A DNA stretch of 64,000 nt from Robertkochia marina (GTDB lineage Bacteria; Bacteroidota; Bacteroidia; Flavobacteriales; Flavobacteriaceae): positions 124,001 through 188,000 of the forward strand of contig NZ_SSMC01000001.1 of NCBI RefSeq assembly GCF_004799345.1, in the 5' to 3' direction. A program made the position numbers and the translations under genes. The stretch's first letter is position 1. Each line of letters starts with the position of its first letter. This document shows, one piece after another, positions 1-64,000 of the stretch. Below the pieces are notes generated by a model. The model searched no databases. It was not told the origin of the DNA and saw only the letters and a program-made list of their open reading frames with translations.

Positions 1-1732
1 CAATATCCATATATCCTTTCCATTTTTGGTAAGGCACTGCATCTATCTTATCCCAAGGCAGCGGATTCTCCTGATCTCTTTCTCCAATGGGACTGTAACT
101 ATACTTGTCCGGAACTACCACATCACTCTTCACCCCTTCCAATTGGGTAGACCCACCATTGATACGGTAGAATTTCTGAGTGGTTAATTTCAACGCCCCT
201 ACGTCACCGAACTCATCTCCTCCTCTGAGGAACTGATTCAGATCGATAAGGTTTTGTACGGTTCCTTTACCATAGGTCTGTTTACTACCTATAATGATAG
301 CTCTTCCATAATCCTGCATAGCTGCGGCAAGGATCTCTGAGGCTGAGGCAGAAAGCTCGTTCACCAGAATAACCAGGGGTCCGTCCCATTGAATACGGTC
401 ATCCTCATCGGCCAGCACTTCTTTTCCACGGCCTGTTGAACGCACCTGTACCACAGGACCTTCTTTTATGAATAAGCCGGCAATATCAACAACGGTCTTC
501 AAAGATCCACCCCCATTGTTTCTAAGGTCCATTACCAGACCTTCAGCACCACTTTCTTTCAAGCGCTCTATTTCTGTAGCCACGTCGGTTGCAGCATTCC
601 GCTCGTCGTAATCTTTAAAGTCTACATAGAATTTCGGCAGGTTGATCAACCCGTATTTTCTTCCGTTCCTTTCAATAACGGACGACTTGGCATAGGTTTC
701 TTCGATCTCTACCACATCTCTTGTGATGGAAACCACATCAGTAGTACCATCTACTCGTCTCACAGTCAAGCGCACCTCCGACCCTTTTGGCCCTTTGATA
801 AGTTTAACCGCATCATCGAGTCGCATGCCCACAACACTTACAGGAGTTTCACCTCCCTGGGCAACCTTAGTGATCACGTCGCCCACCTCAAGATGCTCTC
901 CTCTCCAGGCAGGGCCTCCGGAAATGATCTCAACAATACGAATATTGTCACTTCGTTTCTCCAGACGCGCTCCGATACCCTCAAACTTACCGGACATCGA
1001 CATATCAAACTTATCCTTATCCTCCGGCGCAAAATAATACGTATGCGGATCAAATTCTTCAACAACTGCATTCAGGTATACCCCAAACCAGTCTTTACGT
1101 TCCATATCGTCGTAGATATCGAAATTATCATCCAACATCTCAGCAACACCTTCTCGTGCCGACACCTCTAATTCTGCAAGGTCATAAGATTCGTTATTCT
1201 CTTCCTTCTCCTGCTTTGAAGAAACTACCCGCTCCAGGCTGTACCATTTAAGCTGCTTTCTCCAACGCTCCCAAAGTTCATCCCTGTCTTTAGCGTAGTC
1301 CAGGTTTTCGAAATCAAGATTGATGACCTCATCTTTCGTAAAATCAAAGGGCTCTTCCAGCACTTTCTTGTACATCACACTAGACTCATCCATTCTTTTC
1401 AGAAGGCGTTCGTAGGTCAGGTTAAAAAAGCTCAGGTCTGAAGTTTTTAATTGATCATCGATCGCCTCCCTGTATGCTTCAAATTCTTCAATATCCTCCT
1501 TTAAGAAGTATCTTTTCGCCGGATCAAGATTTTCGATATAGCTGTCAAACACCCTGCTGGAAAAATCATCATCAAAATCCTGCGGATTGTAGTGTCCTTT
1601 CTCAAGCACATAACTAATCAGGTCGATCAATAATTTATCCTTATCAGGATTATCGAAATTCTTATTGGTAAAACTGCATGAAGCAGCAGAGATCAGCATT
1701 GCTGCCAATAAATAAACAAATTTCCTTTTCAT
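1..1732 (-). CDS. prc: Tail-specific (C-terminal processing) protease, 3' end cut by the window
   Basis: Periplasmic serine protease of the Prc/CtpA family (S41), which degrades or trims envelope proteins from their C-termini. About 577 codons are visible and the gene runs off the left edge. It starts at ATG 1732 with a lipoprotein-like signal (lipobox near ISAASC). An N-terminal Prc-type helical domain is followed by a PDZ domain (GIGARLEKRSDN to the GPKGSEV region) and the protease core. The catalytic serine lies in NELSASASEILAAA and the lysine in TYGKGTVQ, both matching E. coli Prc (Ser430/Lys455). The gene is divergent from surE across 245 bp. Function is inferred from these motifs; the C-terminal domain is outside the window. 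Confidence 0.93.
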   Translation of the reverse strand, partial: MKRKFVYLLAAMLISAASCSFTNKNFDNPDKDKLLIDLISYVLEKGHYNPQDFDDDFSSRVFDSYIENLDPAKRYFLKEDIEEFEAYREAIDDQLKTSDLSFFNLTYERLLKRMDESSVMYKKVLEEPFDFTKDEVINLDFENLDYAKDRDELWERWRKQLKWYSLERVVSSKQEKEENNESYDLAELEVSAREGVAEMLDDNFDIYDDMERKDWFGVYLNAVVEEFDPHTYYFAPEDKDKFDMSMSGKFEGIGARLEKRSDNIRIVEIISGGPAWRGEHLEVGDVITKVAQGGETPVSVVGMRLDDAVKLIKGPKGSEVRLTVRRVDGTTDVVSITRDVVEIEETYAKSSVIERNGRKYGLINLPKFYVDFKDYDERNAATDVATEIERLKESGAEGLVMDLRNNGGGSLKTVVDIAGLFIKEGPVVQVRSTGRGKEVLADEDDRIQWDGPLVILVNELSASASEILAAAMQDYGRAIIIGSKQTYGKGTVQNLIDLNQFLRGGDEFGDVGALKLTTQKFYRINGGSTQLEGVKSDVVVPDKYSYSPIGERDQENPLPWDKIDAVPYQKWKGYMDI

Positions 1733-1977
1733 AGATCTCGTTATTTTTAGATCCGCACTCGGCGGCATCATTTACCGGCATCTTAAAACCGGGTATTTTT
1801 ATTAATCTCCAAAAACCGGGCAGTCCTTTAATAATGAGCCCTGCTCAAAGCGGAGAACATCTAAAATAAGGAAAAAATCATGCCATACGTTCCGGTGCCA
1901 ACTAATTTTTTGTTAAATAGAACCTACAGAATTCATAAACCATAAAATCATTAATTTAGCAGCTAAGTTTTTACCCT

Positions 1978-2751
1978 ATGAAGAAGAGACCGCTTATCCT
2001 GGTTACCAATGACGATGGCATCACCGCTCCCGGGCTAAGAACCCTGATCTCCATCATGAAAAAGATCGGTGATGTAGTGGTGGTGGCACCAGACAAACCA
2101 CAAAGTGCCATGGGGCATGCCATTACGGTAAATTCAACCCTGTATTGCACTCCATATAAGAACGGACAGGAACACGATGAATACAGCTGCAGTGGCACTC
2201 CTGCAGATTGTGTGAAGCTGGCCGTGAGAGAGATCCTGCCAAGAGTACCGGATATTTGTGTAAGTGGGATCAACCACGGATCTAATTCCTCTATAAATGT
2301 GATCTATTCCGGAACCATGAGTGCTGCCGTTGAAGCCGGCATTGAAGGCATTCCGGCTATTGGTTTTTCCTTATGCGATTATTCCTGGGATGCCAATTTT
2401 GAACCGATCAGAAACTTTGTAGAAACCATTACCAGAGAAGCTCTTGAGAACGGGATCCCTAAAGGCGTTGTACTCAATGTTAATTTCCCAAAACTTCCTG
2501 AAAATGAGATCAAAGGGATCAAGGTTTGCAGGCAAGCCAAAGCTAACTGGGTAGAGGAGTTTGACAAAAGAACAAACCCCATGGGGAAGGACTATTACTG
2601 GCTTACCGGAAAATTCGTCAATCTTGATAAAGGGGAAGACACTGATGAATGGGCGTTAGAGCACGGGTACGTTTCAGTGGTACCTGTTCAGTTTGACCTG
2701 ACCGCACATCATAGCATACAAGACCTTAACACCTGGAATCTTAATGATTAA
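1978..2751 (+). CDS. surE: 5'/3'-nucleotidase SurE
   Basis: Metal-dependent survival-protein nucleotidase that dephosphorylates nucleoside 5'- and 3'-monophosphates in the cytoplasm. The 257 residues open with the family signature ILVTNDDGITAPG (Asp-Asp metal ligands, residues 7-19) and continue with VVAPDKPQSAMGHAIT and the SGINHGSN metal site near residue 96. Length is normal for the family. The last 8 nt overlap the following small membrane protein gene, and lpxB follows, so the three are probably cotranscribed. Confidence 0.95.
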   Translation: MKKRPLILVTNDDGITAPGLRTLISIMKKIGDVVVVAPDKPQSAMGHAITVNSTLYCTPYKNGQEHDEYSCSGTPADCVKLAVREILPRVPDICVSGINHGSNSSINVIYSGTMSAAVEAGIEGIPAIGFSLCDYSWDANFEPIRNFVETITREALENGIPKGVVLNVNFPKLPENEIKGIKVCRQAKANWVEEFDKRTNPMGKDYYWLTGKFVNLDKGEDTDEWALEHGYVSVVPVQFDLTAHHSIQDLNTWNLND

Positions 2752-3025
2752 AAAAGAAATCACTACCGGAATAGCGGTAGGCCTCATCGCCAATTGCCTT
2801 GGAATTATTTTGTACCTGCTGCTTTTTTCTGAAATGAATATTGAAGACAGTCTCATTGCAGCCCGGCAACAAGACCACCTGGGCAGTGTTATAGCCCTGG
2901 GAGCCCTGTTGAACATGGCAGCATTTTTTGGGTTTTTAAAACTTAAAAGAGATCACCGTGCCAAAGGGGTATTAATAGCAACCCTGATCAGTGCCTTTGT
3001 AATTCTACTGCTTAAAATTTTTTAA
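2744..3025 (+). CDS. Small two- to three-helix membrane protein between surE and lpxB
   Basis: 93 residues, family not recognised. Hydrophobic segments are visible at about residues 8-28, 48-64 and 76-92, separated by a short polar stretch containing AARQQDHLGS and a basic KLKRDHRAKG loop. It starts inside the end of surE (8-nt overlap) and ends 10 nt before lpxB, so translational coupling is likely. The position suggests an envelope role next to lipid A synthesis, but the sequence shows nothing more specific. Confidence 0.8.
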   Translation: MIKKEITTGIAVGLIANCLGIILYLLLFSEMNIEDSLIAARQQDHLGSVIALGALLNMAAFFGFLKLKRDHRAKGVLIATLISAFVILLLKIF

Positions 3026-3035
3026 ATTCTCTTCC

Positions 3036-4148
3036 ATGAAATATTACCTGATTGCAGGAGAAGCCTCAGGAGACCTCCATGGCTCGAATTTGATCAAGGC
3101 CCTGGCCAAACAAGACCCTGATGCACAATTTCGATGCTGGGGCGGCGACCTTATGGCTGCGGCAGGGGCCACCCTGGTAAAGCACTACAAAGAACAATCG
3201 TTCATGGGTTTTTTTGAGGTGATCAAAAACCTTCCCACTATTTTCAGCAACATACGGTTTTGCAAAGATGATATTGCCGCCTACCAGCCGGATGTTATTA
3301 TTTTTATTGATTATTCCGGTTTCAACCTTCGCATTGCCAAATGGGCCAAACAAAACCAATTCCGCACTTTCTATTATGTATCTCCGCAAATATGGGCCTC
3401 CAGGGAAGGACGTATAAAGGCTATTAAACGTGACATTGACGAAATGTTTGTCATCCTTCCCTTCGAAAAAGAATTTTATGAGAAAAAACACGGGTATTCC
3501 GTTAACTTCATAGGACACCCACTGCTCGACGCTATTGCACAACAGGAACGCACCTCACCCGAAGATTTCAGAAAAGAGTTCAACCTCGATGACCGGGAGA
3601 TCGTTGCCCTTCTACCCGGAAGCAGAAAACAGGAGATCACGAATATGCTGGAGGTCATGCTCAAGGTGGCCCAACGCAACCCTGACTATCAATTTGTTAT
3701 TGCAGGGGCTCCCAGCCAGGATCGTGAATTTTACCAACAGTTCATTGGCAAAAGCAATATCTCTCTTGTTTCCGGCAGAACCTATGACCTGCTGAATGCC
3801 TCAACTTCCGCCCTGGTTACCAGCGGTACCGCAACCCTGGAAACTGCTCTTTTAAAAGTCCCGCAGGTGGTTTGCTATAAAGGCAACTGGATCAGTTACC
3901 AGATCGCCAAAAGGATCATTACCCTGAAATACATTTCCCTGGTGAATCTCATCATGGACCGGGAGGTGGTCGTTGAACTGATTCAGGATAAATTCAATGA
4001 AAAGGAACTTCAGAAAGAATTTGAAAAAATAATGGATCCTGAGGTGCGCAAAAAGATATTTGATGATTACCATACCCTGGAACAAAAGCTGGGCGGCGTA
4101 GGGGCCAGCGAAAAAGGAGCCCAATTGATCTTTCAAAAAATTTCATAA
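3036..4148 (+). CDS. lpxB: Lipid-A-disaccharide synthase LpxB
   Basis: Glycosyltransferase (GT19) that condenses UDP-2,3-diacylglucosamine with lipid X to form the lipid A disaccharide at the inner membrane face. The 370 residues begin with the diagnostic YYLIAGEASGDLHGSNL and contain MGFFEVIKNLP, IDYSGFNLRIA, YYVSPQIWAS, LLPGSRKQEI and the donor-site TSGTATLETAL region. Length is typical. It is the third gene of the surE-membrane protein-lpxB run. Its presence shows an LPS-making, Gram-negative envelope, consistent with lptC elsewhere in the window. Confidence 0.96.
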   Translation: MKYYLIAGEASGDLHGSNLIKALAKQDPDAQFRCWGGDLMAAAGATLVKHYKEQSFMGFFEVIKNLPTIFSNIRFCKDDIAAYQPDVIIFIDYSGFNLRIAKWAKQNQFRTFYYVSPQIWASREGRIKAIKRDIDEMFVILPFEKEFYEKKHGYSVNFIGHPLLDAIAQQERTSPEDFRKEFNLDDREIVALLPGSRKQEITNMLEVMLKVAQRNPDYQFVIAGAPSQDREFYQQFIGKSNISLVSGRTYDLLNASTSALVTSGTATLETALLKVPQVVCYKGNWISYQIAKRIITLKYISLVNLIMDREVVVELIQDKFNEKELQKEFEKIMDPEVRKKIFDDYHTLEQKLGGVGASEKGAQLIFQKIS

Positions 4149-4168
4149 TTTAGGGCAACCCAAATATT

Positions 4169-4735
4169 ATGAGAGCACCTATTATTACTTTCATCGTTGC
4201 GGCCTTCCTGGTCTCCTGTGGCTCCTCAAAGCGCTCAGCAGAATCTAACCGGAATCATGTTCGTATCATGGCCGATAACCAAGCTGAAGTCCCGGTCACT
4301 AAGGAAATACCCAATGATGCATCCAAAAACCTCGATGTACCTGAGATTCATCCCCTGGTCAATGGCATCATAAACACGGCGCTCTCCTACAACGGAACAC
4401 GCTATAAATATGGAGGAACCTCTAAAAAAGGAATGGATTGTTCCGGACTCATATACACAAGTTTCCAAAGTGCCGACATTCCTTTGCAGCGATCTTCTGC
4501 CGCCATGGCCACCCAGGGTGAACCTGTTGAAGTAACTGAGGTAAAAAAAGGTGATCTGCTTTTCTTTACTACCGGGAGAAGTAATGAGCGTATTAATCAT
4601 GTAGGATTAGTCGTAGAGGTTAACAATGATAACATCCGGTTCATTCACGCCACGACCTCCCGAGGGGTGATGGTTTCATCATTACGCGAGGGGTACTGGA
4701 ACCATGCCTTTCATCACGCAAGAAGAATATTGTAG
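4169..4735 (+). CDS. NlpC/P60-family lipoprotein (C40 peptidase)
   Basis: Predicted cell-wall endopeptidase cleaving peptide stems. 188 residues. The signal peptide ends in a lipobox with Cys17 (FLVSC), followed by a polar linker and an NlpC/P60 domain from about residue 64. Catalytic Cys91 lies in GMDCSGLIY, the histidine in NHVGLVVE, and a third polar residue near FIHATTS. It begins 20 nt after lpxB and lies 30 nt before the comEC-like gene. The E. coli relatives are MepS/Spr-like lipoproteins; the exact bond cleaved cannot be read from the sequence. Confidence 0.9.
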   Translation: MRAPIITFIVAAFLVSCGSSKRSAESNRNHVRIMADNQAEVPVTKEIPNDASKNLDVPEIHPLVNGIINTALSYNGTRYKYGGTSKKGMDCSGLIYTSFQSADIPLQRSSAAMATQGEPVEVTEVKKGDLLFFTTGRSNERINHVGLVVEVNNDNIRFIHATTSRGVMVSSLREGYWNHAFHHARRIL

Positions 4736-4765
4736 AATATTTTCTATATTTTAGTAACTTTAGTT

Positions 4766-6739
4766 ATGAAGTTACTAAACATTGCACTCCTAAAACTTCT
4801 TGTTTACCTAACCTCGGGCATTATGGCCGGGTATCTTTTACCCGAAGCTATAAACACCATGCCCGTCATTCCTGTTGGTGCATTTCTTTGCTGTATCCTG
4901 GCCCTGTCATTTCTCTACAACCGTAAACACTATTTTGAAGTAGTTTGCGGTCTTTTATTTCTAACCATAGGCATTTACAGCTGCCAGACACAGCTTACCC
5001 CTCCCCGGTCGTTCATAGCCACCTTCATCAACAAACCGATCGCTGCGAATATTTATGTGCAGCAAGAATTACCTGCCACCAAATATCGCTACAGATATAT
5101 TGGAACTGTTAATCCCATACATTATTCTCAAAGCCCTCTACAGGCCATCCTGGAAATTCCTAAAACCTCAAAAAACGTTCAGTCACTAACACCCGGACTT
5201 AAATACCTCTCGGTTGCACGAGTGAACTACCCGGCCCCTCCACCCGACCCTATCGCTTTTAATTATCGGGAATATCTTAGAAAAAAAGGAATTCATCTTA
5301 TTGCAGAAATAAACCCCGCTTCCGTTTCGGAAACCGGAAAACCATCCCCTGTACGATTTTGGATGTTTCGGCTAAAAAATCATCTCACCGGTCTAATAGA
5401 AGATCAGTCCCTCGACCCATTAACTCTTGGACTCATAAAAGCGTTGATTCTAGGCGACAGATCTGAGCTAAGTCCGGAATTTTATAATTCTCTCAGAGCT
5501 ATTGGGGGCGCACACCTGATAGCCCTTTCCGGGCTCCATATTGGTATTCTTGTCAGCTTTACAAGTTTCTTGCTATGGCCTTTAAGACGATTTAAAAACG
5601 GAGGGGGCATTCACTTTGTATTGCTCTCCGTTTTCCTTACGTTTTATATCTTTCTTGTTGGAGCCTCTGCCTCTGTGGTACGCGCAGGAGTCATGTGCGT
5701 ATTTCTTTCATTTAGCATACTGCTTCAGGACCGTATTTCTGCCTTGAACACCGTCATAACTTCTGCTTTTATACTTCTGGTGTTTCACCCTTTGTATCTT
5801 TTTGACGTAGGCTTTCAGCTCAGCTATGCGGCACTGGCAGGAATATTTCTCCTTCGCCCTATCTTTGACCGCATATGGAAACCGAAAAACAGGGTAATAC
5901 GATTTATCTGGGGACTGATCACCATTAGCTTTCCTGCCCAATTGTTCACCGCACCCTTAACCCTTTACTACTTTCATCAATTTCCCGTTGCTTTCCTTCT
6001 CACCAACCTGATGCTTACCCCCCTGATTATGCTTTTTCTCCCTGTTGCCTACCTTGGTTCCTTGGCTTTTATAGGCGGAATTGTTCCTGGCCTATTCGTA
6101 TTGCTCATAAACTACCTTGCGAGGATCATAAATTACATTACCGGGGCCCTGCAATTTGAATCCGTCTTCTCCGAATATGTAATCAACCTGCAGCCCGTTC
6201 AGGTACTTGTGTTATATGCTTTTCTTTTTATAGTGGTGAGGTCTGTCTACCGCAAACAATATCTTATGCTCATCCCGATGTGCATTATTTTTATTCAAAT
6301 CCGGCATTTAAGCGAAAATCTGCTACGAAAACCCGACCAACTTGTTATCAGCCATCACTATAAAAAAAGTGAAGTAAACATTACCCGCAACGGGCTGCAA
6401 CAGAGCCATCATTATTCCCGGGAAGGCAGTGCCTTTGACATAGCAGACAGTAAAGAATATTTCTTCAAAATAGGAAATGAATCTCTTTTGGTGATCACGA
6501 CCAATCAATTTAAGTTTCCTGATCTGCCCACCTCTTCCCAGATACTTTTAACAAATTCTACCCAAATCAACATGGACCGCCTTTTGAACGATCTTCGCCC
6601 GTCTCGGGTGATCGCTGACGGAAGTAATTATCCTGAGCTGGTATCTCGCTGGAGACTCAGTTGTATGCAAAAAAATATCCCTTTTCACTACACGGGTGAA
6701 AAGGGATACTATATTATCAAAACGAGCTACGGAGATTAG
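4766..6739 (+). CDS. ComEC/Rec2-family membrane protein
   Basis: Polytopic protein of the competence channel family, which moves single-stranded DNA across the inner membrane in transformable bacteria. 657 residues: N-terminal helices, an extracytoplasmic DUF4131/OB-like segment (about 60-190), then the Competence domain with the characteristic LIALSGLHIGILVSF near residue 251 and many helices to about residue 510. The C-terminal ~150 residues lack the HxHxDH metal motif of the metallo-beta-lactamase domain found in longer ComEC proteins. Its stop overlaps the stop of the convergent POT gene by 4 nt. Whether this organism is competent is not shown. Confidence 0.85.
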   Translation: MKLLNIALLKLLVYLTSGIMAGYLLPEAINTMPVIPVGAFLCCILALSFLYNRKHYFEVVCGLLFLTIGIYSCQTQLTPPRSFIATFINKPIAANIYVQQELPATKYRYRYIGTVNPIHYSQSPLQAILEIPKTSKNVQSLTPGLKYLSVARVNYPAPPPDPIAFNYREYLRKKGIHLIAEINPASVSETGKPSPVRFWMFRLKNHLTGLIEDQSLDPLTLGLIKALILGDRSELSPEFYNSLRAIGGAHLIALSGLHIGILVSFTSFLLWPLRRFKNGGGIHFVLLSVFLTFYIFLVGASASVVRAGVMCVFLSFSILLQDRISALNTVITSAFILLVFHPLYLFDVGFQLSYAALAGIFLLRPIFDRIWKPKNRVIRFIWGLITISFPAQLFTAPLTLYYFHQFPVAFLLTNLMLTPLIMLFLPVAYLGSLAFIGGIVPGLFVLLINYLARIINYITGALQFESVFSEYVINLQPVQVLVLYAFLFIVVRSVYRKQYLMLIPMCIIFIQIRHLSENLLRKPDQLVISHHYKKSEVNITRNGLQQSHHYSREGSAFDIADSKEYFFKIGNESLLVITTNQFKFPDLPTSSQILLTNSTQINMDRLLNDLRPSRVIADGSNYPELVSRWRLSCMQKNIPFHYTGEKGYYIIKTSYGD

Positions 6740-8292
6740 TGAATTCCGTGCATTTTCTTTTTAAGAACAGGGGTTATCAACAACATGATCACTGCTGCCC
6801 CAATAGGGATCAGCGTAAATATCAGGAAGAAGGTAGACAGGCCGTATTCTTCAGAGATCTGATCAATATAACTTCCGGTAAATCCACCAAGAGTGTTAGC
6901 AACGAAATTGGCCATAAACCAGATACCGAACATCATTCCGACCCATTTAGGAGCGGCAAGTTTACTAACATATGATAATCCCACCGGTGATACACACAGC
7001 TCTCCAAGGGTGTGGAAAAGATAAGCCAGGATAAGCCATATCATACTTACGGCAGCTGTTTCAGCTCCTTGAGGAATATTCGATGCTCCATAAGCTAAAA
7101 AGGCAAAACCAACACCTACCAGGAATAATCCGATAGCGAATTTCACCGGACCTGAGGGGTTTACTACATTCTGCCAGATCTTTGAGAATAAAGGTGCAAA
7201 AAGAATGATGAACAAGGAGTTTAACACCGAGAACCACGAAGCAGGAACCTCAGGTGCATCGTCTTGAAATTGTCTGCCGAGCATCCATAATACGATACCC
7301 CAGATGATCACAAAACTTGTTGCCAAAAGGATATTAGAAAGTGAATATTTCGCAAAGGTTTGTTTAAAAAGCAGTACCAGCACCCATGTAATGATGGCCA
7401 TAGGCACAATAGCGATAAGAGAATTGATAACCTTAAAGGCCATACCGGCATCTCCTTCTAAAACACGGTTCGTAAAATTATTGGCAAAAATGGTCATGGA
7501 ACCTCCGGCCTGCTCAAATGCCCACCAGAAGAATACGGTGAATAAGGCAAAAACAGCGATTACAATTCCACGATCTCTATATACATGATCAGGATGTTCA
7601 GCCTCTTCCTTACTAACCTCTCCAACCATCTTAACCTCTCCTTTAACAGGCTTCAAACCTATGTCGCCAAAAATACCTTGTGCATACCAAAACTGCAGCA
7701 TCCCGAAGAACATGAAGATCCCTGCAAGTCCGAATCCATAATGCCATCCTACCTGCTCCCCGATATACCCGCAAAGTAAAATTCCAAGGAAGGCACCGGC
7801 ATTAATACCCATGTAGAACACGGTGTATCCTGCATCCTTTTCCTTCCCCTGAGTTTTATATAATTGACCTACGATAGAAGAAATATTCGGCTTAAAAAGT
7901 CCGTTTCCAATTATTAACAAAGCTAGTCCGAGATAGAAAAAGGAACCTGTGATCCCTTCCAAAGCCATGGAAGCATGACCCAGGGTCATCACCAGAGCCC
8001 CCAGGGCTACAGCCTTGCGATAACCCATAAGTTTATCGGCTACCAAACCACCCAGGATAGGGGTCAGGTAGACCAACCCTGTATAAATACCATAAAGCTT
8101 AAGTGCATCGGCGTTACTCCATTCCCAGCCACCATCTAAAAGGGCAGAAGTTAAAAATAGAACCAGTAAAGCACGCATCCCGTAGTAGGAGAATCGCTCC
8201 CACATTTCGGTAAAGAAAAGCACGAACAATCCTGAAGGGTGCCCCAGCACCGTTCGTTGGTTCGTTTCTGAACCACCGTATTTAAATTCCAT
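6736..8292 (-). CDS. POT-family proton-coupled oligopeptide transporter
   Basis: MFS-fold symporter for di- and tripeptides in the inner membrane. 518 residues with about 14 hydrophobic segments. The N-terminal FFTEMWERFSYYGMRALL carries the ExxERFxYYG proton-coupling signature of the family, and GNGLFKPNISS is the second PTR2 signature. It lies 17 nt downstream of the DPP-IV gene on the same strand. DPP-IV releases Xaa-Pro dipeptides, so the pair reads as a peptide-scavenging unit: cleavage outside the inner membrane, then uptake. Confidence 0.94.
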   Translation of the reverse strand: MEFKYGGSETNQRTVLGHPSGLFVLFFTEMWERFSYYGMRALLVLFLTSALLDGGWEWSNADALKLYGIYTGLVYLTPILGGLVADKLMGYRKAVALGALVMTLGHASMALEGITGSFFYLGLALLIIGNGLFKPNISSIVGQLYKTQGKEKDAGYTVFYMGINAGAFLGILLCGYIGEQVGWHYGFGLAGIFMFFGMLQFWYAQGIFGDIGLKPVKGEVKMVGEVSKEEAEHPDHVYRDRGIVIAVFALFTVFFWWAFEQAGGSMTIFANNFTNRVLEGDAGMAFKVINSLIAIVPMAIITWVLVLLFKQTFAKYSLSNILLATSFVIIWGIVLWMLGRQFQDDAPEVPASWFSVLNSLFIILFAPLFSKIWQNVVNPSGPVKFAIGLFLVGVGFAFLAYGASNIPQGAETAAVSMIWLILAYLFHTLGELCVSPVGLSYVSKLAAPKWVGMMFGIWFMANFVANTLGGFTGSYIDQISEEYGLSTFFLIFTLIPIGAAVIMLLITPVLKKKMHGIH

Positions 8293-8308
8293 ATAATGTA
8301 GTTTATAG

Positions 8309-10519
8309 TTAGTCTAGTTGTTGTTTAGCCATAAAATCTTCATTGATCCTATCTCCCAAATGCTCGTCGATGAAGTTAGTCATTTTTGTGTAAAGCTGCA
8401 GTCGGGTATTTCCACCATAGATTCCGTGGTTCTTATCCGGATAAATAGCCCAGTCAAATTGCTTGTTGGCCTGTACCAGGGCTTCCACCATACGCATGGT
8501 ATTTTGCACATGTACATTATCATCAGCAGTACCGTGAACAAGAAGGTAATCGCCTTTGAGGTTGTTCACGAAGTTAATAGGGGAGTTATCATCATACCCT
8601 GAAGGGTTTTCCTGTGGTGTGCGCATATATCTTTCAGTATATACCGTATCATAGAATCTCCAGCTGGTCACCGGCGCTACAGCAATAGCCATGCTGAATA
8701 CATCATTACCTTTAAGAATGGCGTTGGAACTCATAAAGCCGCCATAACTCCATCCCCAGATACCAATACGTTCCTGATCAATGTATGAAAGTTCTCCTAA
8801 CTTCTTTGCCGCCGCGATCTGATCTTCCACCTCGTACTTACCAAGTTCCTTGTAAGTTACTTTCTTAAAATCAGCCCCTTTGAATCCGGTTCCTCTCCCA
8901 TCAACACAAACAATGATATAACCTTTTTGAGCCAGCATCTGGTACCAGTAATCGTTACTGCTATTCCAGCGGTTGGCCACCGATTGAGAACCCGGGCCTG
9001 AGTATTGGAACATGAAAAGTGGATATTCTTTTCCTGCATCAAAGTCGGCAGGTTTGATCATCCACATGTTCAATTCGTTACCGTTAACCGAAATAGTGGA
9101 GAATTCCTTTTCTGACATCTCGTACCCAGCCAACACTTCATTCAACTGGTTGTTATTTACGATCTCCTTGATCACCTTCCCGGTTTCAGCATCGTTCAGA
9201 GTGTAGCGATAAGGCGTGGAAGCGCTTGAAAAACTATTGATATAATAGGTGAAATCGGTACTAAAGGTAGCATTATGGGTTCCTGCTTCTGAAGAAAGAC
9301 GCTTCTTCCCTTTACCATTGAGACGAATACTGTAAATGTCTCTGTTCACAGACCCATTCTCTACAGACTGATAATAGATCTTTTTTGAATCTGCATCGTA
9401 ACCATAATAATTGGTTACCTCCCACATGCCTTCAGTCACCTGGTTTTTCAGTTTTCCTTTCTTATCGTAGTAGTAGATATGGTTATACCCGTCTCTTTCG
9501 CTGGTCCAGATAAAACTATTGTCAGCCAGGAAGGTCAGGTTATCAGTAATGTCTACATAAGCATCGTCTGTTTCATGAAGAACAAGATCAAGCTCTTTTT
9601 TATCGCTGTGATAGAAATATAGTTTAAGATCGTTCTGATGCCTGTTCATCACCTGAATACTCAGCACATCAGCATCCGGAGTCCATTTTATCCTTGGAAT
9701 GTAATAAGCATCTTCCAAAGCGACATCATTGGTTGTTTGAGCAGCAAGATCGTAAACATGGAGACTTACCTCAGAATTCTTCTCACCTGCCTTCGGATAT
9801 TTAAAAACCTGCTGGTCAGGATAAAGACTTTGACCAAAAACATCCATTGAAAATTCAGGCACCTCCGTTTCATCAAAGCGAATAAAAGCGATCTCTGACC
9901 CATCAGCATTCCAGTCAAAAGCTCTTACAAAAGAGAACTCTTCTTCATAAACCCAGTCGGTTACCCCATTAATGATCTCATTCTTCTTCCCATCGGTGGT
10001 TACCTGCATGGTCTGACCTGACTGGAGATCTTTGATATAAATATTATTTTCAAAAACGTAGGCTACCTTGCTGCCATCAGGAGAAAAAGCAGGCTCCTGG
10101 ATACGGTTCTCTGAGATCAGTGAGAGTGATTTCGTTTGCAGATCGTAAACAAAATATTTCCCAAGGGTTGATCTTCTAAAAACCGATTCCACCTCTGTGG
10201 CAAGCATCAGTTTTTGTTCATCATCACTAAATTGATAAGACCTGAAATTCTGAATACCCTCAAGATCTGCAGAAGAAACAATGGTTTCAATCTTTTCCAG
10301 AGTGGCATAATCATATTTATCCACGGCAGTGCTTCGGGTACTTCTGTCGTAATTGAGTACTGTATATTGTTTCCCGTTGTCCATGGAGTGAAGAGCATCC
10401 ATTCCTTCAGTCCGGAAGGCACCTCCCCATATTTCTTCAAGTGTAAATTTTTGATCCTGGGCCAAAAGGACCGTAGTGAGCCCTAAAAACAGCAATAAGG
10501 TATAACCTGTTTTCTTCAT
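8309..10519 (-). CDS. Dipeptidyl peptidase IV-type S9 serine peptidase
   Basis: Exported prolyl dipeptidyl peptidase removing N-terminal Xaa-Pro dipeptides. 736 residues: signal peptide (LLFLGLTTVLLAQ), an eight-bladed propeller region (DPPIV_N, about 40-450) including the WVYEEEF glutamate motif that binds the substrate N-terminus, and a C-terminal alpha/beta hydrolase domain. The nucleophile is in GIWGWSYGGFM (about residue 590), the aspartate in GTADDNVH and the histidine in DKNHGIYGG. First gene of a two-gene unit with the POT transporter. Confidence 0.94.
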   Translation of the reverse strand: MKKTGYTLLLFLGLTTVLLAQDQKFTLEEIWGGAFRTEGMDALHSMDNGKQYTVLNYDRSTRSTAVDKYDYATLEKIETIVSSADLEGIQNFRSYQFSDDEQKLMLATEVESVFRRSTLGKYFVYDLQTKSLSLISENRIQEPAFSPDGSKVAYVFENNIYIKDLQSGQTMQVTTDGKKNEIINGVTDWVYEEEFSFVRAFDWNADGSEIAFIRFDETEVPEFSMDVFGQSLYPDQQVFKYPKAGEKNSEVSLHVYDLAAQTTNDVALEDAYYIPRIKWTPDADVLSIQVMNRHQNDLKLYFYHSDKKELDLVLHETDDAYVDITDNLTFLADNSFIWTSERDGYNHIYYYDKKGKLKNQVTEGMWEVTNYYGYDADSKKIYYQSVENGSVNRDIYSIRLNGKGKKRLSSEAGTHNATFSTDFTYYINSFSSASTPYRYTLNDAETGKVIKEIVNNNQLNEVLAGYEMSEKEFSTISVNGNELNMWMIKPADFDAGKEYPLFMFQYSGPGSQSVANRWNSSNDYWYQMLAQKGYIIVCVDGRGTGFKGADFKKVTYKELGKYEVEDQIAAAKKLGELSYIDQERIGIWGWSYGGFMSSNAILKGNDVFSMAIAVAPVTSWRFYDTVYTERYMRTPQENPSGYDDNSPINFVNNLKGDYLLVHGTADDNVHVQNTMRMVEALVQANKQFDWAIYPDKNHGIYGGNTRLQLYTKMTNFIDEHLGDRINEDFMAKQQLD

Positions 10520-10728
10520 TGATAAGATTTTTTATGAAAGCGCCCAAGTTTAGTAAATTATTCTCATTATTCCCCCTATTTTTTGTTAAAGATTGTACCC
10601 AAAACGTTATTAAACCCTACGGTTACTACCTATGGCGTGGTAACCCTCATCTACTTGTTTAATAAAGCTTCCCATGAATCATTAGCCCTTACTTTTTTGC
10701 ATTGCCCAAAAAAGTAACAAAAAAGTCT

Positions 10729-10870
10729 AGTCCTGGTTCTTCGGCCATCCGCTAAAGATTTGTTGCCTAAGCCAGCTGAACTCACCACGCCCTCGGCGTG
10801 GCTCAGACAGCACCTGGCTTTTCACGGCAACTTCATCAAGCGGGTCCTGGCCTGCCAGAACCTGAGGACG
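10729..10870. repeat. Nested ~140-nt fold-back element
   Basis: Successive pairs of complementary arms nest around one centre: GTCCT-GGTTCT with AGAACC-TG-AGGAC (outermost), GGCCA (10743-10747) with TGGCC (10849-10853), CCGCT (10749-10753) with AGCGG (10839-10843), GTTGCC (10762-10767) with GGCAAC (10826-10831), AAGCCAG (10769-10775) with CTGGCTT (10814-10820), and the apical stem CCACGCC (10785-10791) with GGCGTGG (10795-10801) closing on a CTC loop. The fold is seen directly. Whether it acts as RNA or DNA is unknown. Confidence 0.75.
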
Positions 10871-11039
10871 GCATTTAATTCATAGAAAGAATATAACTCA
10901 GTTAATCCTATTCGTGATGTTGATTTGAAAGGAACGAATATTTACAGCAGGACCGAACGGTTATGCAAGGTTAAAAACCTTGCATAGTGAGGGGCCAGAT
11001 GGTGGGTTGGATGTAAACCAATCGGAAGTGCGGAGCATG

Positions 11040-11130
11040 CAGCAGGGCCGAGCGTTAAGAAAACAGCCTGTGGCTGTTTTTAGCGAACCTGCCTGACGGC
11101 AGCCAGGGGAGCCAGAAGGCGCGCCGGGAA
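11040..11130 (+). repeat. Copy A of the AGCGAACCTGCC dispersed hairpin repeat
   Basis: Constant left flank GGGCCGAGCG, then a hairpin AAACAGCC / GGCTGTTT (11061-11068 with 11072-11079), then the constant right flank TTTTAGCGAACCTGCCTGAC and GGCAGCCAGGG. It shares both flanks with the copies near 33698, 41262 and 51325, but its hairpin arms are different bases. Confidence 0.75.
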
Positions 11131-11269
11131 ATAAAGTTAAGTATTACGGTTCGTTTTATTCGCCTATTTATTATTGTTCTAGAGGTGCTCATGAGGGCTT
11201 CGCCGTTGCATCAAGGCAAAATGAACAATAGCTCATTCTTGAAAAAACCATTCACAATACTTCAGCTGT

Positions 11270-11299
11270 AACTGCTGCCGGGGTTAATTCTTATATTTG
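11270..11299 (+). promoter_or_regulatory. Bacteroidota-type promoter for HMG-CoA reductase
   Basis: A perfect TAnnTTTG -7 element, TATATTTG, lies at 11292-11299, about 27 nt before the ATG at 11326. The -33 region is less clear (GGGGTTAATTC). This supports starting the gene at 11326 rather than at the upstream in-frame TTG at 11308, which would leave almost no leader. Confidence 0.5.
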
Positions 11300-11325
11300 T
11301 GTAAAATTTGATCCTGTTTTTAACC

Positions 11326-12651
11326 ATGAGTAAACCTGTAAAGGGATTTTCCAAGCTAAGCAAGGAAGAGAAGATCACCTGGCTTTCAGAACACTATTTT
11401 AACGATAAGGAAAAAGGCATTGATGTACTGAAGAAGTACTGGAATAGCGATGAGCGTCTGCAACAACTTCACGATGAGTTCATCGAAAACACCATTTCCA
11501 ATTATTACCTGCCATTAGGAGTGGCACCCAACTTTATGATCAATGGAAAGATCTACACCATTCCCATGGCCATAGAGGAAAGCTCAGTGGTTGCTGCAGC
11601 GAGCAGGGCCGCTAAATTCTGGATGGACCGGGGCGGATTTCACACCAAGGTAATCGCTACAGAAAAGATCGGACAGGTGCATTTTATCTACCGGGGTGAT
11701 AAAGGAAAACTATCACAGTTCTTCACCAAGATCAAACCTCACCTCTTCGCTTCTCTGGAAGACCTCACCGTTAACATGAGAAAACGGGGCGGAGGAATTA
11801 CAGGCATCGAGCTGGTTGATAAAACCGATGCCATGCCAGACTATTTTCAATTGCATTGCTCTTTTGAAACCCTCGACGCCATGGGGGCAAACTTCATCAA
11901 TTCCTGCCTGGAAAGGCTTGCCGATGTGCTTCAGCAGGAGGCCGATCAGCACACCGATTTTAATGACGATGAAAAAGACATCCAGGTAGTCATGAGCATC
12001 CTTTCAAATTATGTTCCTGATTGCAGGGTAAAGGCTGAAGTACGATGCCCGGTAGCTGCATTAAATGAAGACAAGGAATTAACCCCGGCCAGCTTTGCTA
12101 ATAAATTTGTACAAGCGGTGAATATTGCCCAGGTAGAGCCTTTCAGAGCGGTTACTCACAACAAAGGGATCATGAACGGAATCGATGCAGTGGTTCTGGC
12201 AACCGGTAATGATTTCAGAGCTGTCGAGGCAGGAATACACGCCTATGCGGCCCGCGATGGGCAGTATCGAAGCCTGAGCAAGGCAGAGATCATCGATGAT
12301 GAATTTGTGTTCAGCATAGAGATACCCTTGGCCCTTGGAACGGTTGGCGGCTTAACCAAACTTCACCCGCTGGTTAAACTCTCTCTTGAAATTCTTGATG
12401 ATCCTACCGCAAAAGATCTCATGCAGATCGTGGCGGTTGCCGGATTAGCCCAGAATTTTGCTGCGGTAAGATCGCTCATCACCACAGGAATACAAAAAGG
12501 TCACATGAAAATGCATCTGATGAACATCCTGAATCAAATGGATGCCAGCAAGGAAGAGAAGACCTATTTTACGCAATATTTCCAGGACAAAGTGGTTACC
12601 CATCGCGATGTGATCAGCGCCGTGGAAAACTACCGTAAGGCTCAAAACTAA
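11326..12651 (+). CDS. Hydroxymethylglutaryl-CoA reductase, class II type
   Basis: Interconverts HMG-CoA and mevalonate, the committed step of the mevalonate route to isoprenoids. About 441 residues. Recognisable blocks are ENTISNYYLPLGVAPNFMING, the catalytic-glutamate segment IEESSVVAAASRAAKFW (near residue 80) and the ATGNDFRAVEAGIHAYAAR block near residue 292. Class II enzymes lack the membrane anchor of the eukaryotic form, and none is seen. The GHMP kinase gene starts 5 nt later. In Flavobacteriia this class works in the biosynthetic direction (established for the mevalonate-using lineage), so a synthetic role is inferred. Confidence 0.93.
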   Translation: MSKPVKGFSKLSKEEKITWLSEHYFNDKEKGIDVLKKYWNSDERLQQLHDEFIENTISNYYLPLGVAPNFMINGKIYTIPMAIEESSVVAAASRAAKFWMDRGGFHTKVIATEKIGQVHFIYRGDKGKLSQFFTKIKPHLFASLEDLTVNMRKRGGGITGIELVDKTDAMPDYFQLHCSFETLDAMGANFINSCLERLADVLQQEADQHTDFNDDEKDIQVVMSILSNYVPDCRVKAEVRCPVAALNEDKELTPASFANKFVQAVNIAQVEPFRAVTHNKGIMNGIDAVVLATGNDFRAVEAGIHAYAARDGQYRSLSKAEIIDDEFVFSIEIPLALGTVGGLTKLHPLVKLSLEILDDPTAKDLMQIVAVAGLAQNFAAVRSLITTGIQKGHMKMHLMNILNQMDASKEEKTYFTQYFQDKVVTHRDVISAVENYRKAQN

Positions 12652-12656
12652 CAGGT

Positions 12657-13598
12657 ATGAGCACGGGCACCTTCCACAGTTATGGCAAACTTTTACTCAC
12701 CGGAGAATACCTGGTGTTAGATGGTGCCAAAGCACTGGCATTACCTACCCGGCCGGGTCAGGGTTTATCGGCCGACCCCCTGCCGGACCCCGTACTTGAA
12801 TTCATCAGTTTGGATCATACCGGTAAACCGTGGTTTAAGGCCATCGTCAACCTGAAGGCATTAACAGTCAACACCCCCGAAGGTGACATACCGGTCATAC
12901 TTGAAACCACCAACAAGGCTGCGGGAGCCCATTTACTCAGCATGCTCAGGAATATCGCAGCACAAGATCCATCTTTTTTCAAAAATGAACAGGGATACAG
13001 ACTTACCTCTACACTTGAATTCCCGAGAGACTGGGGACTTGGTTCTTCATCTACCTTCATCAATAACCTGGCATTATGGAGCAAAACCGATCCGTACCAA
13101 ATTCTGGAAGCAAGCCTAGGGGGTAGTGGTTATGACCTGGCCTGTGCCAATGCTGCAGGACCTCTTTTTTATACTAAAGTCGCTCCCCGACCAAAGGTTG
13201 AACCCATTAGCTTCAACCCGGAATTTAAGGACGATTTATACTTTATTTATCTCAACAAAAAGCAAAACAGCCGTGATGGCATCTCAAAATACAGAAATCT
13301 CGGCGGCGGTAAAAAAGAAGAGATACGACGGATCAGTGAGATCAGCGAAGCGATTGCCACCTGCTCTTCCCTAAAGGTATTTCAGGAATTAATTTCAGAA
13401 CACGAGCATATTATAAGCAAACTGCTATCGCGGCCAACGGTTAAAGAACAACTATTCCCTGATTTTAACGGCTGTATTAAGAGCCTTGGCGCCTGGGGAG
13501 GAGATTTCATTCTTGCAACCTCTGAAAACGATCCCACCCGCTATTTTCACAGTGAAGGATACAACACTGTTCTGGCCTATACTGACCTTATTTTATAG
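12657..13598 (+). CDS. GYDIA-family GHMP kinase (mevalonate pathway)
   Basis: Small-molecule kinase of the GHMP fold, 313 residues. The N-terminal YGKLLLTGEYLVLDGAKALA matches the substrate-side motif of mevalonate and phosphomevalonate kinases. The ATP loop is the GLGSSSTFINNLALW region (near residue 126). The family-naming motif appears as GGSGYDLACANA (near 154), with Leu where the name has Ile. It lies directly downstream of HMG-CoA reductase, so a mevalonate or phosphomevalonate kinase step is likely, but the exact substrate cannot be decided here. Confidence 0.87.
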   Translation: MSTGTFHSYGKLLLTGEYLVLDGAKALALPTRPGQGLSADPLPDPVLEFISLDHTGKPWFKAIVNLKALTVNTPEGDIPVILETTNKAAGAHLLSMLRNIAAQDPSFFKNEQGYRLTSTLEFPRDWGLGSSSTFINNLALWSKTDPYQILEASLGGSGYDLACANAAGPLFYTKVAPRPKVEPISFNPEFKDDLYFIYLNKKQNSRDGISKYRNLGGGKKEEIRRISEISEAIATCSSLKVFQELISEHEHIISKLLSRPTVKEQLFPDFNGCIKSLGAWGGDFILATSENDPTRYFHSEGYNTVLAYTDLIL

Positions 13599-13611
13599 AC
13601 ACTGATTAAAT

Positions 13612-13645
13612 AAAAAAAGGCCTCCCGTTTCCGGGAAGCCTTTTC
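13612..13645. terminator. Bidirectional terminator between convergent genes
   Basis: A-run, stem AAGGCCTCCCG / CGGGAAGCCTT with a TTTC loop and one mismatch, then a T-run. It sits between the ends of the GHMP kinase gene and the convergent PpiD-like gene and has a U-tract in either direction. Confidence 0.85.
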
Positions 13646-13667
13646 TCTATAATTCTCGATAAATCTC

Positions 13668-15773
13668 TTAGTAGATATCTGCTCTTTCATCTTCGATCTC
13701 AGCAGCATCTTTCAATGCATTGTAGGCTGCAGAAAATACTCTGTTTCTGTTCAATGTCTTTTGCGTATTAGCGTAAGTAGCGTAATTATCAAGAGAAGGA
13801 GCGATACTCTTTGCTGTTACCTCGATAATATAAACACCACTCTGACCTTCGATCATGTCAGAAACATCACCTTCACTCATTCCAAGGGCAGTTCCAACAA
13901 CGAATGGCTCTCTTCCTGCTCCGGGGATGGTTGGTGTTTTCATAGTAAGATCACTAGCAGTTCTAACGGTTGCTCCGTATACGTCTGCCAGTTCTGTCAT
14001 ATTTTTACCGGCATTCTCTTCCATGATCATAGCTGCCTTTTTCTGACGCTTTAAAATAGGCGTTACCCGGGGAGCAGCATCTTTAGCTCTTGCAAGACCT
14101 GCTTTACGCTTTGCGGTAAGCTGGGCAACAACATAACCATCAGGAGTATCAAAACGTCTTACATCTCCAACCTCAGTATCAGGGTTAAAAGTCCACTGTA
14201 CCAAAGATCTCTGGCTACCTACACCAGGAATATTTTCATCCATGGCATTCAGGTTATTTACCGGACGCACAAGGTATTCTGAAGCTTTGGCAACTTCGCT
14301 GAAGTCTCCTTCTCCGGCTGCCATTTCAAATTTTGTAGTTTCAGTGAATACATCACTTAGTGTTTTCTCTGATGCCTCGATCTTTCTTGCTATAGTAGCC
14401 AGTTGAACGGCATCATACTTATCATCAACCTTGATGACATGAAAACCAAAATCAGTCTCAACAACACCTACTGCTCCAATGGCGTTATCAAAGATAAAGT
14501 CATTAAAAGGAGCTACCATTTGTCCGGGTGTGATGTTATCATAAGTACCTCCACGGGTAGCTGAACCAGGATCTTCAGAGTTTTCAAGAGCAAGTCTTGC
14601 AAAATCCTCAGGGTTTCTTTTAACCTCAGCAAGAAGTTCTTCAGCCTTAGCCTTCGCCTCTTCCTTGGTTCTTGGCTCTTTGGCCTGCGCCTGAGCTCCA
14701 TCATAAGAGATAAGAATATGACTGGCCTTTACAGAACCATTATCTTTCTTATCCATCATGCGGGTAAGCTTGTAGTACCCCTGATCTTCATACGGACCGT
14801 AAACAGCACCTTCCTCAAGGCCAAAAATATCATCAGCAACCGCAGCGGCAATACTGTTCTTTACAACATAAGTAGAGTCGAAATTAACATCTGAATACTC
14901 ATTAACGAAAGCAGCTACATCTTCTACCTCACCAAATCCGGGAAGCGTTTCTTTAGCACCTGCAGCCTCATTGTATACCTCTCTGCTTTCTTTAAGAGCG
15001 GTCAGCTCTTCTTTAATACTGGTAATATCTTCTTCAGAAGCTTTCTCGCTGAAAAATACATAACGAATACTTCTTGAAGCTTCTTGAGTAAACTCATTTT
15101 CATGCGCCTTTACATAGGCCTCAATTTCGGACTCAGAAACTGTTACTGCAGTATCAGCGATCGCTGTATAAGGTATCTCAACATACTTGATGCTCACCTT
15201 ATCATTTTCGATATGATAGTTAAGCTCTCCCTCCTTCAATGTACTTCCTACTCCTGCCTTGATCAGGTTAAAGTAAGAGCTCTCTTCGGCAGCACTGATC
15301 AGGGCATCTTCCTGAGCTTGCCACTGCATGTATGCTCCGGGATTATTTGTTTTTAACTGATAGATGAAGTCAACAAATTTTTGCTCGTCAAAAACACCGG
15401 CTTCATTCAGAAAGTTCGGGTCGTTGGCAAAAGCCGGGTTGGCCTTGATCACCTCGAGTATCTGATCTTTCTCAATGCTGATTCCAAGCTCTTCGAATTG
15501 CTGAGCAAGAATAAGGCTTCTCACCTCCTGGTTCCACACCTGGTTCACCACCTGTACGGTAGATGCACCGGCACCAAATCGTCTCGAAGCATTTTCCACC
15601 TTCAGGGCAAAATCTTCCCGAGCGATCGACTCACCATTTACCTCTCCTACTACAGACTTTCCGGCTCCGGTATCATTGGTAAATACCCCGGAAATTACAA
15701 ACGCAAAAAGAGCCAGACCTATTACCAAAATCAGGAACAGGGAACGGCTTCTTATTTTCTCTAGAATTGCCAT
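13668..15773 (-). CDS. PpiD/SurA-like periplasmic peptidyl-prolyl isomerase
   Basis: Membrane-anchored chaperone and prolyl isomerase for outer-membrane protein folding. 701 residues: a short cytoplasmic start (MAILEKIRSRS), one transmembrane helix at about residues 11-31, a SurA_N-like helical region, a parvulin (PPIC) domain at roughly 350-460 containing SHILISYDG, GGTYDNITPGQMV and FGFHVIKVDDK, and a long C-terminal chaperone part. The layout is that of E. coli PpiD. It is the last gene of the minus-strand envelope block. Confidence 0.9.
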   Translation of the reverse strand: MAILEKIRSRSLFLILVIGLALFAFVISGVFTNDTGAGKSVVGEVNGESIAREDFALKVENASRRFGAGASTVQVVNQVWNQEVRSLILAQQFEELGISIEKDQILEVIKANPAFANDPNFLNEAGVFDEQKFVDFIYQLKTNNPGAYMQWQAQEDALISAAEESSYFNLIKAGVGSTLKEGELNYHIENDKVSIKYVEIPYTAIADTAVTVSESEIEAYVKAHENEFTQEASRSIRYVFFSEKASEEDITSIKEELTALKESREVYNEAAGAKETLPGFGEVEDVAAFVNEYSDVNFDSTYVVKNSIAAAVADDIFGLEEGAVYGPYEDQGYYKLTRMMDKKDNGSVKASHILISYDGAQAQAKEPRTKEEAKAKAEELLAEVKRNPEDFARLALENSEDPGSATRGGTYDNITPGQMVAPFNDFIFDNAIGAVGVVETDFGFHVIKVDDKYDAVQLATIARKIEASEKTLSDVFTETTKFEMAAGEGDFSEVAKASEYLVRPVNNLNAMDENIPGVGSQRSLVQWTFNPDTEVGDVRRFDTPDGYVVAQLTAKRKAGLARAKDAAPRVTPILKRQKKAAMIMEENAGKNMTELADVYGATVRTASDLTMKTPTIPGAGREPFVVGTALGMSEGDVSDMIEGQSGVYIIEVTAKSIAPSLDNYATYANTQKTLNRNRVFSAAYNALKDAAEIEDERADIY

Positions 15774-15861
15774 CTATCAATCAATTTATCAAATTAGTGT
15801 GGGCGAAAATACCATTTTTTTGCAATAAACAAAACCTGAAAAAACAATTATTGCGCTTCTT

Positions 15862-17133
15862 TTAAGCCTCTCCCAGAACTTTGAGCTGAAGTAAATTTAT
15901 CTTGGTATTGGTAACCTCGAGAATGGTAAACTCGTACTGATCTATCCGCAGTATTTCACCCTTTTCGGGAATATCCCCCAAGTGACTGACAACCAGACCT
16001 CCAAGGGTTTCGTAATTTTCACTTTCCGGAAGATCAAGCTTGTATTCTTCATTAATGTAGTCGACCTCAAGCCGTGCTGAAAAACGATATTTATCTTCTC
16101 CGATCTGTTCTTCCTCCAACTCAACACTGTCATGCTCGTCCTGAATCTCACCAAATAACTCTTCAACAATATCTTCAACGGTGATGATACCTGAGGTACC
16201 ACCGTACTCATCGAGAACTACAGCAATGCTTTTTCTTTTCTTTGTCAGAGATTCTAGCACATCACTTATCAACATGGTTTCAGGCACATATTCTACAGGG
16301 AGCATCACACTTTTTACCGTCCTGGGCTTTTTAAACATTTCAAAGGAATGAACATACCCGATAATATCGTCAATTGTGTCCTTAAACACCAGGATCTTTG
16401 AGTAACCCGTATCGGTAAACATAGCAGAAAGGGCACGAGGACTCTCGTGTAATTCTACAGCGGTGATCTCGGTTCTGGGTATCATGACCTCCCTGGCCTT
16501 CACTTCAGAAAATTCTAAGGCATTTTGAAAGATCTGAATTTCGGTATCTAACTCCTCCTCTTCGTCGGCAGCCTCCACCTGCTCAGAAATATAATCCCCC
16601 AGCTCTACCTTGGTAAAAGCCAGTTGTACTTCATCTCCTTCTGTCTTAAACAGGTATTTCAGTATAATGTCTGAGATCCACATAATGAACTCAGAAATAA
16701 ATGAGAACAGCAGATAAAAAAGATAGGCAGGTATAGCAAAAAAGATCACCAGCTTATTGGAGTAGATCTGAAAGAATACCTTGGGCAAAAACTCTGCTGT
16801 AAGCAATATGATCAGGGTAGAAATTACCGTCTGCACCAATATAATGTTAAACGGGAGGGCCAGGCCTGCATACTCAGGATAAAGCAGGGTCACGATCAGG
16901 TCTCCCATATAGATCCCATAAACCACCAAGGCGATATTATTACCCACCAACATGGTAGCAATAAACTTGGAGGGCTTCCTGGTTAGTCTTGTTAAAACCT
17001 TCGCTAAGACCCCTTCTTGCTTCTTTTCAATTTCAATATGGATCTTATTGGCAGAAACATAGGCGATCTCCATTCCGGAGAAGAAGGCTGACAAGATCAG
17101 GGAAAAGATGATAATGACGATGCTTAACGTCAT
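15862..17133 (-). CDS. CNNM/CorC (HlyC)-family membrane protein
   Basis: 423 residues: a CNNM/DUF21 transmembrane region (about 1-190), a pair of CBS domains (about 200-320, including ARVEMIPRTEI-like AREVMIPRTEITAV and VVLDEYGGTSGIIT) and a C-terminal CorC/HlyC transporter-associated domain (LGGLVVSHLGDIPEKGE). Family members act in Mg2+/Co2+ homeostasis. The flavobacterial gliding protein GldE has the same domain order, but no gldD is adjacent, so that name is not assigned. A small membrane protein gene lies 3 nt upstream. Confidence 0.88.
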   Translation of the reverse strand: MTLSIVIIIFSLILSAFFSGMEIAYVSANKIHIEIEKKQEGVLAKVLTRLTRKPSKFIATMLVGNNIALVVYGIYMGDLIVTLLYPEYAGLALPFNIILVQTVISTLIILLTAEFLPKVFFQIYSNKLVIFFAIPAYLFYLLFSFISEFIMWISDIILKYLFKTEGDEVQLAFTKVELGDYISEQVEAADEEEELDTEIQIFQNALEFSEVKAREVMIPRTEITAVELHESPRALSAMFTDTGYSKILVFKDTIDDIIGYVHSFEMFKKPRTVKSVMLPVEYVPETMLISDVLESLTKKRKSIAVVLDEYGGTSGIITVEDIVEELFGEIQDEHDSVELEEEQIGEDKYRFSARLEVDYINEEYKLDLPESENYETLGGLVVSHLGDIPEKGEILRIDQYEFTILEVTNTKINLLQLKVLGEA

Positions 17134-17136
17134 GCG

Positions 17137-17343
17137 CTACTTTTTATTCCTGTTTTGAAATTTCTTTCGGTAGCGTCTGCGGAAAAAGAACATAAAGAGT
17201 GAGAATACTGCGAAGAACAGGAACAGGTATGCCCGGTTGCGGTCAACATTCCATTCTACAACCACCTCATAAAAAGAAACCACTGCAATTACCAGGTAGG
17301 CAATTTCGAAGATCTTGAAATATTTCATTGATTTTTTTATCAT
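17137..17343 (-). CDS. Small two-helix membrane protein
   Basis: 68 residues with two hydrophobic segments (about 10-28 and 36-54) and a very basic tail (RRRYRKKFQNRNKK). It ends 3 nt before the CNNM/CorC gene and is separated from lptC by a terminator, so it may lead that transcript. An internal Met six codons in (MKYFKIFE) is an equally plausible start. No function can be assigned. Confidence 0.7.
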   Translation of the reverse strand: MIKKSMKYFKIFEIAYLVIAVVSFYEVVVEWNVDRNRAYLFLFFAVFSLFMFFFRRRYRKKFQNRNKK

Positions 17344-17401
17344 AACTACTTATCAAAAATAAACAAAAGTTGGTAGTAATACCCAGCAATATCCATAGAA
17401 G

Positions 17402-17430
17402 AAAAAAAGACCTCCATCAGGGAGGCCTTT
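17402..17430 (-). terminator. Rho-independent terminator after lptC
   Basis: On the minus strand, AAAGGCCTCCC / GGAGGTCTTT with a TGAT loop is followed by a T-run. It lies 18 nt after the lptC stop and splits the envelope block into coaX-to-lptC and the small protein plus CNNM/CorC. Confidence 0.8.
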
Positions 17431-17447
17431 ACAGGTGTTCAGTGTCA

Positions 17448-18008
17448 TTATTCTTTAAGCACGGCATCGCCACGGGTTCCCTTAAACCGCACCTGGGTAA
17501 AGTCGCGATTAAAATCGATGCCCCTACCTGTCATATTGTAGTCTTCACTTACAAACTCAAAATCACCTTCAGTAAAGATCCAGCTGTTGATCTGGTCAAA
17601 ATACAATTGAGGCGCTTTTAAATGCTTGCCGTCTGAAGTCATCACATTCACATCGCCTTGCAGGTCGATAAGTTTGGTTTGCGGATATATGACACCGTAA
17701 TTTGCCGTCACCGTACTGGTATCTCCGCTTTCATTAAAGTAATCTACGCGTACCCCTTCAGGGAACTCCTGATACGGAAAGTCCAGGTTGGTAAAATCTC
17801 TGTAGCGCTTCCCTTTTACAATGGCACGCAACACCAGAGAATCGGTATATCGAAGCTCAAAATTTGTAGCTTCTCCTACAGGAATATGTCGATATTCTGA
17901 CATTCTTCTAACCTCCTGAAGGTTGTCACCCTGGCATGAAAAAAACATTGTCACAGTAAAAACTGTGACAATGCTGTATAAGATATATTTCGGTAATCTG
18001 TTTCTCAT
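17448..18008 (-). CDS. lptC: LPS-export periplasmic protein LptC
   Basis: Bridge component carrying LPS from the LptBFG ABC transporter to LptA across the periplasm. 186 residues: a lipoprotein signal with FFSCQGDN, then a single beta-jellyroll domain with the strands FPEGVRVDYFNESG, SGDTSTVTANYGVIYP and VNVMTSDGKHLKAPQL that are usual in Bacteroidota LptC. E. coli LptC has a transmembrane anchor; here a lipidated Cys replaces it. It starts 2 nt before the TPR gene ends, in the conserved neighbourhood of coaX. Confidence 0.87.
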   Translation of the reverse strand: MRNRLPKYILYSIVTVFTVTMFFSCQGDNLQEVRRMSEYRHIPVGEATNFELRYTDSLVLRAIVKGKRYRDFTNLDFPYQEFPEGVRVDYFNESGDTSTVTANYGVIYPQTKLIDLQGDVNVMTSDGKHLKAPQLYFDQINSWIFTEGDFEFVSEDYNMTGRGIDFNRDFTQVRFKGTRGDAVLKE

Positions 18009-18009
18009 A

Positions 18010-19377
18010 TTATAGAGAAGGAACCTTCACGCTACCACCAATCCAACAATTGAATTTAATAGACTGCCCTTGCATACCTGAGTTAAAGATCTCTGATCTG
18101 CTGGGCGCTCTTCCTTCATAAGCACTTGCAGCTTTTGCAGCACTATTACCCATGGAAGGGTCAACTTGTCCGGCTTTTCTGGCCATCTCTGCTGCTCTCC
18201 AGTATACTGCCTTTTTTTCGAAGGTCGTAGACCCACATTCATTTGCACTATCAGCAATAAGGCTTGCGATCAGCATATAGGCTCTACCCTCAGAAGGGTT
18301 TGCACTTAATGCCTGACGTGCATAATTATTAGCAGTAGACTTTTGACCTCTTTTCTTGGCCTTGGTTGCAATACTCAGCAATTTGTTAGACTTCTTGAAC
18401 TTATCAGTTTCAAGGTCAATAGACTGCTTGAAGTAATCCATCGCCTTGCTAGTCTCTCCTCTTTCTTCGTAAAGCGACCCAAGGAAGTACTTAGAAGAAG
18501 CAGAAGGCTCAATAGCATCAAGCGCTTCTACCAGTTTTACGAACATCGCATCACTGGTACACCCTTTGGCGTCCATACGACCTGCAGCTCCTCTTAACCA
18601 ATCAGCATCTCCTTTGCGCTCTTCGAAATTCTTCTCGTATAACGGAATCAGGTTCTCACAATCGGCAAGAGCACCAAGCTTACTGTCGATACTTCCACTG
18701 ATCTTCTCGTAAGACTCTCCGTTGATACGAGCATTCTTAAGGGCTCTGGCCTCTTTAGAAGTAAGGGTACCTGCAGAGTCTTTTTCTACATACTTAAGAA
18801 TGATCTCTGCCAGCTCTCTGTTCTCTGCGTCGATCTTACCGGTTACGGCATCATAGGTATCAAACACTTCCTGCAAGTCTTTTTTACCTGCATTATGAAG
18901 ATCTACCAGGGTAGAGAAGTAAAGGTACATCGCCTTAGGATTCTTAAAGTTCGCCTGATCTTCTTTGAAAGCCTCATCAAGTAAACTGAAGAGTTCTTCA
19001 TCTTCGGCCATGTCATTGTCAAACTTCAACAAGGCCACATCGATCATACTTCCCGCTTTGGTATAACGCTTAGGGAAATACTCAGGACCTTTTTCATAAA
19101 CAGTCATTAACGACTCAATATAAACAGGCTTATTTGCTTCATCATTCTCGATACGGTCTTTCAGGATCTTTTCTCCGTAAGCATAGGTTGCATAGTGAAG
19201 ATCCGGACAGTTTTCAAATACCATTTTCCATGGCTCATAAGCCGCTTCGTAATTTTTCACTTTGGCGTGCTCGGCAAAAATAGACAGGTTTTGCATACAC
19301 TCAGGATTTTGAGCCTGACCAAAAGCAAACGACACTGCCGCTAAAAGACCGAACATCGTTGAAAGTTTCTTTTTCAT
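18010..19377 (-). CDS. Secreted tetratricopeptide-repeat protein
   Basis: 455 residues with a cleavable signal (LLAAVSFAFGQAQ). The mature part is almost entirely helical, with TPR-like units; the clearest is SSKYFLGSLYEERGETSKAMDYFKQSIDL-type sequence around residues 290-320, followed by another around KSTANNYARQALSANPSEGRAY. It sits between an outer-membrane protein gene and lptC. This neighbourhood is common in Flavobacteriia and suggests a periplasmic scaffold role. The exact role is unknown. Confidence 0.8.
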   Translation of the reverse strand: MKKKLSTMFGLLAAVSFAFGQAQNPECMQNLSIFAEHAKVKNYEAAYEPWKMVFENCPDLHYATYAYGEKILKDRIENDEANKPVYIESLMTVYEKGPEYFPKRYTKAGSMIDVALLKFDNDMAEDEELFSLLDEAFKEDQANFKNPKAMYLYFSTLVDLHNAGKKDLQEVFDTYDAVTGKIDAENRELAEIILKYVEKDSAGTLTSKEARALKNARINGESYEKISGSIDSKLGALADCENLIPLYEKNFEERKGDADWLRGAAGRMDAKGCTSDAMFVKLVEALDAIEPSASSKYFLGSLYEERGETSKAMDYFKQSIDLETDKFKKSNKLLSIATKAKKRGQKSTANNYARQALSANPSEGRAYMLIASLIADSANECGSTTFEKKAVYWRAAEMARKAGQVDPSMGNSAAKAASAYEGRAPSRSEIFNSGMQGQSIKFNCWIGGSVKVPSL

Positions 19378-19391
19378 CTTATTAGTTTTAG

Positions 19392-20660
19392 TTATCTAAT
19401 TAAACTTTTTACGAACCATCTGTCACTAAGCGACAGACTAATAAATACATTTATATAATTTTCTTGTATTCCACCGTTTGATAATTCTCCTCTTCTTCCA
19501 AGCTCCACTCCGATGTTGGCATCAGAAAAGCCTCCCAATGGCAATCCTACTCCAAGAGTCATGCCAAAATCTCTAAGTGAGTTACCATTAACCAGTAAAC
19601 CTGTATCTTCGGTTTTTACACCTAAACGATAAGTAGCTCTTTTCCAGTAAGATGTCAGGGAGTCGTAATCCGGTATCCAAAAACCACCTACTGAAATAAG
19701 TTGACCATCTTCATAGGTTCCTAACACATTAAGCGGGTATTCAAGTACAAAATCACTTGACTTCGTAAACTCGTACTGACCTCCCACAAACCATGTATAA
19801 GGTTTTCCGATCCCTAAGGCTGCAGAGTATGAATAAGGCCTGTTAACCTTTGTATTGTCAAGACCTGCAGCTTCCAGATCAACCTCAAAACGTTCTCTAA
19901 CCTGTTCATTTCCGGACGCATTTACAAAGATAGTAGATATTTCTGTAAAGTTCTCTGATGTCAGGTTAGCTTCAGGGGCAAATGTAAAGGCCGTTTGAAG
20001 CTGTAAATTTTCAGACAATTTCCCTTGATAATGCAAGGCCAGGTTATAATCCCATCCATTATATTCAGAGACCGAGCTTTCACGACTGGCATATTGCACG
20101 CCATCGAGCTGCCTGCTGGCTGTTCGCTCTATAGTCCCGAAATTGTAATTAACCGTTGCTCCAATACTAATATTCCTTGTCAGTCCCCAACCGGCAGAGA
20201 AAAACACCTTATTAATTCCACCATTTCCACTAAACCTGTTTAACTCTATAGGGTCGTTATCCTGATTCAGGCTTCGAAGGTTATAATCGGTACTGCTAAA
20301 GGGTAGCACCCCAAATTGCACTGCCAACCTTCTTGCCAACGGAAAGCCCAGGGTCAGGTAATCAAAATTAACCTGTCCGGCAGACTCTGTGGTCTCCTCC
20401 GTTTCCAACGACAAATAACGGTTGGAAACCGCTACAGAAAAATTAGTTAACCTTAATTTTGAAAGTGCCGCCGGGTTCTTGATGTTCATATGAACACTAT
20501 CGGCAAACACACTTACACCTCCCATCATTCGGTTCTCCACCATTCCTTTAAATCGTAGGTCTCCGGTTCCAAAGTAAGAATAGGGCGAAACACTTGCATC
20601 CTGAGCAAAACCGGCGGTTAGGGCCAGCATTGCTACCACAACAAAAATCTTTTTAATCAT
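19392..20660 (-). CDS. Outer-membrane beta-barrel protein
   Basis: 422 residues with a signal peptide (VVAMLALTAGFAQ) and alternating strands throughout, typical of a FadL/OmpP1-like barrel: RMMGGVSVFADSVHMNIKNPAALS near the start is characteristic of this group, which places a plug-like N-terminus before the strands. It ends in an aromatic-rich strand (SLSLSDRWFVKSLIR). Its first codons overlap the end of coaX by 8 nt. The transported substrate is unknown. Confidence 0.8.
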   Translation of the reverse strand: MIKKIFVVVAMLALTAGFAQDASVSPYSYFGTGDLRFKGMVENRMMGGVSVFADSVHMNIKNPAALSKLRLTNFSVAVSNRYLSLETEETTESAGQVNFDYLTLGFPLARRLAVQFGVLPFSSTDYNLRSLNQDNDPIELNRFSGNGGINKVFFSAGWGLTRNISIGATVNYNFGTIERTASRQLDGVQYASRESSVSEYNGWDYNLALHYQGKLSENLQLQTAFTFAPEANLTSENFTEISTIFVNASGNEQVRERFEVDLEAAGLDNTKVNRPYSYSAALGIGKPYTWFVGGQYEFTKSSDFVLEYPLNVLGTYEDGQLISVGGFWIPDYDSLTSYWKRATYRLGVKTEDTGLLVNGNSLRDFGMTLGVGLPLGGFSDANIGVELGRRGELSNGGIQENYINVFISLSLSDRWFVKSLIR

Positions 20661-21387
20661 TACGCTTATTAAGTTCCAAAATGTAATTCAGTCCTTCGAG
20701 GAGGAAATTAGAATGGGCAAATATGGTACTTTTTAATCTTTTTGACAAAAATAGAGAATCGCCACCTGTTAAAATAACTGTTAAAAGTTTGAATTTTTTT
20801 GAATATTCCGTAATCACTCCGTCTATCTCGTTGACAACCCCGTTCATTACACCGGAAATCATTGAAGACTCTGTGGAGTCACCTATCAAGCCATCAAAGT
20901 CGCGGTTTTCAATCATGGGCAGTTTCCTGGTGAAATGGTGCATGGCCTTGAAGCGCATATCGACCCCGGGAGAAATCCCGCCACCCAAATACACCCCCTG
21001 ATCGGTGATCATGTCGTAAGTAATACAGGTTCCTGCGTCGATCACCAAACAATTAGTCATACTGCAGCGGGAGTAGGCAGCGGTAACCAAGGCCAGCCGA
21101 TCTACCCCTAAGGTATGAGGGGTGCTATACCGGTTGTCGAAGGGAATCTTAGACTGATGGGTGAGAATATGAACAGGCGCGAAGACCTGCAACGCCAGCA
21201 GATCTTTTTCATCGAGTTTTCCAACCGAAGACACGATCGTATCGCGAATATCGGGATAGACGGAAAAATTTTTTTCCACGGCCGCTAAAAATTCGTCAGC
21301 CCTTACCCTGTCTACATTCAACAAGCTACTTCCTTTAAAAACAGCAAGTTTAACAAAGGAATTCCCAACATCTATAATAAGGTTCAT
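20653..21387 (-). CDS. coaX: Type III pantothenate kinase CoaX
   Basis: First step of coenzyme A synthesis: phosphorylates pantothenate, needs a monovalent cation and is not inhibited by CoA. 244 residues of the ASKHA fold: phosphate-1 motif MNLIIDVGNSFVKLAV at the N-terminus, the THxLGVDR segment TPHTLGVDRLALVTAAY, phosphate-2 motif VIDAGTCITYD and GGGISPGVDMRFKAM. Its stop overlaps the start of the outer-membrane protein gene by 8 nt, so it leads that transcript. Confidence 0.94.
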   Translation of the reverse strand: MNLIIDVGNSFVKLAVFKGSSLLNVDRVRADEFLAAVEKNFSVYPDIRDTIVSSVGKLDEKDLLALQVFAPVHILTHQSKIPFDNRYSTPHTLGVDRLALVTAAYSRCSMTNCLVIDAGTCITYDMITDQGVYLGGGISPGVDMRFKAMHHFTRKLPMIENRDFDGLIGDSTESSMISGVMNGVVNEIDGVITEYSKKFKLLTVILTGGDSLFLSKRLKSTIFAHSNFLLEGLNYILELNKRND

Positions 21388-21438
21388 GATTTGTTATTTA
21401 AGTTGTAAATTTACAAAAGCGAATTTTTTCAAGATTCC

Positions 21439-21470
21439 TTTTGCAAATATTAAATTTGCATCTATATTTG
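21439..21470 (+). promoter_or_regulatory. Promoter of tRNA-Phe
   Basis: A TTTTG element (21439-21443) and a perfect TAnnTTTG element TATATTTG (21463-21470) are spaced by 19 bp between TTG and TA, as in the Bacteroidota sigma-factor consensus. The tRNA starts 33 nt after the -7 element. Confidence 0.65.
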
Positions 21471-21502
21471 CACCCGCAATCGCAGTAATACTGCAAGCAA
21501 CT

Positions 21503-21575
21503 GGTGCCTTAGCTCAGTTGGTAGAGCAAAGGACTGAAAATCCTTGTGTCCCTGGTTCGATTCCTGGAGGCACCA
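21503..21575 (+). tRNA. tRNA-Phe (GAA)
   Basis: 73-nt cloverleaf. Acceptor arms GGTGCCT and AGGCACC, D-arm with AGCTCAGTTGGTAGAGC, anticodon loop TGAAAAT giving GAA, and a T-loop GGTTCGATTCC. The discriminator is A; CCA is not encoded. Confidence 0.97.
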
Positions 21576-21579
21576 CCGC

Positions 21580-21610
21580 AAAAACCCGAACGTTTCCGTT
21601 CGGGTTTTTT
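21580..21610 (+). terminator. Terminator of tRNA-Phe
   Basis: Perfect stem AAAACCCGAACG / CGTTCGGGTTTT with a TTTC loop, followed by T-rich sequence, 5 nt after the tRNA. Confidence 0.9.
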
Positions 21611-21615
21611 GTTTT

Positions 21616-22211
21616 TTACCCCCTCCGCCCCCGCTAAAAGCGGGGCCACCTTCCCCTCATTGAGGGGAAGGGGAAGGTACCACTATTTGACAGACAGGTA
21701 TGCGAGCATACGATATTTGATCGTCTTTACGAGTTTCCTGAAATTTGATTTCTTGTGTAGTGGTATGACGGTTTTAAAATAAAACAAAAACGGGCTCCTT
21801 CCCCTAGTTAGGGGAAGGTACTCTCGCTGTAGGCGAGAGGGGAAGGGGTTGTATGTGATGTTAACCTGAATCAACCCGCCCCGTCAGCGATTTTATCGCT
21901 GCCACCCCTCCCTATCCAGGGTGGGGAGCCACACTTTATATACTTTTTCACCAGAATATCTAAATCCATCAGTGGCAGGCCTAATAAAGGCCGTAGCGAC
22001 CTGCCCGGCATGCCACCGCAGACAGGTCTCCCCAATCTTCCTCCCCTCAAATTAAACTACCCCTAACGACGCATGATTTAATCAAATACTTACAATTTTT
22101 CGGTTATTTCCCTATCTTAATCTTCTAAACAAACCAAGACTATACGACTCGCTATCAAAAGATTACTGCACGTACCTTCCTAAGGCTTGTCGATAGCTGT
22201 TAAACCGAATT
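21616..22211. repeat. Gene-free repeat cluster after tRNA-Phe
   Basis: About 600 bp with no supportable gene. It holds two copies of the ACCTTCCCCT family, in opposite orientations: CCCCGCT/AGCGGGG then palindrome 21649-21671, and palindrome 21797-21818 followed by CTCTCGC/GCGAGAG (21821-21839). A related hairpin is CAGCGAT/ATCGCTG (21885-21901) followed by CCACCCCTCC. Near 21975-22035 lies AGCGACCTGCC...GCAGACAGGTCTCCC, which recurs near 33778-33816. The last 130 bp before the hydrolase gene is AT-rich and may hold its promoter. Confidence 0.7.
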
Positions 22212-24584
22212 ATGAAAAAACTACACCGACTAATTTCATGGCTCAAGAATCGCATCAATAGTATTGCACCGGGTAAGCATGCCATAAGAGGTGCTGCCTT
22301 AGGACTCTTAATAGTTTCCTTAGCACTTTGGGTGGCATATTCTATTGGCTACACTGTTAAACTCAGAGATGCCTGGGTGTTGCTATTAGGGTTTCTTTAC
22401 CTTCTGACCATTGTCCTGTCCGGTTTTTTGATTCGATGGATCATCTATCTTTTATATAAGATACCAAGGTTTTTAAAACTGGCTTTGTTCATAGCTATCC
22501 CAACACTCTTCCTGATCAGTAATGACTGGATAATACCTTTAATTTTCATCATCATAGCTTCTCATTGCGGGGCGGCTGTTCTGGTATTGAGAAAAACCGG
22601 GTTTAAAAACTTATCCGGCCCCAAGAAAGTAGTTGCCGTAATTGGAATTATTATTGGTTTTGGCGGGTTGGTGGCCTCCGGAATACTATACGGCAGGGAT
22701 GGTTTTGACGTGACTCCCATTACTAATGCAGCACTTTCTTCCGAATCTGATATTGCACCCATCCAGGCTAAATCGCCTTCTGAGATCGGGCCTTTTCCTG
22801 TAAAGACATTAACGTATGGCAGCGGGAAAGACCTGCATCGGCCTGAGTATGGAGACCAGGTTGATCTGGTAACCGATTCAGTGAACGGCCTGGCCTTTAT
22901 CGATAATTGGAAAGGTTTTGGAGGATGGTGGCGTGAAAAGTACTGGGGATTTGATTCCAGGGCACTACCTATAAATGCCCGCGTTTGGTATCCTGAAGGA
23001 GAAGGACCTTTTCCGTTGGCGCTCATTGTACATGGTAATCACGGTATGCAGGATTATTCGGATCCAGGATACGCATATCTGGGAGAATTACTTGCTTCCA
23101 GGGGCATTATCCTCGCCTCGGTTGATGAAAACTTTATCAACGGTTCCTGGTCTGATATATTTGGAGGGTTAGAGGAAGAAAATGATGCCCGCGGATGGTT
23201 GTTACTGGAACATTTAAAGGTTTGGCACCAGTGGAACGAGACCAAAGACCATGTATTTTTTAAAAAGATCGACACGTCTAACCTCGCTTTGATCGGGCAT
23301 TCAAGAGGTGGTGAGGCGGTTGCTCATGCCGCCATGTTCAATAAACTTCCCTTTTACCCTGATGACGCATCCATACCTTTTGACTATAACTACAACATTA
23401 AATCTATCGTGGCCATAGCCCCGGTGGACGGTCAATACGAGCCGGGCGACAGCAGGACGAAAATCGAGGATGTCAATTATTTGGTGATACATGGGGCGCA
23501 GGATGCAGATGTTAGTTCCTATATGGGATCTCAGCAATACGAAAGAGTAACATTCCGGGACAGTCTTTATCATTTTAAAGCCGGGGTTTATGCCTATGGA
23601 GCCAACCACGGTCAGTTTAACAGCAGCTGGGGAAATAACGATATAGGCAATCCATTTACAGGAATCCTCAACCTTAAACAACTCCTCCCTGCTGAAAAAC
23701 AGGAACAGATAGCCAAAGTTTTTATAAGTTCTTTTCTCGATATCACATTAAAAGATAATGTCAAATACCTGCCTCTTTTCACAGATGCCAGAAAGGGCAG
23801 GGAATGGCTTCCTGAAACGATATACCTCAGCCAATTTGAAGATTCAAACTTTTCGCCTATTGCCAATTTTGATGAAGACTTCGATGTATCTACCACAACA
23901 CAAAAATACGGTGAGGTTCATACCGAAAATCTGTCTGTTTGGCGGGAACAGGAGATTCAGCTCAAATGGCAGAAAAAAGGAAGCAGAGCACTTTTTGTTG
24001 GCTGGAATTATGACCTTGAAGACGAACAGGAAACGATGGAATCGCTACCCGATTCCATCATGGCAAGGTATACGATCTCCCTTACTAAAAAGCCTGTAGA
24101 TACTACATCAGTATTAGTTTTCTCCATGGCCGAATCAACAGAATCTGCTGACCCAAAGTCAGAGGGTAAATGGGTGGAAGATGACAACACTAACAACCTG
24201 AAGAATGATGATGGCGTTGATAGTGACGAGGACAAGGAGGAAGGTGAGGATGAGGATGAGGATGAGGATGAGGATCAACCTAAAAAACCCTTCGATCTTA
24301 CTATAGAACTAAGGGACTCCACCGGGCAAAAAGCCTCACTGCCCTTAAGCAGCTTTTCTCCTCTGCAGCGGGAAATTGAAATTATGATCATGAAAACAGG
24401 GTTCATCAAAGACGACAAACAATCTGAAAAGGTGTTTCAGACCTTTTATTTCCCGCTCGAAGATTTTAAAAGTACCAATCCGAAGCTTGATCTTTCCGTT
24501 ATTGAAAACATCAGTTTTGTTTTTAATAAAGACCAAAGCGGGGTGATCGTTATGGACAATATTGGATTTATGAAACCCTTATAA
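22212..24584 (+). CDS. Membrane-anchored alpha/beta hydrolase with acidic tail
   Basis: 790 residues. The first ~180 residues hold about five hydrophobic helices. The next part (about 255-500) is an alpha/beta hydrolase domain: oxyanion region LALIVHGNHGMQDYS, nucleophile GHSRGGEAVAHAA (Ser near 364), acid in VIHGAQDADV and a likely histidine in YGANHGQF. It resembles the chlorophyllase / dienelactone-hydrolase type. The C-terminal ~280 residues look like a beta-rich accessory domain interrupted by a run of Glu-Asp (about 673-690) encoded by a GAGGAT repeat. The substrate is unknown. Confidence 0.75.
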   Translation: MKKLHRLISWLKNRINSIAPGKHAIRGAALGLLIVSLALWVAYSIGYTVKLRDAWVLLLGFLYLLTIVLSGFLIRWIIYLLYKIPRFLKLALFIAIPTLFLISNDWIIPLIFIIIASHCGAAVLVLRKTGFKNLSGPKKVVAVIGIIIGFGGLVASGILYGRDGFDVTPITNAALSSESDIAPIQAKSPSEIGPFPVKTLTYGSGKDLHRPEYGDQVDLVTDSVNGLAFIDNWKGFGGWWREKYWGFDSRALPINARVWYPEGEGPFPLALIVHGNHGMQDYSDPGYAYLGELLASRGIILASVDENFINGSWSDIFGGLEEENDARGWLLLEHLKVWHQWNETKDHVFFKKIDTSNLALIGHSRGGEAVAHAAMFNKLPFYPDDASIPFDYNYNIKSIVAIAPVDGQYEPGDSRTKIEDVNYLVIHGAQDADVSSYMGSQQYERVTFRDSLYHFKAGVYAYGANHGQFNSSWGNNDIGNPFTGILNLKQLLPAEKQEQIAKVFISSFLDITLKDNVKYLPLFTDARKGREWLPETIYLSQFEDSNFSPIANFDEDFDVSTTTQKYGEVHTENLSVWREQEIQLKWQKKGSRALFVGWNYDLEDEQETMESLPDSIMARYTISLTKKPVDTTSVLVFSMAESTESADPKSEGKWVEDDNTNNLKNDDGVDSDEDKEEGEDEDEDEDEDQPKKPFDLTIELRDSTGQKASLPLSSFSPLQREIEIMIMKTGFIKDDKQSEKVFQTFYFPLEDFKSTNPKLDLSVIENISFVFNKDQSGVIVMDNIGFMKPL

Positions 24585-24861
24585 CCTGCTTTCAGAGGCA
24601 GAAAATACAGAGCCAGCCGGGTTGGTTAAACTTTTTCATCCAGCCTGGCCTAACCTCCAACCCTGTTTCAATCAATACACCCCTCACAGCTGCTTTGATG
24701 CAAAAGCGAGATTTTGTAATTTTATCGAACCAGTTACCCACCCCTGATCCGGATCGAGTTTCTCCCTGTAATTCATTACTGCCCCTCATTTTATCGTCTT
24801 ACCATAAAAGTTTCATAGCTATGTGTCATTCAGATACTATGACATCACAGAAAAAAGCACT

Positions 24862-25881
24862 ATGAAAGTTAATACGTTACTTCCCCTCATAGCTTTCCTA
24901 TTTACCCTCACCACCGCATGCAATTCTGAAAAAATGCTCCGCGGTGCCCTCGATAAACAGGTTAAAAAAATGGTTCCTCCGGAATTCGTGAATGACGAGG
25001 AAGGCATTACGGTTGTCATGGTGGGTACCGGAACTCCGCTGCCGGGAGAAAGAGCGCAGACCGGCACGGCCATCTTTGCTAACGGATACTTTTTCCTTTT
25101 TGATATTGGCGCCGGCGTAGTTCAGCAATGTGAAAATTCACAGCTCCCATTAGATCAACTGAACGGGGTGTTTTTAACGCACTACCATTCAGATCATATG
25201 TTAGACCTGCCCAATGTCATTAACCGATCATGGGCCCTGGGAAGAGCCCATGAACTAAACATTTACGGACCCACGGGATTGAATAGGGTCGTAAAGGGTG
25301 CCAATGATTTTTTAGCCATTGAAAATCAATACCGGGTAGACCACCATGGTCCTGAGATTATGGATATCTCTAAAGTTGACGGCATTGCCAAAGAATTCAG
25401 TATTTCTGAAAATGAGGAGGTCCTGGTTTTTGACCAGGACGGGGTTAAAGTAACAGCCTTCGACGTGAATCATGACCCCATCAGGCCGGCAGTTGGTTAT
25501 GTGATAGAATACCAGGCTAAAAAAGTAGTCTTAAGCGGTGATACGGCAAAGAATGAGATGGTTGAAAAAATGGCACAAAACTGTGACCTTCTTATCCATG
25601 AGGTCATGTTGATGGATGTGCAAGAAATTCTTTCAGAAACCTTAGCAAACAATGATTATCCCAGGAGGTCTGAAATTGTTCACGATATTCAAAACTATCA
25701 TACCAGTCCGTCGGAGGTGGCAGCAATAGCCAATAATGCCGGGGTTAAAAAATTGGTGTTAAATCACCTGGCACCGGCGCCGGAAAATTGGTTTATTACA
25801 AGGTTGTATAAAAAAGAATTAAAAGCCTTTGATGGTCCGTTTCACCTGGCTAAAGAAGGGGATGTATTTACAATAAAATAA
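24862..25881 (+). CDS. Lipoprotein metallo-beta-lactamase-fold hydrolase
   Basis: 339 residues from ATG 24862, chosen because it places a signal peptide and lipobox (LTTAC) at the N-terminus; an in-frame start 39 nt upstream would bury it. MBL-fold motifs: THYHSDHMLDLP near residue 107, DVNHDPIRPAVGY, VVLSGDT and NHLAPAP. The spacing resembles the RNase Z / arylsulfatase AtsA-like branch. Lipidation implies an envelope location, so tRNA processing is unlikely. A 277-bp stretch before it shows nothing clear. Confidence 0.82.
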   Translation: MKVNTLLPLIAFLFTLTTACNSEKMLRGALDKQVKKMVPPEFVNDEEGITVVMVGTGTPLPGERAQTGTAIFANGYFFLFDIGAGVVQQCENSQLPLDQLNGVFLTHYHSDHMLDLPNVINRSWALGRAHELNIYGPTGLNRVVKGANDFLAIENQYRVDHHGPEIMDISKVDGIAKEFSISENEEVLVFDQDGVKVTAFDVNHDPIRPAVGYVIEYQAKKVVLSGDTAKNEMVEKMAQNCDLLIHEVMLMDVQEILSETLANNDYPRRSEIVHDIQNYHTSPSEVAAIANNAGVKKLVLNHLAPAPENWFITRLYKKELKAFDGPFHLAKEGDVFTIK

Positions 25882-25968
25882 TTTTGTCAGAACCAAGAGC
25901 CAGGATGGTAGAACAAAGATTGCATTCTCGAGTGAAATAGCTGCTTTGCTTCTTTACTCCTTTACCAC

Positions 25969-26754
25969 TTAGCTTCTTAACCCCTTAAGAAAAGACAAAC
26001 TCTCCTGATTAAAGACCTGAGATTTCTGTACGTTTACCACGTGTCCGCAATCAGGGACCACCAACAAGGTGGCCAGACGGTGTTGCTGCACCACCTTCTG
26101 AACATTAGGAAGAAACAAATGATCCTGGTCGCCCATGATATAGATGGTTGGAATGCCAATATCATTCAATCGGAAGAACCGGAGTAACGGATTGATCTCC
26201 GAAGCCATCTTGAACCATCGGATAAACTCTTTCTGGTACAACTTTTTAGCCTCGTTAACGAATAAAAGTCGCGACTCCTTGTGTGTTTTGCGAGGCATAA
26301 TGATAAAGGCAAAGAGCTTGTACAAATACATATAGGGGATTACCGATTTAAAGATCACCCCGAAACGCATCAGGATCTGCGAACGGAAATTTAACTTCAG
26401 AATAGCCCCTCCCATGATCATGCTCTGCACCCTTTCAGGATGGATCTCGGCGAGATTACGGATGAGAATAGTTCCTAATGAAATACCTACAAAATGAGAT
26501 CGGTCGATCTTCAAATGGTCCAGTACCTCAATAATGTCCTTGGTAATGGCTTGAAAGGTGTACGTACTTTTTAAAGCATCACTGAACTTTGGCTTGCTTC
26601 GTCCATGCCCTCTCAGGTCAAGCACCAAAACGTTATAATGCTCTTTAAAGGAACGAATTTGCTTAAACCAGATACTGGAACTCCCTCCGGCGCCATGCAC
26701 GAATGTTACCCACTCGGTATGTTTAGGATCGTTATAAATGTAATAATTCAACAT
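25969..26754 (-). CDS. Alpha/beta hydrolase
   Basis: 261 residues, cytoplasmic (no signal). Canonical fold elements: FVHGAGGSSSIWFKQ (oxyanion), VLDLRGHGRSKP, nucleophile FVGISLGTILIRN (Ser near 88), acid in IMGDQDHLF and histidine in VPDCGHVVN. It belongs to the broad esterase / haloperoxidase-like group. It stands alone, convergent with the MBL-fold gene, and the substrate cannot be inferred. Confidence 0.85.
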   Translation of the reverse strand: MLNYYIYNDPKHTEWVTFVHGAGGSSSIWFKQIRSFKEHYNVLVLDLRGHGRSKPKFSDALKSTYTFQAITKDIIEVLDHLKIDRSHFVGISLGTILIRNLAEIHPERVQSMIMGGAILKLNFRSQILMRFGVIFKSVIPYMYLYKLFAFIIMPRKTHKESRLLFVNEAKKLYQKEFIRWFKMASEINPLLRFFRLNDIGIPTIYIMGDQDHLFLPNVQKVVQQHRLATLLVVPDCGHVVNVQKSQVFNQESLSFLKGLRS

Positions 26755-27330
26755 GCTTTGCGAAGTTAAATATAGTTTTTTGGGTTGATAGCAGTTTTAA
26801 CAGAATAAAAGTTGAATACGCTGAATTTATCGCTTTTCCGCGATAAATTCAGATGATGGATTATCAATGACTGCGTCTGGAATGTAACCACAGGGAACCA
26901 GAACAGGCTGCAGGAATTAATCACGACAAAGGCGTGATGGATGATGAATTCGTCGTCTTTGCGAGCCCCAATCGGGGCGTGGCAATCTCATAAAATGAAG
27001 TAATGAATTCACCTCGGTTTAAGAAGCCCTCCCCTCCGTGCTTGCAGCACGGTTTCTCCTCCCAGAGGGAGGGAGTAATTCCTCTATTTGGTATTCCCAA
27101 TTTAACTAAAGTACCGACTCTTCCCCCGCTGGGGAGGACTTAGCATAAAAAAAAATGCCGGTAGCTGTTTTTAGTGAACTTGCCTGGCGGCAGCCAAGGG
27201 GGCCTGCCGGTGCGTTGGCGATAAAGGGATGCAGTAGGAAACACCCATTTGGGATTCTAACTTATACATCCCTTATTTAAAAATACCCCTCGAATGGAGG
27301 GGTATCTATACGTAAACAAAACTTATTTGA
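26755..27330. repeat. Gene-free repeat cluster
   Basis: About 575 bp with no gene. Contents: a perfect 13-bp inverted repeat CTGAATTTATCGC / GCGATAAATTCAG (26821-26852); ATCACG/CGTGAT near 26921; a CTTTGCGAG-hairpin-CGTGGCAATCT element with stem GCCCC/GGGGC (about 26955-26990); the segment CGGTTTAAGAAGCCCTCCCC (about 27018-27037), whose reverse complement recurs near 34115-34138; CCGTGC/GCACGG near 27036-27053; and a degenerate copy B of the AGCGAACCTGCC family (27140-27215). Confidence 0.7.
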
Positions 27331-28857
27331 TTAATTCCTGCTGGGCTGATACTGCAGTTGCTGCACCACCTTATCTATAGAGAGTGAACCACCTTTTACA
27401 GGAGGATATTTCTCGAAAGTAGCCAGGAACTTGGCAGCAAGTTCCTGCGCAGGAACAAATAACCACATATTATCGGCATACCACCTGGTATAAAGGGCTG
27501 CTTCCCATCCAACTTCAAAAGGATCAGCTCGAAGATTTACCACAATTGGCCAACTTGGCGACTTTCTGTAGGCCTCATTGATAGCTCCCTCCATGATGGT
27601 GAAATGAACCTTCCAGTTGTTATATCGTATGGCATTCAGATTTCCTCCGGCATCGAAATAAAAGATTCCCTTTCTTGGAGCTTCTTCTACTTCTCCCTTG
27701 AAATAAGGCATCATATTATACCCGTCAAGATGCACGTTAAATTCTTTGCCTGCAGCCTTATACCCATTCAATAATTTCTCTTTTACTTCCGGTTCGCCGG
27801 CAGCAGCCACCAGGGTTGGCATCATATCTTCATGGGAGAAAATATCGTTGTAAATGGTTCCTGGTTCTATAACGCCCGGCCATCGAATGGCACAAGGCAC
27901 CCTGAATCCTCCCTCCCAGGTGGTTCCTTTCTCTCCTGCAAAAGGAGTGGTACCTCCGTCCGGCCAGGTAAACTTCTCGGCTCCATTGTCTGTAGAATAC
28001 ATGATAATAGTGTTATCTATGATTCCCAACTCCTCCAGTTTAGCCAAAACCCGACCAATTGCTTTGTCGTGTTCAACCATACCGTCAGGATACAACCCTA
28101 TTCCTGTAACGCCCTGGCTTTCCTCCTTGAGGTGCGTCCACACATGCATTCGGGTAGCGCTTAACCATACAAAGAAGGGTTTGCCATCGGCATGAGCTTT
28201 TTCTATGAAGGCAATAGCCGCATCGGTAAATTCATCATCAGCTGTTTCCATACGCTTAATAGTAAGTGGACCTGTATCTTCGATACGACCATCACCATAA
28301 CTATGCAGCACGCCCCGAGGGGAGTATTTTTCGAGAAACTCCTTATTATCGCGTGGGTAATAATACGATTCCGGCTCTTCCTCAGCATTCAGGTGATAAA
28401 GATTTCCAAAGAACTCATCAAACCCGTGATTGGTGGGCAGGTGCTCATCCCTATCCCCCAGGTGGTTTTTACCAAACTGTCCGGACACATATCCATGCGG
28501 CTTCAACAGCTCTGCAATAGTGGGTTGATTGTCCTGAATACCCTGTTTGGCTCCGGGCATCCCTATGGTTAAGAGCCCTGTTCGGAAGGGGTGTTGCCCC
28601 AGGATAAAAGCCGCACGTCCTGCGGTACAGGATTGTTGGGCATACCAGTCGGTAAACAAAGCCCCTTCTTTGGCAATCCGATCGATGTTCGGGGTCTGAT
28701 ACCCCATGGTTCCGAGGTTATAAGCACTGATATTGTACCATCCAACATCATCTCCCCAGATCACCAGGATGTTTGGTTTATCCTGGGCTTGAATGGTAAT
28801 AAAAGAAAAGAACAGTAAGAACATGAGGCATTTTCCAGTTAAACCATGTTTTTTCAT
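27331..28857 (-). CDS. Secreted sulfatase (S1 family, arylsulfatase-like)
   Basis: Predicted sulfate-ester hydrolase, 508 residues with a signal peptide ending near TIQAQ. Sulfatase fold markers: VIWGDDVGW (Asp36-Asp37, metal ligands), GQFGKNHLGD, STDNGAEKF and GEKGTTWEGGFRVP. The formylglycine site is Cys77 in CTAGR, whereas the usual core is C-x-P-S/A-R. It stands alone between gene-free stretches; no SusC/SusD pair is nearby, so it is not in a visible polysaccharide-utilisation locus. Substrate unknown. Confidence 0.88.
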   Translation of the reverse strand: MKKHGLTGKCLMFLLFFSFITIQAQDKPNILVIWGDDVGWYNISAYNLGTMGYQTPNIDRIAKEGALFTDWYAQQSCTAGRAAFILGQHPFRTGLLTIGMPGAKQGIQDNQPTIAELLKPHGYVSGQFGKNHLGDRDEHLPTNHGFDEFFGNLYHLNAEEEPESYYYPRDNKEFLEKYSPRGVLHSYGDGRIEDTGPLTIKRMETADDEFTDAAIAFIEKAHADGKPFFVWLSATRMHVWTHLKEESQGVTGIGLYPDGMVEHDKAIGRVLAKLEELGIIDNTIIMYSTDNGAEKFTWPDGGTTPFAGEKGTTWEGGFRVPCAIRWPGVIEPGTIYNDIFSHEDMMPTLVAAAGEPEVKEKLLNGYKAAGKEFNVHLDGYNMMPYFKGEVEEAPRKGIFYFDAGGNLNAIRYNNWKVHFTIMEGAINEAYRKSPSWPIVVNLRADPFEVGWEAALYTRWYADNMWLFVPAQELAAKFLATFEKYPPVKGGSLSIDKVVQQLQYQPSRN

Positions 28858-28895
28858 AATACTTTGTTGATATACTATAATTTACAATCTCATTC

Positions 28896-28920
28896 TAAAA
28901 TACTGATTTACAGTATTTTA
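28896..28920. promoter_or_regulatory. Perfect inverted repeat upstream of the sulfatase gene
   Basis: TAAAATACTG / CAGTATTTTA, ten bases per arm, five-base spacer, centred about 50 nt upstream of the sulfatase start. Position and symmetry suit an operator, but no regulator is adjacent. Confidence 0.4.
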
Positions 28921-29012
28921 CGTGAATTTTATTTCAAAAAAATCGTTAAAAGAGTGAATTACCTTAAAGACAGATGTAAAGCCTTTCAAAGTGAAGAAAA
29001 TAGGAAGGGCCG

Positions 29013-29096
29013 TTACTAGGTTACTAGGTTACTAGGTTACTAGGTTACTAGGTTACTAGGTTACTAGGTTACTAGGTTACTAGGTTACTAGGTTAC
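29013..29096. repeat. Tandem array of TTACTAGG, about 10.5 copies
   Basis: 84 bp made of the exact 8-bp unit with no interruption, between the sulfatase gene start and the mltF gene end. No reading frame or hairpin explains it. Confidence 0.97.
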
Positions 29097-29139
29097 AAAA
29101 TACTTTAATTTCTCGTCTTGACTCTTTATTCCTGAATCT

Positions 29140-30585
29140 TTATTCATCTGTGAAAAACGAATAATGCTCATAGCGGTCAAAGATATCCCGAACGTAATTA
29201 TAGGGCTGCCTGCCCCTTACATAGCCATATCTGATGATGTCTTTTTGATATTCTTCAGGGTCGCTAAGATCCAAAATGCTTTGCTCCACATTCCCATCCC
29301 ACCGGGTGCGGTCTAAACCTTTGGAGGCTGCCAAACGCTGGGCATCAAACACATGGCCGATGCCGCAATTATAAGAGGCCAGTGCAAACTTCAGGCGTTG
29401 TTCAGGATCTTTAACCTCTTTAAAGCGATTGTATAACCGGCCCAGGTATTTACATCCTCCCATAATATTTTCTTTTGGATCTAAAGGGTCTTTCACCCCC
29501 AATGATTTTGCTGTATTTGGCATGAGCTGCATCAGCCCCTGTGCTCCGGCCCAGGATTTTACCTGCGGATTAAACCTGGATTCCTGGTAGATCGCGGCAC
29601 TTACCAGGCGCCAGTCCCACCCCACCTTGGCCGATTCTTCCTTTACAATGGGATCAAAAGCACTGATCTGCTTATTCTTGAGACTGTACAACGGACTCTT
29701 TACCCGGGCGTTAAAATTTTTACGGTCTTTAAAGTACTTGTTGTATACCACAGCATAATAGGTAGAGGTACGACTGCGCCTCACCGCTTCATTAAGCTGG
29801 GCAAGCAAGGTTTTATCTTCAGGCCTGACGGCCCAGGCAATGGGTTCTTCTTCGGTCAGGGCAACAGAAACATCCAGGTCGGGCATCCAGGAAGCATTGA
29901 TACCGGCAATATATTCTTCTGCAATGGTATACCGTATCAACCCATCATTGACCATCTCGATCAATTCTCCCTTAGAATAAGTCGGATCCAGCACTTGAAT
30001 ATGAATACCACCCCCAATATTCTTCACATACTCTTGTAAACGCTTTTCGTATGAGCTCCCTTCTGCCACCGTAATGGTATCTCCCAGCAGGGGCTCATAA
30101 CTCCTTACCAATTCATAATTCATTTGGTCGGCGTTCATTTTTTGCCAACCCTCGGGTTTGCGCTGCACTAAAACATGCCTGCTCATTATGATCGGTTCTG
30201 TAAAACTCACCTGGGCCTGCCTTTCGGGGGTTACATTGAGTCCGTGAGCGATCAGATCTCCCTTCCCAGCCAGCAGATCGGGGATCAGTTCTTTGACCCC
30301 ATCAGAAACCACCACCTTTAAGTCCATATTCAGGCTATCGGCCAGGCGTTGCAGCAGTTCATATTCGAACCCCATGGTCTTGCCCTTGTACATGAAGTAA
30401 CTCGTAGAATTATAAGTGACCAGGGCCCTGAGTTTCTTTTTTGGCGGATCAACAGAAAGGAGCTCGGCGCTCCCTGAAGAGAACCCGGAAATGAAAAAGA
30501 ACAAACATCCAAGGACAAATATTCTAACAGATGGGGTAGGTTTTGAGAAGCTTTGGGGGGAGGTATTTTTGAACCAGCGTCTCAT
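29140..30585 (-). CDS. mltF: Membrane-bound lytic transglycosylase MltF
   Basis: Cleaves the MurNAc-GlcNAc bond in peptidoglycan. 481 residues: a hydrophobic signal/anchor (VLGCLFFFISGF), a solute-binding-protein type 3 domain (about 50-290; YEYELLQRL-like GFEYELLQRLADSL, LIAHGLNVTPERQA), then a lytic SLT domain (about 300-460) with catalytic Glu near residue 335 in YQESRFNP, AGAQGLMQLMPNTA and LASYNCGIGHV. Domain order and length match the MltF family, where the N-terminal domain senses muropeptides. Confidence 0.92.
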   Translation of the reverse strand: MRRWFKNTSPQSFSKPTPSVRIFVLGCLFFFISGFSSGSAELLSVDPPKKKLRALVTYNSTSYFMYKGKTMGFEYELLQRLADSLNMDLKVVVSDGVKELIPDLLAGKGDLIAHGLNVTPERQAQVSFTEPIIMSRHVLVQRKPEGWQKMNADQMNYELVRSYEPLLGDTITVAEGSSYEKRLQEYVKNIGGGIHIQVLDPTYSKGELIEMVNDGLIRYTIAEEYIAGINASWMPDLDVSVALTEEEPIAWAVRPEDKTLLAQLNEAVRRSRTSTYYAVVYNKYFKDRKNFNARVKSPLYSLKNKQISAFDPIVKEESAKVGWDWRLVSAAIYQESRFNPQVKSWAGAQGLMQLMPNTAKSLGVKDPLDPKENIMGGCKYLGRLYNRFKEVKDPEQRLKFALASYNCGIGHVFDAQRLAASKGLDRTRWDGNVEQSILDLSDPEEYQKDIIRYGYVRGRQPYNYVRDIFDRYEHYSFFTDE

Positions 30586-31038
30586 AATAAAGGTATTAGG
30601 AATGAAAAGTTACTCTTCCACTTTCACAACAAAAAAGTTATCTGATGAACTACTTGAAAATCAGGGTTTTGAATCTTTTCTGGAGAGTCGAGGTTGGGAG
30701 TGGGGCTCCCGCCAGCGGGAGCAATTATAGATGGTAAATTGTAGATTATAAATGGCTGTGTACGTCACTGATATAGGTTGACCACTTATAAGTATAAAAC
30801 TATGAATGCTAATCTAAACAAAGCTCTCCTACTTGTTTCGTATAACCGCTTAACCTTATCATCCACCATAGCTTTAGCAAAGGTGGGCATAACCGAGTAA
30901 CTCGTACCCCGTACCCCGTACCCCGCACCCCGTACCCTAAATCCTTGACATCCAAAATATTACACCATACATCAATTTATTTAGCGTAATCAATTGTTTG
31001 TCAATATTTTAACTCAAACAACCAAACTATATACCACT
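30586..31038. other. Gene-free stretch with hairpin and 7-bp tandem repeat
   Basis: About 450 bp. A perfect hairpin GCTCCCGC / GCGGGAGC (30705-30722) and a five-copy tandem array of CGTACCC (30903-30937, one copy as CGCACCC) are visible. The rest is AT-rich; no gene could be supported. Confidence 0.6.
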
Positions 31039-31437
31039 ATGAAGAATACAGACTGGAGATCTGTGATCTCATTTATGAATGACATCAGTGCAGCAAAAGC
31101 CTATCGCTATACAGCTACTGTATTGGTTATGAGTGGATTGTTTTATTTCACCATGCTGTCTTTTGTAAATGAGGTTGCCCAACTGATCTTTTTAGGTGCT
31201 GCCGGCACCTTGATGACCGCCCTGATCTGTTCATTTTTCAACCTGATGTATTTTATAAGGAATGTGAATCCTTTTATAAGGTACATACTTCCCGGTATCC
31301 TCTTTTTAATTTTTGTTTTAGTGGTTTACAGCAGTGCCAAACCCGATATCTACGTCTTCCTGGGCTTTGGAATTCTCAATCAACTGGCCGGGGTATTCTG
31401 GTATCTGAAGGAGAAGCAGTTGATGTTATTTCATTAA
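31039..31437 (+). CDS. Four-helix membrane protein
   Basis: 132 residues from ATG 31039; an in-frame TTG 45 nt upstream would add only a polar extension. Four hydrophobic segments (about 22-42, 50-70, 80-98, 103-122). No motif recognised. A strong terminator follows 30 nt later. Confidence 0.7.
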   Translation: MKNTDWRSVISFMNDISAAKAYRYTATVLVMSGLFYFTMLSFVNEVAQLIFLGAAGTLMTALICSFFNLMYFIRNVNPFIRYILPGILFLIFVLVVYSSAKPDIYVFLGFGILNQLAGVFWYLKEKQLMLFH

Positions 31438-31463
31438 GACGAAAGAGTTTAAAGTAAAGATAA

Positions 31464-31505
31464 AAGACCCGGTGGGTAGAGAGAATCTGCTTGCCGGGTT
31501 TTTTA
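31464..31505 (+). terminator. Terminator, ACCCGG stem (first of a similar pair)
   Basis: AAAAGACCCGG ... GCTTGCCGGG? arms ACCCGG (31467-31472) and CCGGGT (31494-31499), followed by a run of T. The surrounding AGTAAAGATAAAAGACCCGG and the right arm with TTGCCGGGTTTTTT recur after the DUF3604 gene at 33597-33637. Confidence 0.75.
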
Positions 31506-31695
31506 GTTATGCGGTTATGCGAGAATACAAAAACATGGATGAAAATATCCCCATCCTTGGGAAGGAGGGGGATATTTTCATCCATCTTTGACGCGCTTGC
31601 GCGTAACCTACATCCCTACATCCCTATATCCCTATAGAAAACTTTTTTTACAAACAACTCTTTTTCAGTAACTTAGCTTAAATAAAAAACGAAAA

Positions 31696-33570
31696 ATGTT
31701 ACGGATCACTACACTCCTCTTCGCCCTGATCCTCACAATTTCCTGCAAAACTGATAAAAAAGAGTCCGGTGACACCACTAACCCGGCATCAACAACATCC
31801 GATACTTCTACTGAGGTGGCTCAAAACCCCCTGAAAGAGGCCTATTTCGGAAATCTGCATGTGCATACCAAATGGTCTTTTGATGCTTATATAAATTCTG
31901 CTGCCACAGGTCCTGATGAGGCCTATCAGTGGGCTCAGGGACAGGCAATTCCCGGCGGAGGGGACGGCACACCTCTTCAACTCTCCAAACCTCTTGACTG
32001 GTACGCGGTGTCTGACCATGCCGAATACCTCGGAGCCTTGCCATATATGGAAGATGAGAACAGCATCATGAGTACCCACCCTCTTGCAGGTGATATAACC
32101 GGAGATGATCCGGCAGCTTCTTTTGCTGCCTATGGTGAAATTTCAGATGGTATATATACCTACCAAAGAAGAGATTCTATTTTAGGAGATCCTGAGTTTG
32201 CAACGAACATCTGGAAAGAAATGGTCGGTATTGCTGACAAACATTACAAGCCGGGTAAATTTACCACCTTCGCTGCCTTTGAATGGACGGCAGCCCCAGA
32301 CTGGAGAAACATTCACCGTATCGTATTGTTCAAGGACACAAAAAAAGTCCCTGAGGCTGCTTTTTCCGCCGTTGACTCCAGTGTGCCTGAAGAACTATGG
32401 AAATGGATGGACAATCAGCGTTCACAAGGCAATGAGCTTCTGGCGGTACCACACAATGGAAATGCCAGTGATGGAATCATGTTTCCTATCGGGGAGTCAT
32501 ATGGAGGGAGTACGATCAGCAAAGAATACGCCACCACACGTATGAGAAATGAGCCTGTGTACGAGCTGATCCAAATTAAGGGGGTTTCTGAAACCCATCC
32601 TGAACTTTCTCCGAATGATGAGTTCGGAAACTTTGAAATATGGGATTACACCCTGGCTGCCGGTGCCATTGCTCCAAAAAATAAACGAGGAGGCTATATG
32701 CGGGAGGCCCTGATCCGTTCGTTAAAATATGAGCAGGAAGGGAACGGGAACCCGTTCAAATATGGTTTCATTGGAGATTCAGACACCCATAATTCGTATT
32801 CCCCAATAGAAGAGGATGACTATCACGGGAAATTTGGGTTTGAGAACAGCCCTGAACACCGTCTTGACGGTCCTCCCGGAGTTGATGAGAAATCAGCCAA
32901 CCAGGTCAGGAGATTTGGTAGTGCAGGACTTGCCGGAGTATGGGCAAAATCAAACACCCGGGAAGAAATTTTTGAAGCGATCATGCGCAAAGAGACCTTC
33001 GCAACGTCTGGTCCGCGATTAAGGGTACGCTTCTTTGGAGGTTTTGATTTTACCCGGGAAACCCTTGCCGAATCGAATTGGCTGGAAGCTGCATACAATA
33101 GTGGAGTTCCTATGGGCGGAGATCTCTACGGGGGTGAAACCAATGCCCCGTCGTTTATCATACATGCGATGAAAGATCCCGATGGTGCCAACCTCGACCG
33201 CATACAGATCATTAAGGGATGGGTTGATGCAGATGGTAATCAACAAGAAAAAATATACAATGTGGCCCTTTCCGGAGACCGGGAAGTAGCTGCTGATGGC
33301 AGTGCCCCTGAGGTGGGTAATACCGTAAATGGAGCAGAGGCAACCTATACCAACGACATAGGTGGCGTAGAACTACAAACGGTGTGGACCGATCCGGATT
33401 TTGATCCATCTCTTTATGCCGTGTATTACGCACGGGTGTTAGAGATCCCGACCCCGAGATGGAGCACCTATGATGCCAAGGCCTTGGGCAGAGAATTAAG
33501 AGATGATCTTCCTGTAAGTATCCAGGAACGCGCCTGGAGCAGTCCGATATGGTATACTCCTGCGGAATAG
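31696..33570 (+). CDS. DUF3604 lipoprotein, PHP-like metal site (copy 1)
   Basis: 624 residues with a lipobox at Cys17 (LTISC). DUF3604 spans nearly the whole mature protein. PHP-type metal-ligand motifs are visible: NLHVHTKWSFDA near residue 52, YAVSDHAEYLG, and GFIGDSDTHNSY. A predicted metal-dependent hydrolase on the envelope; no substrate is known to me. A diverged paralogue lies at 49226-51127 in the same orientation, on the other side of the CO dehydrogenase island. The shared C-terminus includes the segments DPDGANLDRIQ and RVLEIPTPRWS. Confidence 0.87.
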   Translation: MLRITTLLFALILTISCKTDKKESGDTTNPASTTSDTSTEVAQNPLKEAYFGNLHVHTKWSFDAYINSAATGPDEAYQWAQGQAIPGGGDGTPLQLSKPLDWYAVSDHAEYLGALPYMEDENSIMSTHPLAGDITGDDPAASFAAYGEISDGIYTYQRRDSILGDPEFATNIWKEMVGIADKHYKPGKFTTFAAFEWTAAPDWRNIHRIVLFKDTKKVPEAAFSAVDSSVPEELWKWMDNQRSQGNELLAVPHNGNASDGIMFPIGESYGGSTISKEYATTRMRNEPVYELIQIKGVSETHPELSPNDEFGNFEIWDYTLAAGAIAPKNKRGGYMREALIRSLKYEQEGNGNPFKYGFIGDSDTHNSYSPIEEDDYHGKFGFENSPEHRLDGPPGVDEKSANQVRRFGSAGLAGVWAKSNTREEIFEAIMRKETFATSGPRLRVRFFGGFDFTRETLAESNWLEAAYNSGVPMGGDLYGGETNAPSFIIHAMKDPDGANLDRIQIIKGWVDADGNQQEKIYNVALSGDREVAADGSAPEVGNTVNGAEATYTNDIGGVELQTVWTDPDFDPSLYAVYYARVLEIPTPRWSTYDAKALGRELRDDLPVSIQERAWSSPIWYTPAE

Positions 33571-34443
33571 AGCCAGGAATCAAGAGTAAAGATAAAAGAC
33601 CCGGTTGGTGGAAATAAGCTGCTTGCCGGGTTTTTTTGTTACGAGGTACGGGGGACGGGGGACGAGTTACACCAAGAGTTAAAATAACACGTCTTTGCAG
33701 GGCCGAGGGTGAAGAAATGGTTCAGTGAACCATTTTAGCGAAGGAGCCAGCTGGCGCGTAGGCGAAAGCAGGCCTGTGGCGACCTGCCTGGCAGGCCGCG
33801 GCAGACAGGTCTCCCGAAGTTTACTCTGAAGCTCTTTTAGATCAGGTATAAGAAGCCCCCATCCAGCTTTGGTTTTACCTTCATAAAATTTGTGGTGCAA
33901 CTTACCACCCCTTCCGATCACGCTGGAAGCGTGATCACCTTCCCCTAAAAGGGGAAGGGTAATGTATCCTTCAACACCAATTCTCGTTAGGGTCCTTATG
34001 CATGAAAGTCTGCCAGGGGTAATTAATTCACCTTCCCCTCCCAGGGGAAGGTGGCTTCAGGCTATGGCCTGAAGACGGATGGGGGAGCCTACACTTAGCA
34101 GTTGATTTTTATAACAGCTCGGGGAGGGCTTCTTAAACCGAAGTACCTTCAGTACTCTAATTCAGGAGATCGCCACATCCCGCCGAAGCGGGATTAACCA
34201 CCCCGGCTTCGCCACCCCTCCTTTAAAAGGAGGGGATAATTACGGTTTCTATTGAACCGCATTGATAAGATGATGAATTCTTTTTTAGCATTAAGGTAAA
34301 ACTGAAAGATCGCCACATTGCCCCATGAGGGAAAACTCGCGAAGACGAAGGCGGTCAAATTTATTATTCCGTTTAATAATAGGGAGATTGCCACGTCAGA
34401 CCGAAGGTCTGCCTCGCAATGACGTTCTTACCTGCTTACCCGC
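33571..34443. repeat. Large gene-free repeat cluster at the left border of the Mo/CO island
   Basis: About 870 bp without a gene. In order: a short GGGGGAC-type tandem stretch (about 33642-33665); copy C of the AGCGAACCTGCC family with stem AAATGGTTC/GAACCATTT (33715-33735); the GACCTGCCTGGCAGGC / GCAGACAGGTCTCCC segment (33778-33816); hairpin GATCACGCT/AGCGTGATC plus ACCTTCCCCT palindrome (33916-33958); the inverse arrangement at 34029-34074; the GGGCTTCTTAAACCG segment (34122-34140); and three GCCAC-hairpin elements (34169-34196, 34307-34345, 34383-34424). An octamer array of the CTTACCTG type closes it. Confidence 0.75.
33597..33637 (+). terminator. Terminator, ACCCGG stem (second of a similar pair)
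   Basis: Arms ACCCGG (33599-33604) and CCGGGT (33626-33631) with a T-run, about 30 nt after the DUF3604 stop; near-copy of the terminator at 31464-31505. Confidence 0.78.
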
Positions 34444-34899
34444 CTACCTGCTTACCTGTCTACCTCTACGTAAAAAACTATAGAAATACTTAAAATTCCC
34501 GTTGTACCAGGCCGCGAAGAAAAAGGCCAGGTAGATCATCCATTCAGGAACAATATAGACCTTGCCGTAGGTGGTGAGCAGTAAAACGGTCATGGCAGCG
34601 AGGGCGATACCCAAAGCCACCTTTGATTTTTTTACGTTGTAATTAAAAGCGATCAGGGCGATGATAATAAGACCCAAGACCGGTTTTCCATGATCAACGA
34701 TGGGTTGCAGGGCCATGATCTCAATATCGAAGAACATCAGTATGGATCCGGCATAGGCGGCGATACAAAACGGACATTTCGGGATGATAATAATTAACGC
34801 CGTAGACAAAAAAGACATAAATCCGCTTTTAAAGGTGGGGGCATTTTTTACGGCCACGGCCTTTTCAGCATTACAACAGGATGTCTTTTCGGGTTTCAT
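34444..34899 (-). CDS. Four-helix membrane protein with Cys-rich motifs
   Basis: 151 residues. N-terminal CCNAEKA, then four hydrophobic helices; the first contains PKCPFCIAAY, a CxxC pair inside or next to the membrane, reminiscent of MerC-like or metal-handling small membrane proteins, but not a confident family match. It is 4 nt downstream of moeA and could be cotranscribed with moeA and moaA. Its last codons (RRGRQVSR) are written by an 8-bp tandem array, so the original C-terminus may have been replaced. Confidence 0.72.
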   Translation of the reverse strand: MKPEKTSCCNAEKAVAVKNAPTFKSGFMSFLSTALIIIIPKCPFCIAAYAGSILMFFDIEIMALQPIVDHGKPVLGLIIIALIAFNYNVKKSKVALGIALAAMTVLLLTTYGKVYIVPEWMIYLAFFFAAWYNGNFKYFYSFLRRGRQVSR

Positions 34900-34903
34900 T
34901 ACA

Positions 34904-36118
34904 TTATAATTTCATTCGGTAGGGTATAAAGGGATAGACTTCTCCTTTTTTAAACAGGTTCTTTTCCTGTGGGAGCACTAAAAATCCGTCGGTATTTACC
35001 AGGTTGACAAAATCACCTGAACCGTTTCCGAAGACCGGGGTAGCCCATAAGGTGGCCTCCTGATCATAACTGATCTTTGCCTCGGTAAAGAAGATCAGCT
35101 CGGGTTTAAAGATCACATCCTCGGTCAGTTTGGCATAGACGGGACCATCTACAACCTCCAGTGACTTTTGCAGCCAGAACCGGATATATACATATAAACA
35201 CACAAAGGCCGAAACCGGGTTTCCGGGAAGGGCGAAAATGTGGGTGCTCTCATCCTTCTTACCGAACCAAAACGGCTTTCCGGGGCGTTGCTGTATCTTG
35301 TGAAATTGCTTTTCCACTCCGAGTTTGGTGAGTACCTCCGGCAGGAAATCGAACTTTCCCTTAGAAACACCACCGGTGATCACCAGCATATCATAAGCTT
35401 CCAACAGTCCGGAAATGATCTTTTCCATTTCCTCCTTTTCATCAGGAAGATGTTTTAAGTCTGCCGGAATACCCCATTCTTTCAAGGTATTCTTAATACC
35501 GTATACATTTGATCTTCTGATCTGATGCGCCAACGGTTTTTCATGTACATCCACCAACTCATCTCCCGAAGAAACGATTACCGTTTTAGGCATTCTTCGC
35601 ACCTTGATGGTATCCTTACCTACCGCGGCAGCCACGTTGATCTCGGCACTGGAGATGCGTTCTCCTGCATTTTTGATCACGGTTTCTTCGGTAATATCAA
35701 TGCCTTTAAAGTGAATGTTCTGTCGTTTGGTCACCGCATCGACGTTTATCGTTGCCGACCCATTACTGATCTCCAGATCTTCATATCGGATCACCGTATC
35801 AGCATCCTTGGGCAAAATGGCTCCGGTCATCACCTCGATACAGGCATTGGCATCCTGCAAAGTTTTTTGAGGGGCCCCGGCAGGAGCCACATCCTGAATA
35901 GGAAAGGAAACTGTACCGTTTTCAAAGGTGCGGTGGCGAATAGCGATTCCATCCATGGTGACCCGGTGGTAAGGAGGAAAATCCCTGTCGGCCACCAGGT
36001 CTTCTGCCAGAAATAATCCGCCGGCATCGTGAATAGACACCTCGGCGACCGGAAAAGACGTCTTATTCTCCTCCAGGATCTTTAAGGCTTCTTGATATGT
36101 AATAAATGTTTTTTCCAT
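34904..36118 (-). CDS. moeA: Molybdopterin molybdenumtransferase MoeA
   Basis: Inserts molybdate into adenylylated molybdopterin to give the active molybdenum cofactor. 404 residues with the MoeA blocks: DRDFPPYHRVTMDGIAI near residue 60, MTGAILPKDADTVI, VIVSSGDELVD, VITGGVSKGKFDFLPE and FALPGNPVSAFVCL. Length is standard. It lies 4 nt after moaA. Together with the XDH/CODH genes on the other strand it forms a molybdoenzyme island; moaC, moaD, moaE and mogA are not in the window. Confidence 0.95.
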   Translation of the reverse strand: MEKTFITYQEALKILEENKTSFPVAEVSIHDAGGLFLAEDLVADRDFPPYHRVTMDGIAIRHRTFENGTVSFPIQDVAPAGAPQKTLQDANACIEVMTGAILPKDADTVIRYEDLEISNGSATINVDAVTKRQNIHFKGIDITEETVIKNAGERISSAEINVAAAVGKDTIKVRRMPKTVIVSSGDELVDVHEKPLAHQIRRSNVYGIKNTLKEWGIPADLKHLPDEKEEMEKIISGLLEAYDMLVITGGVSKGKFDFLPEVLTKLGVEKQFHKIQQRPGKPFWFGKKDESTHIFALPGNPVSAFVCLYVYIRFWLQKSLEVVDGPVYAKLTEDVIFKPELIFFTEAKISYDQEATLWATPVFGNGSGDFVNLVNTDGFLVLPQEKNLFKKGEVYPFIPYRMKL

Positions 36119-36122
36119 GGTT

Positions 36123-37115
36123 TTACCCCCCGATGGTACTCATACTTTCTTTTCTGATGAGCGACTTACCTTTTTCTTGTTCAGCGGCGAAACCATCTTT
36201 GGGTTTTATTTTTACCAGTTCCATAAACTTTTCGGCCAAAGCTTCATCGGTAACCCCCGAACGTATAAAATCGCGAATACTGAATACACCACCATCATAG
36301 AGACAGGTCTTGATCTCTCCCTTAGGGGTAATACGCAGTCGGTTACAGGTATTGCAAAAAGTACGTGAAAAAGCAGGAATGATCCCGACATCACCGGCAA
36401 AACCGTCAACGGCATAGTTGGTAGAAGTATCTCCATGATTCCCTGATTTTCGGGTCAGCGTGGGGTACTGTTCTTGTAAGGTATTCAGAATGTCTTTTGC
36501 ACTGTAAACGGTCTTATTTTGCTTGTAACCGCCATTAAAAGGCATCTCTTCAATAAATCGAACACTCACCGGGTATTGCTCTGCCAGGGCAGCCATAGGT
36601 AAAATATCGCGGGTATTGATCCCGTTCATGACCACCGCATTGATCTTCAGATTAAACCCCTGGTCGATCAGGGTGTGAAAGGCATGTATGACCTTTTCAA
36701 AATCGTCACGCCTGGTGATCTGTTTGAATCGTTCCGCATCCAAAGAATCCAGGCTTAGATTGAGCGTGGTAATGCCCAGTTCTTTTAACTTTTCAATATG
36801 CTTAACAATAAAAGTTCCGTTGGTAGTGATCGAAATATTGGGATAGTAATTCAACGCATGCGTTTTTTCCAGGAGGGTGATAAAATCCTTCCGCAAAAAG
36901 GGCTCTCCGCCCGTAAAACGTACCTTCTGAAATCCTAACTGCCCCAGCACGTTCAAAATACGAACGATCTCCTCATAACTTAGTAAATGAGCCTTGGGTT
37001 CATAAGGAATACCTTCCTTGGGCATACAATAAAAGCATCTCAGATTACAACGATCGGTCACCCCTATGCGCACATAGTCAATCGTTCTATCGAATCCGTC
37101 CTTTAATTTCATCAT
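36123..37115 (-). CDS. moaA: GTP 3',8-cyclase MoaA
   Basis: Radical-SAM enzyme starting molybdopterin synthesis from GTP. 330 residues from ATG 37115 (a TTG six nt upstream is less likely). The radical-SAM cluster ligands are in TDRCNLRCFYCMP, followed by FTGGEPFLRKD. The second Fe-S cluster uses the cysteines in FCNTCNRLRIT and KTCLYDGG. The protein ends in the conserved Gly-Gly (STIGG) needed for activity. First gene of a moaA-moeA unit divergent from xdhC. Confidence 0.95.
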   Translation of the reverse strand: MMKLKDGFDRTIDYVRIGVTDRCNLRCFYCMPKEGIPYEPKAHLLSYEEIVRILNVLGQLGFQKVRFTGGEPFLRKDFITLLEKTHALNYYPNISITTNGTFIVKHIEKLKELGITTLNLSLDSLDAERFKQITRRDDFEKVIHAFHTLIDQGFNLKINAVVMNGINTRDILPMAALAEQYPVSVRFIEEMPFNGGYKQNKTVYSAKDILNTLQEQYPTLTRKSGNHGDTSTNYAVDGFAGDVGIIPAFSRTFCNTCNRLRITPKGEIKTCLYDGGVFSIRDFIRSGVTDEALAEKFMELVKIKPKDGFAAEQEKGKSLIRKESMSTIGG

Positions 37116-37267
37116 GCTCAATATTTAGCAGGTAATTTTATATTTTTATCAAAAAGAAGGTTGTACCTGTGAAGATACTGCATTATAGCTAATTACTGCA
37201 ATACTATTTCATTATATGGAGATAGTTAATTCGAATATAACCCGCTTCTCAAAGAAAATTGCAAGTT

Positions 37268-38377
37268 ATGAAAGAGATCAAATCTATATTACAACTCTAT
37301 GATTCTTACGGCCAGGGAACAGAAAAGTGTGCCATCGCCCAGGTGGTACGGGTCGAAGAATCTTCCTATCGCCGGGAAGGGGCACGAATGATCGTTTTCG
37401 AGAACGGTACCTTTGAGGGCGGTATCAGCGGAGGCTGCCTGGAAGGCGATGCCCTGCAACGTTCACAGATCGCCATCCTCAAAAAAGAGCCTTCCATCGT
37501 AACCTATGACACCTCAAAAGACGATGAGAATCAGATCGGCGTTGGTTTAGGGTGTAATGGGGTCATCGATGTGCTTATTACCCCGATCACACAGGAAGGT
37601 AACACCCTGAACCTGTTGCAACGCTGTGTAGCATCGCGAAAAGCCCATATCCTGGTAACGGTCACAGCCACCAATACCCCTGATGTGATTGCGCTCGGAC
37701 AAAACTGGTATTACGATACGGCAACACAAACCTTGGAGAACTTTGAACATCAAGCTCTGAAAGCTTCCTTGGAAAAAGATATCCAAACCGTTCTTGATTC
37801 TAAAAGATCAAAGATCTATCATTATAACCTCAACGCCTTGTCTGTAAGTGCCTTCATCGAATTGATACCCCCACAATTTCACTTAGCCATCTATGGGGAT
37901 AATTACGATGTATATCCTATGATCAACCTGGCGGAGGTAATGGATTGGGAGGTGAGCCTGGTAGGGAAGCTACAAAAACTTCGTAAGGATAAACTGGGGG
38001 CTGTAAAAGACCTGTATCAGAAAGATGATACCGAACAGCCTCTTATAGACGACAGAACCGCCGTGGTACTCATGGCACACGACTACAAAACCGACCTGAG
38101 GAATTTAATAAACCTTGTTAATTCGCCAACCCCTTATATCGCCAGCCTGGGCCCAAAGAAACGGTTTAAAAAGATGGTGAATGAACTGGAAGATCGCGGC
38201 ACTCCGCTTACACCCGAACAGCTGGAACGTATCTATGCACCCTGCGGATTAGAGATCGGTGCCAATACTCCCGAAGAGATCGCTGCCAGTATTTTCGCTG
38301 AGATCCTCAGTGTATTCTCCGGAAAAAAAGGCGGGATGCTTCGCGAAAAGCAGGAGCCTATTCATGAGCGGTATTGA
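37268..38377 (+). CDS. XdhC/CoxI-family molybdoenzyme maturation protein
   Basis: Accessory protein that binds and sulfurates molybdenum cofactor for xanthine-dehydrogenase-family enzymes. About 370 residues from ATG 37268. N-terminal XdhC_CoxI domain with AIAQVVRVEESSYRREGARM and GGISGGCLEGDAL; C-terminal Rossmann-like XdhC_C domain with LAIYGDNYDVYPMI and the VVLMAHDYKTDLRNL segment, then APCGLEIGANTPEEIAASI. A second XdhC protein, coxF, ends the cox operon. Divergent from moaA over 150 bp. Confidence 0.9.
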   Translation: MKEIKSILQLYDSYGQGTEKCAIAQVVRVEESSYRREGARMIVFENGTFEGGISGGCLEGDALQRSQIAILKKEPSIVTYDTSKDDENQIGVGLGCNGVIDVLITPITQEGNTLNLLQRCVASRKAHILVTVTATNTPDVIALGQNWYYDTATQTLENFEHQALKASLEKDIQTVLDSKRSKIYHYNLNALSVSAFIELIPPQFHLAIYGDNYDVYPMINLAEVMDWEVSLVGKLQKLRKDKLGAVKDLYQKDDTEQPLIDDRTAVVLMAHDYKTDLRNLINLVNSPTPYIASLGPKKRFKKMVNELEDRGTPLTPEQLERIYAPCGLEIGANTPEEIAASIFAEILSVFSGKKGGMLREKQEPIHERY

Positions 38378-38421
38378 TATTTCCGCATTCTCAGGTTAGA
38401 TCGTTTCAAAATACTTGCTAC

Positions 38422-38442
38422 AAATACCAAGATTTGGTATTT
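38422..38442. promoter_or_regulatory. Perfect inverted repeat before the ParD-like gene
   Basis: AAATACCAA (38422-38430), spacer GAT, TTGGTATTT (38434-38442), and another AATACC half-site at about 38450. It lies 22-42 nt upstream of the start, where an autoregulated antitoxin would bind. Confidence 0.6.
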
Positions 38443-38463
38443 TCAGTTAAATACCTTTTCATC

Positions 38464-38706
38464 ATGGGAAAAAACACTTCCATATCACTTGGTGATCATT
38501 TTGAAGCATTCATCAAGGAAGAGATTAAATCCGGGCGCTACAGTTCTGCAAGTGAAGTGATCCGCTCGGCCTTAAGATTACTCGAACGTGAAGAAAAAAA
38601 GGAAAGCGAATTAATTAAAGCGCTTGAGATAGGGGAAGAAAGCGGCTTTATTGAAAATTTTGACCCCGCAGCTCATCTTAAAAGGCTGCATAGTAGACTC
38701 AAATAA
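38464..38706 (+). CDS. ParD-like ribbon-helix-helix protein (no toxin partner seen)
   Basis: 80 residues. N-terminal ribbon-helix-helix: TSISLGDHFEAFIKEEIKSG then RYSSASEVIRSALRLLERE, the ParD/CopG antitoxin pattern; the C-terminal part (SGFIENFDPAAHLKRLH) matches the region that binds a ParE toxin. No ParE reading frame follows: a cysteine desulfurase gene on the other strand ends 2 nt later. The start was chosen over an upstream in-frame TTG/ATT because the palindrome at 38422-38442 lies in the leader. Confidence 0.85.
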   Translation: MGKNTSISLGDHFEAFIKEEIKSGRYSSASEVIRSALRLLEREEKKESELIKALEIGEESGFIENFDPAAHLKRLHSRLK

Positions 38707-38708
38707 AC

Positions 38709-39893
38709 TTACCTCTTCCTTCTCTCCCATAGAATATTAGCTTCCCGTTGGGCGGCCACCTCCCGGGAAACAATGGCGATGATCTGTTCCACCTCTTCTT
38801 GTGTAGTATAACGCCCCAGGCTGAAGCGAATGCTTGAAAAGGCGAGCACTTCAGGAATACCCATAGCGGTCAGCACATGAGATGGATTCACATTGGCCGA
38901 GTTACAGGCAGAACCGTTGGACACAGACACCTGCTTGCTCAGGGCGCGCAATAATCCTTCCCCATCCACATACTTAAATGATACATTCAGAGTATTAGGT
39001 AATCTCGAAGCAGCTGCACCATTGACTACGGTTTCTTCTATTGCTGATAAACCTTCCTGGAGTTGATCCCTCAACCCCCTCAACCTTGCAAATTCTACTT
39101 CCAAGTTTTTAACCGATAATTCGACAGCCCTTGCCATACCAACGATTCCGGGGGTATTATAGGTACCTCCGCGAAGCTTCCGTTGCTGTCCGCCCCCATG
39201 CATAAAGGCCTCGAGGAATTTCTCATTACCATCTTTAATATAGGTCAGTCCTACTCCTTTCGGACCGTATACCTTGTGGGAAGAGAAACAGGCAAAATCA
39301 ACATGGTCAAAGAAATCGTCTAATGGGATTTTTCCCAACGCCTGGGTAGCATCAGAAAACAAAAAGCTGCCGTATGTTTTGCAGAGCTCTGAGATCTCCT
39401 GTAAAGGTTGTATCACCCCGGTCTCATTATTGGCAAGCATGATCGCCACCACCAGGGTGGTGTCTGATATATGTTGCTTTAATTGCTGCGTATCCACCAG
39501 GCCATTGGCGGTCACGTCCAGGTAAGTAACCTTAGCTCCTTCAGCCTCCAGCGCCTGGCAGGTATCCAGCACTGCCTTGTGCTCCGCTTTCGAGGTGATA
39601 ATATGGTTTCTTTTGCTTCTTCCTTTCAGATACAATCCTTTGAGAATACTGTTAATACTCTCTGTAGATCCTGAAGTAAATACCAATTCTCCGGGGGATA
39701 CGCCCAGGGCAGTACCAAGAGTTTCTGAAGCGCTATCAATGGCGTCCATGGCCAGCCACCCATGAGCATGATGACTGCTGGATGGGTTTCCGAAATGCAT
39801 GTTGAAATAAGGCATCATGGTATCTACCACCCGCTGATCGCAGGGTGTGGTAGCATTGTAATCTGCATATATCCGGGTGTATTTTGAGGTCAT
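38709..39893 (-). CDS. Cysteine desulfurase (NifS/IscS type)
   Basis: PLP enzyme that takes sulfur from cysteine as a persulfide. 394 residues of the class V aminotransferase fold: YADYNATTPCDQRV at the start, GSTESINS, the PLP-binding lysine in SSHKVYGPKGVG (near residue 205) and the mobile-loop catalytic cysteine in NGSACNSANVNPSHVL (near 330). It lies within the molybdenum/CO island rather than with isc/suf genes. The inferred job is to supply the sulfur for the Mo cofactor of the oxidoreductase; ordinary Fe-S supply is the alternative. Confidence 0.9.
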   Translation of the reverse strand: MTSKYTRIYADYNATTPCDQRVVDTMMPYFNMHFGNPSSSHHAHGWLAMDAIDSASETLGTALGVSPGELVFTSGSTESINSILKGLYLKGRSKRNHIITSKAEHKAVLDTCQALEAEGAKVTYLDVTANGLVDTQQLKQHISDTTLVVAIMLANNETGVIQPLQEISELCKTYGSFLFSDATQALGKIPLDDFFDHVDFACFSSHKVYGPKGVGLTYIKDGNEKFLEAFMHGGGQQRKLRGGTYNTPGIVGMARAVELSVKNLEVEFARLRGLRDQLQEGLSAIEETVVNGAAASRLPNTLNVSFKYVDGEGLLRALSKQVSVSNGSACNSANVNPSHVLTAMGIPEVLAFSSIRFSLGRYTTQEEVEQIIAIVSREVAAQREANILWERRKR

Positions 39894-40019
39894 ACCTAAA
39901 GCTTGTTGCCCGATAAATTAGTAATTCTATAGGATTTTATTAGCAGCATTCTTTTTAACTTCATCTGCGGTTTATAAATCCAATGTTAAAGTTCAGAAAA
40001 TTATCAGGATTCACAAGAC

Positions 40020-41201
40020 ATGAAGCATCAACAACACAGCAAATTAACAAAACCTTATAAGGGGGTGTACGGACAACATGAGATCAGCATTTTGGGAAGC
40101 AATTGCCACCGGATAGGGAAACTCGCCCGGATGATCGCTGAGGAAATATCAGATCTGTGCGATGCCGCCTATATTGATGCGGACCATAAATCTCCACTAA
40201 ACGAAGAAACCACTCCATCAGTATTTTCCTGGGAGTTTACCAATAAGATCTCCTATCACCGGTTGGATGTTTCTGCCGGGGTATCCGATTTTGAACGTTC
40301 TGCCATGTTCAATGCTTCTCATCTTACAATGGTCAATGGAAATCACGAAAAGGGAATGCATCAGCTTGTGATCATTGATCCTTCAAAAGAAGCAAAGCTG
40401 GAAAAGAGAAAAGAACAGCTGACGCATGTGATCGGTTTAGTGAGTTTGGAGACTACTCCCTCGCCAAAGCTTCGGAGCACGAAGGAGGGTGAGGAAGAGA
40501 AAGGAGAATTACCTGAATATATAAAAGAGTTAATTCCTAATTACAAGGAGTTGCCGGTTGTTACTATCGATGACCGGGCCGGGATGAAGAAACTGGTAGC
40601 GAATTTCCTTATAGATCGGTTACCGAAGATCAAGGGATTGATCCTGGGTGGGGGCAAAAGTACCCGGATGGGAGTCGACAAGGCCTTTTTAGACTATCAC
40701 GGGAAACCTCAACACCTATACCTCAAGGAAGAGCTGGCAGAACTATGTGAGGCCACCTATGTTTCCTGCCGGGAGGAACAGGCTGAACTTTTTCCAACTG
40801 CCTTACCGGATACTTTTTTACACCTGGGGGCCTATGGAGGCATCCTTTCGGCTTTTCAACAAGACCCCAATGCCGCCTGGTTCTCCGTGGCCTGTGATGT
40901 CCCTCTTTTAAATAAGAGCACCCTTGAAAAATTGGTAGCTCAACGTGACCCTTCAAAACTAGCCACCTGCTTCTACAATTCTGAAACCGGCTTCCCGGAA
41001 CCCCTTATTACTATCTGGGAACCCCGGGCCTACCCGGTGCTGCTTCACTATATGTCTATGGGGTATTCCTGTGCCCGTAAAGTATTGATCAATAATGACG
41101 TAAAGGTCGTTAAGCTTGAAAATGAAGAAGTGCTTCTGAATGCCAATACGATGGATGAACGGGAGAAGGCGTTGGGGATGTTACAAAAAAGTCAATTATA
41201 A
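40020..41201 (+). CDS. MobA/MocA-like molybdenum cofactor nucleotidyltransferase with extra N-terminal half
   Basis: 393 residues. The C-terminal half (about 203-390) is a MobA-like nucleotidyltransferase: LILGGGKSTRMGVDKAF near 206, and VACDVPLLNKSTLEKL. CO dehydrogenase uses the cytosine dinucleotide form, so MocA-type CTP activity is inferred; GTP use cannot be excluded. The N-terminal half (1-150) contains ILGSNCHRIGKLARMIAEEI, loosely like a MobB P-loop but without a canonical GxxxxGKS/T, so it is either degenerate or new. A low-complexity linker (about 145-170) joins them. It is the gene before the cox operon. Confidence 0.82.
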   Translation: MKHQQHSKLTKPYKGVYGQHEISILGSNCHRIGKLARMIAEEISDLCDAAYIDADHKSPLNEETTPSVFSWEFTNKISYHRLDVSAGVSDFERSAMFNASHLTMVNGNHEKGMHQLVIIDPSKEAKLEKRKEQLTHVIGLVSLETTPSPKLRSTKEGEEEKGELPEYIKELIPNYKELPVVTIDDRAGMKKLVANFLIDRLPKIKGLILGGGKSTRMGVDKAFLDYHGKPQHLYLKEELAELCEATYVSCREEQAELFPTALPDTFLHLGAYGGILSAFQQDPNAAWFSVACDVPLLNKSTLEKLVAQRDPSKLATCFYNSETGFPEPLITIWEPRAYPVLLHYMSMGYSCARKVLINNDVKVVKLENEEVLLNANTMDEREKALGMLQKSQL

Positions 41202-41574
41202 TTCACTCCGCTCTTGAGGAGTACCCGGGAACCACCCTGCAACCACCCCACCCTGGCCCAGCGCGCCATCTGGCCCCCCTGGCTGCCGTCAGGCAGGTTC
41301 GCTAAAAAGGTCTACCAGACCTTTTTTTTACGCTCGGTCCTCCCCCGGCTGCGCCACCCCCTCCCGGAGGGAGAGGGATAGTAAGATTATACAGGCTTGA
41401 GAATACAGAATTATCTGTAAGTATTATTTGCAATTATCAAATATTTAATCGATAGTTAAAATTTATAAGGATTTGTGATTTTTTTATAGTAATTATTAAT
41501 GGGTTGGTATTTTTCTTAATAACTTAGGGTTCACTTCGTTAGGAAAAAAATCGTTAAACACATAATTAATTTCT
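41202..41574. other. Gene-free stretch before the cox operon
   Basis: The first half holds copy D of the AGCGAACCTGCC family, on the minus strand, and a CTCCCGGAGGGAG palindrome. The second half (about 41395-41574) is strongly AT-rich and must contain the coxM promoter and leader; a weak TAACTTAG element near 41519 is the only candidate -7 seen. Confidence 0.6.
41262..41345 (-). repeat. Copy D of the AGCGAACCTGCC dispersed hairpin repeat
   Basis: On the minus strand: GGACCGAGCG, hairpin AAAAAGGTCT/AGACCTTTTT (41304-41313 with 41317-41326), TAGCGAACCTGCCTGACGG, CAGCCAGGGGGGCCAGATGG. This is the best preserved copy in the window. Confidence 0.8.
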
Positions 41575-42444
41575 ATGATCCCTGCACCTTTTAATTATCA
41601 CAAGGCATCTACGATAGAGGAAGCTATCGCCTTGTCACAAGAATTGGGCGAAGAAGCTAAATACATGTCGGGCGGACAAAGTCTGCTCCCCATGATGAAG
41701 CTTCGTTTCGCCTCTCCCCAAGACATTATTGATATCAGTAAACTCCAGGGCCTCTCTTACATCAAAGAGGATGGAGATGTTTTAAAGATCGGCGGACTCA
41801 CCACACAAACAGAGTTGGAACACAACGATCTTCTGAAAAGTAAGTATCCGATATTCGGGGATGCAGTATGGTTAACAGCGGATCCTTCAGTGAGAAATTG
41901 CGGAACCATAGGTGGAAACATTGCCCACGGTGATGCTGCCAATGACCAACCGGCCCTGATGCTCGCATTACGGGCCACTTTTATAGCCCATGGTCCGGAT
42001 GGAGAAAAATCTATCCCGGTAGATGAGTTTTTTCACGGTTTTTACATGACGGCTCTTGAACCGGGAGATATACTCACGGAAATCCAGATCCCGAAGGCCA
42101 AACCCAATAGCGGTGGTGCCTATCACAAGGTTGAACGTAAAGTAGGAGATTATGCAACTGCCGGAGTAGCTGTTCATATTGAACTGGATGATAACGGCGT
42201 ATGCACAGAAGTTGGGATAGGTTTAACCAATCTGAGTCCGATGCCGATGCGTCTGGAAAGAGGAGAGGAAGTTTTGCGCGGCAATAAAATCACCGATGAA
42301 CTGATCGAAGAAGTTGGAAAGATCGCCAGTGAAGATTGTGAACCCGATTCAGACCTGAGAGGTTCAGAAGCCTATAAGCGCTCCATAGTAAATACGATCA
42401 CTAAAAGAATGTTGAATAAAGCTCTGGAAAGGGCAAGAAAGTAA
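41575..42444 (+). CDS. coxM: CO dehydrogenase medium (FAD) subunit CoxM
   Basis: FAD subunit that takes electrons from the Fe-S subunit and passes them to the respiratory chain. 289 residues. N-terminal FAD-binding part with [14 protein letters not shown] (residues 32-45), second FAD motif [17 protein letters not shown] (about 110-126); the C-terminal CO dehydrogenase flavoprotein domain has [15 protein letters not shown]. It heads coxM-coxS-coxL, the gene order of form I enzymes. Downstream gap to coxS is 7 nt. Confidence 0.94.
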
Positions 42445-42451
42445 TACGGAA

Positions 42452-42943
42452 ATGGCAAAACACAATATCACCATGACGATCAACGGACAAAGCGTTTCTG
42501 CCGAGGTAGATTCCCGCTTGCTCCTTGTTCACTTTATCAGAGAAAATCTCGACATGACCGGAACCCATATTGGTTGCGACACCTCCAACTGCGGGGCCTG
42601 CACCATTTTACTGGATGGTAAATCCATAAAATCATGTACCTACCTGGCTGTAAGAGCTGACGGCGCCAACATCACCACCATAGAAGGGATTGCAGAAGAC
42701 GGTACCAACCATCCGCTGCAGCAGGCCTTTCACGATCAGCACGGCTTACACTGCGGCTTCTGCACCCCGGGTATGATCATGCGTTCAATTGACCTGTTGA
42801 AGAACAATCCCGACCCGACAGAAGAAGAAATTCGCTGGGGTATTTCAGGGAATCTCTGCAGGTGTACCGGGTACAACAATATCGTTAAGGCTGTACAGCA
42901 GGCTGCCCAGGAAATGAAGAAAGAAAAAGAAACCACTGTTTAA
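42452..42943 (+). CDS. coxS: CO dehydrogenase small (2Fe-2S) subunit CoxS
   Basis: Two [2Fe-2S] clusters linking the molybdenum site to FAD. 163 residues. The plant-ferredoxin-like cluster uses Cys42, Cys47, Cys50 and Cys62 ([18 protein letters not shown]). The second cluster uses Cys101, Cys104, Cys136 and Cys138 (HCGFCTPGM and [10 protein letters not shown]). All eight ligands are present. Middle gene of coxMSL. Confidence 0.95.
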
Positions 42944-42961
42944 CCTCTTAAAAAAGAAATT

Positions 42962-45328
42962 ATGTTCTCATGTAAAACATCACCGGAGGTTGGCGGAATG
43001 GGCCACTCTATAAAAAGAAAAGAAGATGCCAGGTTTTTACACGGTAAGGGAAATTATGTAGATGATGTAAAATTACCCGGCATGCTGCATATGGTTATGG
43101 TGCGTAGCCCTTACGCCTATGCCAAGATCAAAAGCATTAACAAAGACAAGGCCCTGGCCATTGACGGGGTACTTGCTGTAATTACGGGAGAAGACCTGGC
43201 CCAATACAATCTGCATTGGATGCCTACCCTGCTCTCTGACTCACAAATGGTACTTCCTACCGATACGATCATGCACCAGTCTCAGGAGGTTTGTGCCGTG
43301 ATCGCTACCGATCGCTATATTGCCGTTGATGGTGCCGAAGCGGTGGAAGTAGAGTACGAACCCATGCAAGCTATAGTAGACCCATTTAAGGCATTGGATG
43401 AAGATGCACCTTTGTTGAGACCGGATAAGGAAGGACAGGAAAACAATCATATTTATCACTGGGAACGCGGCGACAAGGCCAAAACAGAAGAGGCCATTGC
43501 CAAGGCCGATGTGGTGGTAAAAGAGCGCATTCATTTACCAAGGATTCACGTAGCTTCTATTGAAACCTGCGGGGTCGTGGCTTCCTATGATAAGGTCACC
43601 GAAAAAATGCTGATCTACCTGACCTCACAGGCACCTCATGCCATTCGCACCATCGTGGCCCTGGTGGCAGGACACGTTGGATTGTCAGAAGAAAAGATCA
43701 GGATCATTGCTCCGGATATCGGAGGAGGATTCGGAGGTAAGGTACCCGTGTATCCCGGTTACGTGATCGCTATTGCCGCAACCTTCCTGATCGGAAAACC
43801 GGTGAAATGGATCGAAGACCGTTCGGAGAACCTGGTTAACGGGTTTGCCCGTGATTATCATATGGACTGCGAGCTTGCCGCCACCAAAGACGGAAAGATC
43901 CAGGCCTTTAAGGTGTCGACCCTGGCTGATCATGGGTATACCGATTCTTCGGCTAACCCGTCAAAGTATCCTACAGGAATGTTCTCCATTTGTACGGGGT
44001 CTTACGATTACGAACACGCTTTTGCAGAACTGGATGCAGTGTATACCAATAAAGCTCCGGGAGGAGTTGCCTATCGCTGTTCCTTCCGTGTAACAGAAGC
44101 GGTGCACGCCATAGAACGTATGGTAGATAAGCTGGCCGCAGAGATCGGCAAAGATCCCGCCCAGTTACGCCTTGAAAATTTTATTAAGAAAGAGCAGTTC
44201 CCTTACTCCTCTCCCCTTGGCTGGAGTTATGACAGTGGCGATTACCACGCTACCCTCAAGAAAGCCATGGACATGCTGGGGTATGACGACTATAAAAAAG
44301 AGCAGGCCGAAAAACGCGCCCAAGGGAAACTCATGGGTATCGGTATCAGCACCTTTACCGAGGTGGTTGGAGCCGGTCCTTCTAAAGACTTCGACATTCT
44401 GGGGATCGCCATGTTCGACAGTGCAGAGATCAGGGTACACCCAACAGGAAAAGCATTGGCCCGTTTCGGTACCAAGTCGCAGGGACAAGGACACGAAACC
44501 ACCTATGCCCAGATCCTGGCAGAAGAGCTGGGTATCCCCTACTCCGATATTGAGATCGAAGAAGGAGACACTGACACGGCACCCTACGGATTAGGAACCT
44601 ACGCCAGTAGAAGTACTCCTACTGCAGGTGCAGCCGCAGCCATCGCTGCCCGTAAGCTTGTTGATAAGGGTAAAAAGATCGCCGCTTACCTTCTTGAGGT
44701 GAGTGAGGAAGATATTGAATGGGAAGTTGGTAAGTATTCCGTAAAGGGTGCTCCTGAAAAGTCGAAGACCATACAGGAAGTGGTATTTGCTTCATACACC
44801 AATATTCCTCCGGGAATGGAACCGGGCTTTGAGGCCACCCATTACTATGACCCACCAAACCTGACCTTCCCGAACGGCGCCTATATCTGTGTGGTAGAGG
44901 TTGATGAGGAAACAGGTGCCATTGATGTGAAACGATTCGTTGCCATTGACGATTGCGGGAATATTATCAACCCCATGATCGTTGAAGGACAGGTACACGG
45001 AGGCTTGACACAGGGAATAGCCCCTGCCATGTATGAGGGCATTCAGTATGATGATGAAGGAAACGTATTGAACGGTACCTTCATGGATTACCTGGTACCA
45101 ACAGCAGTAGAGTCGCCTAAGTGGGAAACCGGGCATACCATTACTCCTTCACCTCACCATCCGCTGGGAGCAAAAGGAGTGGCAGAGTCGCCAACGGTTG
45201 GTGCGCCTCCTGCCATTGCCAATGCGATCATTGATGCCCTCTATCCATTAGGCATTAAACACCTGGATATTCCAATCACCCCATCAAAAGTGTGGGATGC
45301 CATCCAGGAAGCAAAACAAAAGGCGTAA
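42962..45328 (+). CDS. coxL: Form I aerobic CO dehydrogenase large subunit CoxL
   Basis: Catalytic subunit oxidising CO with water to CO2 at a Cu-S-Mo site. 788 residues. The active-site loop reads GGVAYRCSFRVTEA, with Cys373 at the copper ligand position (Cys388 in Oligotropha carboxidovorans). AYxCSFR is the form I signature; form II has AYRGAGR and xanthine dehydrogenases lack it. GGGFGGKVPVYPGYV matches the cofactor loop. Glu742 in GVAESPTVGAPPA is the conserved Mo-site glutamate (Glu763). It has no signal peptide, as expected for a cytoplasmic enzyme attached to the membrane. The gene is full length. Confidence 0.95.
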   Translation: MFSCKTSPEVGGMGHSIKRKEDARFLHGKGNYVDDVKLPGMLHMVMVRSPYAYAKIKSINKDKALAIDGVLAVITGEDLAQYNLHWMPTLLSDSQMVLPTDTIMHQSQEVCAVIATDRYIAVDGAEAVEVEYEPMQAIVDPFKALDEDAPLLRPDKEGQENNHIYHWERGDKAKTEEAIAKADVVVKERIHLPRIHVASIETCGVVASYDKVTEKMLIYLTSQAPHAIRTIVALVAGHVGLSEEKIRIIAPDIGGGFGGKVPVYPGYVIAIAATFLIGKPVKWIEDRSENLVNGFARDYHMDCELAATKDGKIQAFKVSTLADHGYTDSSANPSKYPTGMFSICTGSYDYEHAFAELDAVYTNKAPGGVAYRCSFRVTEAVHAIERMVDKLAAEIGKDPAQLRLENFIKKEQFPYSSPLGWSYDSGDYHATLKKAMDMLGYDDYKKEQAEKRAQGKLMGIGISTFTEVVGAGPSKDFDILGIAMFDSAEIRVHPTGKALARFGTKSQGQGHETTYAQILAEELGIPYSDIEIEEGDTDTAPYGLGTYASRSTPTAGAAAAIAARKLVDKGKKIAAYLLEVSEEDIEWEVGKYSVKGAPEKSKTIQEVVFASYTNIPPGMEPGFEATHYYDPPNLTFPNGAYICVVEVDEETGAIDVKRFVAIDDCGNIINPMIVEGQVHGGLTQGIAPAMYEGIQYDDEGNVLNGTFMDYLVPTAVESPKWETGHTITPSPHHPLGAKGVAESPTVGAPPAIANAIIDALYPLGIKHLDIPITPSKVWDAIQEAKQKA

Positions 45329-45347
45329 AGCTATAGCACAGAGTCAG

Positions 45348-45373
45348 GGCCCGCTGATTCGAATTAGCGGGCC
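45348..45373 (+). promoter_or_regulatory. Strong hairpin between coxL and coxG
   Basis: Stem GGCCCGCT / AGCGGGCC with a loop that itself pairs (ATTCGAAT), about 20 nt after the coxL stop. There is no T-run, so it looks like an mRNA-stability or partial attenuation hairpin rather than a terminator. Confidence 0.55.
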
Positions 45374-45418
45374 GGGCTTAAATAACACAAACTCCTATAC
45401 AGGAATAATAAAAGCACT

Positions 45419-45889
45419 ATGAAAACACAATTGGAAAAATCTTTTGAAGTCCCCCAGGGTAACGACCTGGTCTGGGAACACCTGATAGACCCTCAAAAAG
45501 TTATGGACTGCGTACCAGGGGTATCAGTTGATGAAAAAGTGGGCGACAACCACTACAAGGGGAAAGTAGGAATGAAGTTCGGCCCGATGGGCGTTCAGTA
45601 CGATGCCGATATCTACTATAAAGAGATCGACAAAGACAACCGTAAGATCATCATTACCGGAGACGGGGTTGACTCTAAAGGAAAAGGAAATGCCGAGATG
45701 ATGATGACCATTAACCTCGCTGATGCAGACGACGGAGGTACAAAACTTGACTCTGTGATGGATGTGACCATCAACGGAAAAATAGCCCAGTTCGGATCCC
45801 GTCTTATTACCACGGTATCCAACCAGCTTTTTAAGCAGTTTGCATCTAATTTCACCAAGAAGTTAGCAGAGGCCGAGGCTACAGCATAA
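45419..45889 (+). CDS. coxG: CoxG, SRPBCC-fold CO dehydrogenase accessory protein
   Basis: CoxG recruits the enzyme to the membrane in the known system. 156 residues of SRPBCC fold: FEVPQGNDLVWEHLIDPQKVMDCVPGV, YKGKVGMKFGPMGVQYD, and the C-terminal helix ITTVSNQLFKQFASNFTKKL. It stops right after this domain (EAEATA), so the long C-terminal membrane-binding extension of some homologues is absent. Follows coxL by 90 nt. Confidence 0.88.
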   Translation: MKTQLEKSFEVPQGNDLVWEHLIDPQKVMDCVPGVSVDEKVGDNHYKGKVGMKFGPMGVQYDADIYYKEIDKDNRKIIITGDGVDSKGKGNAEMMMTINLADADDGGTKLDSVMDVTINGKIAQFGSRLITTVSNQLFKQFASNFTKKLAEAEATA

Positions 45890-45956
45890 TGACTTCTCCA
45901 TTTAATAACAGTAAAGCTATGCTATAAAATGGCATAGCTTTCTAAATTTAAGGGCC

Positions 45957-46829
45957 TTGAATAAAGAAATTGACGATCTGATAAAGGACTTCTATAAGCA
46001 TGACTACATCCTGAATGAAGCGCTTGCCACCTCTGTTTTTCTGTTAAAGAACCTGGGGAAGCCTTTATTGCTGGAAGGAAGCCCGGGAGTAGGTAAAACC
46101 GTTCTGGCCAAAACCCTGGCACAACACCTCGGTACCGACCTGATACGCTTGCAGTGTTATGAAGGGTTGGATGTGAGTACCTCCATCTATGAGTGGAACT
46201 ACCAAAAACAATTGCTTCACATAAAATTGTTTGAACAGGAAACCGATAAAAAGACCCTGGGAAAGGAGATCTTCGGAATGGATTATGTCTTGAAACGCCC
46301 CCTATTACAATCTATCAGTGCTGACAAACCTGTGGTGTTGCTGATCGATGAGATCGACAGGGCTGATGAGGAATTTGAGGCATATCTGCTGGAGCTGCTC
46401 TCCGATTTTCAGATCAGTATTCCCGAGCTTGGCACCATCACCGCCAGAACAAAACCCCTGGTTATCTTGACCTCCAACAGAACCCGGGAACTCAGCGATG
46501 CACTCAGGAGAAGGTGCTTATACCATTGGGTAGATTTCCCCACCAAGATCGGAGAGATCCGGATCATCAGTAAAAAACTCCCTGATATTGACGAGCAACT
46601 GGCCACCCAGGTGGTTACCTTTATCCATAATCTGCGTAAAGCCAGCCTTCACAAACCCCCGGGCATAGCAGAATCACTGGATTGGGCCAAGACCCTATTG
46701 CTGATGAATCAGAAAAATATCACCGACGAGATCGTCAAGACCACCATTGGAAGCGTACTCAAGCACAAAGATGATGTTGAATTCGTAACCAACCGATCGG
46801 TGCAGGAATTCCTTGTACCAATAGACTGA
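45957..46829 (+). CDS. coxD: CoxD, MoxR-type AAA+ ATPase for CO dehydrogenase maturation
   Basis: 290 residues. Walker A GSPGVGKT (about 40-47), Walker B VVLLIDEIDRADEEFEA (about 125), sensor TSNRTRELSDALRRRC with arginine finger. In the Oligotropha system CoxD is needed for sulfuration of the active site. The start is TTG 45957; the only nearby ATG, at 45927, is immediately followed by a stop in frame. Followed by the VWA protein CoxE, its usual partner. Confidence 0.92.
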   Translation: MNKEIDDLIKDFYKHDYILNEALATSVFLLKNLGKPLLLEGSPGVGKTVLAKTLAQHLGTDLIRLQCYEGLDVSTSIYEWNYQKQLLHIKLFEQETDKKTLGKEIFGMDYVLKRPLLQSISADKPVVLLIDEIDRADEEFEAYLLELLSDFQISIPELGTITARTKPLVILTSNRTRELSDALRRRCLYHWVDFPTKIGEIRIISKKLPDIDEQLATQVVTFIHNLRKASLHKPPGIAESLDWAKTLLLMNQKNITDEIVKTTIGSVLKHKDDVEFVTNRSVQEFLVPID

Positions 46830-46858
46830 TCATTATTAATCCTCCAAATCATTTTCTA

Positions 46859-47995
46859 TTGCAGGCTGTAAATAAAACATTCAAAGAACGTATTATCGAC
46901 TTTACCCTGTATTGTCGAGAAAGACAGTTCATGCTCGGTCCGCAGGAAACAAGAGATGCTTTTGAGATCGCTTCAAGAGGATATGCGCTTGACCGAAAGC
47001 TCTTTCAGTACAGCCTGAAGGCCATATTCTGCAAGCGTAAAGAACACTACGACCGCTTTGATGAGATGTTTGATCGCTTCTGGAGCCGGTATTACGAAGA
47101 AAAACTGGAACAACGCAAAAAGCAGGTCAAGCAGCTTAAAAAAGAAAAGGATGTTGATACGGTTATCTTCCTGGGAACGGAGTTCAAGATCCCGAAAAAA
47201 AAGGTGGAGCAGGAAGAAGCCAAGCAGACCGTTGGAGCCAATGAATCGCTGAGGCTAAGAATGACCGATTTTTCAAAAGTAGATGTTGGCGACAAAGAGA
47301 AGTTCGAAGAACTGGCCGAAGAACTCTTTCACCAAATGAGCATGCGCTTTAAGCGCAGGCTGGAAAGTGCCAACAGCGGACAGATCGATATCCGAAATAC
47401 TATCAGGCACGGTATTTCTAAAGGGGGACTTCTACTGGAATTATCCCGTAAGAGAAAACGGAAAGAGAAACGGAAGGTCGTTTTTATACTGGATGTAAGC
47501 GGATCTATGGACACCTACAGTTATTACCTGCTGCGCTATATTTTGGTCTTAAAAAAATACTTTAAGACCCTGGAGTTCTTTACCTTTAGTACAGAGCTCA
47601 CCCACGTAACCCCCATGTTGCGGCAAAATAACGAGCTGGAGATCTTAAAAGAGATCGGGAAAAATGTACAATCCTGGTCGAGCGGCACAAAGATAGGCGC
47701 CTCGCTTACCGAATTTCTTTCGGTATACGGCAGCAAGTTTTTGAGCCAAAAACATGTGGTGGTCATTTTAAGCGATGGCCTGGAAACCGGAAATGTAGCC
47801 GAACTTAAAGAAGCAGTACGAACCATCAAGAGAAAGTGTAAGACCCTGGTATGGCTTAATCCCTTAAAGGGAACGCAGGGATACCAACCCATTCAAACGG
47901 GTATCGTGAACGTAATGCCGCATCTCGATGCTTTCGAATCGGCACATAACCTGGACAGCTTATTAAAACTTGAAAAAATACTAATGGATGTTTAA
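46859..47995 (+). CDS. coxE: CoxE, VWA-domain protein for CO dehydrogenase maturation
   Basis: 378 residues. N-terminal basic helical part, then a von Willebrand A domain with the MIDAS motif in VFILDVSGSMD (about residues 208-218) and ILSDGLETG. In the known system CoxE works with CoxD and CoxF in active-site maturation. The start appears to be TTG 46859, as the next Met is at residue 24 or later. Its last 8 nt overlap the start of coxF. Confidence 0.9.
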   Translation: MQAVNKTFKERIIDFTLYCRERQFMLGPQETRDAFEIASRGYALDRKLFQYSLKAIFCKRKEHYDRFDEMFDRFWSRYYEEKLEQRKKQVKQLKKEKDVDTVIFLGTEFKIPKKKVEQEEAKQTVGANESLRLRMTDFSKVDVGDKEKFEELAEELFHQMSMRFKRRLESANSGQIDIRNTIRHGISKGGLLLELSRKRKRKEKRKVVFILDVSGSMDTYSYYLLRYILVLKKYFKTLEFFTFSTELTHVTPMLRQNNELEILKEIGKNVQSWSSGTKIGASLTEFLSVYGSKFLSQKHVVVILSDGLETGNVAELKEAVRTIKRKCKTLVWLNPLKGTQGYQPIQTGIVNVMPHLDAFESAHNLDSLLKLEKILMDV

Positions 47996-48989
47996 CGAAC
48001 TTGCTTTACAGATAGAAAAACACCTGGCTGAAGGCGATGATTTTGCCATTGCCCAGGTAGTAGATCGCATTGCTCCAAGCTCCGGGAAGGTGGGCGACAA
48101 GGCTATTATTCTGGAAACCGGCGAACTCATCGGATGGATCGGCGGCGGTTGTGTGCGGGGTATCGTGATCAAAGAAGCCCTGGAAGTGATAAAGACCAAA
48201 CGCTACCGAAGAGTTCGCATATCACCTGAAGGCGGGTCTAAAGAAACGCCTACCTACAAAGAATATGTTATGTCTTGCCAAAGTAAAGGAACCGTAGAAA
48301 TTATGATAGAACCCGTAATACCCCAACCTGAACTCATAGTAGTCGGTAAAAGCAATATAGCCCGTAAACTGGTGCAATTGGCCTCAGCTGCCGATTTCAG
48401 GGTAACCGTCATGGCCTCCGATGCCGATGTGCAAATGTTTCCTTCTGCCCAGCGCCTGGAAGATCATGTTGACTTTAGTACGATCAAGAAATTCACCAAC
48501 ACCTATATCATCGTCACCACCCAGGGAGAAGACGATGAGCTTTCGGTGAAAAAGGCACTGGAAACCAATGCGAAGTATGTAGGCTTTGTAGCCAGCGCTA
48601 AAAAGTCGGATGACATAAAGACCTACCTTACCAGCGCAGGGATTCCGGAAGAACGGATCAACCAGTTGCGAAGCCCTGTTGGTATAGACATCAATGCCAA
48701 ACTGGCAAGTGAAGTAGCTATCAGCATCCTGGCCGATGTGATCGCTGATTTCCGAAAGGCAAATACAGGCTATGGCTCTCGCTGCGAAAGCGAAGAGATG
48801 GAAACAGCTCAAGAGCCTGTGAATGAACAATTCGCAGAAGACTATTATATCAATCCCGTTTGCGGGGTACCTGTATCCAAAAAGAACCCCAAACACGTGA
48901 TCGAATACAAGGATGAGAAGGTGTATTTCTGTTGTGATGGGTGTAAGGTGAGTTTTGAGAAGAACCCGGAGCAGTATATGAATCGTTAG
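47988..48989 (+). CDS. coxF: CoxF, XdhC-family protein with C-terminal YHS-like metal module
   Basis: 333 residues. N-terminal XdhC_CoxI domain (AIAQVVDRIAPSSGKVGDKA, GWIGGGCVRG), a Rossmann-type XdhC_C domain (ELIVVGKSNIARKLVQLA near 110-130; LRSPVGIDINAKLASEVAISI). An extra segment (about 285-333) reads INPVCGVPVSKKNPKHVIEY then VYFCCDGCKVSFEKNPEQY, a YHS-type metal-binding module with four cysteines. Last gene of the operon. The known role is active-site maturation; the YHS part suggests copper handling (inference). Confidence 0.88.
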   Translation: MFNELALQIEKHLAEGDDFAIAQVVDRIAPSSGKVGDKAIILETGELIGWIGGGCVRGIVIKEALEVIKTKRYRRVRISPEGGSKETPTYKEYVMSCQSKGTVEIMIEPVIPQPELIVVGKSNIARKLVQLASAADFRVTVMASDADVQMFPSAQRLEDHVDFSTIKKFTNTYIIVTTQGEDDELSVKKALETNAKYVGFVASAKKSDDIKTYLTSAGIPEERINQLRSPVGIDINAKLASEVAISILADVIADFRKANTGYGSRCESEEMETAQEPVNEQFAEDYYINPVCGVPVSKKNPKHVIEYKDEKVYFCCDGCKVSFEKNPEQYMNR

Positions 48990-49225
48990 TCGAGAGTAGA
49001 GAGTCGGGAGTGGTTAAAAGTTACGGGGTACGAGGAACTCAATGATGAATAATGGATTATGAATGATGAATTTCGTCTTTGCGGGACCGAGCGTTCATAA
49101 TTCCTTACTTACCTGTCTACCCATCTACCTGCCTGCCTGCTTCCCCACACCCCTTTCGTTACTGATATTTATCATCCTTTAATCCTTTGATTTACTGTAC
49201 TTTGCGTCATGCAAAAACAACCGTC

Positions 49226-51127
49226 ATGAAAACAGCCATTCACCTCTGGCCCCTGACACTACTCTTCCTGCTATCCTTATCTGTTTCTGCCCAGGTATTT
49301 CCTGAGGTAGAGAATAAAAAAGACATTAAGTACTCCCCCTATCCGGAGCAAAATTTCCCCAACCAGGTATTTTTTGGAGACACCCATGTGCATACCTCCT
49401 ATTCGACAGATGCCGGGATGTTTGGTAATACACTGGGACCCGATGCCGCCTATCGGTTTGCCAAAGGAGAAACGGTAACCTCCAGCAATGGGGTTAAAAC
49501 AAGACTTGCCAGACCCCTTGATTTTATTGTTGTAGCCGATCACTCTGAGAATCTCGGATTAGCTCCTATGATAGAAGAGTCCAATCCGGATCTGCTCAAA
49601 AGTGAGTGGGGAAAAAACGTACATGACCTGGTAAAAGCCGGAAAGATGGGGGAAGCCTATGCCCTTTGGGGTAGTGGAATCTCGCAAAAAGTGGATCCGC
49701 TAGCCGAAATGACCGTGCTTAAAGAATCTATGTGGCAGCGAATTACACAATTCGCTGAAGAGCATAACCAACCAGGGAGTTTCACGGCCTTTATCGGATT
49801 TGAATGGACCTCTTCTCCCGATGGAAATAACCTCCACCGGAATGTGATCTTCAGGGATGGGAAACAAAAAGCCGACATGATCATTCCCATCTCAGGATAC
49901 GACAGCGAAGACCCGGAGGTATTGTGGCAATGGATGAAAGATTATGAAAATAAAACAAGTGGGAAGCTCCTGGCCATCCCCCACAACGGGAACCTTTCTA
50001 ATGGCCTTATGTTTGACGAGGTGACCCTGACAGACAAAAAACCACTTGACGCAGACTATGCCACCCGTCGAATGAAATGGGAGCCCATCTACGAGGTGAC
50101 CCAGATGAAAGGAGATGGAGAAGCTCACCCCATGTTGTCTCCTAAAGATGAGTTTGCCGATTTTGAAACCTGGGATAAAGGAAGCTTTGGTTCTGCCAAA
50201 GAACCTGAAATGATCCCCAGAGAATATGCCAGGGAAGCCCTTAAAAGAGGGCTACTTTATAACACTACTCTTGGGGTTAATCCATTCAAGTTTGGGTTAA
50301 TCGGAAGCACAGACACCCATACCTCCCTGGCCACCACCACCGAAGATAATTACTTCGGAAAGGCCACCCCTGGTGAACCCACCGCAAATCCTAATCGTTT
50401 CAATGAAAAAATAACAGGATATCTGCCTGATCCAAAGGGTCGGGATTACTCCATTCTTCATTATAAGACCAGTGCTTCGGGATTAGCAGCCGTATGGGCA
50501 AGGGAGAATACCCGGGAAGCTATTTGGGATGCCATGGCGCGAAAGGAAACCTATGCCACCACCGGTACACGACTACGTGTCAGGGTATTTGCAGGTTTCA
50601 ATTTCAGTGCTGACGATCTTTCCCGATCTGATTTTGCCAATTACTGTTACGAAAACGGAGTTCCTATGGGTGGCGATCTGACCAAAGCAGCTGGTGATGC
50701 TCCAACCTTCCTGGTCAGAGCCCTTCGCGATCCAGACGGGGCCAACCTGGATCGTATACAAATGGTAAAAGGCTGGGTAGATGCTCAGGGCGAAACACAG
50801 GAACGCATCTACGATATCGCCCTATCAGACGGCCGACAGGTCAATGCTGACGGCAGAGCTACCGAACCGGTCGGCAATACGGTGGATATTGAAAATGCCA
50901 CCTTCGACAATTCGATCGGAGAACCCTTTTTACAGGCCTTTTGGCAGGACCCTGAATTTGATGAGTCCCAACACGCCTTTTACTATGTAAGGGTGATCGA
51001 GATACCCACCCCGAGGTGGACCACCATCGATGCAAAGATATTCGGAGTAGACCGCCCCGAAGGTGTTCCGGAAAGCATACAGGAGCGGGCCTATACCAGT
51101 CCGATCTGGTATACTCCCGGGGAGTAG
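49226..51127 (+). CDS. DUF3604 exported protein, PHP-like metal site (copy 2)
   Basis: 633 residues from ATG 49226, which gives a clean signal peptide (LLFLLSLSVSAQ); the longer in-frame start at 49187 would spoil it. No lipobox, unlike copy 1, so it is probably soluble in the periplasm or secreted. Metal motifs: GDTHVHTSYSTDAG near residue 51, VVADHSENLG, LIGSTDTHTS. Diverged paralogue of 31696-33570 in the same orientation. Substrate unknown. Confidence 0.87.
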   Translation: MKTAIHLWPLTLLFLLSLSVSAQVFPEVENKKDIKYSPYPEQNFPNQVFFGDTHVHTSYSTDAGMFGNTLGPDAAYRFAKGETVTSSNGVKTRLARPLDFIVVADHSENLGLAPMIEESNPDLLKSEWGKNVHDLVKAGKMGEAYALWGSGISQKVDPLAEMTVLKESMWQRITQFAEEHNQPGSFTAFIGFEWTSSPDGNNLHRNVIFRDGKQKADMIIPISGYDSEDPEVLWQWMKDYENKTSGKLLAIPHNGNLSNGLMFDEVTLTDKKPLDADYATRRMKWEPIYEVTQMKGDGEAHPMLSPKDEFADFETWDKGSFGSAKEPEMIPREYAREALKRGLLYNTTLGVNPFKFGLIGSTDTHTSLATTTEDNYFGKATPGEPTANPNRFNEKITGYLPDPKGRDYSILHYKTSASGLAAVWARENTREAIWDAMARKETYATTGTRLRVRVFAGFNFSADDLSRSDFANYCYENGVPMGGDLTKAAGDAPTFLVRALRDPDGANLDRIQMVKGWVDAQGETQERIYDIALSDGRQVNADGRATEPVGNTVDIENATFDNSIGEPFLQAFWQDPEFDESQHAFYYVRVIEIPTPRWTTIDAKIFGVDRPEGVPESIQERAYTSPIWYTPGE

Positions 51128-51396
51128 TTATGCGGTTATGCGGTTATGCGAGAATACCAAAACCTCTCGTCTTCGCTAGGGCTTTCCTTCAGCCCTTTTA
51201 CTCGTCTAGTATTAATTTTTATTGGAGCTCGTGAGGGCTTCACCTTTGGGCCGGGGAAAAGAAGGGAAGCAAAACAATCTGTCTCCCAACATTAGCAGGG
51301 GATTACTCCCTTCAGTCGTGATCCTTCCATCGCGCCAGCTGGCCCCGGCGCTAAAAAGGTCCACAGGACCTTTTCTAAACGCTTGGTCCCCCTCTT

Positions 51397-51640
51397 GCAA
51401 ATACCAAGTCCGCCAAAGCCTATGGCTTTGCGCCTTTTTAATTTCCTGTAAAAGCTCAAGCAAGACATAAGGATTACTTCGTGATCCTCAATAAGCTCGC
51501 CTTTGCAAATACCAAGTCCGCCAAAGCCTATGGCTTTGCGCCTTTTTATTTTCCTGTAAAAGCTCAAGCAAGACATAAGGATTACTTCGTGATCCTCAAT
51601 AAGCTCGCCTTTGCAAATACCAAGTCCTGCAAAGGCATCC
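51397..51640. repeat. 108-bp tandem repeat, about 2.2 copies
   Basis: Units start at 51397, 51505 and 51613 (period 108). The first two units are almost identical (AATTTCCTG versus TTTTCCTG is the main visible change). The third copy breaks down after the TACCAAGTCC segment. Confidence 0.92.
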
Positions 51641-51704
51641 GCCTTTGCCACTTTTTGTTTCCTTACCCAACCCTGAAACAAGTTTCGGTTGGGCCGGAAA
51701 CAAA

Positions 51705-51732
51705 AAGTCCGGCAACTTGCGTTGCCGGACTT
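51705..51732 (-). terminator. Terminator of tRNA-Arg
   Basis: Perfect stem AAGTCCGGCAAC / GTTGCCGGACTT with a 4-nt loop; on the minus strand it is followed by TTTTTGTTTCC. It sits 12 nt downstream of the tRNA. Confidence 0.88.
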
Positions 51733-51743
51733 GGTGCTTGTAG

Positions 51744-51817
51744 TGACCCCGGGAGGATTCGAACCCCCAACCCTCAGAGCCGAAATCTGATATTCTATCC
51801 AGTTGAACTACGGGGCC
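51744..51817 (-). tRNA. tRNA-Arg (TCG)
   Basis: 74-nt cloverleaf on the minus strand. Acceptor arms GGCCCCG and CGGGGTC (one G-T pair), anticodon stem TCAGA/TCTGA around loop TTTCGGC giving anticodon TCG, T-loop GGTTCGAATCC. Discriminator A; CCA not encoded. Confidence 0.95.
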
Positions 51818-51853
51818 GTTCTTACGAACGTTTGTCTATTGACGTGGGCAAAT

Positions 51854-52306
51854 TTAACCCGCTAATTTATTTTTCACAATAGCTGAGATGGTTTTTCCAT
51901 CAGCTTTTCCGGCGAGCTCTTTGGAGGCCATTCCCATGACTTTACCCATATCTTTCATGCTCTCGGCACCGGTCTTTTCAATAACTGCAACAACCACCTT
52001 TTCGATCTCTTCCTCGCTCAATTGCTCCGGAAGGAACTTTGAAATGATGGCTGCCTGGGCCAGCTCCGGACCTGCCAGATCTTCCCTGCCCTGCTCGGAA
52101 AATACTGCAGCACTGTCTTTACGCTGTTTTACCAATTTTTGCAGCAACTTGATCTCCTGTTCTTCTGTGAGTCCGTCTTTGGTCTCGGCATTGGACTTTG
52201 CCAAAAGCAGTTCTGACTTCACTGCGCGAAGGGCCTCAAGGGCTGCAGCGTCTTTACTTTTCATCGCGGCCTTCATCTCGGCCATTACCTTATCCTGTAA
52301 GCTCAT
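51854..52306 (-). CDS. GatB/YqeY domain protein
   Basis: 150 residues, typical YqeY length. Starts MSLQDKVMAEMKAAMKSKD and contains LEALRAVKSELLLAKSNAE and the C-terminal MGKVMGMASKELAGKADGK. The C-terminal part resembles the tRNA-contacting tail of GatB. Function is not settled. It is the last gene of the run after ftsZ and is separated from it by a terminator. Confidence 0.9.
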   Translation of the reverse strand: MSLQDKVMAEMKAAMKSKDAAALEALRAVKSELLLAKSNAETKDGLTEEQEIKLLQKLVKQRKDSAAVFSEQGREDLAGPELAQAAIISKFLPEQLSEEEIEKVVVAVIEKTGAESMKDMGKVMGMASKELAGKADGKTISAIVKNKLAG

Positions 52307-52341
52307 AGTTATAAATTGCTTTAATCAAACAGCGGTGCGAA

Positions 52342-52382
52342 GATAAAAAAATAACCCGAGAACTATTGACAGTTCCCGGGTT
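52342..52382 (-). terminator. Terminator after ftsZ
   Basis: Stem AACCCGAGAACT / AGTTCCCGGGTT (one mismatch) followed on the minus strand by ATTTTTTT. It lies 30 nt after the ftsZ stop and marks the end of the division cluster transcript. Confidence 0.82.
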
Positions 52383-52411
52383 TCTCGCATAACACAAAAT
52401 GCTATTTGCTA

Positions 52412-54382
52412 TTAATCAACATTGTCGTGTAAAAACGAATTATTACTTCTTAGCTGTACATCATCGTTACTATCTGTACCCACACTCATTCGTGAAGGAT
52501 CATTCTCTCTGGCACGATGATCGTCAAGATCGATTCCCATGCGCTTATAGGCGGGTTGCTTTTCTATTTCGTCAATACGGGCCGAATTGTTTTGAAACTT
52601 ATAATTAAAATCTTTCAACTTGCGTCTGCGCTCTTCCGCTCTTCTTCTCAGACTTTCTTCGATAGAACTATTAAACGGATCAACATCCTCCGCAGGTTGG
52701 GGAACAGTTTTGGGCTCTTCGGCGGGCAAAACCTTTTTCTCAACCATCATCTCCTCTTCAATAACCTCTGTAGGTTTCTCCTGCTGCTTTGGTTGAGCCT
52801 TATTAAGCTTGTTCTCCATGTCCATATAGTCATCAAGACTATATCTGGTAGTACCATCATCGGCATACTCCGGAGACGGCACTACTTCCTCAGGTTCATT
52901 TACCTGCATGTCCTTAATAACATCAGTAAGATCAAAGGTGATGGTATTCTCCTTTTCTTCTTCCTGAATATTTTCTGAATGCAGCGGCATATCAAAACTC
53001 AAAGCGATCTGGCTCTCGTCCTGCTCTGCCTTTACCTCTTCAGGCTCTACAACATTAATATTTCGAATACCTGCTGTGGTGTCAATGATCACGAAATCTT
53101 CCTCTCTTGCATTTACCTGCTCATATTCCACATCAATATTCCTGATCAACTCTGAAGCAGGTATCAGATCCATGGTGTTCCTTACCCCCTCCTGCTTAGG
53201 CGCAGCAGGCTCTTCCAATTGATGGCGAATTACCTTTGGTTCCGGCTTTTCAACCGGTTGTGCAGTCGGTGCTTTTTTAGGCGCAATTCTTCCGGTAGCT
53301 CCTCCCTCAGGACTCAGGTCATGAGTGGCCTTTTGCTCATCTTCTAAGGTGTGGATGATTCGTTTTACCTCTGTATTAGTGATCTCGTGTTGCTGATCAG
53401 TATTGAAACCCGTAGCAATTATGGTTACCGCGATGGCATCACCAAGGCTTTCATCTTCACCTACACCCATGATGATGTTAGCATTATGCCCTGCCTCATC
53501 CTGGATATGATCATTGATCTCTCCGATCTCATCAAGGGTGATCTCTTCAGTACCGGAAACGATAAGCAACAATACATTTTTAGCTCCTGAGATCTTGTTA
53601 TCATTCAGCAATGGAGAATCCAGGGCTTTCATGATAGCTTCCTGCGCACGGTTAGAACCGGTAGAGGCTGCAGACCCCATAATGGCGGTACCACTGTTTG
53701 ACAATACGGTTTTGGCATCCCGAAGGTCAATATTCTGAGTGTAGTGATGGGTAATTACTTCTGCAATACCACGTGCGGCTGTAGCCAACACCTCGTCTGC
53801 TTTAGAGAATCCGGCTTTAAACCCAAGATTACCGTATACTTCTCTTAATTTGTTATTATTGATGACGATGAGTGAATCGACATTGCTGCGCAGACGCTCA
53901 ACACCCTTCTGTGCCTGGGCGCAACGATTCTTTCCTTCAAACTGGAAAGGACTGGTTACAATACCCACAGTAAGGATATTCATGTCTTTGGCTAATTTGG
54001 CAATGATAGGTGCTGCACCGGTTCCGGTACCTCCCCCCATTCCGGCAGTTACAAAAACCATTTTTGTATTGGTATCGAGCATGGCCTGAAGCTCTTCAAG
54101 ACTTTCAATAGCTGCCTGCTCACCAACTTCAGGATTGGCTCCTGCACCTAACCCTTCGGTCAAAGACACCCCTAATTGCACCTTATTGGGCACCGGGCTG
54201 TTCTGTAGGGCCTGGGCATCTGTATTACACACCACAAAGTCTACCCCGTTAATACCCTGCTGGAACATGTAGTTGATCGCATTGCTACCACCACCTCCAA
54301 CACCAATCACTTTGATCACGTTGCTTTGGTTTTTAGGTAAGTCGAATGAGATGTTGCCAAAATTGTTTTTTTCTTCACTCAT
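52412..54382 (-). CDS. ftsZ: Cell division protein FtsZ with long C-terminal linker
   Basis: Tubulin-like GTPase forming the Z-ring. 656 residues versus about 383 in E. coli. The GTPase core is about residues 15-325 with GVGGGGSNAINYM, GMGGGTGTGAAPIIA (tubulin signature), NNNKLREVYGN and SGTAIMGSAASTGSNRAQEA. Residues about 330-600 are an acidic low-complexity linker. Near the end, KQPAYKRMGIDLDD resembles the FtsA-binding C-terminal peptide, but it is followed by another ~40 residues. Last gene of the division cluster. Confidence 0.96.
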   Translation of the reverse strand: MSEEKNNFGNISFDLPKNQSNVIKVIGVGGGGSNAINYMFQQGINGVDFVVCNTDAQALQNSPVPNKVQLGVSLTEGLGAGANPEVGEQAAIESLEELQAMLDTNTKMVFVTAGMGGGTGTGAAPIIAKLAKDMNILTVGIVTSPFQFEGKNRCAQAQKGVERLRSNVDSLIVINNNKLREVYGNLGFKAGFSKADEVLATAARGIAEVITHHYTQNIDLRDAKTVLSNSGTAIMGSAASTGSNRAQEAIMKALDSPLLNDNKISGAKNVLLLIVSGTEEITLDEIGEINDHIQDEAGHNANIIMGVGEDESLGDAIAVTIIATGFNTDQQHEITNTEVKRIIHTLEDEQKATHDLSPEGGATGRIAPKKAPTAQPVEKPEPKVIRHQLEEPAAPKQEGVRNTMDLIPASELIRNIDVEYEQVNAREEDFVIIDTTAGIRNINVVEPEEVKAEQDESQIALSFDMPLHSENIQEEEKENTITFDLTDVIKDMQVNEPEEVVPSPEYADDGTTRYSLDDYMDMENKLNKAQPKQQEKPTEVIEEEMMVEKKVLPAEEPKTVPQPAEDVDPFNSSIEESLRRRAEERRRKLKDFNYKFQNNSARIDEIEKQPAYKRMGIDLDDHRARENDPSRMSVGTDSNDDVQLRSNNSFLHDNVD

Positions 54383-54442
54383 AATTACGCTGTTTTACCC
54401 CTGTTTTTAATTGATTTGTTAATACCGACACTTGGGTTGTCG

Positions 54443-55801
54443 TTATTCGGCATTATCTAAAAAATCTTTTAATCTGTCTGAAAATTTCTCCAGGAACGAT
54501 TTTTTAGGCGGAGTTGGCTTTACCACCCGCTCCTTATCGTCCTGCTGCTCACCCCGGTTTTCAGGATCCGTTCCTTGTTGCGGCGCCATATCTGCAACCT
54601 CCGCTTCGGCTTCCATCTTTTCTCCGATGGATCCGCGCGCGCGCTGCTCCAGGGCTTTCATTACCAGTCCTACCGCAGTGGCATATACCGGGCTGGCCAC
54701 ATCGGTATCTGAATCACCTGCAAGATGTTCGTTCGGATACCCGATACGGGTGTCCATTCCTGTTATATATTCTACCAACTGTTTTAAATGTTTCAGCTGG
54801 CTGCCCCCACCGGTAAGTACAATACCGGCTATTAATTTTTTCTTCTGCTCTTCATGACCGTAATTCTTGATCTCCATATACACCTGTTCAATGATCTCTA
54901 CCACGCGGGCATGAATGATCTTAGAGAGGTTTTTTAGGGTAATCTCCTTGGGTTCCCGACCACGCAGTCCGGGTATGGAAACGATCTCATTATCCTTATT
55001 CTCTCCCGGCCAGGCTGAACCGAATTTGATCTTGAGTAGTTCGGCCTGCTTTTCTATGATGGAGCACCCTTCTTTAATATCCTCTGTAATGACATTACCA
55101 CCAAAAGGTATTACGGCTGTATGCCTGATAATACCATCTTTAAAAATAGCCAGGTCGGTTGTTCCCCCACCTATATCGATCAGGGCTACCCCAGCTTCCT
55201 TCTCTTCCTGGCTTAACACAGCATTCGCCGAAGCCAGTGGTTCAAGGGTGATCCCCGACAATTCAAGTCCGGAGTTTTTTACGCAACGCCCGATATTTTT
55301 GATCGATGTTACCTGCCCCACCACAACATGGAAATTAGCCTCCAGACGGCCACCGTACATTCCTATAGGCTCCTTGATCTCGGCCTGTCCGTCTACCTTA
55401 TACTCCTGGGGTAATACGTGAATGATCTCTTCCCCGGGCAACATAACCAGCTTATACACCTGGTTGCAAAGATCTTCAACATCGCCTTCACTGATCACCT
55501 CTTCAGAATTGCTCCTTGTGATATAATCACTGTGCTGTAAACTTCTTATGTGCTGCCCTGCGATACCTACCACGCAATCGTGGATCTTTAATCCTGATAC
55601 ACTTTCTGCCTCTTCCAGGGCCTGCTGTATAGATTGAATAGTTTGGGTAATATTATTTACCACACCCCGATGTACTCCAAGACTCTTAGATTTCCCGATT
55701 CCAAGGATCTCTATTTTCCCATAATCGTTCTTACGACCGATCATGGCCACGATCTTAGTGGTACCTATATCTAATCCAACAGCGTAATTAGTACTTTCCA
55801 T
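54443..55801 (-). CDS. ftsA: Cell division protein FtsA
   Basis: Actin-fold protein tethering FtsZ to the membrane. 452 residues. Opens with NYAVGLDIGTTKIVAMIGR (ATPase phosphate-1), contains LIDIGGGTTDLAIF and GIVLTGGGSQLKHL. The C-terminus ends in a helix (FLEKFSDRLKDFLDN) fit to bind the membrane. It lies 3 nt after ftsQ and 60 nt before ftsZ. Confidence 0.95.
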   Translation of the reverse strand: MESTNYAVGLDIGTTKIVAMIGRKNDYGKIEILGIGKSKSLGVHRGVVNNITQTIQSIQQALEEAESVSGLKIHDCVVGIAGQHIRSLQHSDYITRSNSEEVISEGDVEDLCNQVYKLVMLPGEEIIHVLPQEYKVDGQAEIKEPIGMYGGRLEANFHVVVGQVTSIKNIGRCVKNSGLELSGITLEPLASANAVLSQEEKEAGVALIDIGGGTTDLAIFKDGIIRHTAVIPFGGNVITEDIKEGCSIIEKQAELLKIKFGSAWPGENKDNEIVSIPGLRGREPKEITLKNLSKIIHARVVEIIEQVYMEIKNYGHEEQKKKLIAGIVLTGGGSQLKHLKQLVEYITGMDTRIGYPNEHLAGDSDTDVASPVYATAVGLVMKALEQRARGSIGEKMEAEAEVADMAPQQGTDPENRGEQQDDKERVVKPTPPKKSFLEKFSDRLKDFLDNAE

Positions 55802-55804
55802 ATT

Positions 55805-56524
55805 CTATTTTTTGGTGCACACCACCTGGTTGTCAAAATCCAGGTTAACGGCCGCATAGACGGCCAATGACTTATCTTTAGCGCCTTTCTGATAAAAGGC
55901 CTTAAAATTGTTGAACTTTTTTTCCAGATTATTCAGATCACTGAATTTTAAAACAAACGTATCGGTTCTAAATCTCAGCTCGAAGCCATCACGACTTTTA
56001 TGAATTCCAATCACATTTTTCCTTAGAAAATCGTCATGAAATATATAAGCGGCAAGCTGATACACCGAGTTCAGTTTATCGCGCTCTACGCTCCCTGTTA
56101 CCAGAGGAACCCGGGCTGAATACACCGCAGACAAGGGCATGTATTTCCCGTCTTCGTCGATGTAAAATGTCTGATTTCCAGCCACTCTTGCAATAGGCGT
56201 ACGTTGAACGATCCTGGCTCCCAGCTCACCATTCAACTTCAAATACACATCTGCCTCCTTGATCATATCGTTCTCATTAAGAGTACTTTCGATCTTATTC
56301 AAATCTAAATCTTCTGTCAGCACTCCCGAAGCAGGTATATCATTTTGTATTAACAACTTATTAACGGAGTTGTAGGTAATGTAAAGGGCATCTTCGTTCA
56401 GGAACTCGATCGCTTTATCGGCAGGCACCTTGCGGTGAGCATTCCGATGGTTCGCGAATGAGAACAGACCTGCTGCCATAAGCATCACGATGATCAACCT
56501 TATATGTGGCCAATACTTTTTCAC
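55805..56524 (-). CDS. ftsQ: Cell division protein FtsQ
   Basis: Bitopic divisome protein. 239 residues: short cytoplasmic end, one transmembrane helix (about 9-24), then a POTRA-like segment (TYNSVNKLLIQNDIPASGVL) and a beta domain with GARIVQRTPIARV and the conserved YYIDEDGK-like TFYIDEDGKYMPL. Identification rests on these and on its place between murC and ftsA. Overlaps murC by 4 nt. Confidence 0.88.
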   Translation of the reverse strand: MKKYWPHIRLIIVMLMAAGLFSFANHRNAHRKVPADKAIEFLNEDALYITYNSVNKLLIQNDIPASGVLTEDLDLNKIESTLNENDMIKEADVYLKLNGELGARIVQRTPIARVAGNQTFYIDEDGKYMPLSAVYSARVPLVTGSVERDKLNSVYQLAAYIFHDDFLRKNVIGIHKSRDGFELRFRTDTFVLKFSDLNNLEKKFNNFKAFYQKGAKDKSLAVYAAVNLDFDNQVVCTKK

Positions 56525-57879
56525 TCCTCCAACGCGTTTTTTATCAATTCAACTTGCTCTCCTATATCTCCGGCTCCCAGGGTTAAAACCACCCCTTCCA
56601 TATGCTGATTTAAGGCCTTCAAGACATCAGGCTTACTCAGGAGTCGTTTGTTCGGGTTGTTTATTTTGTCAAGTAACAGCGATGAGGTAATGCCTTCAAC
56701 AGGCAACTCTCTCGCCGGATATATCTCCAATAAAATGATCTCATCAAACTTTTCCAAAGCAGCTGCAAAATCATCCATGAAATCTCTTGTTCTACTAAAC
56801 AGGTGAGGCTGAAAGATCACCGTAACCTTCTGTCCCGGATGGAAACTTTTTACCGCCTGGTATACCGCATTGATCTCGGTAGGGTGATGCGCATAATCAT
56901 CAATAAACACAAGGTTCTCTTTTCGCAGCTGATAAGAGAAACGACGCTTTACACCCTTAAAGGTTCCTAAGGCTTTAGTAAGGCGGTCGAGGGGGGCTCC
57001 CATTTCGACCGCCATTGCTGTTGCTACTAAAGCATTAAGTAAGTTGTGTTCTCCCGGTTTGAAGAACACAACATTGCGTGCCTCGCCATAAGGCGTTACC
57101 AAATCACATGTGTAGGCTGAGTTGGAGATCTTAATATTTTCAAACCGATAATCGGCTTCTTTTTCAAAACCATACGTCATGCCTTCAAGAGGCAATCCGT
57201 ATCTGATCAATAGTTTCCCTTGAGGTCTTACCCGGGCAGCAAACTCTCTAAAGCTCTGGTCAAGAGCGCTTTTTTGCCCATATATATCCAGATGATCAGC
57301 ATCCATAGAGGTTACGCAGGCAATATCAGGTGACAGGTGAAGAAAAGACCTGTCAAACTCATCAGCCTCTACCACCACACAATCATCCCCCTCTATCAGG
57401 AAATTATTATTAAAGTCTTCAGAGACACCTCCCAAAAAGGCCGTGATATCGTATCCTGTTTCTTTTAAAATATGAGCCAGGATACAAGAGGTTGTGGTTT
57501 TTCCATGGGTACCTGCAACCGCGAGGCATTTCATTTCTCGTGTAATAATGCCCAGCACCTCTGCCCGTTTTACAAGTTGAAACCCTTTATGCCTGAAAAA
57601 GCTGTATTGCAGGTTTGTTTGAGGGACGGCAGGGGTATACACTACGAGGGTTCCGGGTGTATTTTCTAAGAATTCCGCCGGAATACCATCAACAGAATCT
57701 TCATAACCTATGGTTATACCTTCTTCTTCAAGTGCACTTGAAATACTGCTTTTATGACGATCATAACCAGCCACATGCACTCCGTTACTGTGAAAATAAC
57801 GGGCAAGACCAGACATACCGATACCTCCTATCCCCAGGAAGTACACCTTTCTGATATGTTGAAAATTACGATCAGACAT
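56521..57879 (-). CDS. murC: UDP-N-acetylmuramate-L-alanine ligase MurC
   Basis: Adds L-alanine to UDP-MurNAc, the first amino acid of the peptide stem. 452 residues: [15 protein letters not shown]-like [21 protein letters not shown] loop [32 protein letters not shown], and the C-terminal YAHHPTEI. Overlaps murG by 8 nt and ftsQ by 4 nt, showing tight coupling. Confidence 0.96.
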
Positions 57880-58978
57880 TTCTCTGTTTTGCGTTCAGTA
57901 TTTTTACTATTTCTGTTACGATCTGTTCTGTGGCCCCCGGCAAAGCCAGTTTTTTAATATTTGCCGACAGGTTTTGCTGATGATCTTTATCATTGACCAG
58001 GTTCTCAAATTCAGGAGCAAACCGATCTTCAAGTTCCGATTCCCTTATGAGTACCGCCCCTCCTTTATCGGCCACTGCCCTGGCATTTTTGGTCTGATGA
58101 TCTTCTGCCACATTGGGTGAAGGAATAAAGATCACAGGTTTGGCCACGATAGATAGTTCAGACACTGCTCCGGCGCCGGCTCTTGAAATAATTACAGTAG
58201 CGGCTGCATAGGCCTGGTCCATTCGCCCTATAAATGTTTTAACCCTTACGGTCTCACTTTCGAACTCTTTATACTTTTCATAATACAGCTTACCACATTG
58301 CCATAGTACCTGTACTCCCATTTTTGAGAACAATGGTAAATGAGCAGCCACTAATTCGTTTATTCGTTTTGCACCAAGACTGCCTCCCATCACGAAAAGG
58401 ACAGGCTTTTCAGGGTCTAACCCAAAAAATCCTGCTGCTTCTTTCTTTCTGCTCCCTGAATTCAACAGATCTTCACGTACCGGATTTCCTGTTTTAATGA
58501 TCTTATCTGCAGGGAAGAATTTTTCGAGCCCATCATAGGCCACAAAGATCTTTTCTACTTTCGGCGCCAACCATTTATTGGTGATGCCCGGATACGAATT
58601 CTGTTCCTGCAAAACACAGGGTACTTTCATAGAAGCGGCCATTCTCAATAAAGGTCCGCTGGCAAAGCCTCCGGTACCGATCACAAGATCCGGTTTAAAG
58701 CTTTTTATAATTTTCCTGGACCTTGAAAGGCTGCTTATCAGTTTCAGAGGGAAGGCCAGATTTGAAAAGGTGAGCTTTCGCTGTATACCCGATATCCATA
58801 GTCCTTCAATAGCATAACCCGCCTGGGGCACCTTCTCCATTTCCATCTTATCATTGGCGCCAACAAACAAGAATTGCGCCTCCGGAAATTTCTTCCGGAG
58901 CGCGTTGGCAATAGCGATGGCGGGATAGATATGACCTCCCGTACCTCCACCTGATAATATGAACCTATACCTACTCAC
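57872..58978 (-). CDS. murG: UDP-GlcNAc transferase MurG
   Basis: Makes lipid II from lipid I on the inner membrane face. 368 residues: [19 protein letters not shown] (nucleotide loop), [44 protein letters not shown], and [25 protein letters not shown]. Length is standard. Overlaps ftsW and murC by 8 nt each. Confidence 0.97.
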
Positions 58979-60164
58979 TTAATACAGCTAATGGGTTTTG
59001 TTCGTTCTCTTTTTTATTCTTCTCTAACGACTCCTGTCGTTTAGCACTTACGCTTAATATGATTCCCAGGGCCAGACAGGTCATCCAAATAGATGTACCT
59101 CCACTACTGATGAGCGGCAGGGTCTGTCCGGTAACTGGAAACAATTCTACTGCAACAGCCATATTTACAAAGGCCTGAAATACGATGGGCAGCCCTACAG
59201 CAACAACTACCAGTTTACCATATACGGAATCTGCCTTATGAGCCACGATGACGATCCGGAATAACAGTAACAGGTATATAAACACCAGGGTAAACCCTCC
59301 TATTAATCCATACTCTTCAACAATAATGGCGTAAATAAAGTCTGATGAACTTTGAGGCAGGAAATTCTTCATCACACTTTTTCCTGCTCCCATTCCCACA
59401 ACGCCTCCTTTGGCTATGGCGATCTTTGCTTTCTCGATCTGATAATCGCCTGAAGAATCTCCTTCTCCGGCAAAATTTTCGATACGATTCATCCAGGTAT
59501 CCACCCTGTTTGGAAAAAGCCCGGGAAATGCCTTAGCCGTTAACACGAACATCGTCAGTACCACGAGTCCGGACCCGAGGATTCCCAACAGGTATTTTAA
59601 TGGATAGCCCCCGAGAAAGCACACCATGATCACCATTAAAAATAAGATCGCTGTGGTAGAAAAATTGGCTGGCAAAATTAAACCTAAAACTGCAAATACG
59701 GGCAACCAAAGTGGAAGAATTGACTCCTTAAAAGAGGGTTTTTTATCTTTGATCTTCGCCAGGTATCGCGCCACATTGAGTAACAGCACAATAGCTGCCA
59801 ACGTAGAGGTTTGAAAGGAAATACCCACGAATGGCACCCTGATCCATCTACTGGCATTAGCACCCCCGATCGTTGTACCTTGCGCAAGGGTATATAATAA
59901 CAATGCCAATACCACCGGTAGCGCCAAAATAGAAAGTCCCTTAAAATACCTGTAGCGTATTTTGTGTACCCCATATATAATACCTACCCCCACGGCCAGC
60001 AATATACCGTGTTTAATAAGATGCCCCAGGGTGGTCCCGTTTCCTACCACGTACACCAGATTGGTACTGGCACTGTAGACCGGCAGGAAAGAGAATAGCG
60101 ACAGCAGGGCTACTACGGCCCATATGGTTTTATCACCCTTTATGTTATTAAAAATATTTTGCAC
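58971..60164 (-). CDS. ftsW: Septal peptidoglycan glycosyltransferase FtsW
   Basis: SEDS-family glycosyltransferase at the septum. 397 residues with about ten hydrophobic segments. The signature [39 protein letters not shown] covers the DxxFA/E region, followed by [14 protein letters not shown]. Overlaps murG by 8 nt; 45-nt gap from murD. Confidence 0.95.
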
Positions 60165-60209
60165 TGGTAGCAGGTATTATTAGGTATTCAGTAAGCTAAT
60201 GTCAAAATA

Positions 60210-61544
60210 TTATAAACCTCTTACGGCTTGCTTGAACTTATCTCCACGATCTTCATAGCTTTCAAAAAGATCAAAAGAAGCACAAGCAGGCGAAAGCAAT
60301 ACCGTATCACCTTTATCGGCCATCTTATGCGCTATTTGAACAGCTTCGTTCATCGAAGTCGTCTCAACCATTACATCAACCACGCTACTGAAAGTATTTA
60401 CCAGTTTAACATTGTCTACCCCCAGACAAATAATGGCTTTAACCTTCTCACGAACCATAGGCATGAGAGGCAAATAATCATTCCCCTTGTCTACGCCCCC
60501 TACGATCCATACCGTTGGATGCTTCATACTCTCCAACGCATAATAGGTAGCATTTACATTGGTAGCCTTTGAATCATTGATAAACAACACATCCTGAATT
60601 TTCAGCACTTGTTCCAAACGGTGTTCTACCCCCTGAAAGCTTTGCATACTGTCTCTTATGGTTGATTTTCTGATTTTTAATAGCTGGGCTACAGCCGAGG
60701 CTGCCATAGCATTTTTTTGATTGTGTTTGCCCTGCAAGGTTAAGGTCTCTGTTGACATACGTGATTGCTGATTATTTATACTTGTTATTAGTTCGTTTTC
60801 TTTTATATAAACCCCTTCAGAAAACTCCTTTTCTAACGAAAAGGGAATCTTTCGGGATCGCACCGGGTGATCTTTTAACCACCCTGTAATTACCTCATCA
60901 TCGGCGTCGTAGATCAGGTAATCTTCTTCTGTTTGATTCATAGCGATCCTGAATTTGGAGGCTATGTAATTTTCAAAAATGTGGTCATAACGGTCAAGGT
61001 GGTCAGGAGTAATGTTCGTGATCACAGCTATATGAGGCCTAAAGGATCTGATACCATCCAGCTGAAAGCTACTAACCTCCAACACATAGTGTTCAAAGTT
61101 TTCCCGTGCCACCATAGCGGCAAAACTATCCCCGATATTTCCGGCCATTCCCACGTTTAAACCACCCTGTTTCATTATGTGATGCGTAAGCATGGTCGTG
61201 GTGGTTTTCCCGTTGCTTCCTGTAATGGCTACCAGGTTTGCTTTGGTATAGCGGGCGGCAAACTCGATCTCAGAGATCACCTCTACACCTTTTTCCAACA
61301 GTGATCTCACCATAGGTGCGGTATCGGGTATCCCCGGACTTTTCATGACCAGGTCTGCCTGCATGATGCGGGATTCAGAATGCCCCCCTTCTTCCCAGTC
61401 TATTCCGTTATGAATAAGAACGTTCTTATAGGCTGCTTTGATCAGGCCCTTGTCTGAAACAAAAACCTCAAAGCCCAGCTTCTTTCCTAATATGGCCGTT
61501 CCAACTCCACTTTCTCCTCCTCCTAATACAACCAATGTTTCCAT
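60210..61544 (-). CDS. murD: UDP-MurNAc-L-Ala:D-Glu ligase MurD
   Basis: Adds D-glutamate to UDP-MurNAc-L-Ala. 444 residues: LVVLGGGESGVGTAILGKKLG, SPGIPDTAP, ATP loop AITGSNGKTTTTMLTHHIM, VLEVSSFQLDGI, and the C-terminal LLSPACASFDLFESYEDRGDKF, which distinguishes MurD from its sister ligases. Begins 1 nt after mraY. Confidence 0.97.
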   Translation of the reverse strand: METLVVLGGGESGVGTAILGKKLGFEVFVSDKGLIKAAYKNVLIHNGIDWEEGGHSESRIMQADLVMKSPGIPDTAPMVRSLLEKGVEVISEIEFAARYTKANLVAITGSNGKTTTTMLTHHIMKQGGLNVGMAGNIGDSFAAMVARENFEHYVLEVSSFQLDGIRSFRPHIAVITNITPDHLDRYDHIFENYIASKFRIAMNQTEEDYLIYDADDEVITGWLKDHPVRSRKIPFSLEKEFSEGVYIKENELITSINNQQSRMSTETLTLQGKHNQKNAMAASAVAQLLKIRKSTIRDSMQSFQGVEHRLEQVLKIQDVLFINDSKATNVNATYYALESMKHPTVWIVGGVDKGNDYLPLMPMVREKVKAIICLGVDNVKLVNTFSSVVDVMVETTSMNEAVQIAHKMADKGDTVLLSPACASFDLFESYEDRGDKFKQAVRGL

Positions 61545-62792
61545 TTATCGCACTTTTAAGGTCACTATAGACAACACCGCCAGGATGATCCCAACGATCC
61601 AGAAACGGGTAACAATCTTACTTTCGTGATACCCTTTTTTCTGATAGTGATGGTGGAGGGGAGACATCAAAAATATTCTTCTGCCCTCACCAAACTTCTT
61701 CCTGGTATACTTAAACCACGATACCTGCATAACCACCGATAAGTTTTCTGCAAGGAAGATTCCGCACAACACAGGGATCAGCAGCTCTTTCCTTACTGCT
61801 ATTGCTATTACCGCAATAACCCCTCCGATGGTAAGACTCCCCGTGTCGCCCATAAATACCTGGGCAGGAAAGGTGTTGTACCACAGAAAACCTACCAATG
61901 CCCCTACAAAGGCCGATATAAAAATGGTTACTTCTCCCACCCTGGGGATATACATGATATCGAGATATTCAGAGAAAATGATATTACCTGACACCCAGGC
62001 AAAGATTCCCAGTGTTAAGGCGATTATAGCCGAACTTCCGGCAGCAAGTCCGTCAATTCCATCTGTTAAATTCGCACCGTTTGATACTGCGGTGATAATA
62101 AAGATCACTATAGGAATAAAAAGCAACCAGGCATAATCCCTGTAGTTATCTCCCGCCCATGACAAAAGCACAGCATAGTCAAACTCGTTATTTTTCACAA
62201 AAGGGATGGTTGTTTTTGTTGACTTCTCCTCTTCTGTATATTCTTTGTTGGTTACATTATCTACTGCTGTCTGTACATTCTCAATCTTTTCTTTCTTCAC
62301 CTCATTCAACTCCTCCTTTATGGTAACCTCCGGATGCATATACAGGGTTACCCCCACTATAATACCAATACCCACCTGGCCGATCACCTTAAAGACTCCT
62401 TTTAGGCCTTCCTTATCTTTCTTAAAGGTTTTAATATAATCATCTACAAAACCAATGGTACCCATCCAGACGGTGGTCGCAATAAGAAGCTCTATATAAA
62501 TATTGTCCAGCTTGGCAAAAAGCAACACCGGAATAAGGGTTGCCATGATAATGATAACACCCCCCATGGTTGGCGTACCTGCCTTCTGGGATTGCCCTTC
62601 CAGGCCCAGCTCTCTTACGCTTTCACCGATCTGTTTACGTCGCAGAAAATTGATCACCTTTTTACCAAAAATGGTAGAGATCAATAAGGACAATATTATG
62701 GCAGCAGCTGCCCTGAAGGATATAAACTCGAAGAGTCCGGCTCCGGGAAGCTGATATTCGTTCTCTAAAAATTCGAATAAATAATATAACAT
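61545..62792 (-). CDS. mraY: Phospho-MurNAc-pentapeptide translocase MraY
   Basis: Makes lipid I in the inner membrane. About 415 residues from ATG 62792 (an upstream in-frame TTG gives a less likely start). Signatures: [33 protein letters not shown] and [12 protein letters not shown]. An insertion of about 60 residues (about 155-215) between helices makes it longer than the ~360 of E. coli MraY; such insertions are common in Bacteroidota. Followed directly by murD. Confidence 0.95.
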
Positions 62793-62832
62793 ACGCTGTT
62801 CCTGTACACCCGTCAAAACCGGGTATTGTGTT

Positions 62833-64000
62833 TTATTTATTTAGTTGTTTCAACAGGGTTTGAACCACTTCCATATCATCAAAATCAGTTCTCACCCCTT
62901 TAACCTCCTGATAGGTTTCATGACCTTTGCCCGCGATCAGAATAATGTCTCCTGGCACAGCCATGGTGCACGCTGTTTTAATAGCTTGTTTTCTATCGGT
63001 AACAGATAAGGTTTTCTTATAATCCTGGGGCTCCACTCCCTTTTCCATATCTTCAATGATAGCTTCCGGATCTTCTGACCTGGGATTATCTGATGTAAAT
63101 ATGGCTGTAGTACTCAACCGGGCTGCGATCCCTGCCATTTTAGGGCGTTTGGTCTTGTCCCGATCGCCTCCGCAACCTACCACCGTAAAAAGGTTTTCAT
63201 TACCCGTTCGCACAGTATTTATAGTACTCAGTACATTTTCTAAAGCGTCAGGCGTATGAGCATAGTCAACAATAGCCGTAATTTTGCCTTCAGACACAAA
63301 ATGCTGAAAACGGCCACCAACACTTTCCAGCTCGCTAAGCAGTCTTAAAACCTCCAATTTATCATGCCCCAGCAAAGTAGCCGCAGCATATACTGCCAGA
63401 AGATTATAAGCATTGAAATTACCGATAAGCCTGCTCCATACTTCCTGCTCATCAATTTTCAGCAACAATCCACTCAATTGATTTTCCATAACCTGCCCTC
63501 TGAAATCAGCATAAGACTTTATGGCGTAGGTATACTTTGAAGCCTTGGTGTTCTGCAGCATCACCGAACCATTCTTATCATCGGCATTGGTAATAGCGAA
63601 AGCACTTGACGGTAATTCATCAAAAAAACGCTTTTTAACATCACGGTACTCCGCAAAGGAGTTATGATAATCAAGGTGATCATGACTCAGGTTGGTAAAA
63701 ATACCCCCGGCAAAAAGGAGCCCGGTAGTACGTTCCTGGTCAATACCATGAGAGCTGACCTCCATAAAACAAAACTCCACCCCTTCGGCACTCATCATAT
63801 CAAGGTATTTATTGATACTCATAGGATCGGGAGTTGTATGGGTGGCAGGAAACTCCTTATCTCCTACCATAACTCTTACGGTGGAAAGCAGCCCCACCTT
63901 ATACCCGGCCTTTTTGAACAGTTGATATAACAGTGATGTTACCGTTGTTTTTCCATTGGTACCTGTTACACCCACCAGTCTTAAATTACGGGAAGGATTC
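62833..64000 (-). CDS. murE: UDP-MurNAc-tripeptide ligase MurE, 5' end outside the window
   Basis: Adds the third stem residue. The gene runs off the right edge; 389 codons are visible from [10 protein letters not shown] onwards, and the first Met-like codon shown is internal. ATP loop [15 protein letters not shown], and [13 protein letters not shown]. The substrate-recognition segment SDNPRSEDP carries DNPR, the form for meso-diaminopimelate rather than L-lysine. Last gene before the window ends; ftsI would be expected beyond. Confidence 0.95.

Follow-up and report, generated by a model that had tools for sequence, protein, structure and literature searches.

Bacteria oxidise carbon monoxide with CO dehydrogenase (CODH), an enzyme that contains molybdenum and copper. 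CoxF, encoded in the clusters for form I CODH, is quite probably an XdhC-type maturation protein that bears a copper-carrying arm on a flexible linker. In the window (the whole stretch of 64,000 nt from Robertkochia marina that was analysed) the arm is a YHS domain, and in one lineage of Bacteroidota an unrelated domain of the copper-chaperone type occupies the same position. The preliminary description of this DNA had proposed the CoxF arm as a route for copper into CODH, a reading that comparison of sequences across many phyla supports. No description of a fusion of XdhC or CoxF with YHS or HMA was found in the open-licence papers searched.

Published work on copper insertion

In Oligotropha (Afipia) carboxidovorans, the one organism in which the requirement of CODH copper for CoxF has been shown, coxE and coxF mutants make a CODH that has its full complement of Mo and sulfane sulfur but is devoid of copper (PMC4240915). 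Disrupting coxE gives the same result as disrupting coxF and also causes loss of the CoxF protein, so that the effect of losing CoxF alone is not separated out by the published genetics. The motif M107CPSHGTM has been proposed as the copper site of Oligotropha CoxF (PMC4240915), and for XdhC proteins a part in helping or protecting the sulfuration of Mo has been suggested (PMC4240915, PMC2997495). In a different setting, a YHS domain gives a mycobacterial adenylyl cyclase Cu2+-specific activation, with an inferred D, C, C, C ligand set of the same spacing as in CoxF; such a domain may also be unoccupied, as in toluene 4-hydroxylase (PMC4626032).

CoxF and the cox cluster of the window

The cox genes of the window lie in the order coxM-S-L-G-D-E-F (Table 1), the coxF ATG overlapping the coxE stop by 8 nt. 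CoxL is of form I, matching TIGR02416 with 1211 bits against a cut-off of 991 and carrying the motif AYRCSFR, the cysteine of which ligates copper in the Oligotropha enzyme (PMC4240915). CoxF, of 333 aa, is encoded inside this form I cluster, groups with other CoxFs and not with CoxI in the tree, and has both XdhC-family domains, XdhC_CoxI and XdhC_C, in a Pfam scan. An HMA domain with MxCxxC is absent from it in the same scan, and its likeness to Atx1/CopZ is one of proposed function only. The second XdhC protein was said in the preliminary description to lack the C-terminal module, and does: it has two XdhC domains and no YHS. Between coxI and coxM lie a class-V aminotransferase, possibly a cysteine desulfurase (38709-39893), and a MobA-like NTP transferase (40020-41201), which are plausible suppliers of sulfur and Moco for CODH. 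Relatives of the window CoxE were searched for in viral contigs and none were found.

Table 1. Features of the window and of comparison loci
Feature	Position	Strand	Remarks
Second XdhC protein, CoxI-type	37259..38377	+	without YHS; internal contrast
coxM (FAD subunit)	41575..42444	+	named from order and resemblance to annotated clusters
coxS (2Fe-2S subunit)	42452..42943	+	named from order and resemblance to annotated clusters
coxL, form I CODH large subunit	42962..45328	+	TIGR02416, AYRCSFR
coxG	45419..45889	+	PF06240
coxD, MoxR-type AAA+ ATPase	45957..46829	+	
coxE, VWA_CoxE protein	46859..47995	+	
coxF	47988..48989	+	XdhC_CoxI residues 13-78, XdhC_C Rossmann 116-251, linker, YHS 288-332
Codon of C97, invariant XdhC-core cysteine	48276..48278	+	aligned with Oligotropha M107CPSHGTM
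Flexible linker between Rossmann domain and YHS arm	48774..48818	+	residues 263-277, pLDDT under 50
YHS arm of CoxF	48849..48983	+	Pfam PF04945, residues 288-332
Presumed metal ligands	N289 48852-48854; C292 48861-48863; C315 48930-48932; C319 48942-48944	+	
HMA-armed CoxF loci	L224-L228, L229:9786-10844, L230:8865-10115, L231:2786-3913		
CoxL motif-variant loci	L174:4062-6902, L216:4880-7810, L217:7268-10147; L169, L170, L173		

Nucleotides 48840-48989, which encode CoxF residues 285-333 with the stop, had been read as a YHS-like, Cys-rich module; the motifs quoted for it are exact, and the YHS domain scores 43.1 bits against a curated cut-off of 30.3 (E 4.1e-11). A whole-genome search found no second YHS domain. 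The (D/N)PxC ... FCxxxC metal-ligand pattern of the family is present, and the four presumed ligands were placed by analogy with D178, C181, C204 and C208 of the Mycobacterium phlei cyclase (PMC4626032); C316 is an additional cysteine of the arm. Across 55 aligned CoxFs, selected for having YHS, C292, C315 and C319 never vary, and neither do C55 and C97 in the XdhC body. Few residues of the arm are as well conserved as the metal-site cysteines, which hardly vary over about 15 phyla. In 97 copies of YHS the first ligand position holds D 65 times and N 30 times, and C316 is often replaced by S, A, G or N; FCC, with its two adjacent thiols and a third, was dropped as a constant of YHS-bearing CoxF on account of this variation.

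Structure prediction, suggested at the outset as a check on the module, gave a CoxF model in which the XdhC body and the arm fold with high confidence and the linker is disordered; modelled alone, the arm reaches a pLDDT of 94. The nearest solved folds of CoxF are the XdhC-type proteins 2WE7, 2WE8 and 3ON5. For the arm, the best Foldseek matches are the YHS segments of toluene/methane monooxygenase hydroxylases (probability 0.99-1.0, E only about 0.03), with ribosomal L24e also among the closest folds, and at the level of sequence the arm matches phenol hydroxylase with an E of 1e-8.

Distribution of the fusion

The first relatives came from plasmid records, through which Pseudomonadota and Actinomycetota were almost exclusively sampled, and place an XdhC-YHS protein inside the form I cox cluster of Paraburkholderia, Thermomicrobium roseum and Natronorubrum; two Caballeronia records have one with coxL a few kb off. 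When a form I CoxL alignment was scanned against genome contigs, 80 loci from about 15 phyla were obtained, 61 of which contain XdhC-YHS. The remainder comprise 14 loci without CoxF in the stretch, three cut by a contig edge and two with a CoxF-like protein lacking YHS; for eight of the 14, most of whose genomes were searched, the fusion lies elsewhere in the genome. XdhC-YHS is the usual architecture of CoxF outside Alphaproteobacteria, and no oddity of the window. The earlier statement that XdhC proteins normally end before such a module holds for XdhC generally and fails for form I CoxF outside Alphaproteobacteria, which is usually armed.

Among 261 genomes of Chloroflexota, which like those of the other phyla sampled share ancestry and are not independent, the fusion occurs in 54, form I coxL above the curated cut-off in 56, and both in 53 (Fisher p about 1e-50, a statistic that ignores shared ancestry). 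Where the two share a contig they are 27-750 nt apart, with one case at 2.6 kb. Three form I genomes have no full-length match to the fusion: one is cut by a contig end, and the other two, at first taken for form I genomes without the fusion, were rejected as such when diverged fusions were found in them, accompanying a CoxL with the motif AYACSFR. The single fusion genome lacking coxL has its fusion at the edge of a contig. None of the YHS-less XdhC paralogues, drawn from 21 of these Chloroflexota genomes and hit by the same profile as the fusions, lies near form I coxL; within genomes, the arm accompanies the copper enzyme and not XdhC proteins generally.

The 395 non-independent genomes of Gemmatimonadota divide into 37 with both genes, 15 with the fusion only, five with form I coxL only and 338 with neither. 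Form I-like fragments of coxL turned up in several of the 15, on contig ends or in another part of the genome, and in nearly all the others coxD adjoins the fusion; having been considered as counter-examples, they were read as consistent with assembly gaps, given these neighbours and fragments. Of the five genomes with form I only, three are without CoxF in the available sequence; in a fourth the CoxF frame stops where YHS begins, and the fifth is cut off by the contig end. The preliminary description had asked whether the fusion tracks form I coxL or occurs mainly with copper-free enzymes. In the phylum samples and many further loci this tracking is close, and neither there nor in the other loci was a fusion found paired with another molybdenum hydroxylase.

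Several loci deserve separate mention. A CoxF-like protein of Gemmatimonadota beside coxD and coxE (L165:9493-10335) is without YHS and has an altered C97 region, in a genome that has no form I coxL match above the cut-off, and it may serve as a natural negative control. A CoxF from a genome labelled Gammaproteobacteria (L073), which shares its phylum sample with a Gemmatimonadota genome (that of L110), groups with Gemmatimonadota, the label probably being a misassignment. Form I CoxL itself varies in its motif, which reads AYACSFR in Nonomuraea and two Chloroflexota and SYRCSFR in Rhodobacterales.

Probable replacement of YHS by an HMA domain

Among 259 genomes of Bacteroidota, six have CoxF, and these six are also the ones with form I coxL. 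In five of these, belonging to two families other than that of the window, CoxF is without YHS and has at the YHS position a CopZ/Atx1-like HMA domain with a CxxC site, the motif being GMSCAHC in four and AMSCAHC in one. Both of the CoxFs that were scanned match HMA PF00403 above its cut-off (E 3e-10), and the closest solved sequences to this arm are the copper proteins ATP7B, CopA and CopZ. In the three of these clusters that were read from end to end, form I coxL (AYRCSFR), coxD and coxE lie alongside.

When the tree is built from the XdhC part only, the HMA-bearing proteins fall within the YHS-bearing CoxFs, nearest to a YHS protein of Calditrichota (support 86). Since they are nested among YHS proteins, the simplest reading is that HMA took the place of YHS, in what would be an independent change to a classic module of the copper-chaperone type. 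The swap supports a copper role independently: YHS and HMA are unrelated folds that stand at the same position of CoxF, beside the same enzyme, and have in common only a thiolate metal site. This is the strongest evidence assembled here for a copper function.

Armless CoxFs

The alphaproteobacterial CoxFs, that of Oligotropha included, form one armless clade, sister to the YHS proteins of Burkholderiales with moderate support (80-86) and lying inside the armed CoxFs when rooted on CoxI; these, as for the other CoxF/XdhC trees, are quick trees with SH-aLRT support only. Provisionally, and on the simplest reading, the arm would have been gained once near the root of CoxF, exchanged once, and lost separately in Alphaproteobacteria, in the actinobacterium Nonomuraea and in a few others. 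The CoxF of Deinococcus, in a form I cox cluster (L004:8956-10017), has a YHS-like tail with PVDG and FTCANC, in which the equivalents of C292 and C315, two of the three metal cysteines, are replaced. Since Alphaproteobacteria are without the arm, copper insertion is not strictly dependent on it.

The only CoxF studied genetically is thus an armless one, which suggests that the organism in which CoxF is best known is atypical. A conserved C-H-M site (MCPSHGTM) was considered as compensation in armless CoxFs and rejected, the histidine and both methionines not being kept among Alphaproteobacteria: setting aside a nearly identical protein of Bradyrhizobium, the residues shared by all the others that were read are just the C, P, S and G of a CPSxG core. 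As M107CPSHGTM aligns with the generic C97 of XdhC and its H and Ms are not kept, it is a weak candidate for a copper site, and the published proposal for the copper route rests on what is a generic XdhC cysteine.

Proposed mechanism and its alternatives

Taken together, the copper-free CODH of coxF mutants and the armed architecture make a tethered copper-delivery arm the best reading. The YHS arm would take up copper, probably Cu(I), by means of C292, C315 and C319 and possibly of a fourth ligand, N289, where many relatives have D; CoxD would sulfurate the Mo site of the apo-enzyme before CoxF acts; the XdhC body would then dock on the sulfurated apo-enzyme, and the tethered arm would pass the metal on to form Mo-S-Cu-S-Cys. 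In one lineage of Bacteroidota the CopZ-like HMA domain would do the same job. Copper binding by a YHS arm is suggested by analogy with the mycobacterial cyclase (PMC4626032); that it takes place in vivo, that transfer is direct and that the steps follow this order we infer. An arm that carries Cu(I), and an XdhC body that places it on sulfurated apo-CODH, is the most likely mechanism. The fuller proposition, that CoxF is a dedicated fused copper chaperone whose exchangeable arm (YHS, tandem YHS or HMA) inserts Cu in the sulfurated Mo centre, and that the Oligotropha clade lost this arm, is held with slightly less assurance, yet still leans towards the probable.

Next in order comes the idea that the arm is a copper sensor that turns CoxF on, letting maturation proceed only while copper is available, the metal reaching the active site by other means. 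It is unlikely, although the one YHS fusion studied by biochemistry, an adenylyl cyclase, is activated by copper (PMC4626032) and Alphaproteobacteria insert copper without an arm; the exchange for a CopZ/Atx1-like HMA domain fits carrying at least equally, the stand-alone HMA relatives being carriers, and the enzyme of coxF mutants is wholly copper-free (PMC4240915). Slightly less credible is a structural or docking function, in which YHS would bind Zn or nothing and either hold two CoxFs together or attach CoxF to CODH, CoxE or CoxD, the link with form I then reflecting partner recognition rather than copper. YHS/TRASH folds can indeed be structural, the closest folds to the arm are a monooxygenase YHS segment and ribosomal L24e, and CODH function is intact in the armless Alphaproteobacteria; however, substitution by an unrelated fold that keeps only a CxxC metal site is hard to explain in this way, and conservation in the arm is highest, or nearly so, at the metal-site cysteines.

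A relay of sulfur, with the arm cysteines carrying persulfide for Mo sulfuration in place of copper, is very improbable. The proposed part of XdhC in assisting or protecting sulfuration (PMC4240915, PMC2997495), the possible cysteine desulfurase at 38709-39893 and the extra C316 would all suit it, but XdhC paralogues serving other Mo enzymes have no arm, the CODH of coxF mutants has stoichiometric sulfane sulfur and lacks copper (PMC4240915), and C316 is not conserved. Just as improbable is an old neutral fusion kept by descent, the link with form I being one functionless event. A single gain, after which the fusion was inherited and travelled with the cox operon, could account for most of the distribution; against this, the metal-site cysteines have stayed nearly invariant over about 15 phyla, YHS has been replaced by HMA, and in some Chloroflexota the arm has been duplicated in tandem.

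Relation to known systems and significance

The CoxF of O. carboxidovorans is likewise an XdhC homologue encoded beside coxD, coxE and form I coxMSL, and is needed for CODH copper (PMC4240915), but at 280 aa it stops after the XdhC Rossmann domain, with neither YHS nor HMA. The XdhC of xanthine dehydrogenase and CoxI share the two-domain XdhC body and differ in having no C-terminal metal arm; the clients of XdhC, unlike that of CoxF, are copper-free molybdenum hydroxylases. The YHS domain of the M. phlei class IIIc adenylyl cyclase is also C-terminal, on a short linker, and has the same C..CxxxC spacing (PMC4626032); in contrast to the arm of the window it regulates a cyclase, has D rather than N as first ligand, and has no role in cofactor maturation. 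With the HMA chaperones CopZ and Atx1 the arm shares a proposed task, the carrying of cytosolic copper, and HMA is itself the arm of CoxF in five of the form I genomes of Bacteroidota. The arm of the window is a YHS domain of unrelated fold fused to a molybdoenzyme maturase, whereas the HMA domains of CopZ/Atx1 stand free or on a P-type ATPase.

The arm offers a physical candidate for the copper route to the Mo-S-Cu site, and names three cysteines. The natural change from YHS to a CopZ-like domain predicts the outcome of a domain exchange, and an XdhC-YHS/HMA fusion beside coxL would be a genome marker of a genuine copper-containing CODH. If the proposal is true, Moco maturation and copper delivery are united in one protein.

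Further variants of the arm

Tandem double YHS arms are present on CoxF of some Chloroflexota (L102:12374-13591, L108:12359-13591 and L117:18791-19954), and the linkers of some armed CoxFs (L003, L098, L110) contain CCGG-type motifs. A YHS-less CoxF beside form I coxL (L106:8281-9216) ends in ...GKGHCCHD, possibly a minimal metal-binding tail. In a Thermoplasmata archaeon, an open frame of 920 aa (L116:9983-12742, minus strand; start codon provisional) joins a MobA-like nucleotidyltransferase to XdhC and YHS.
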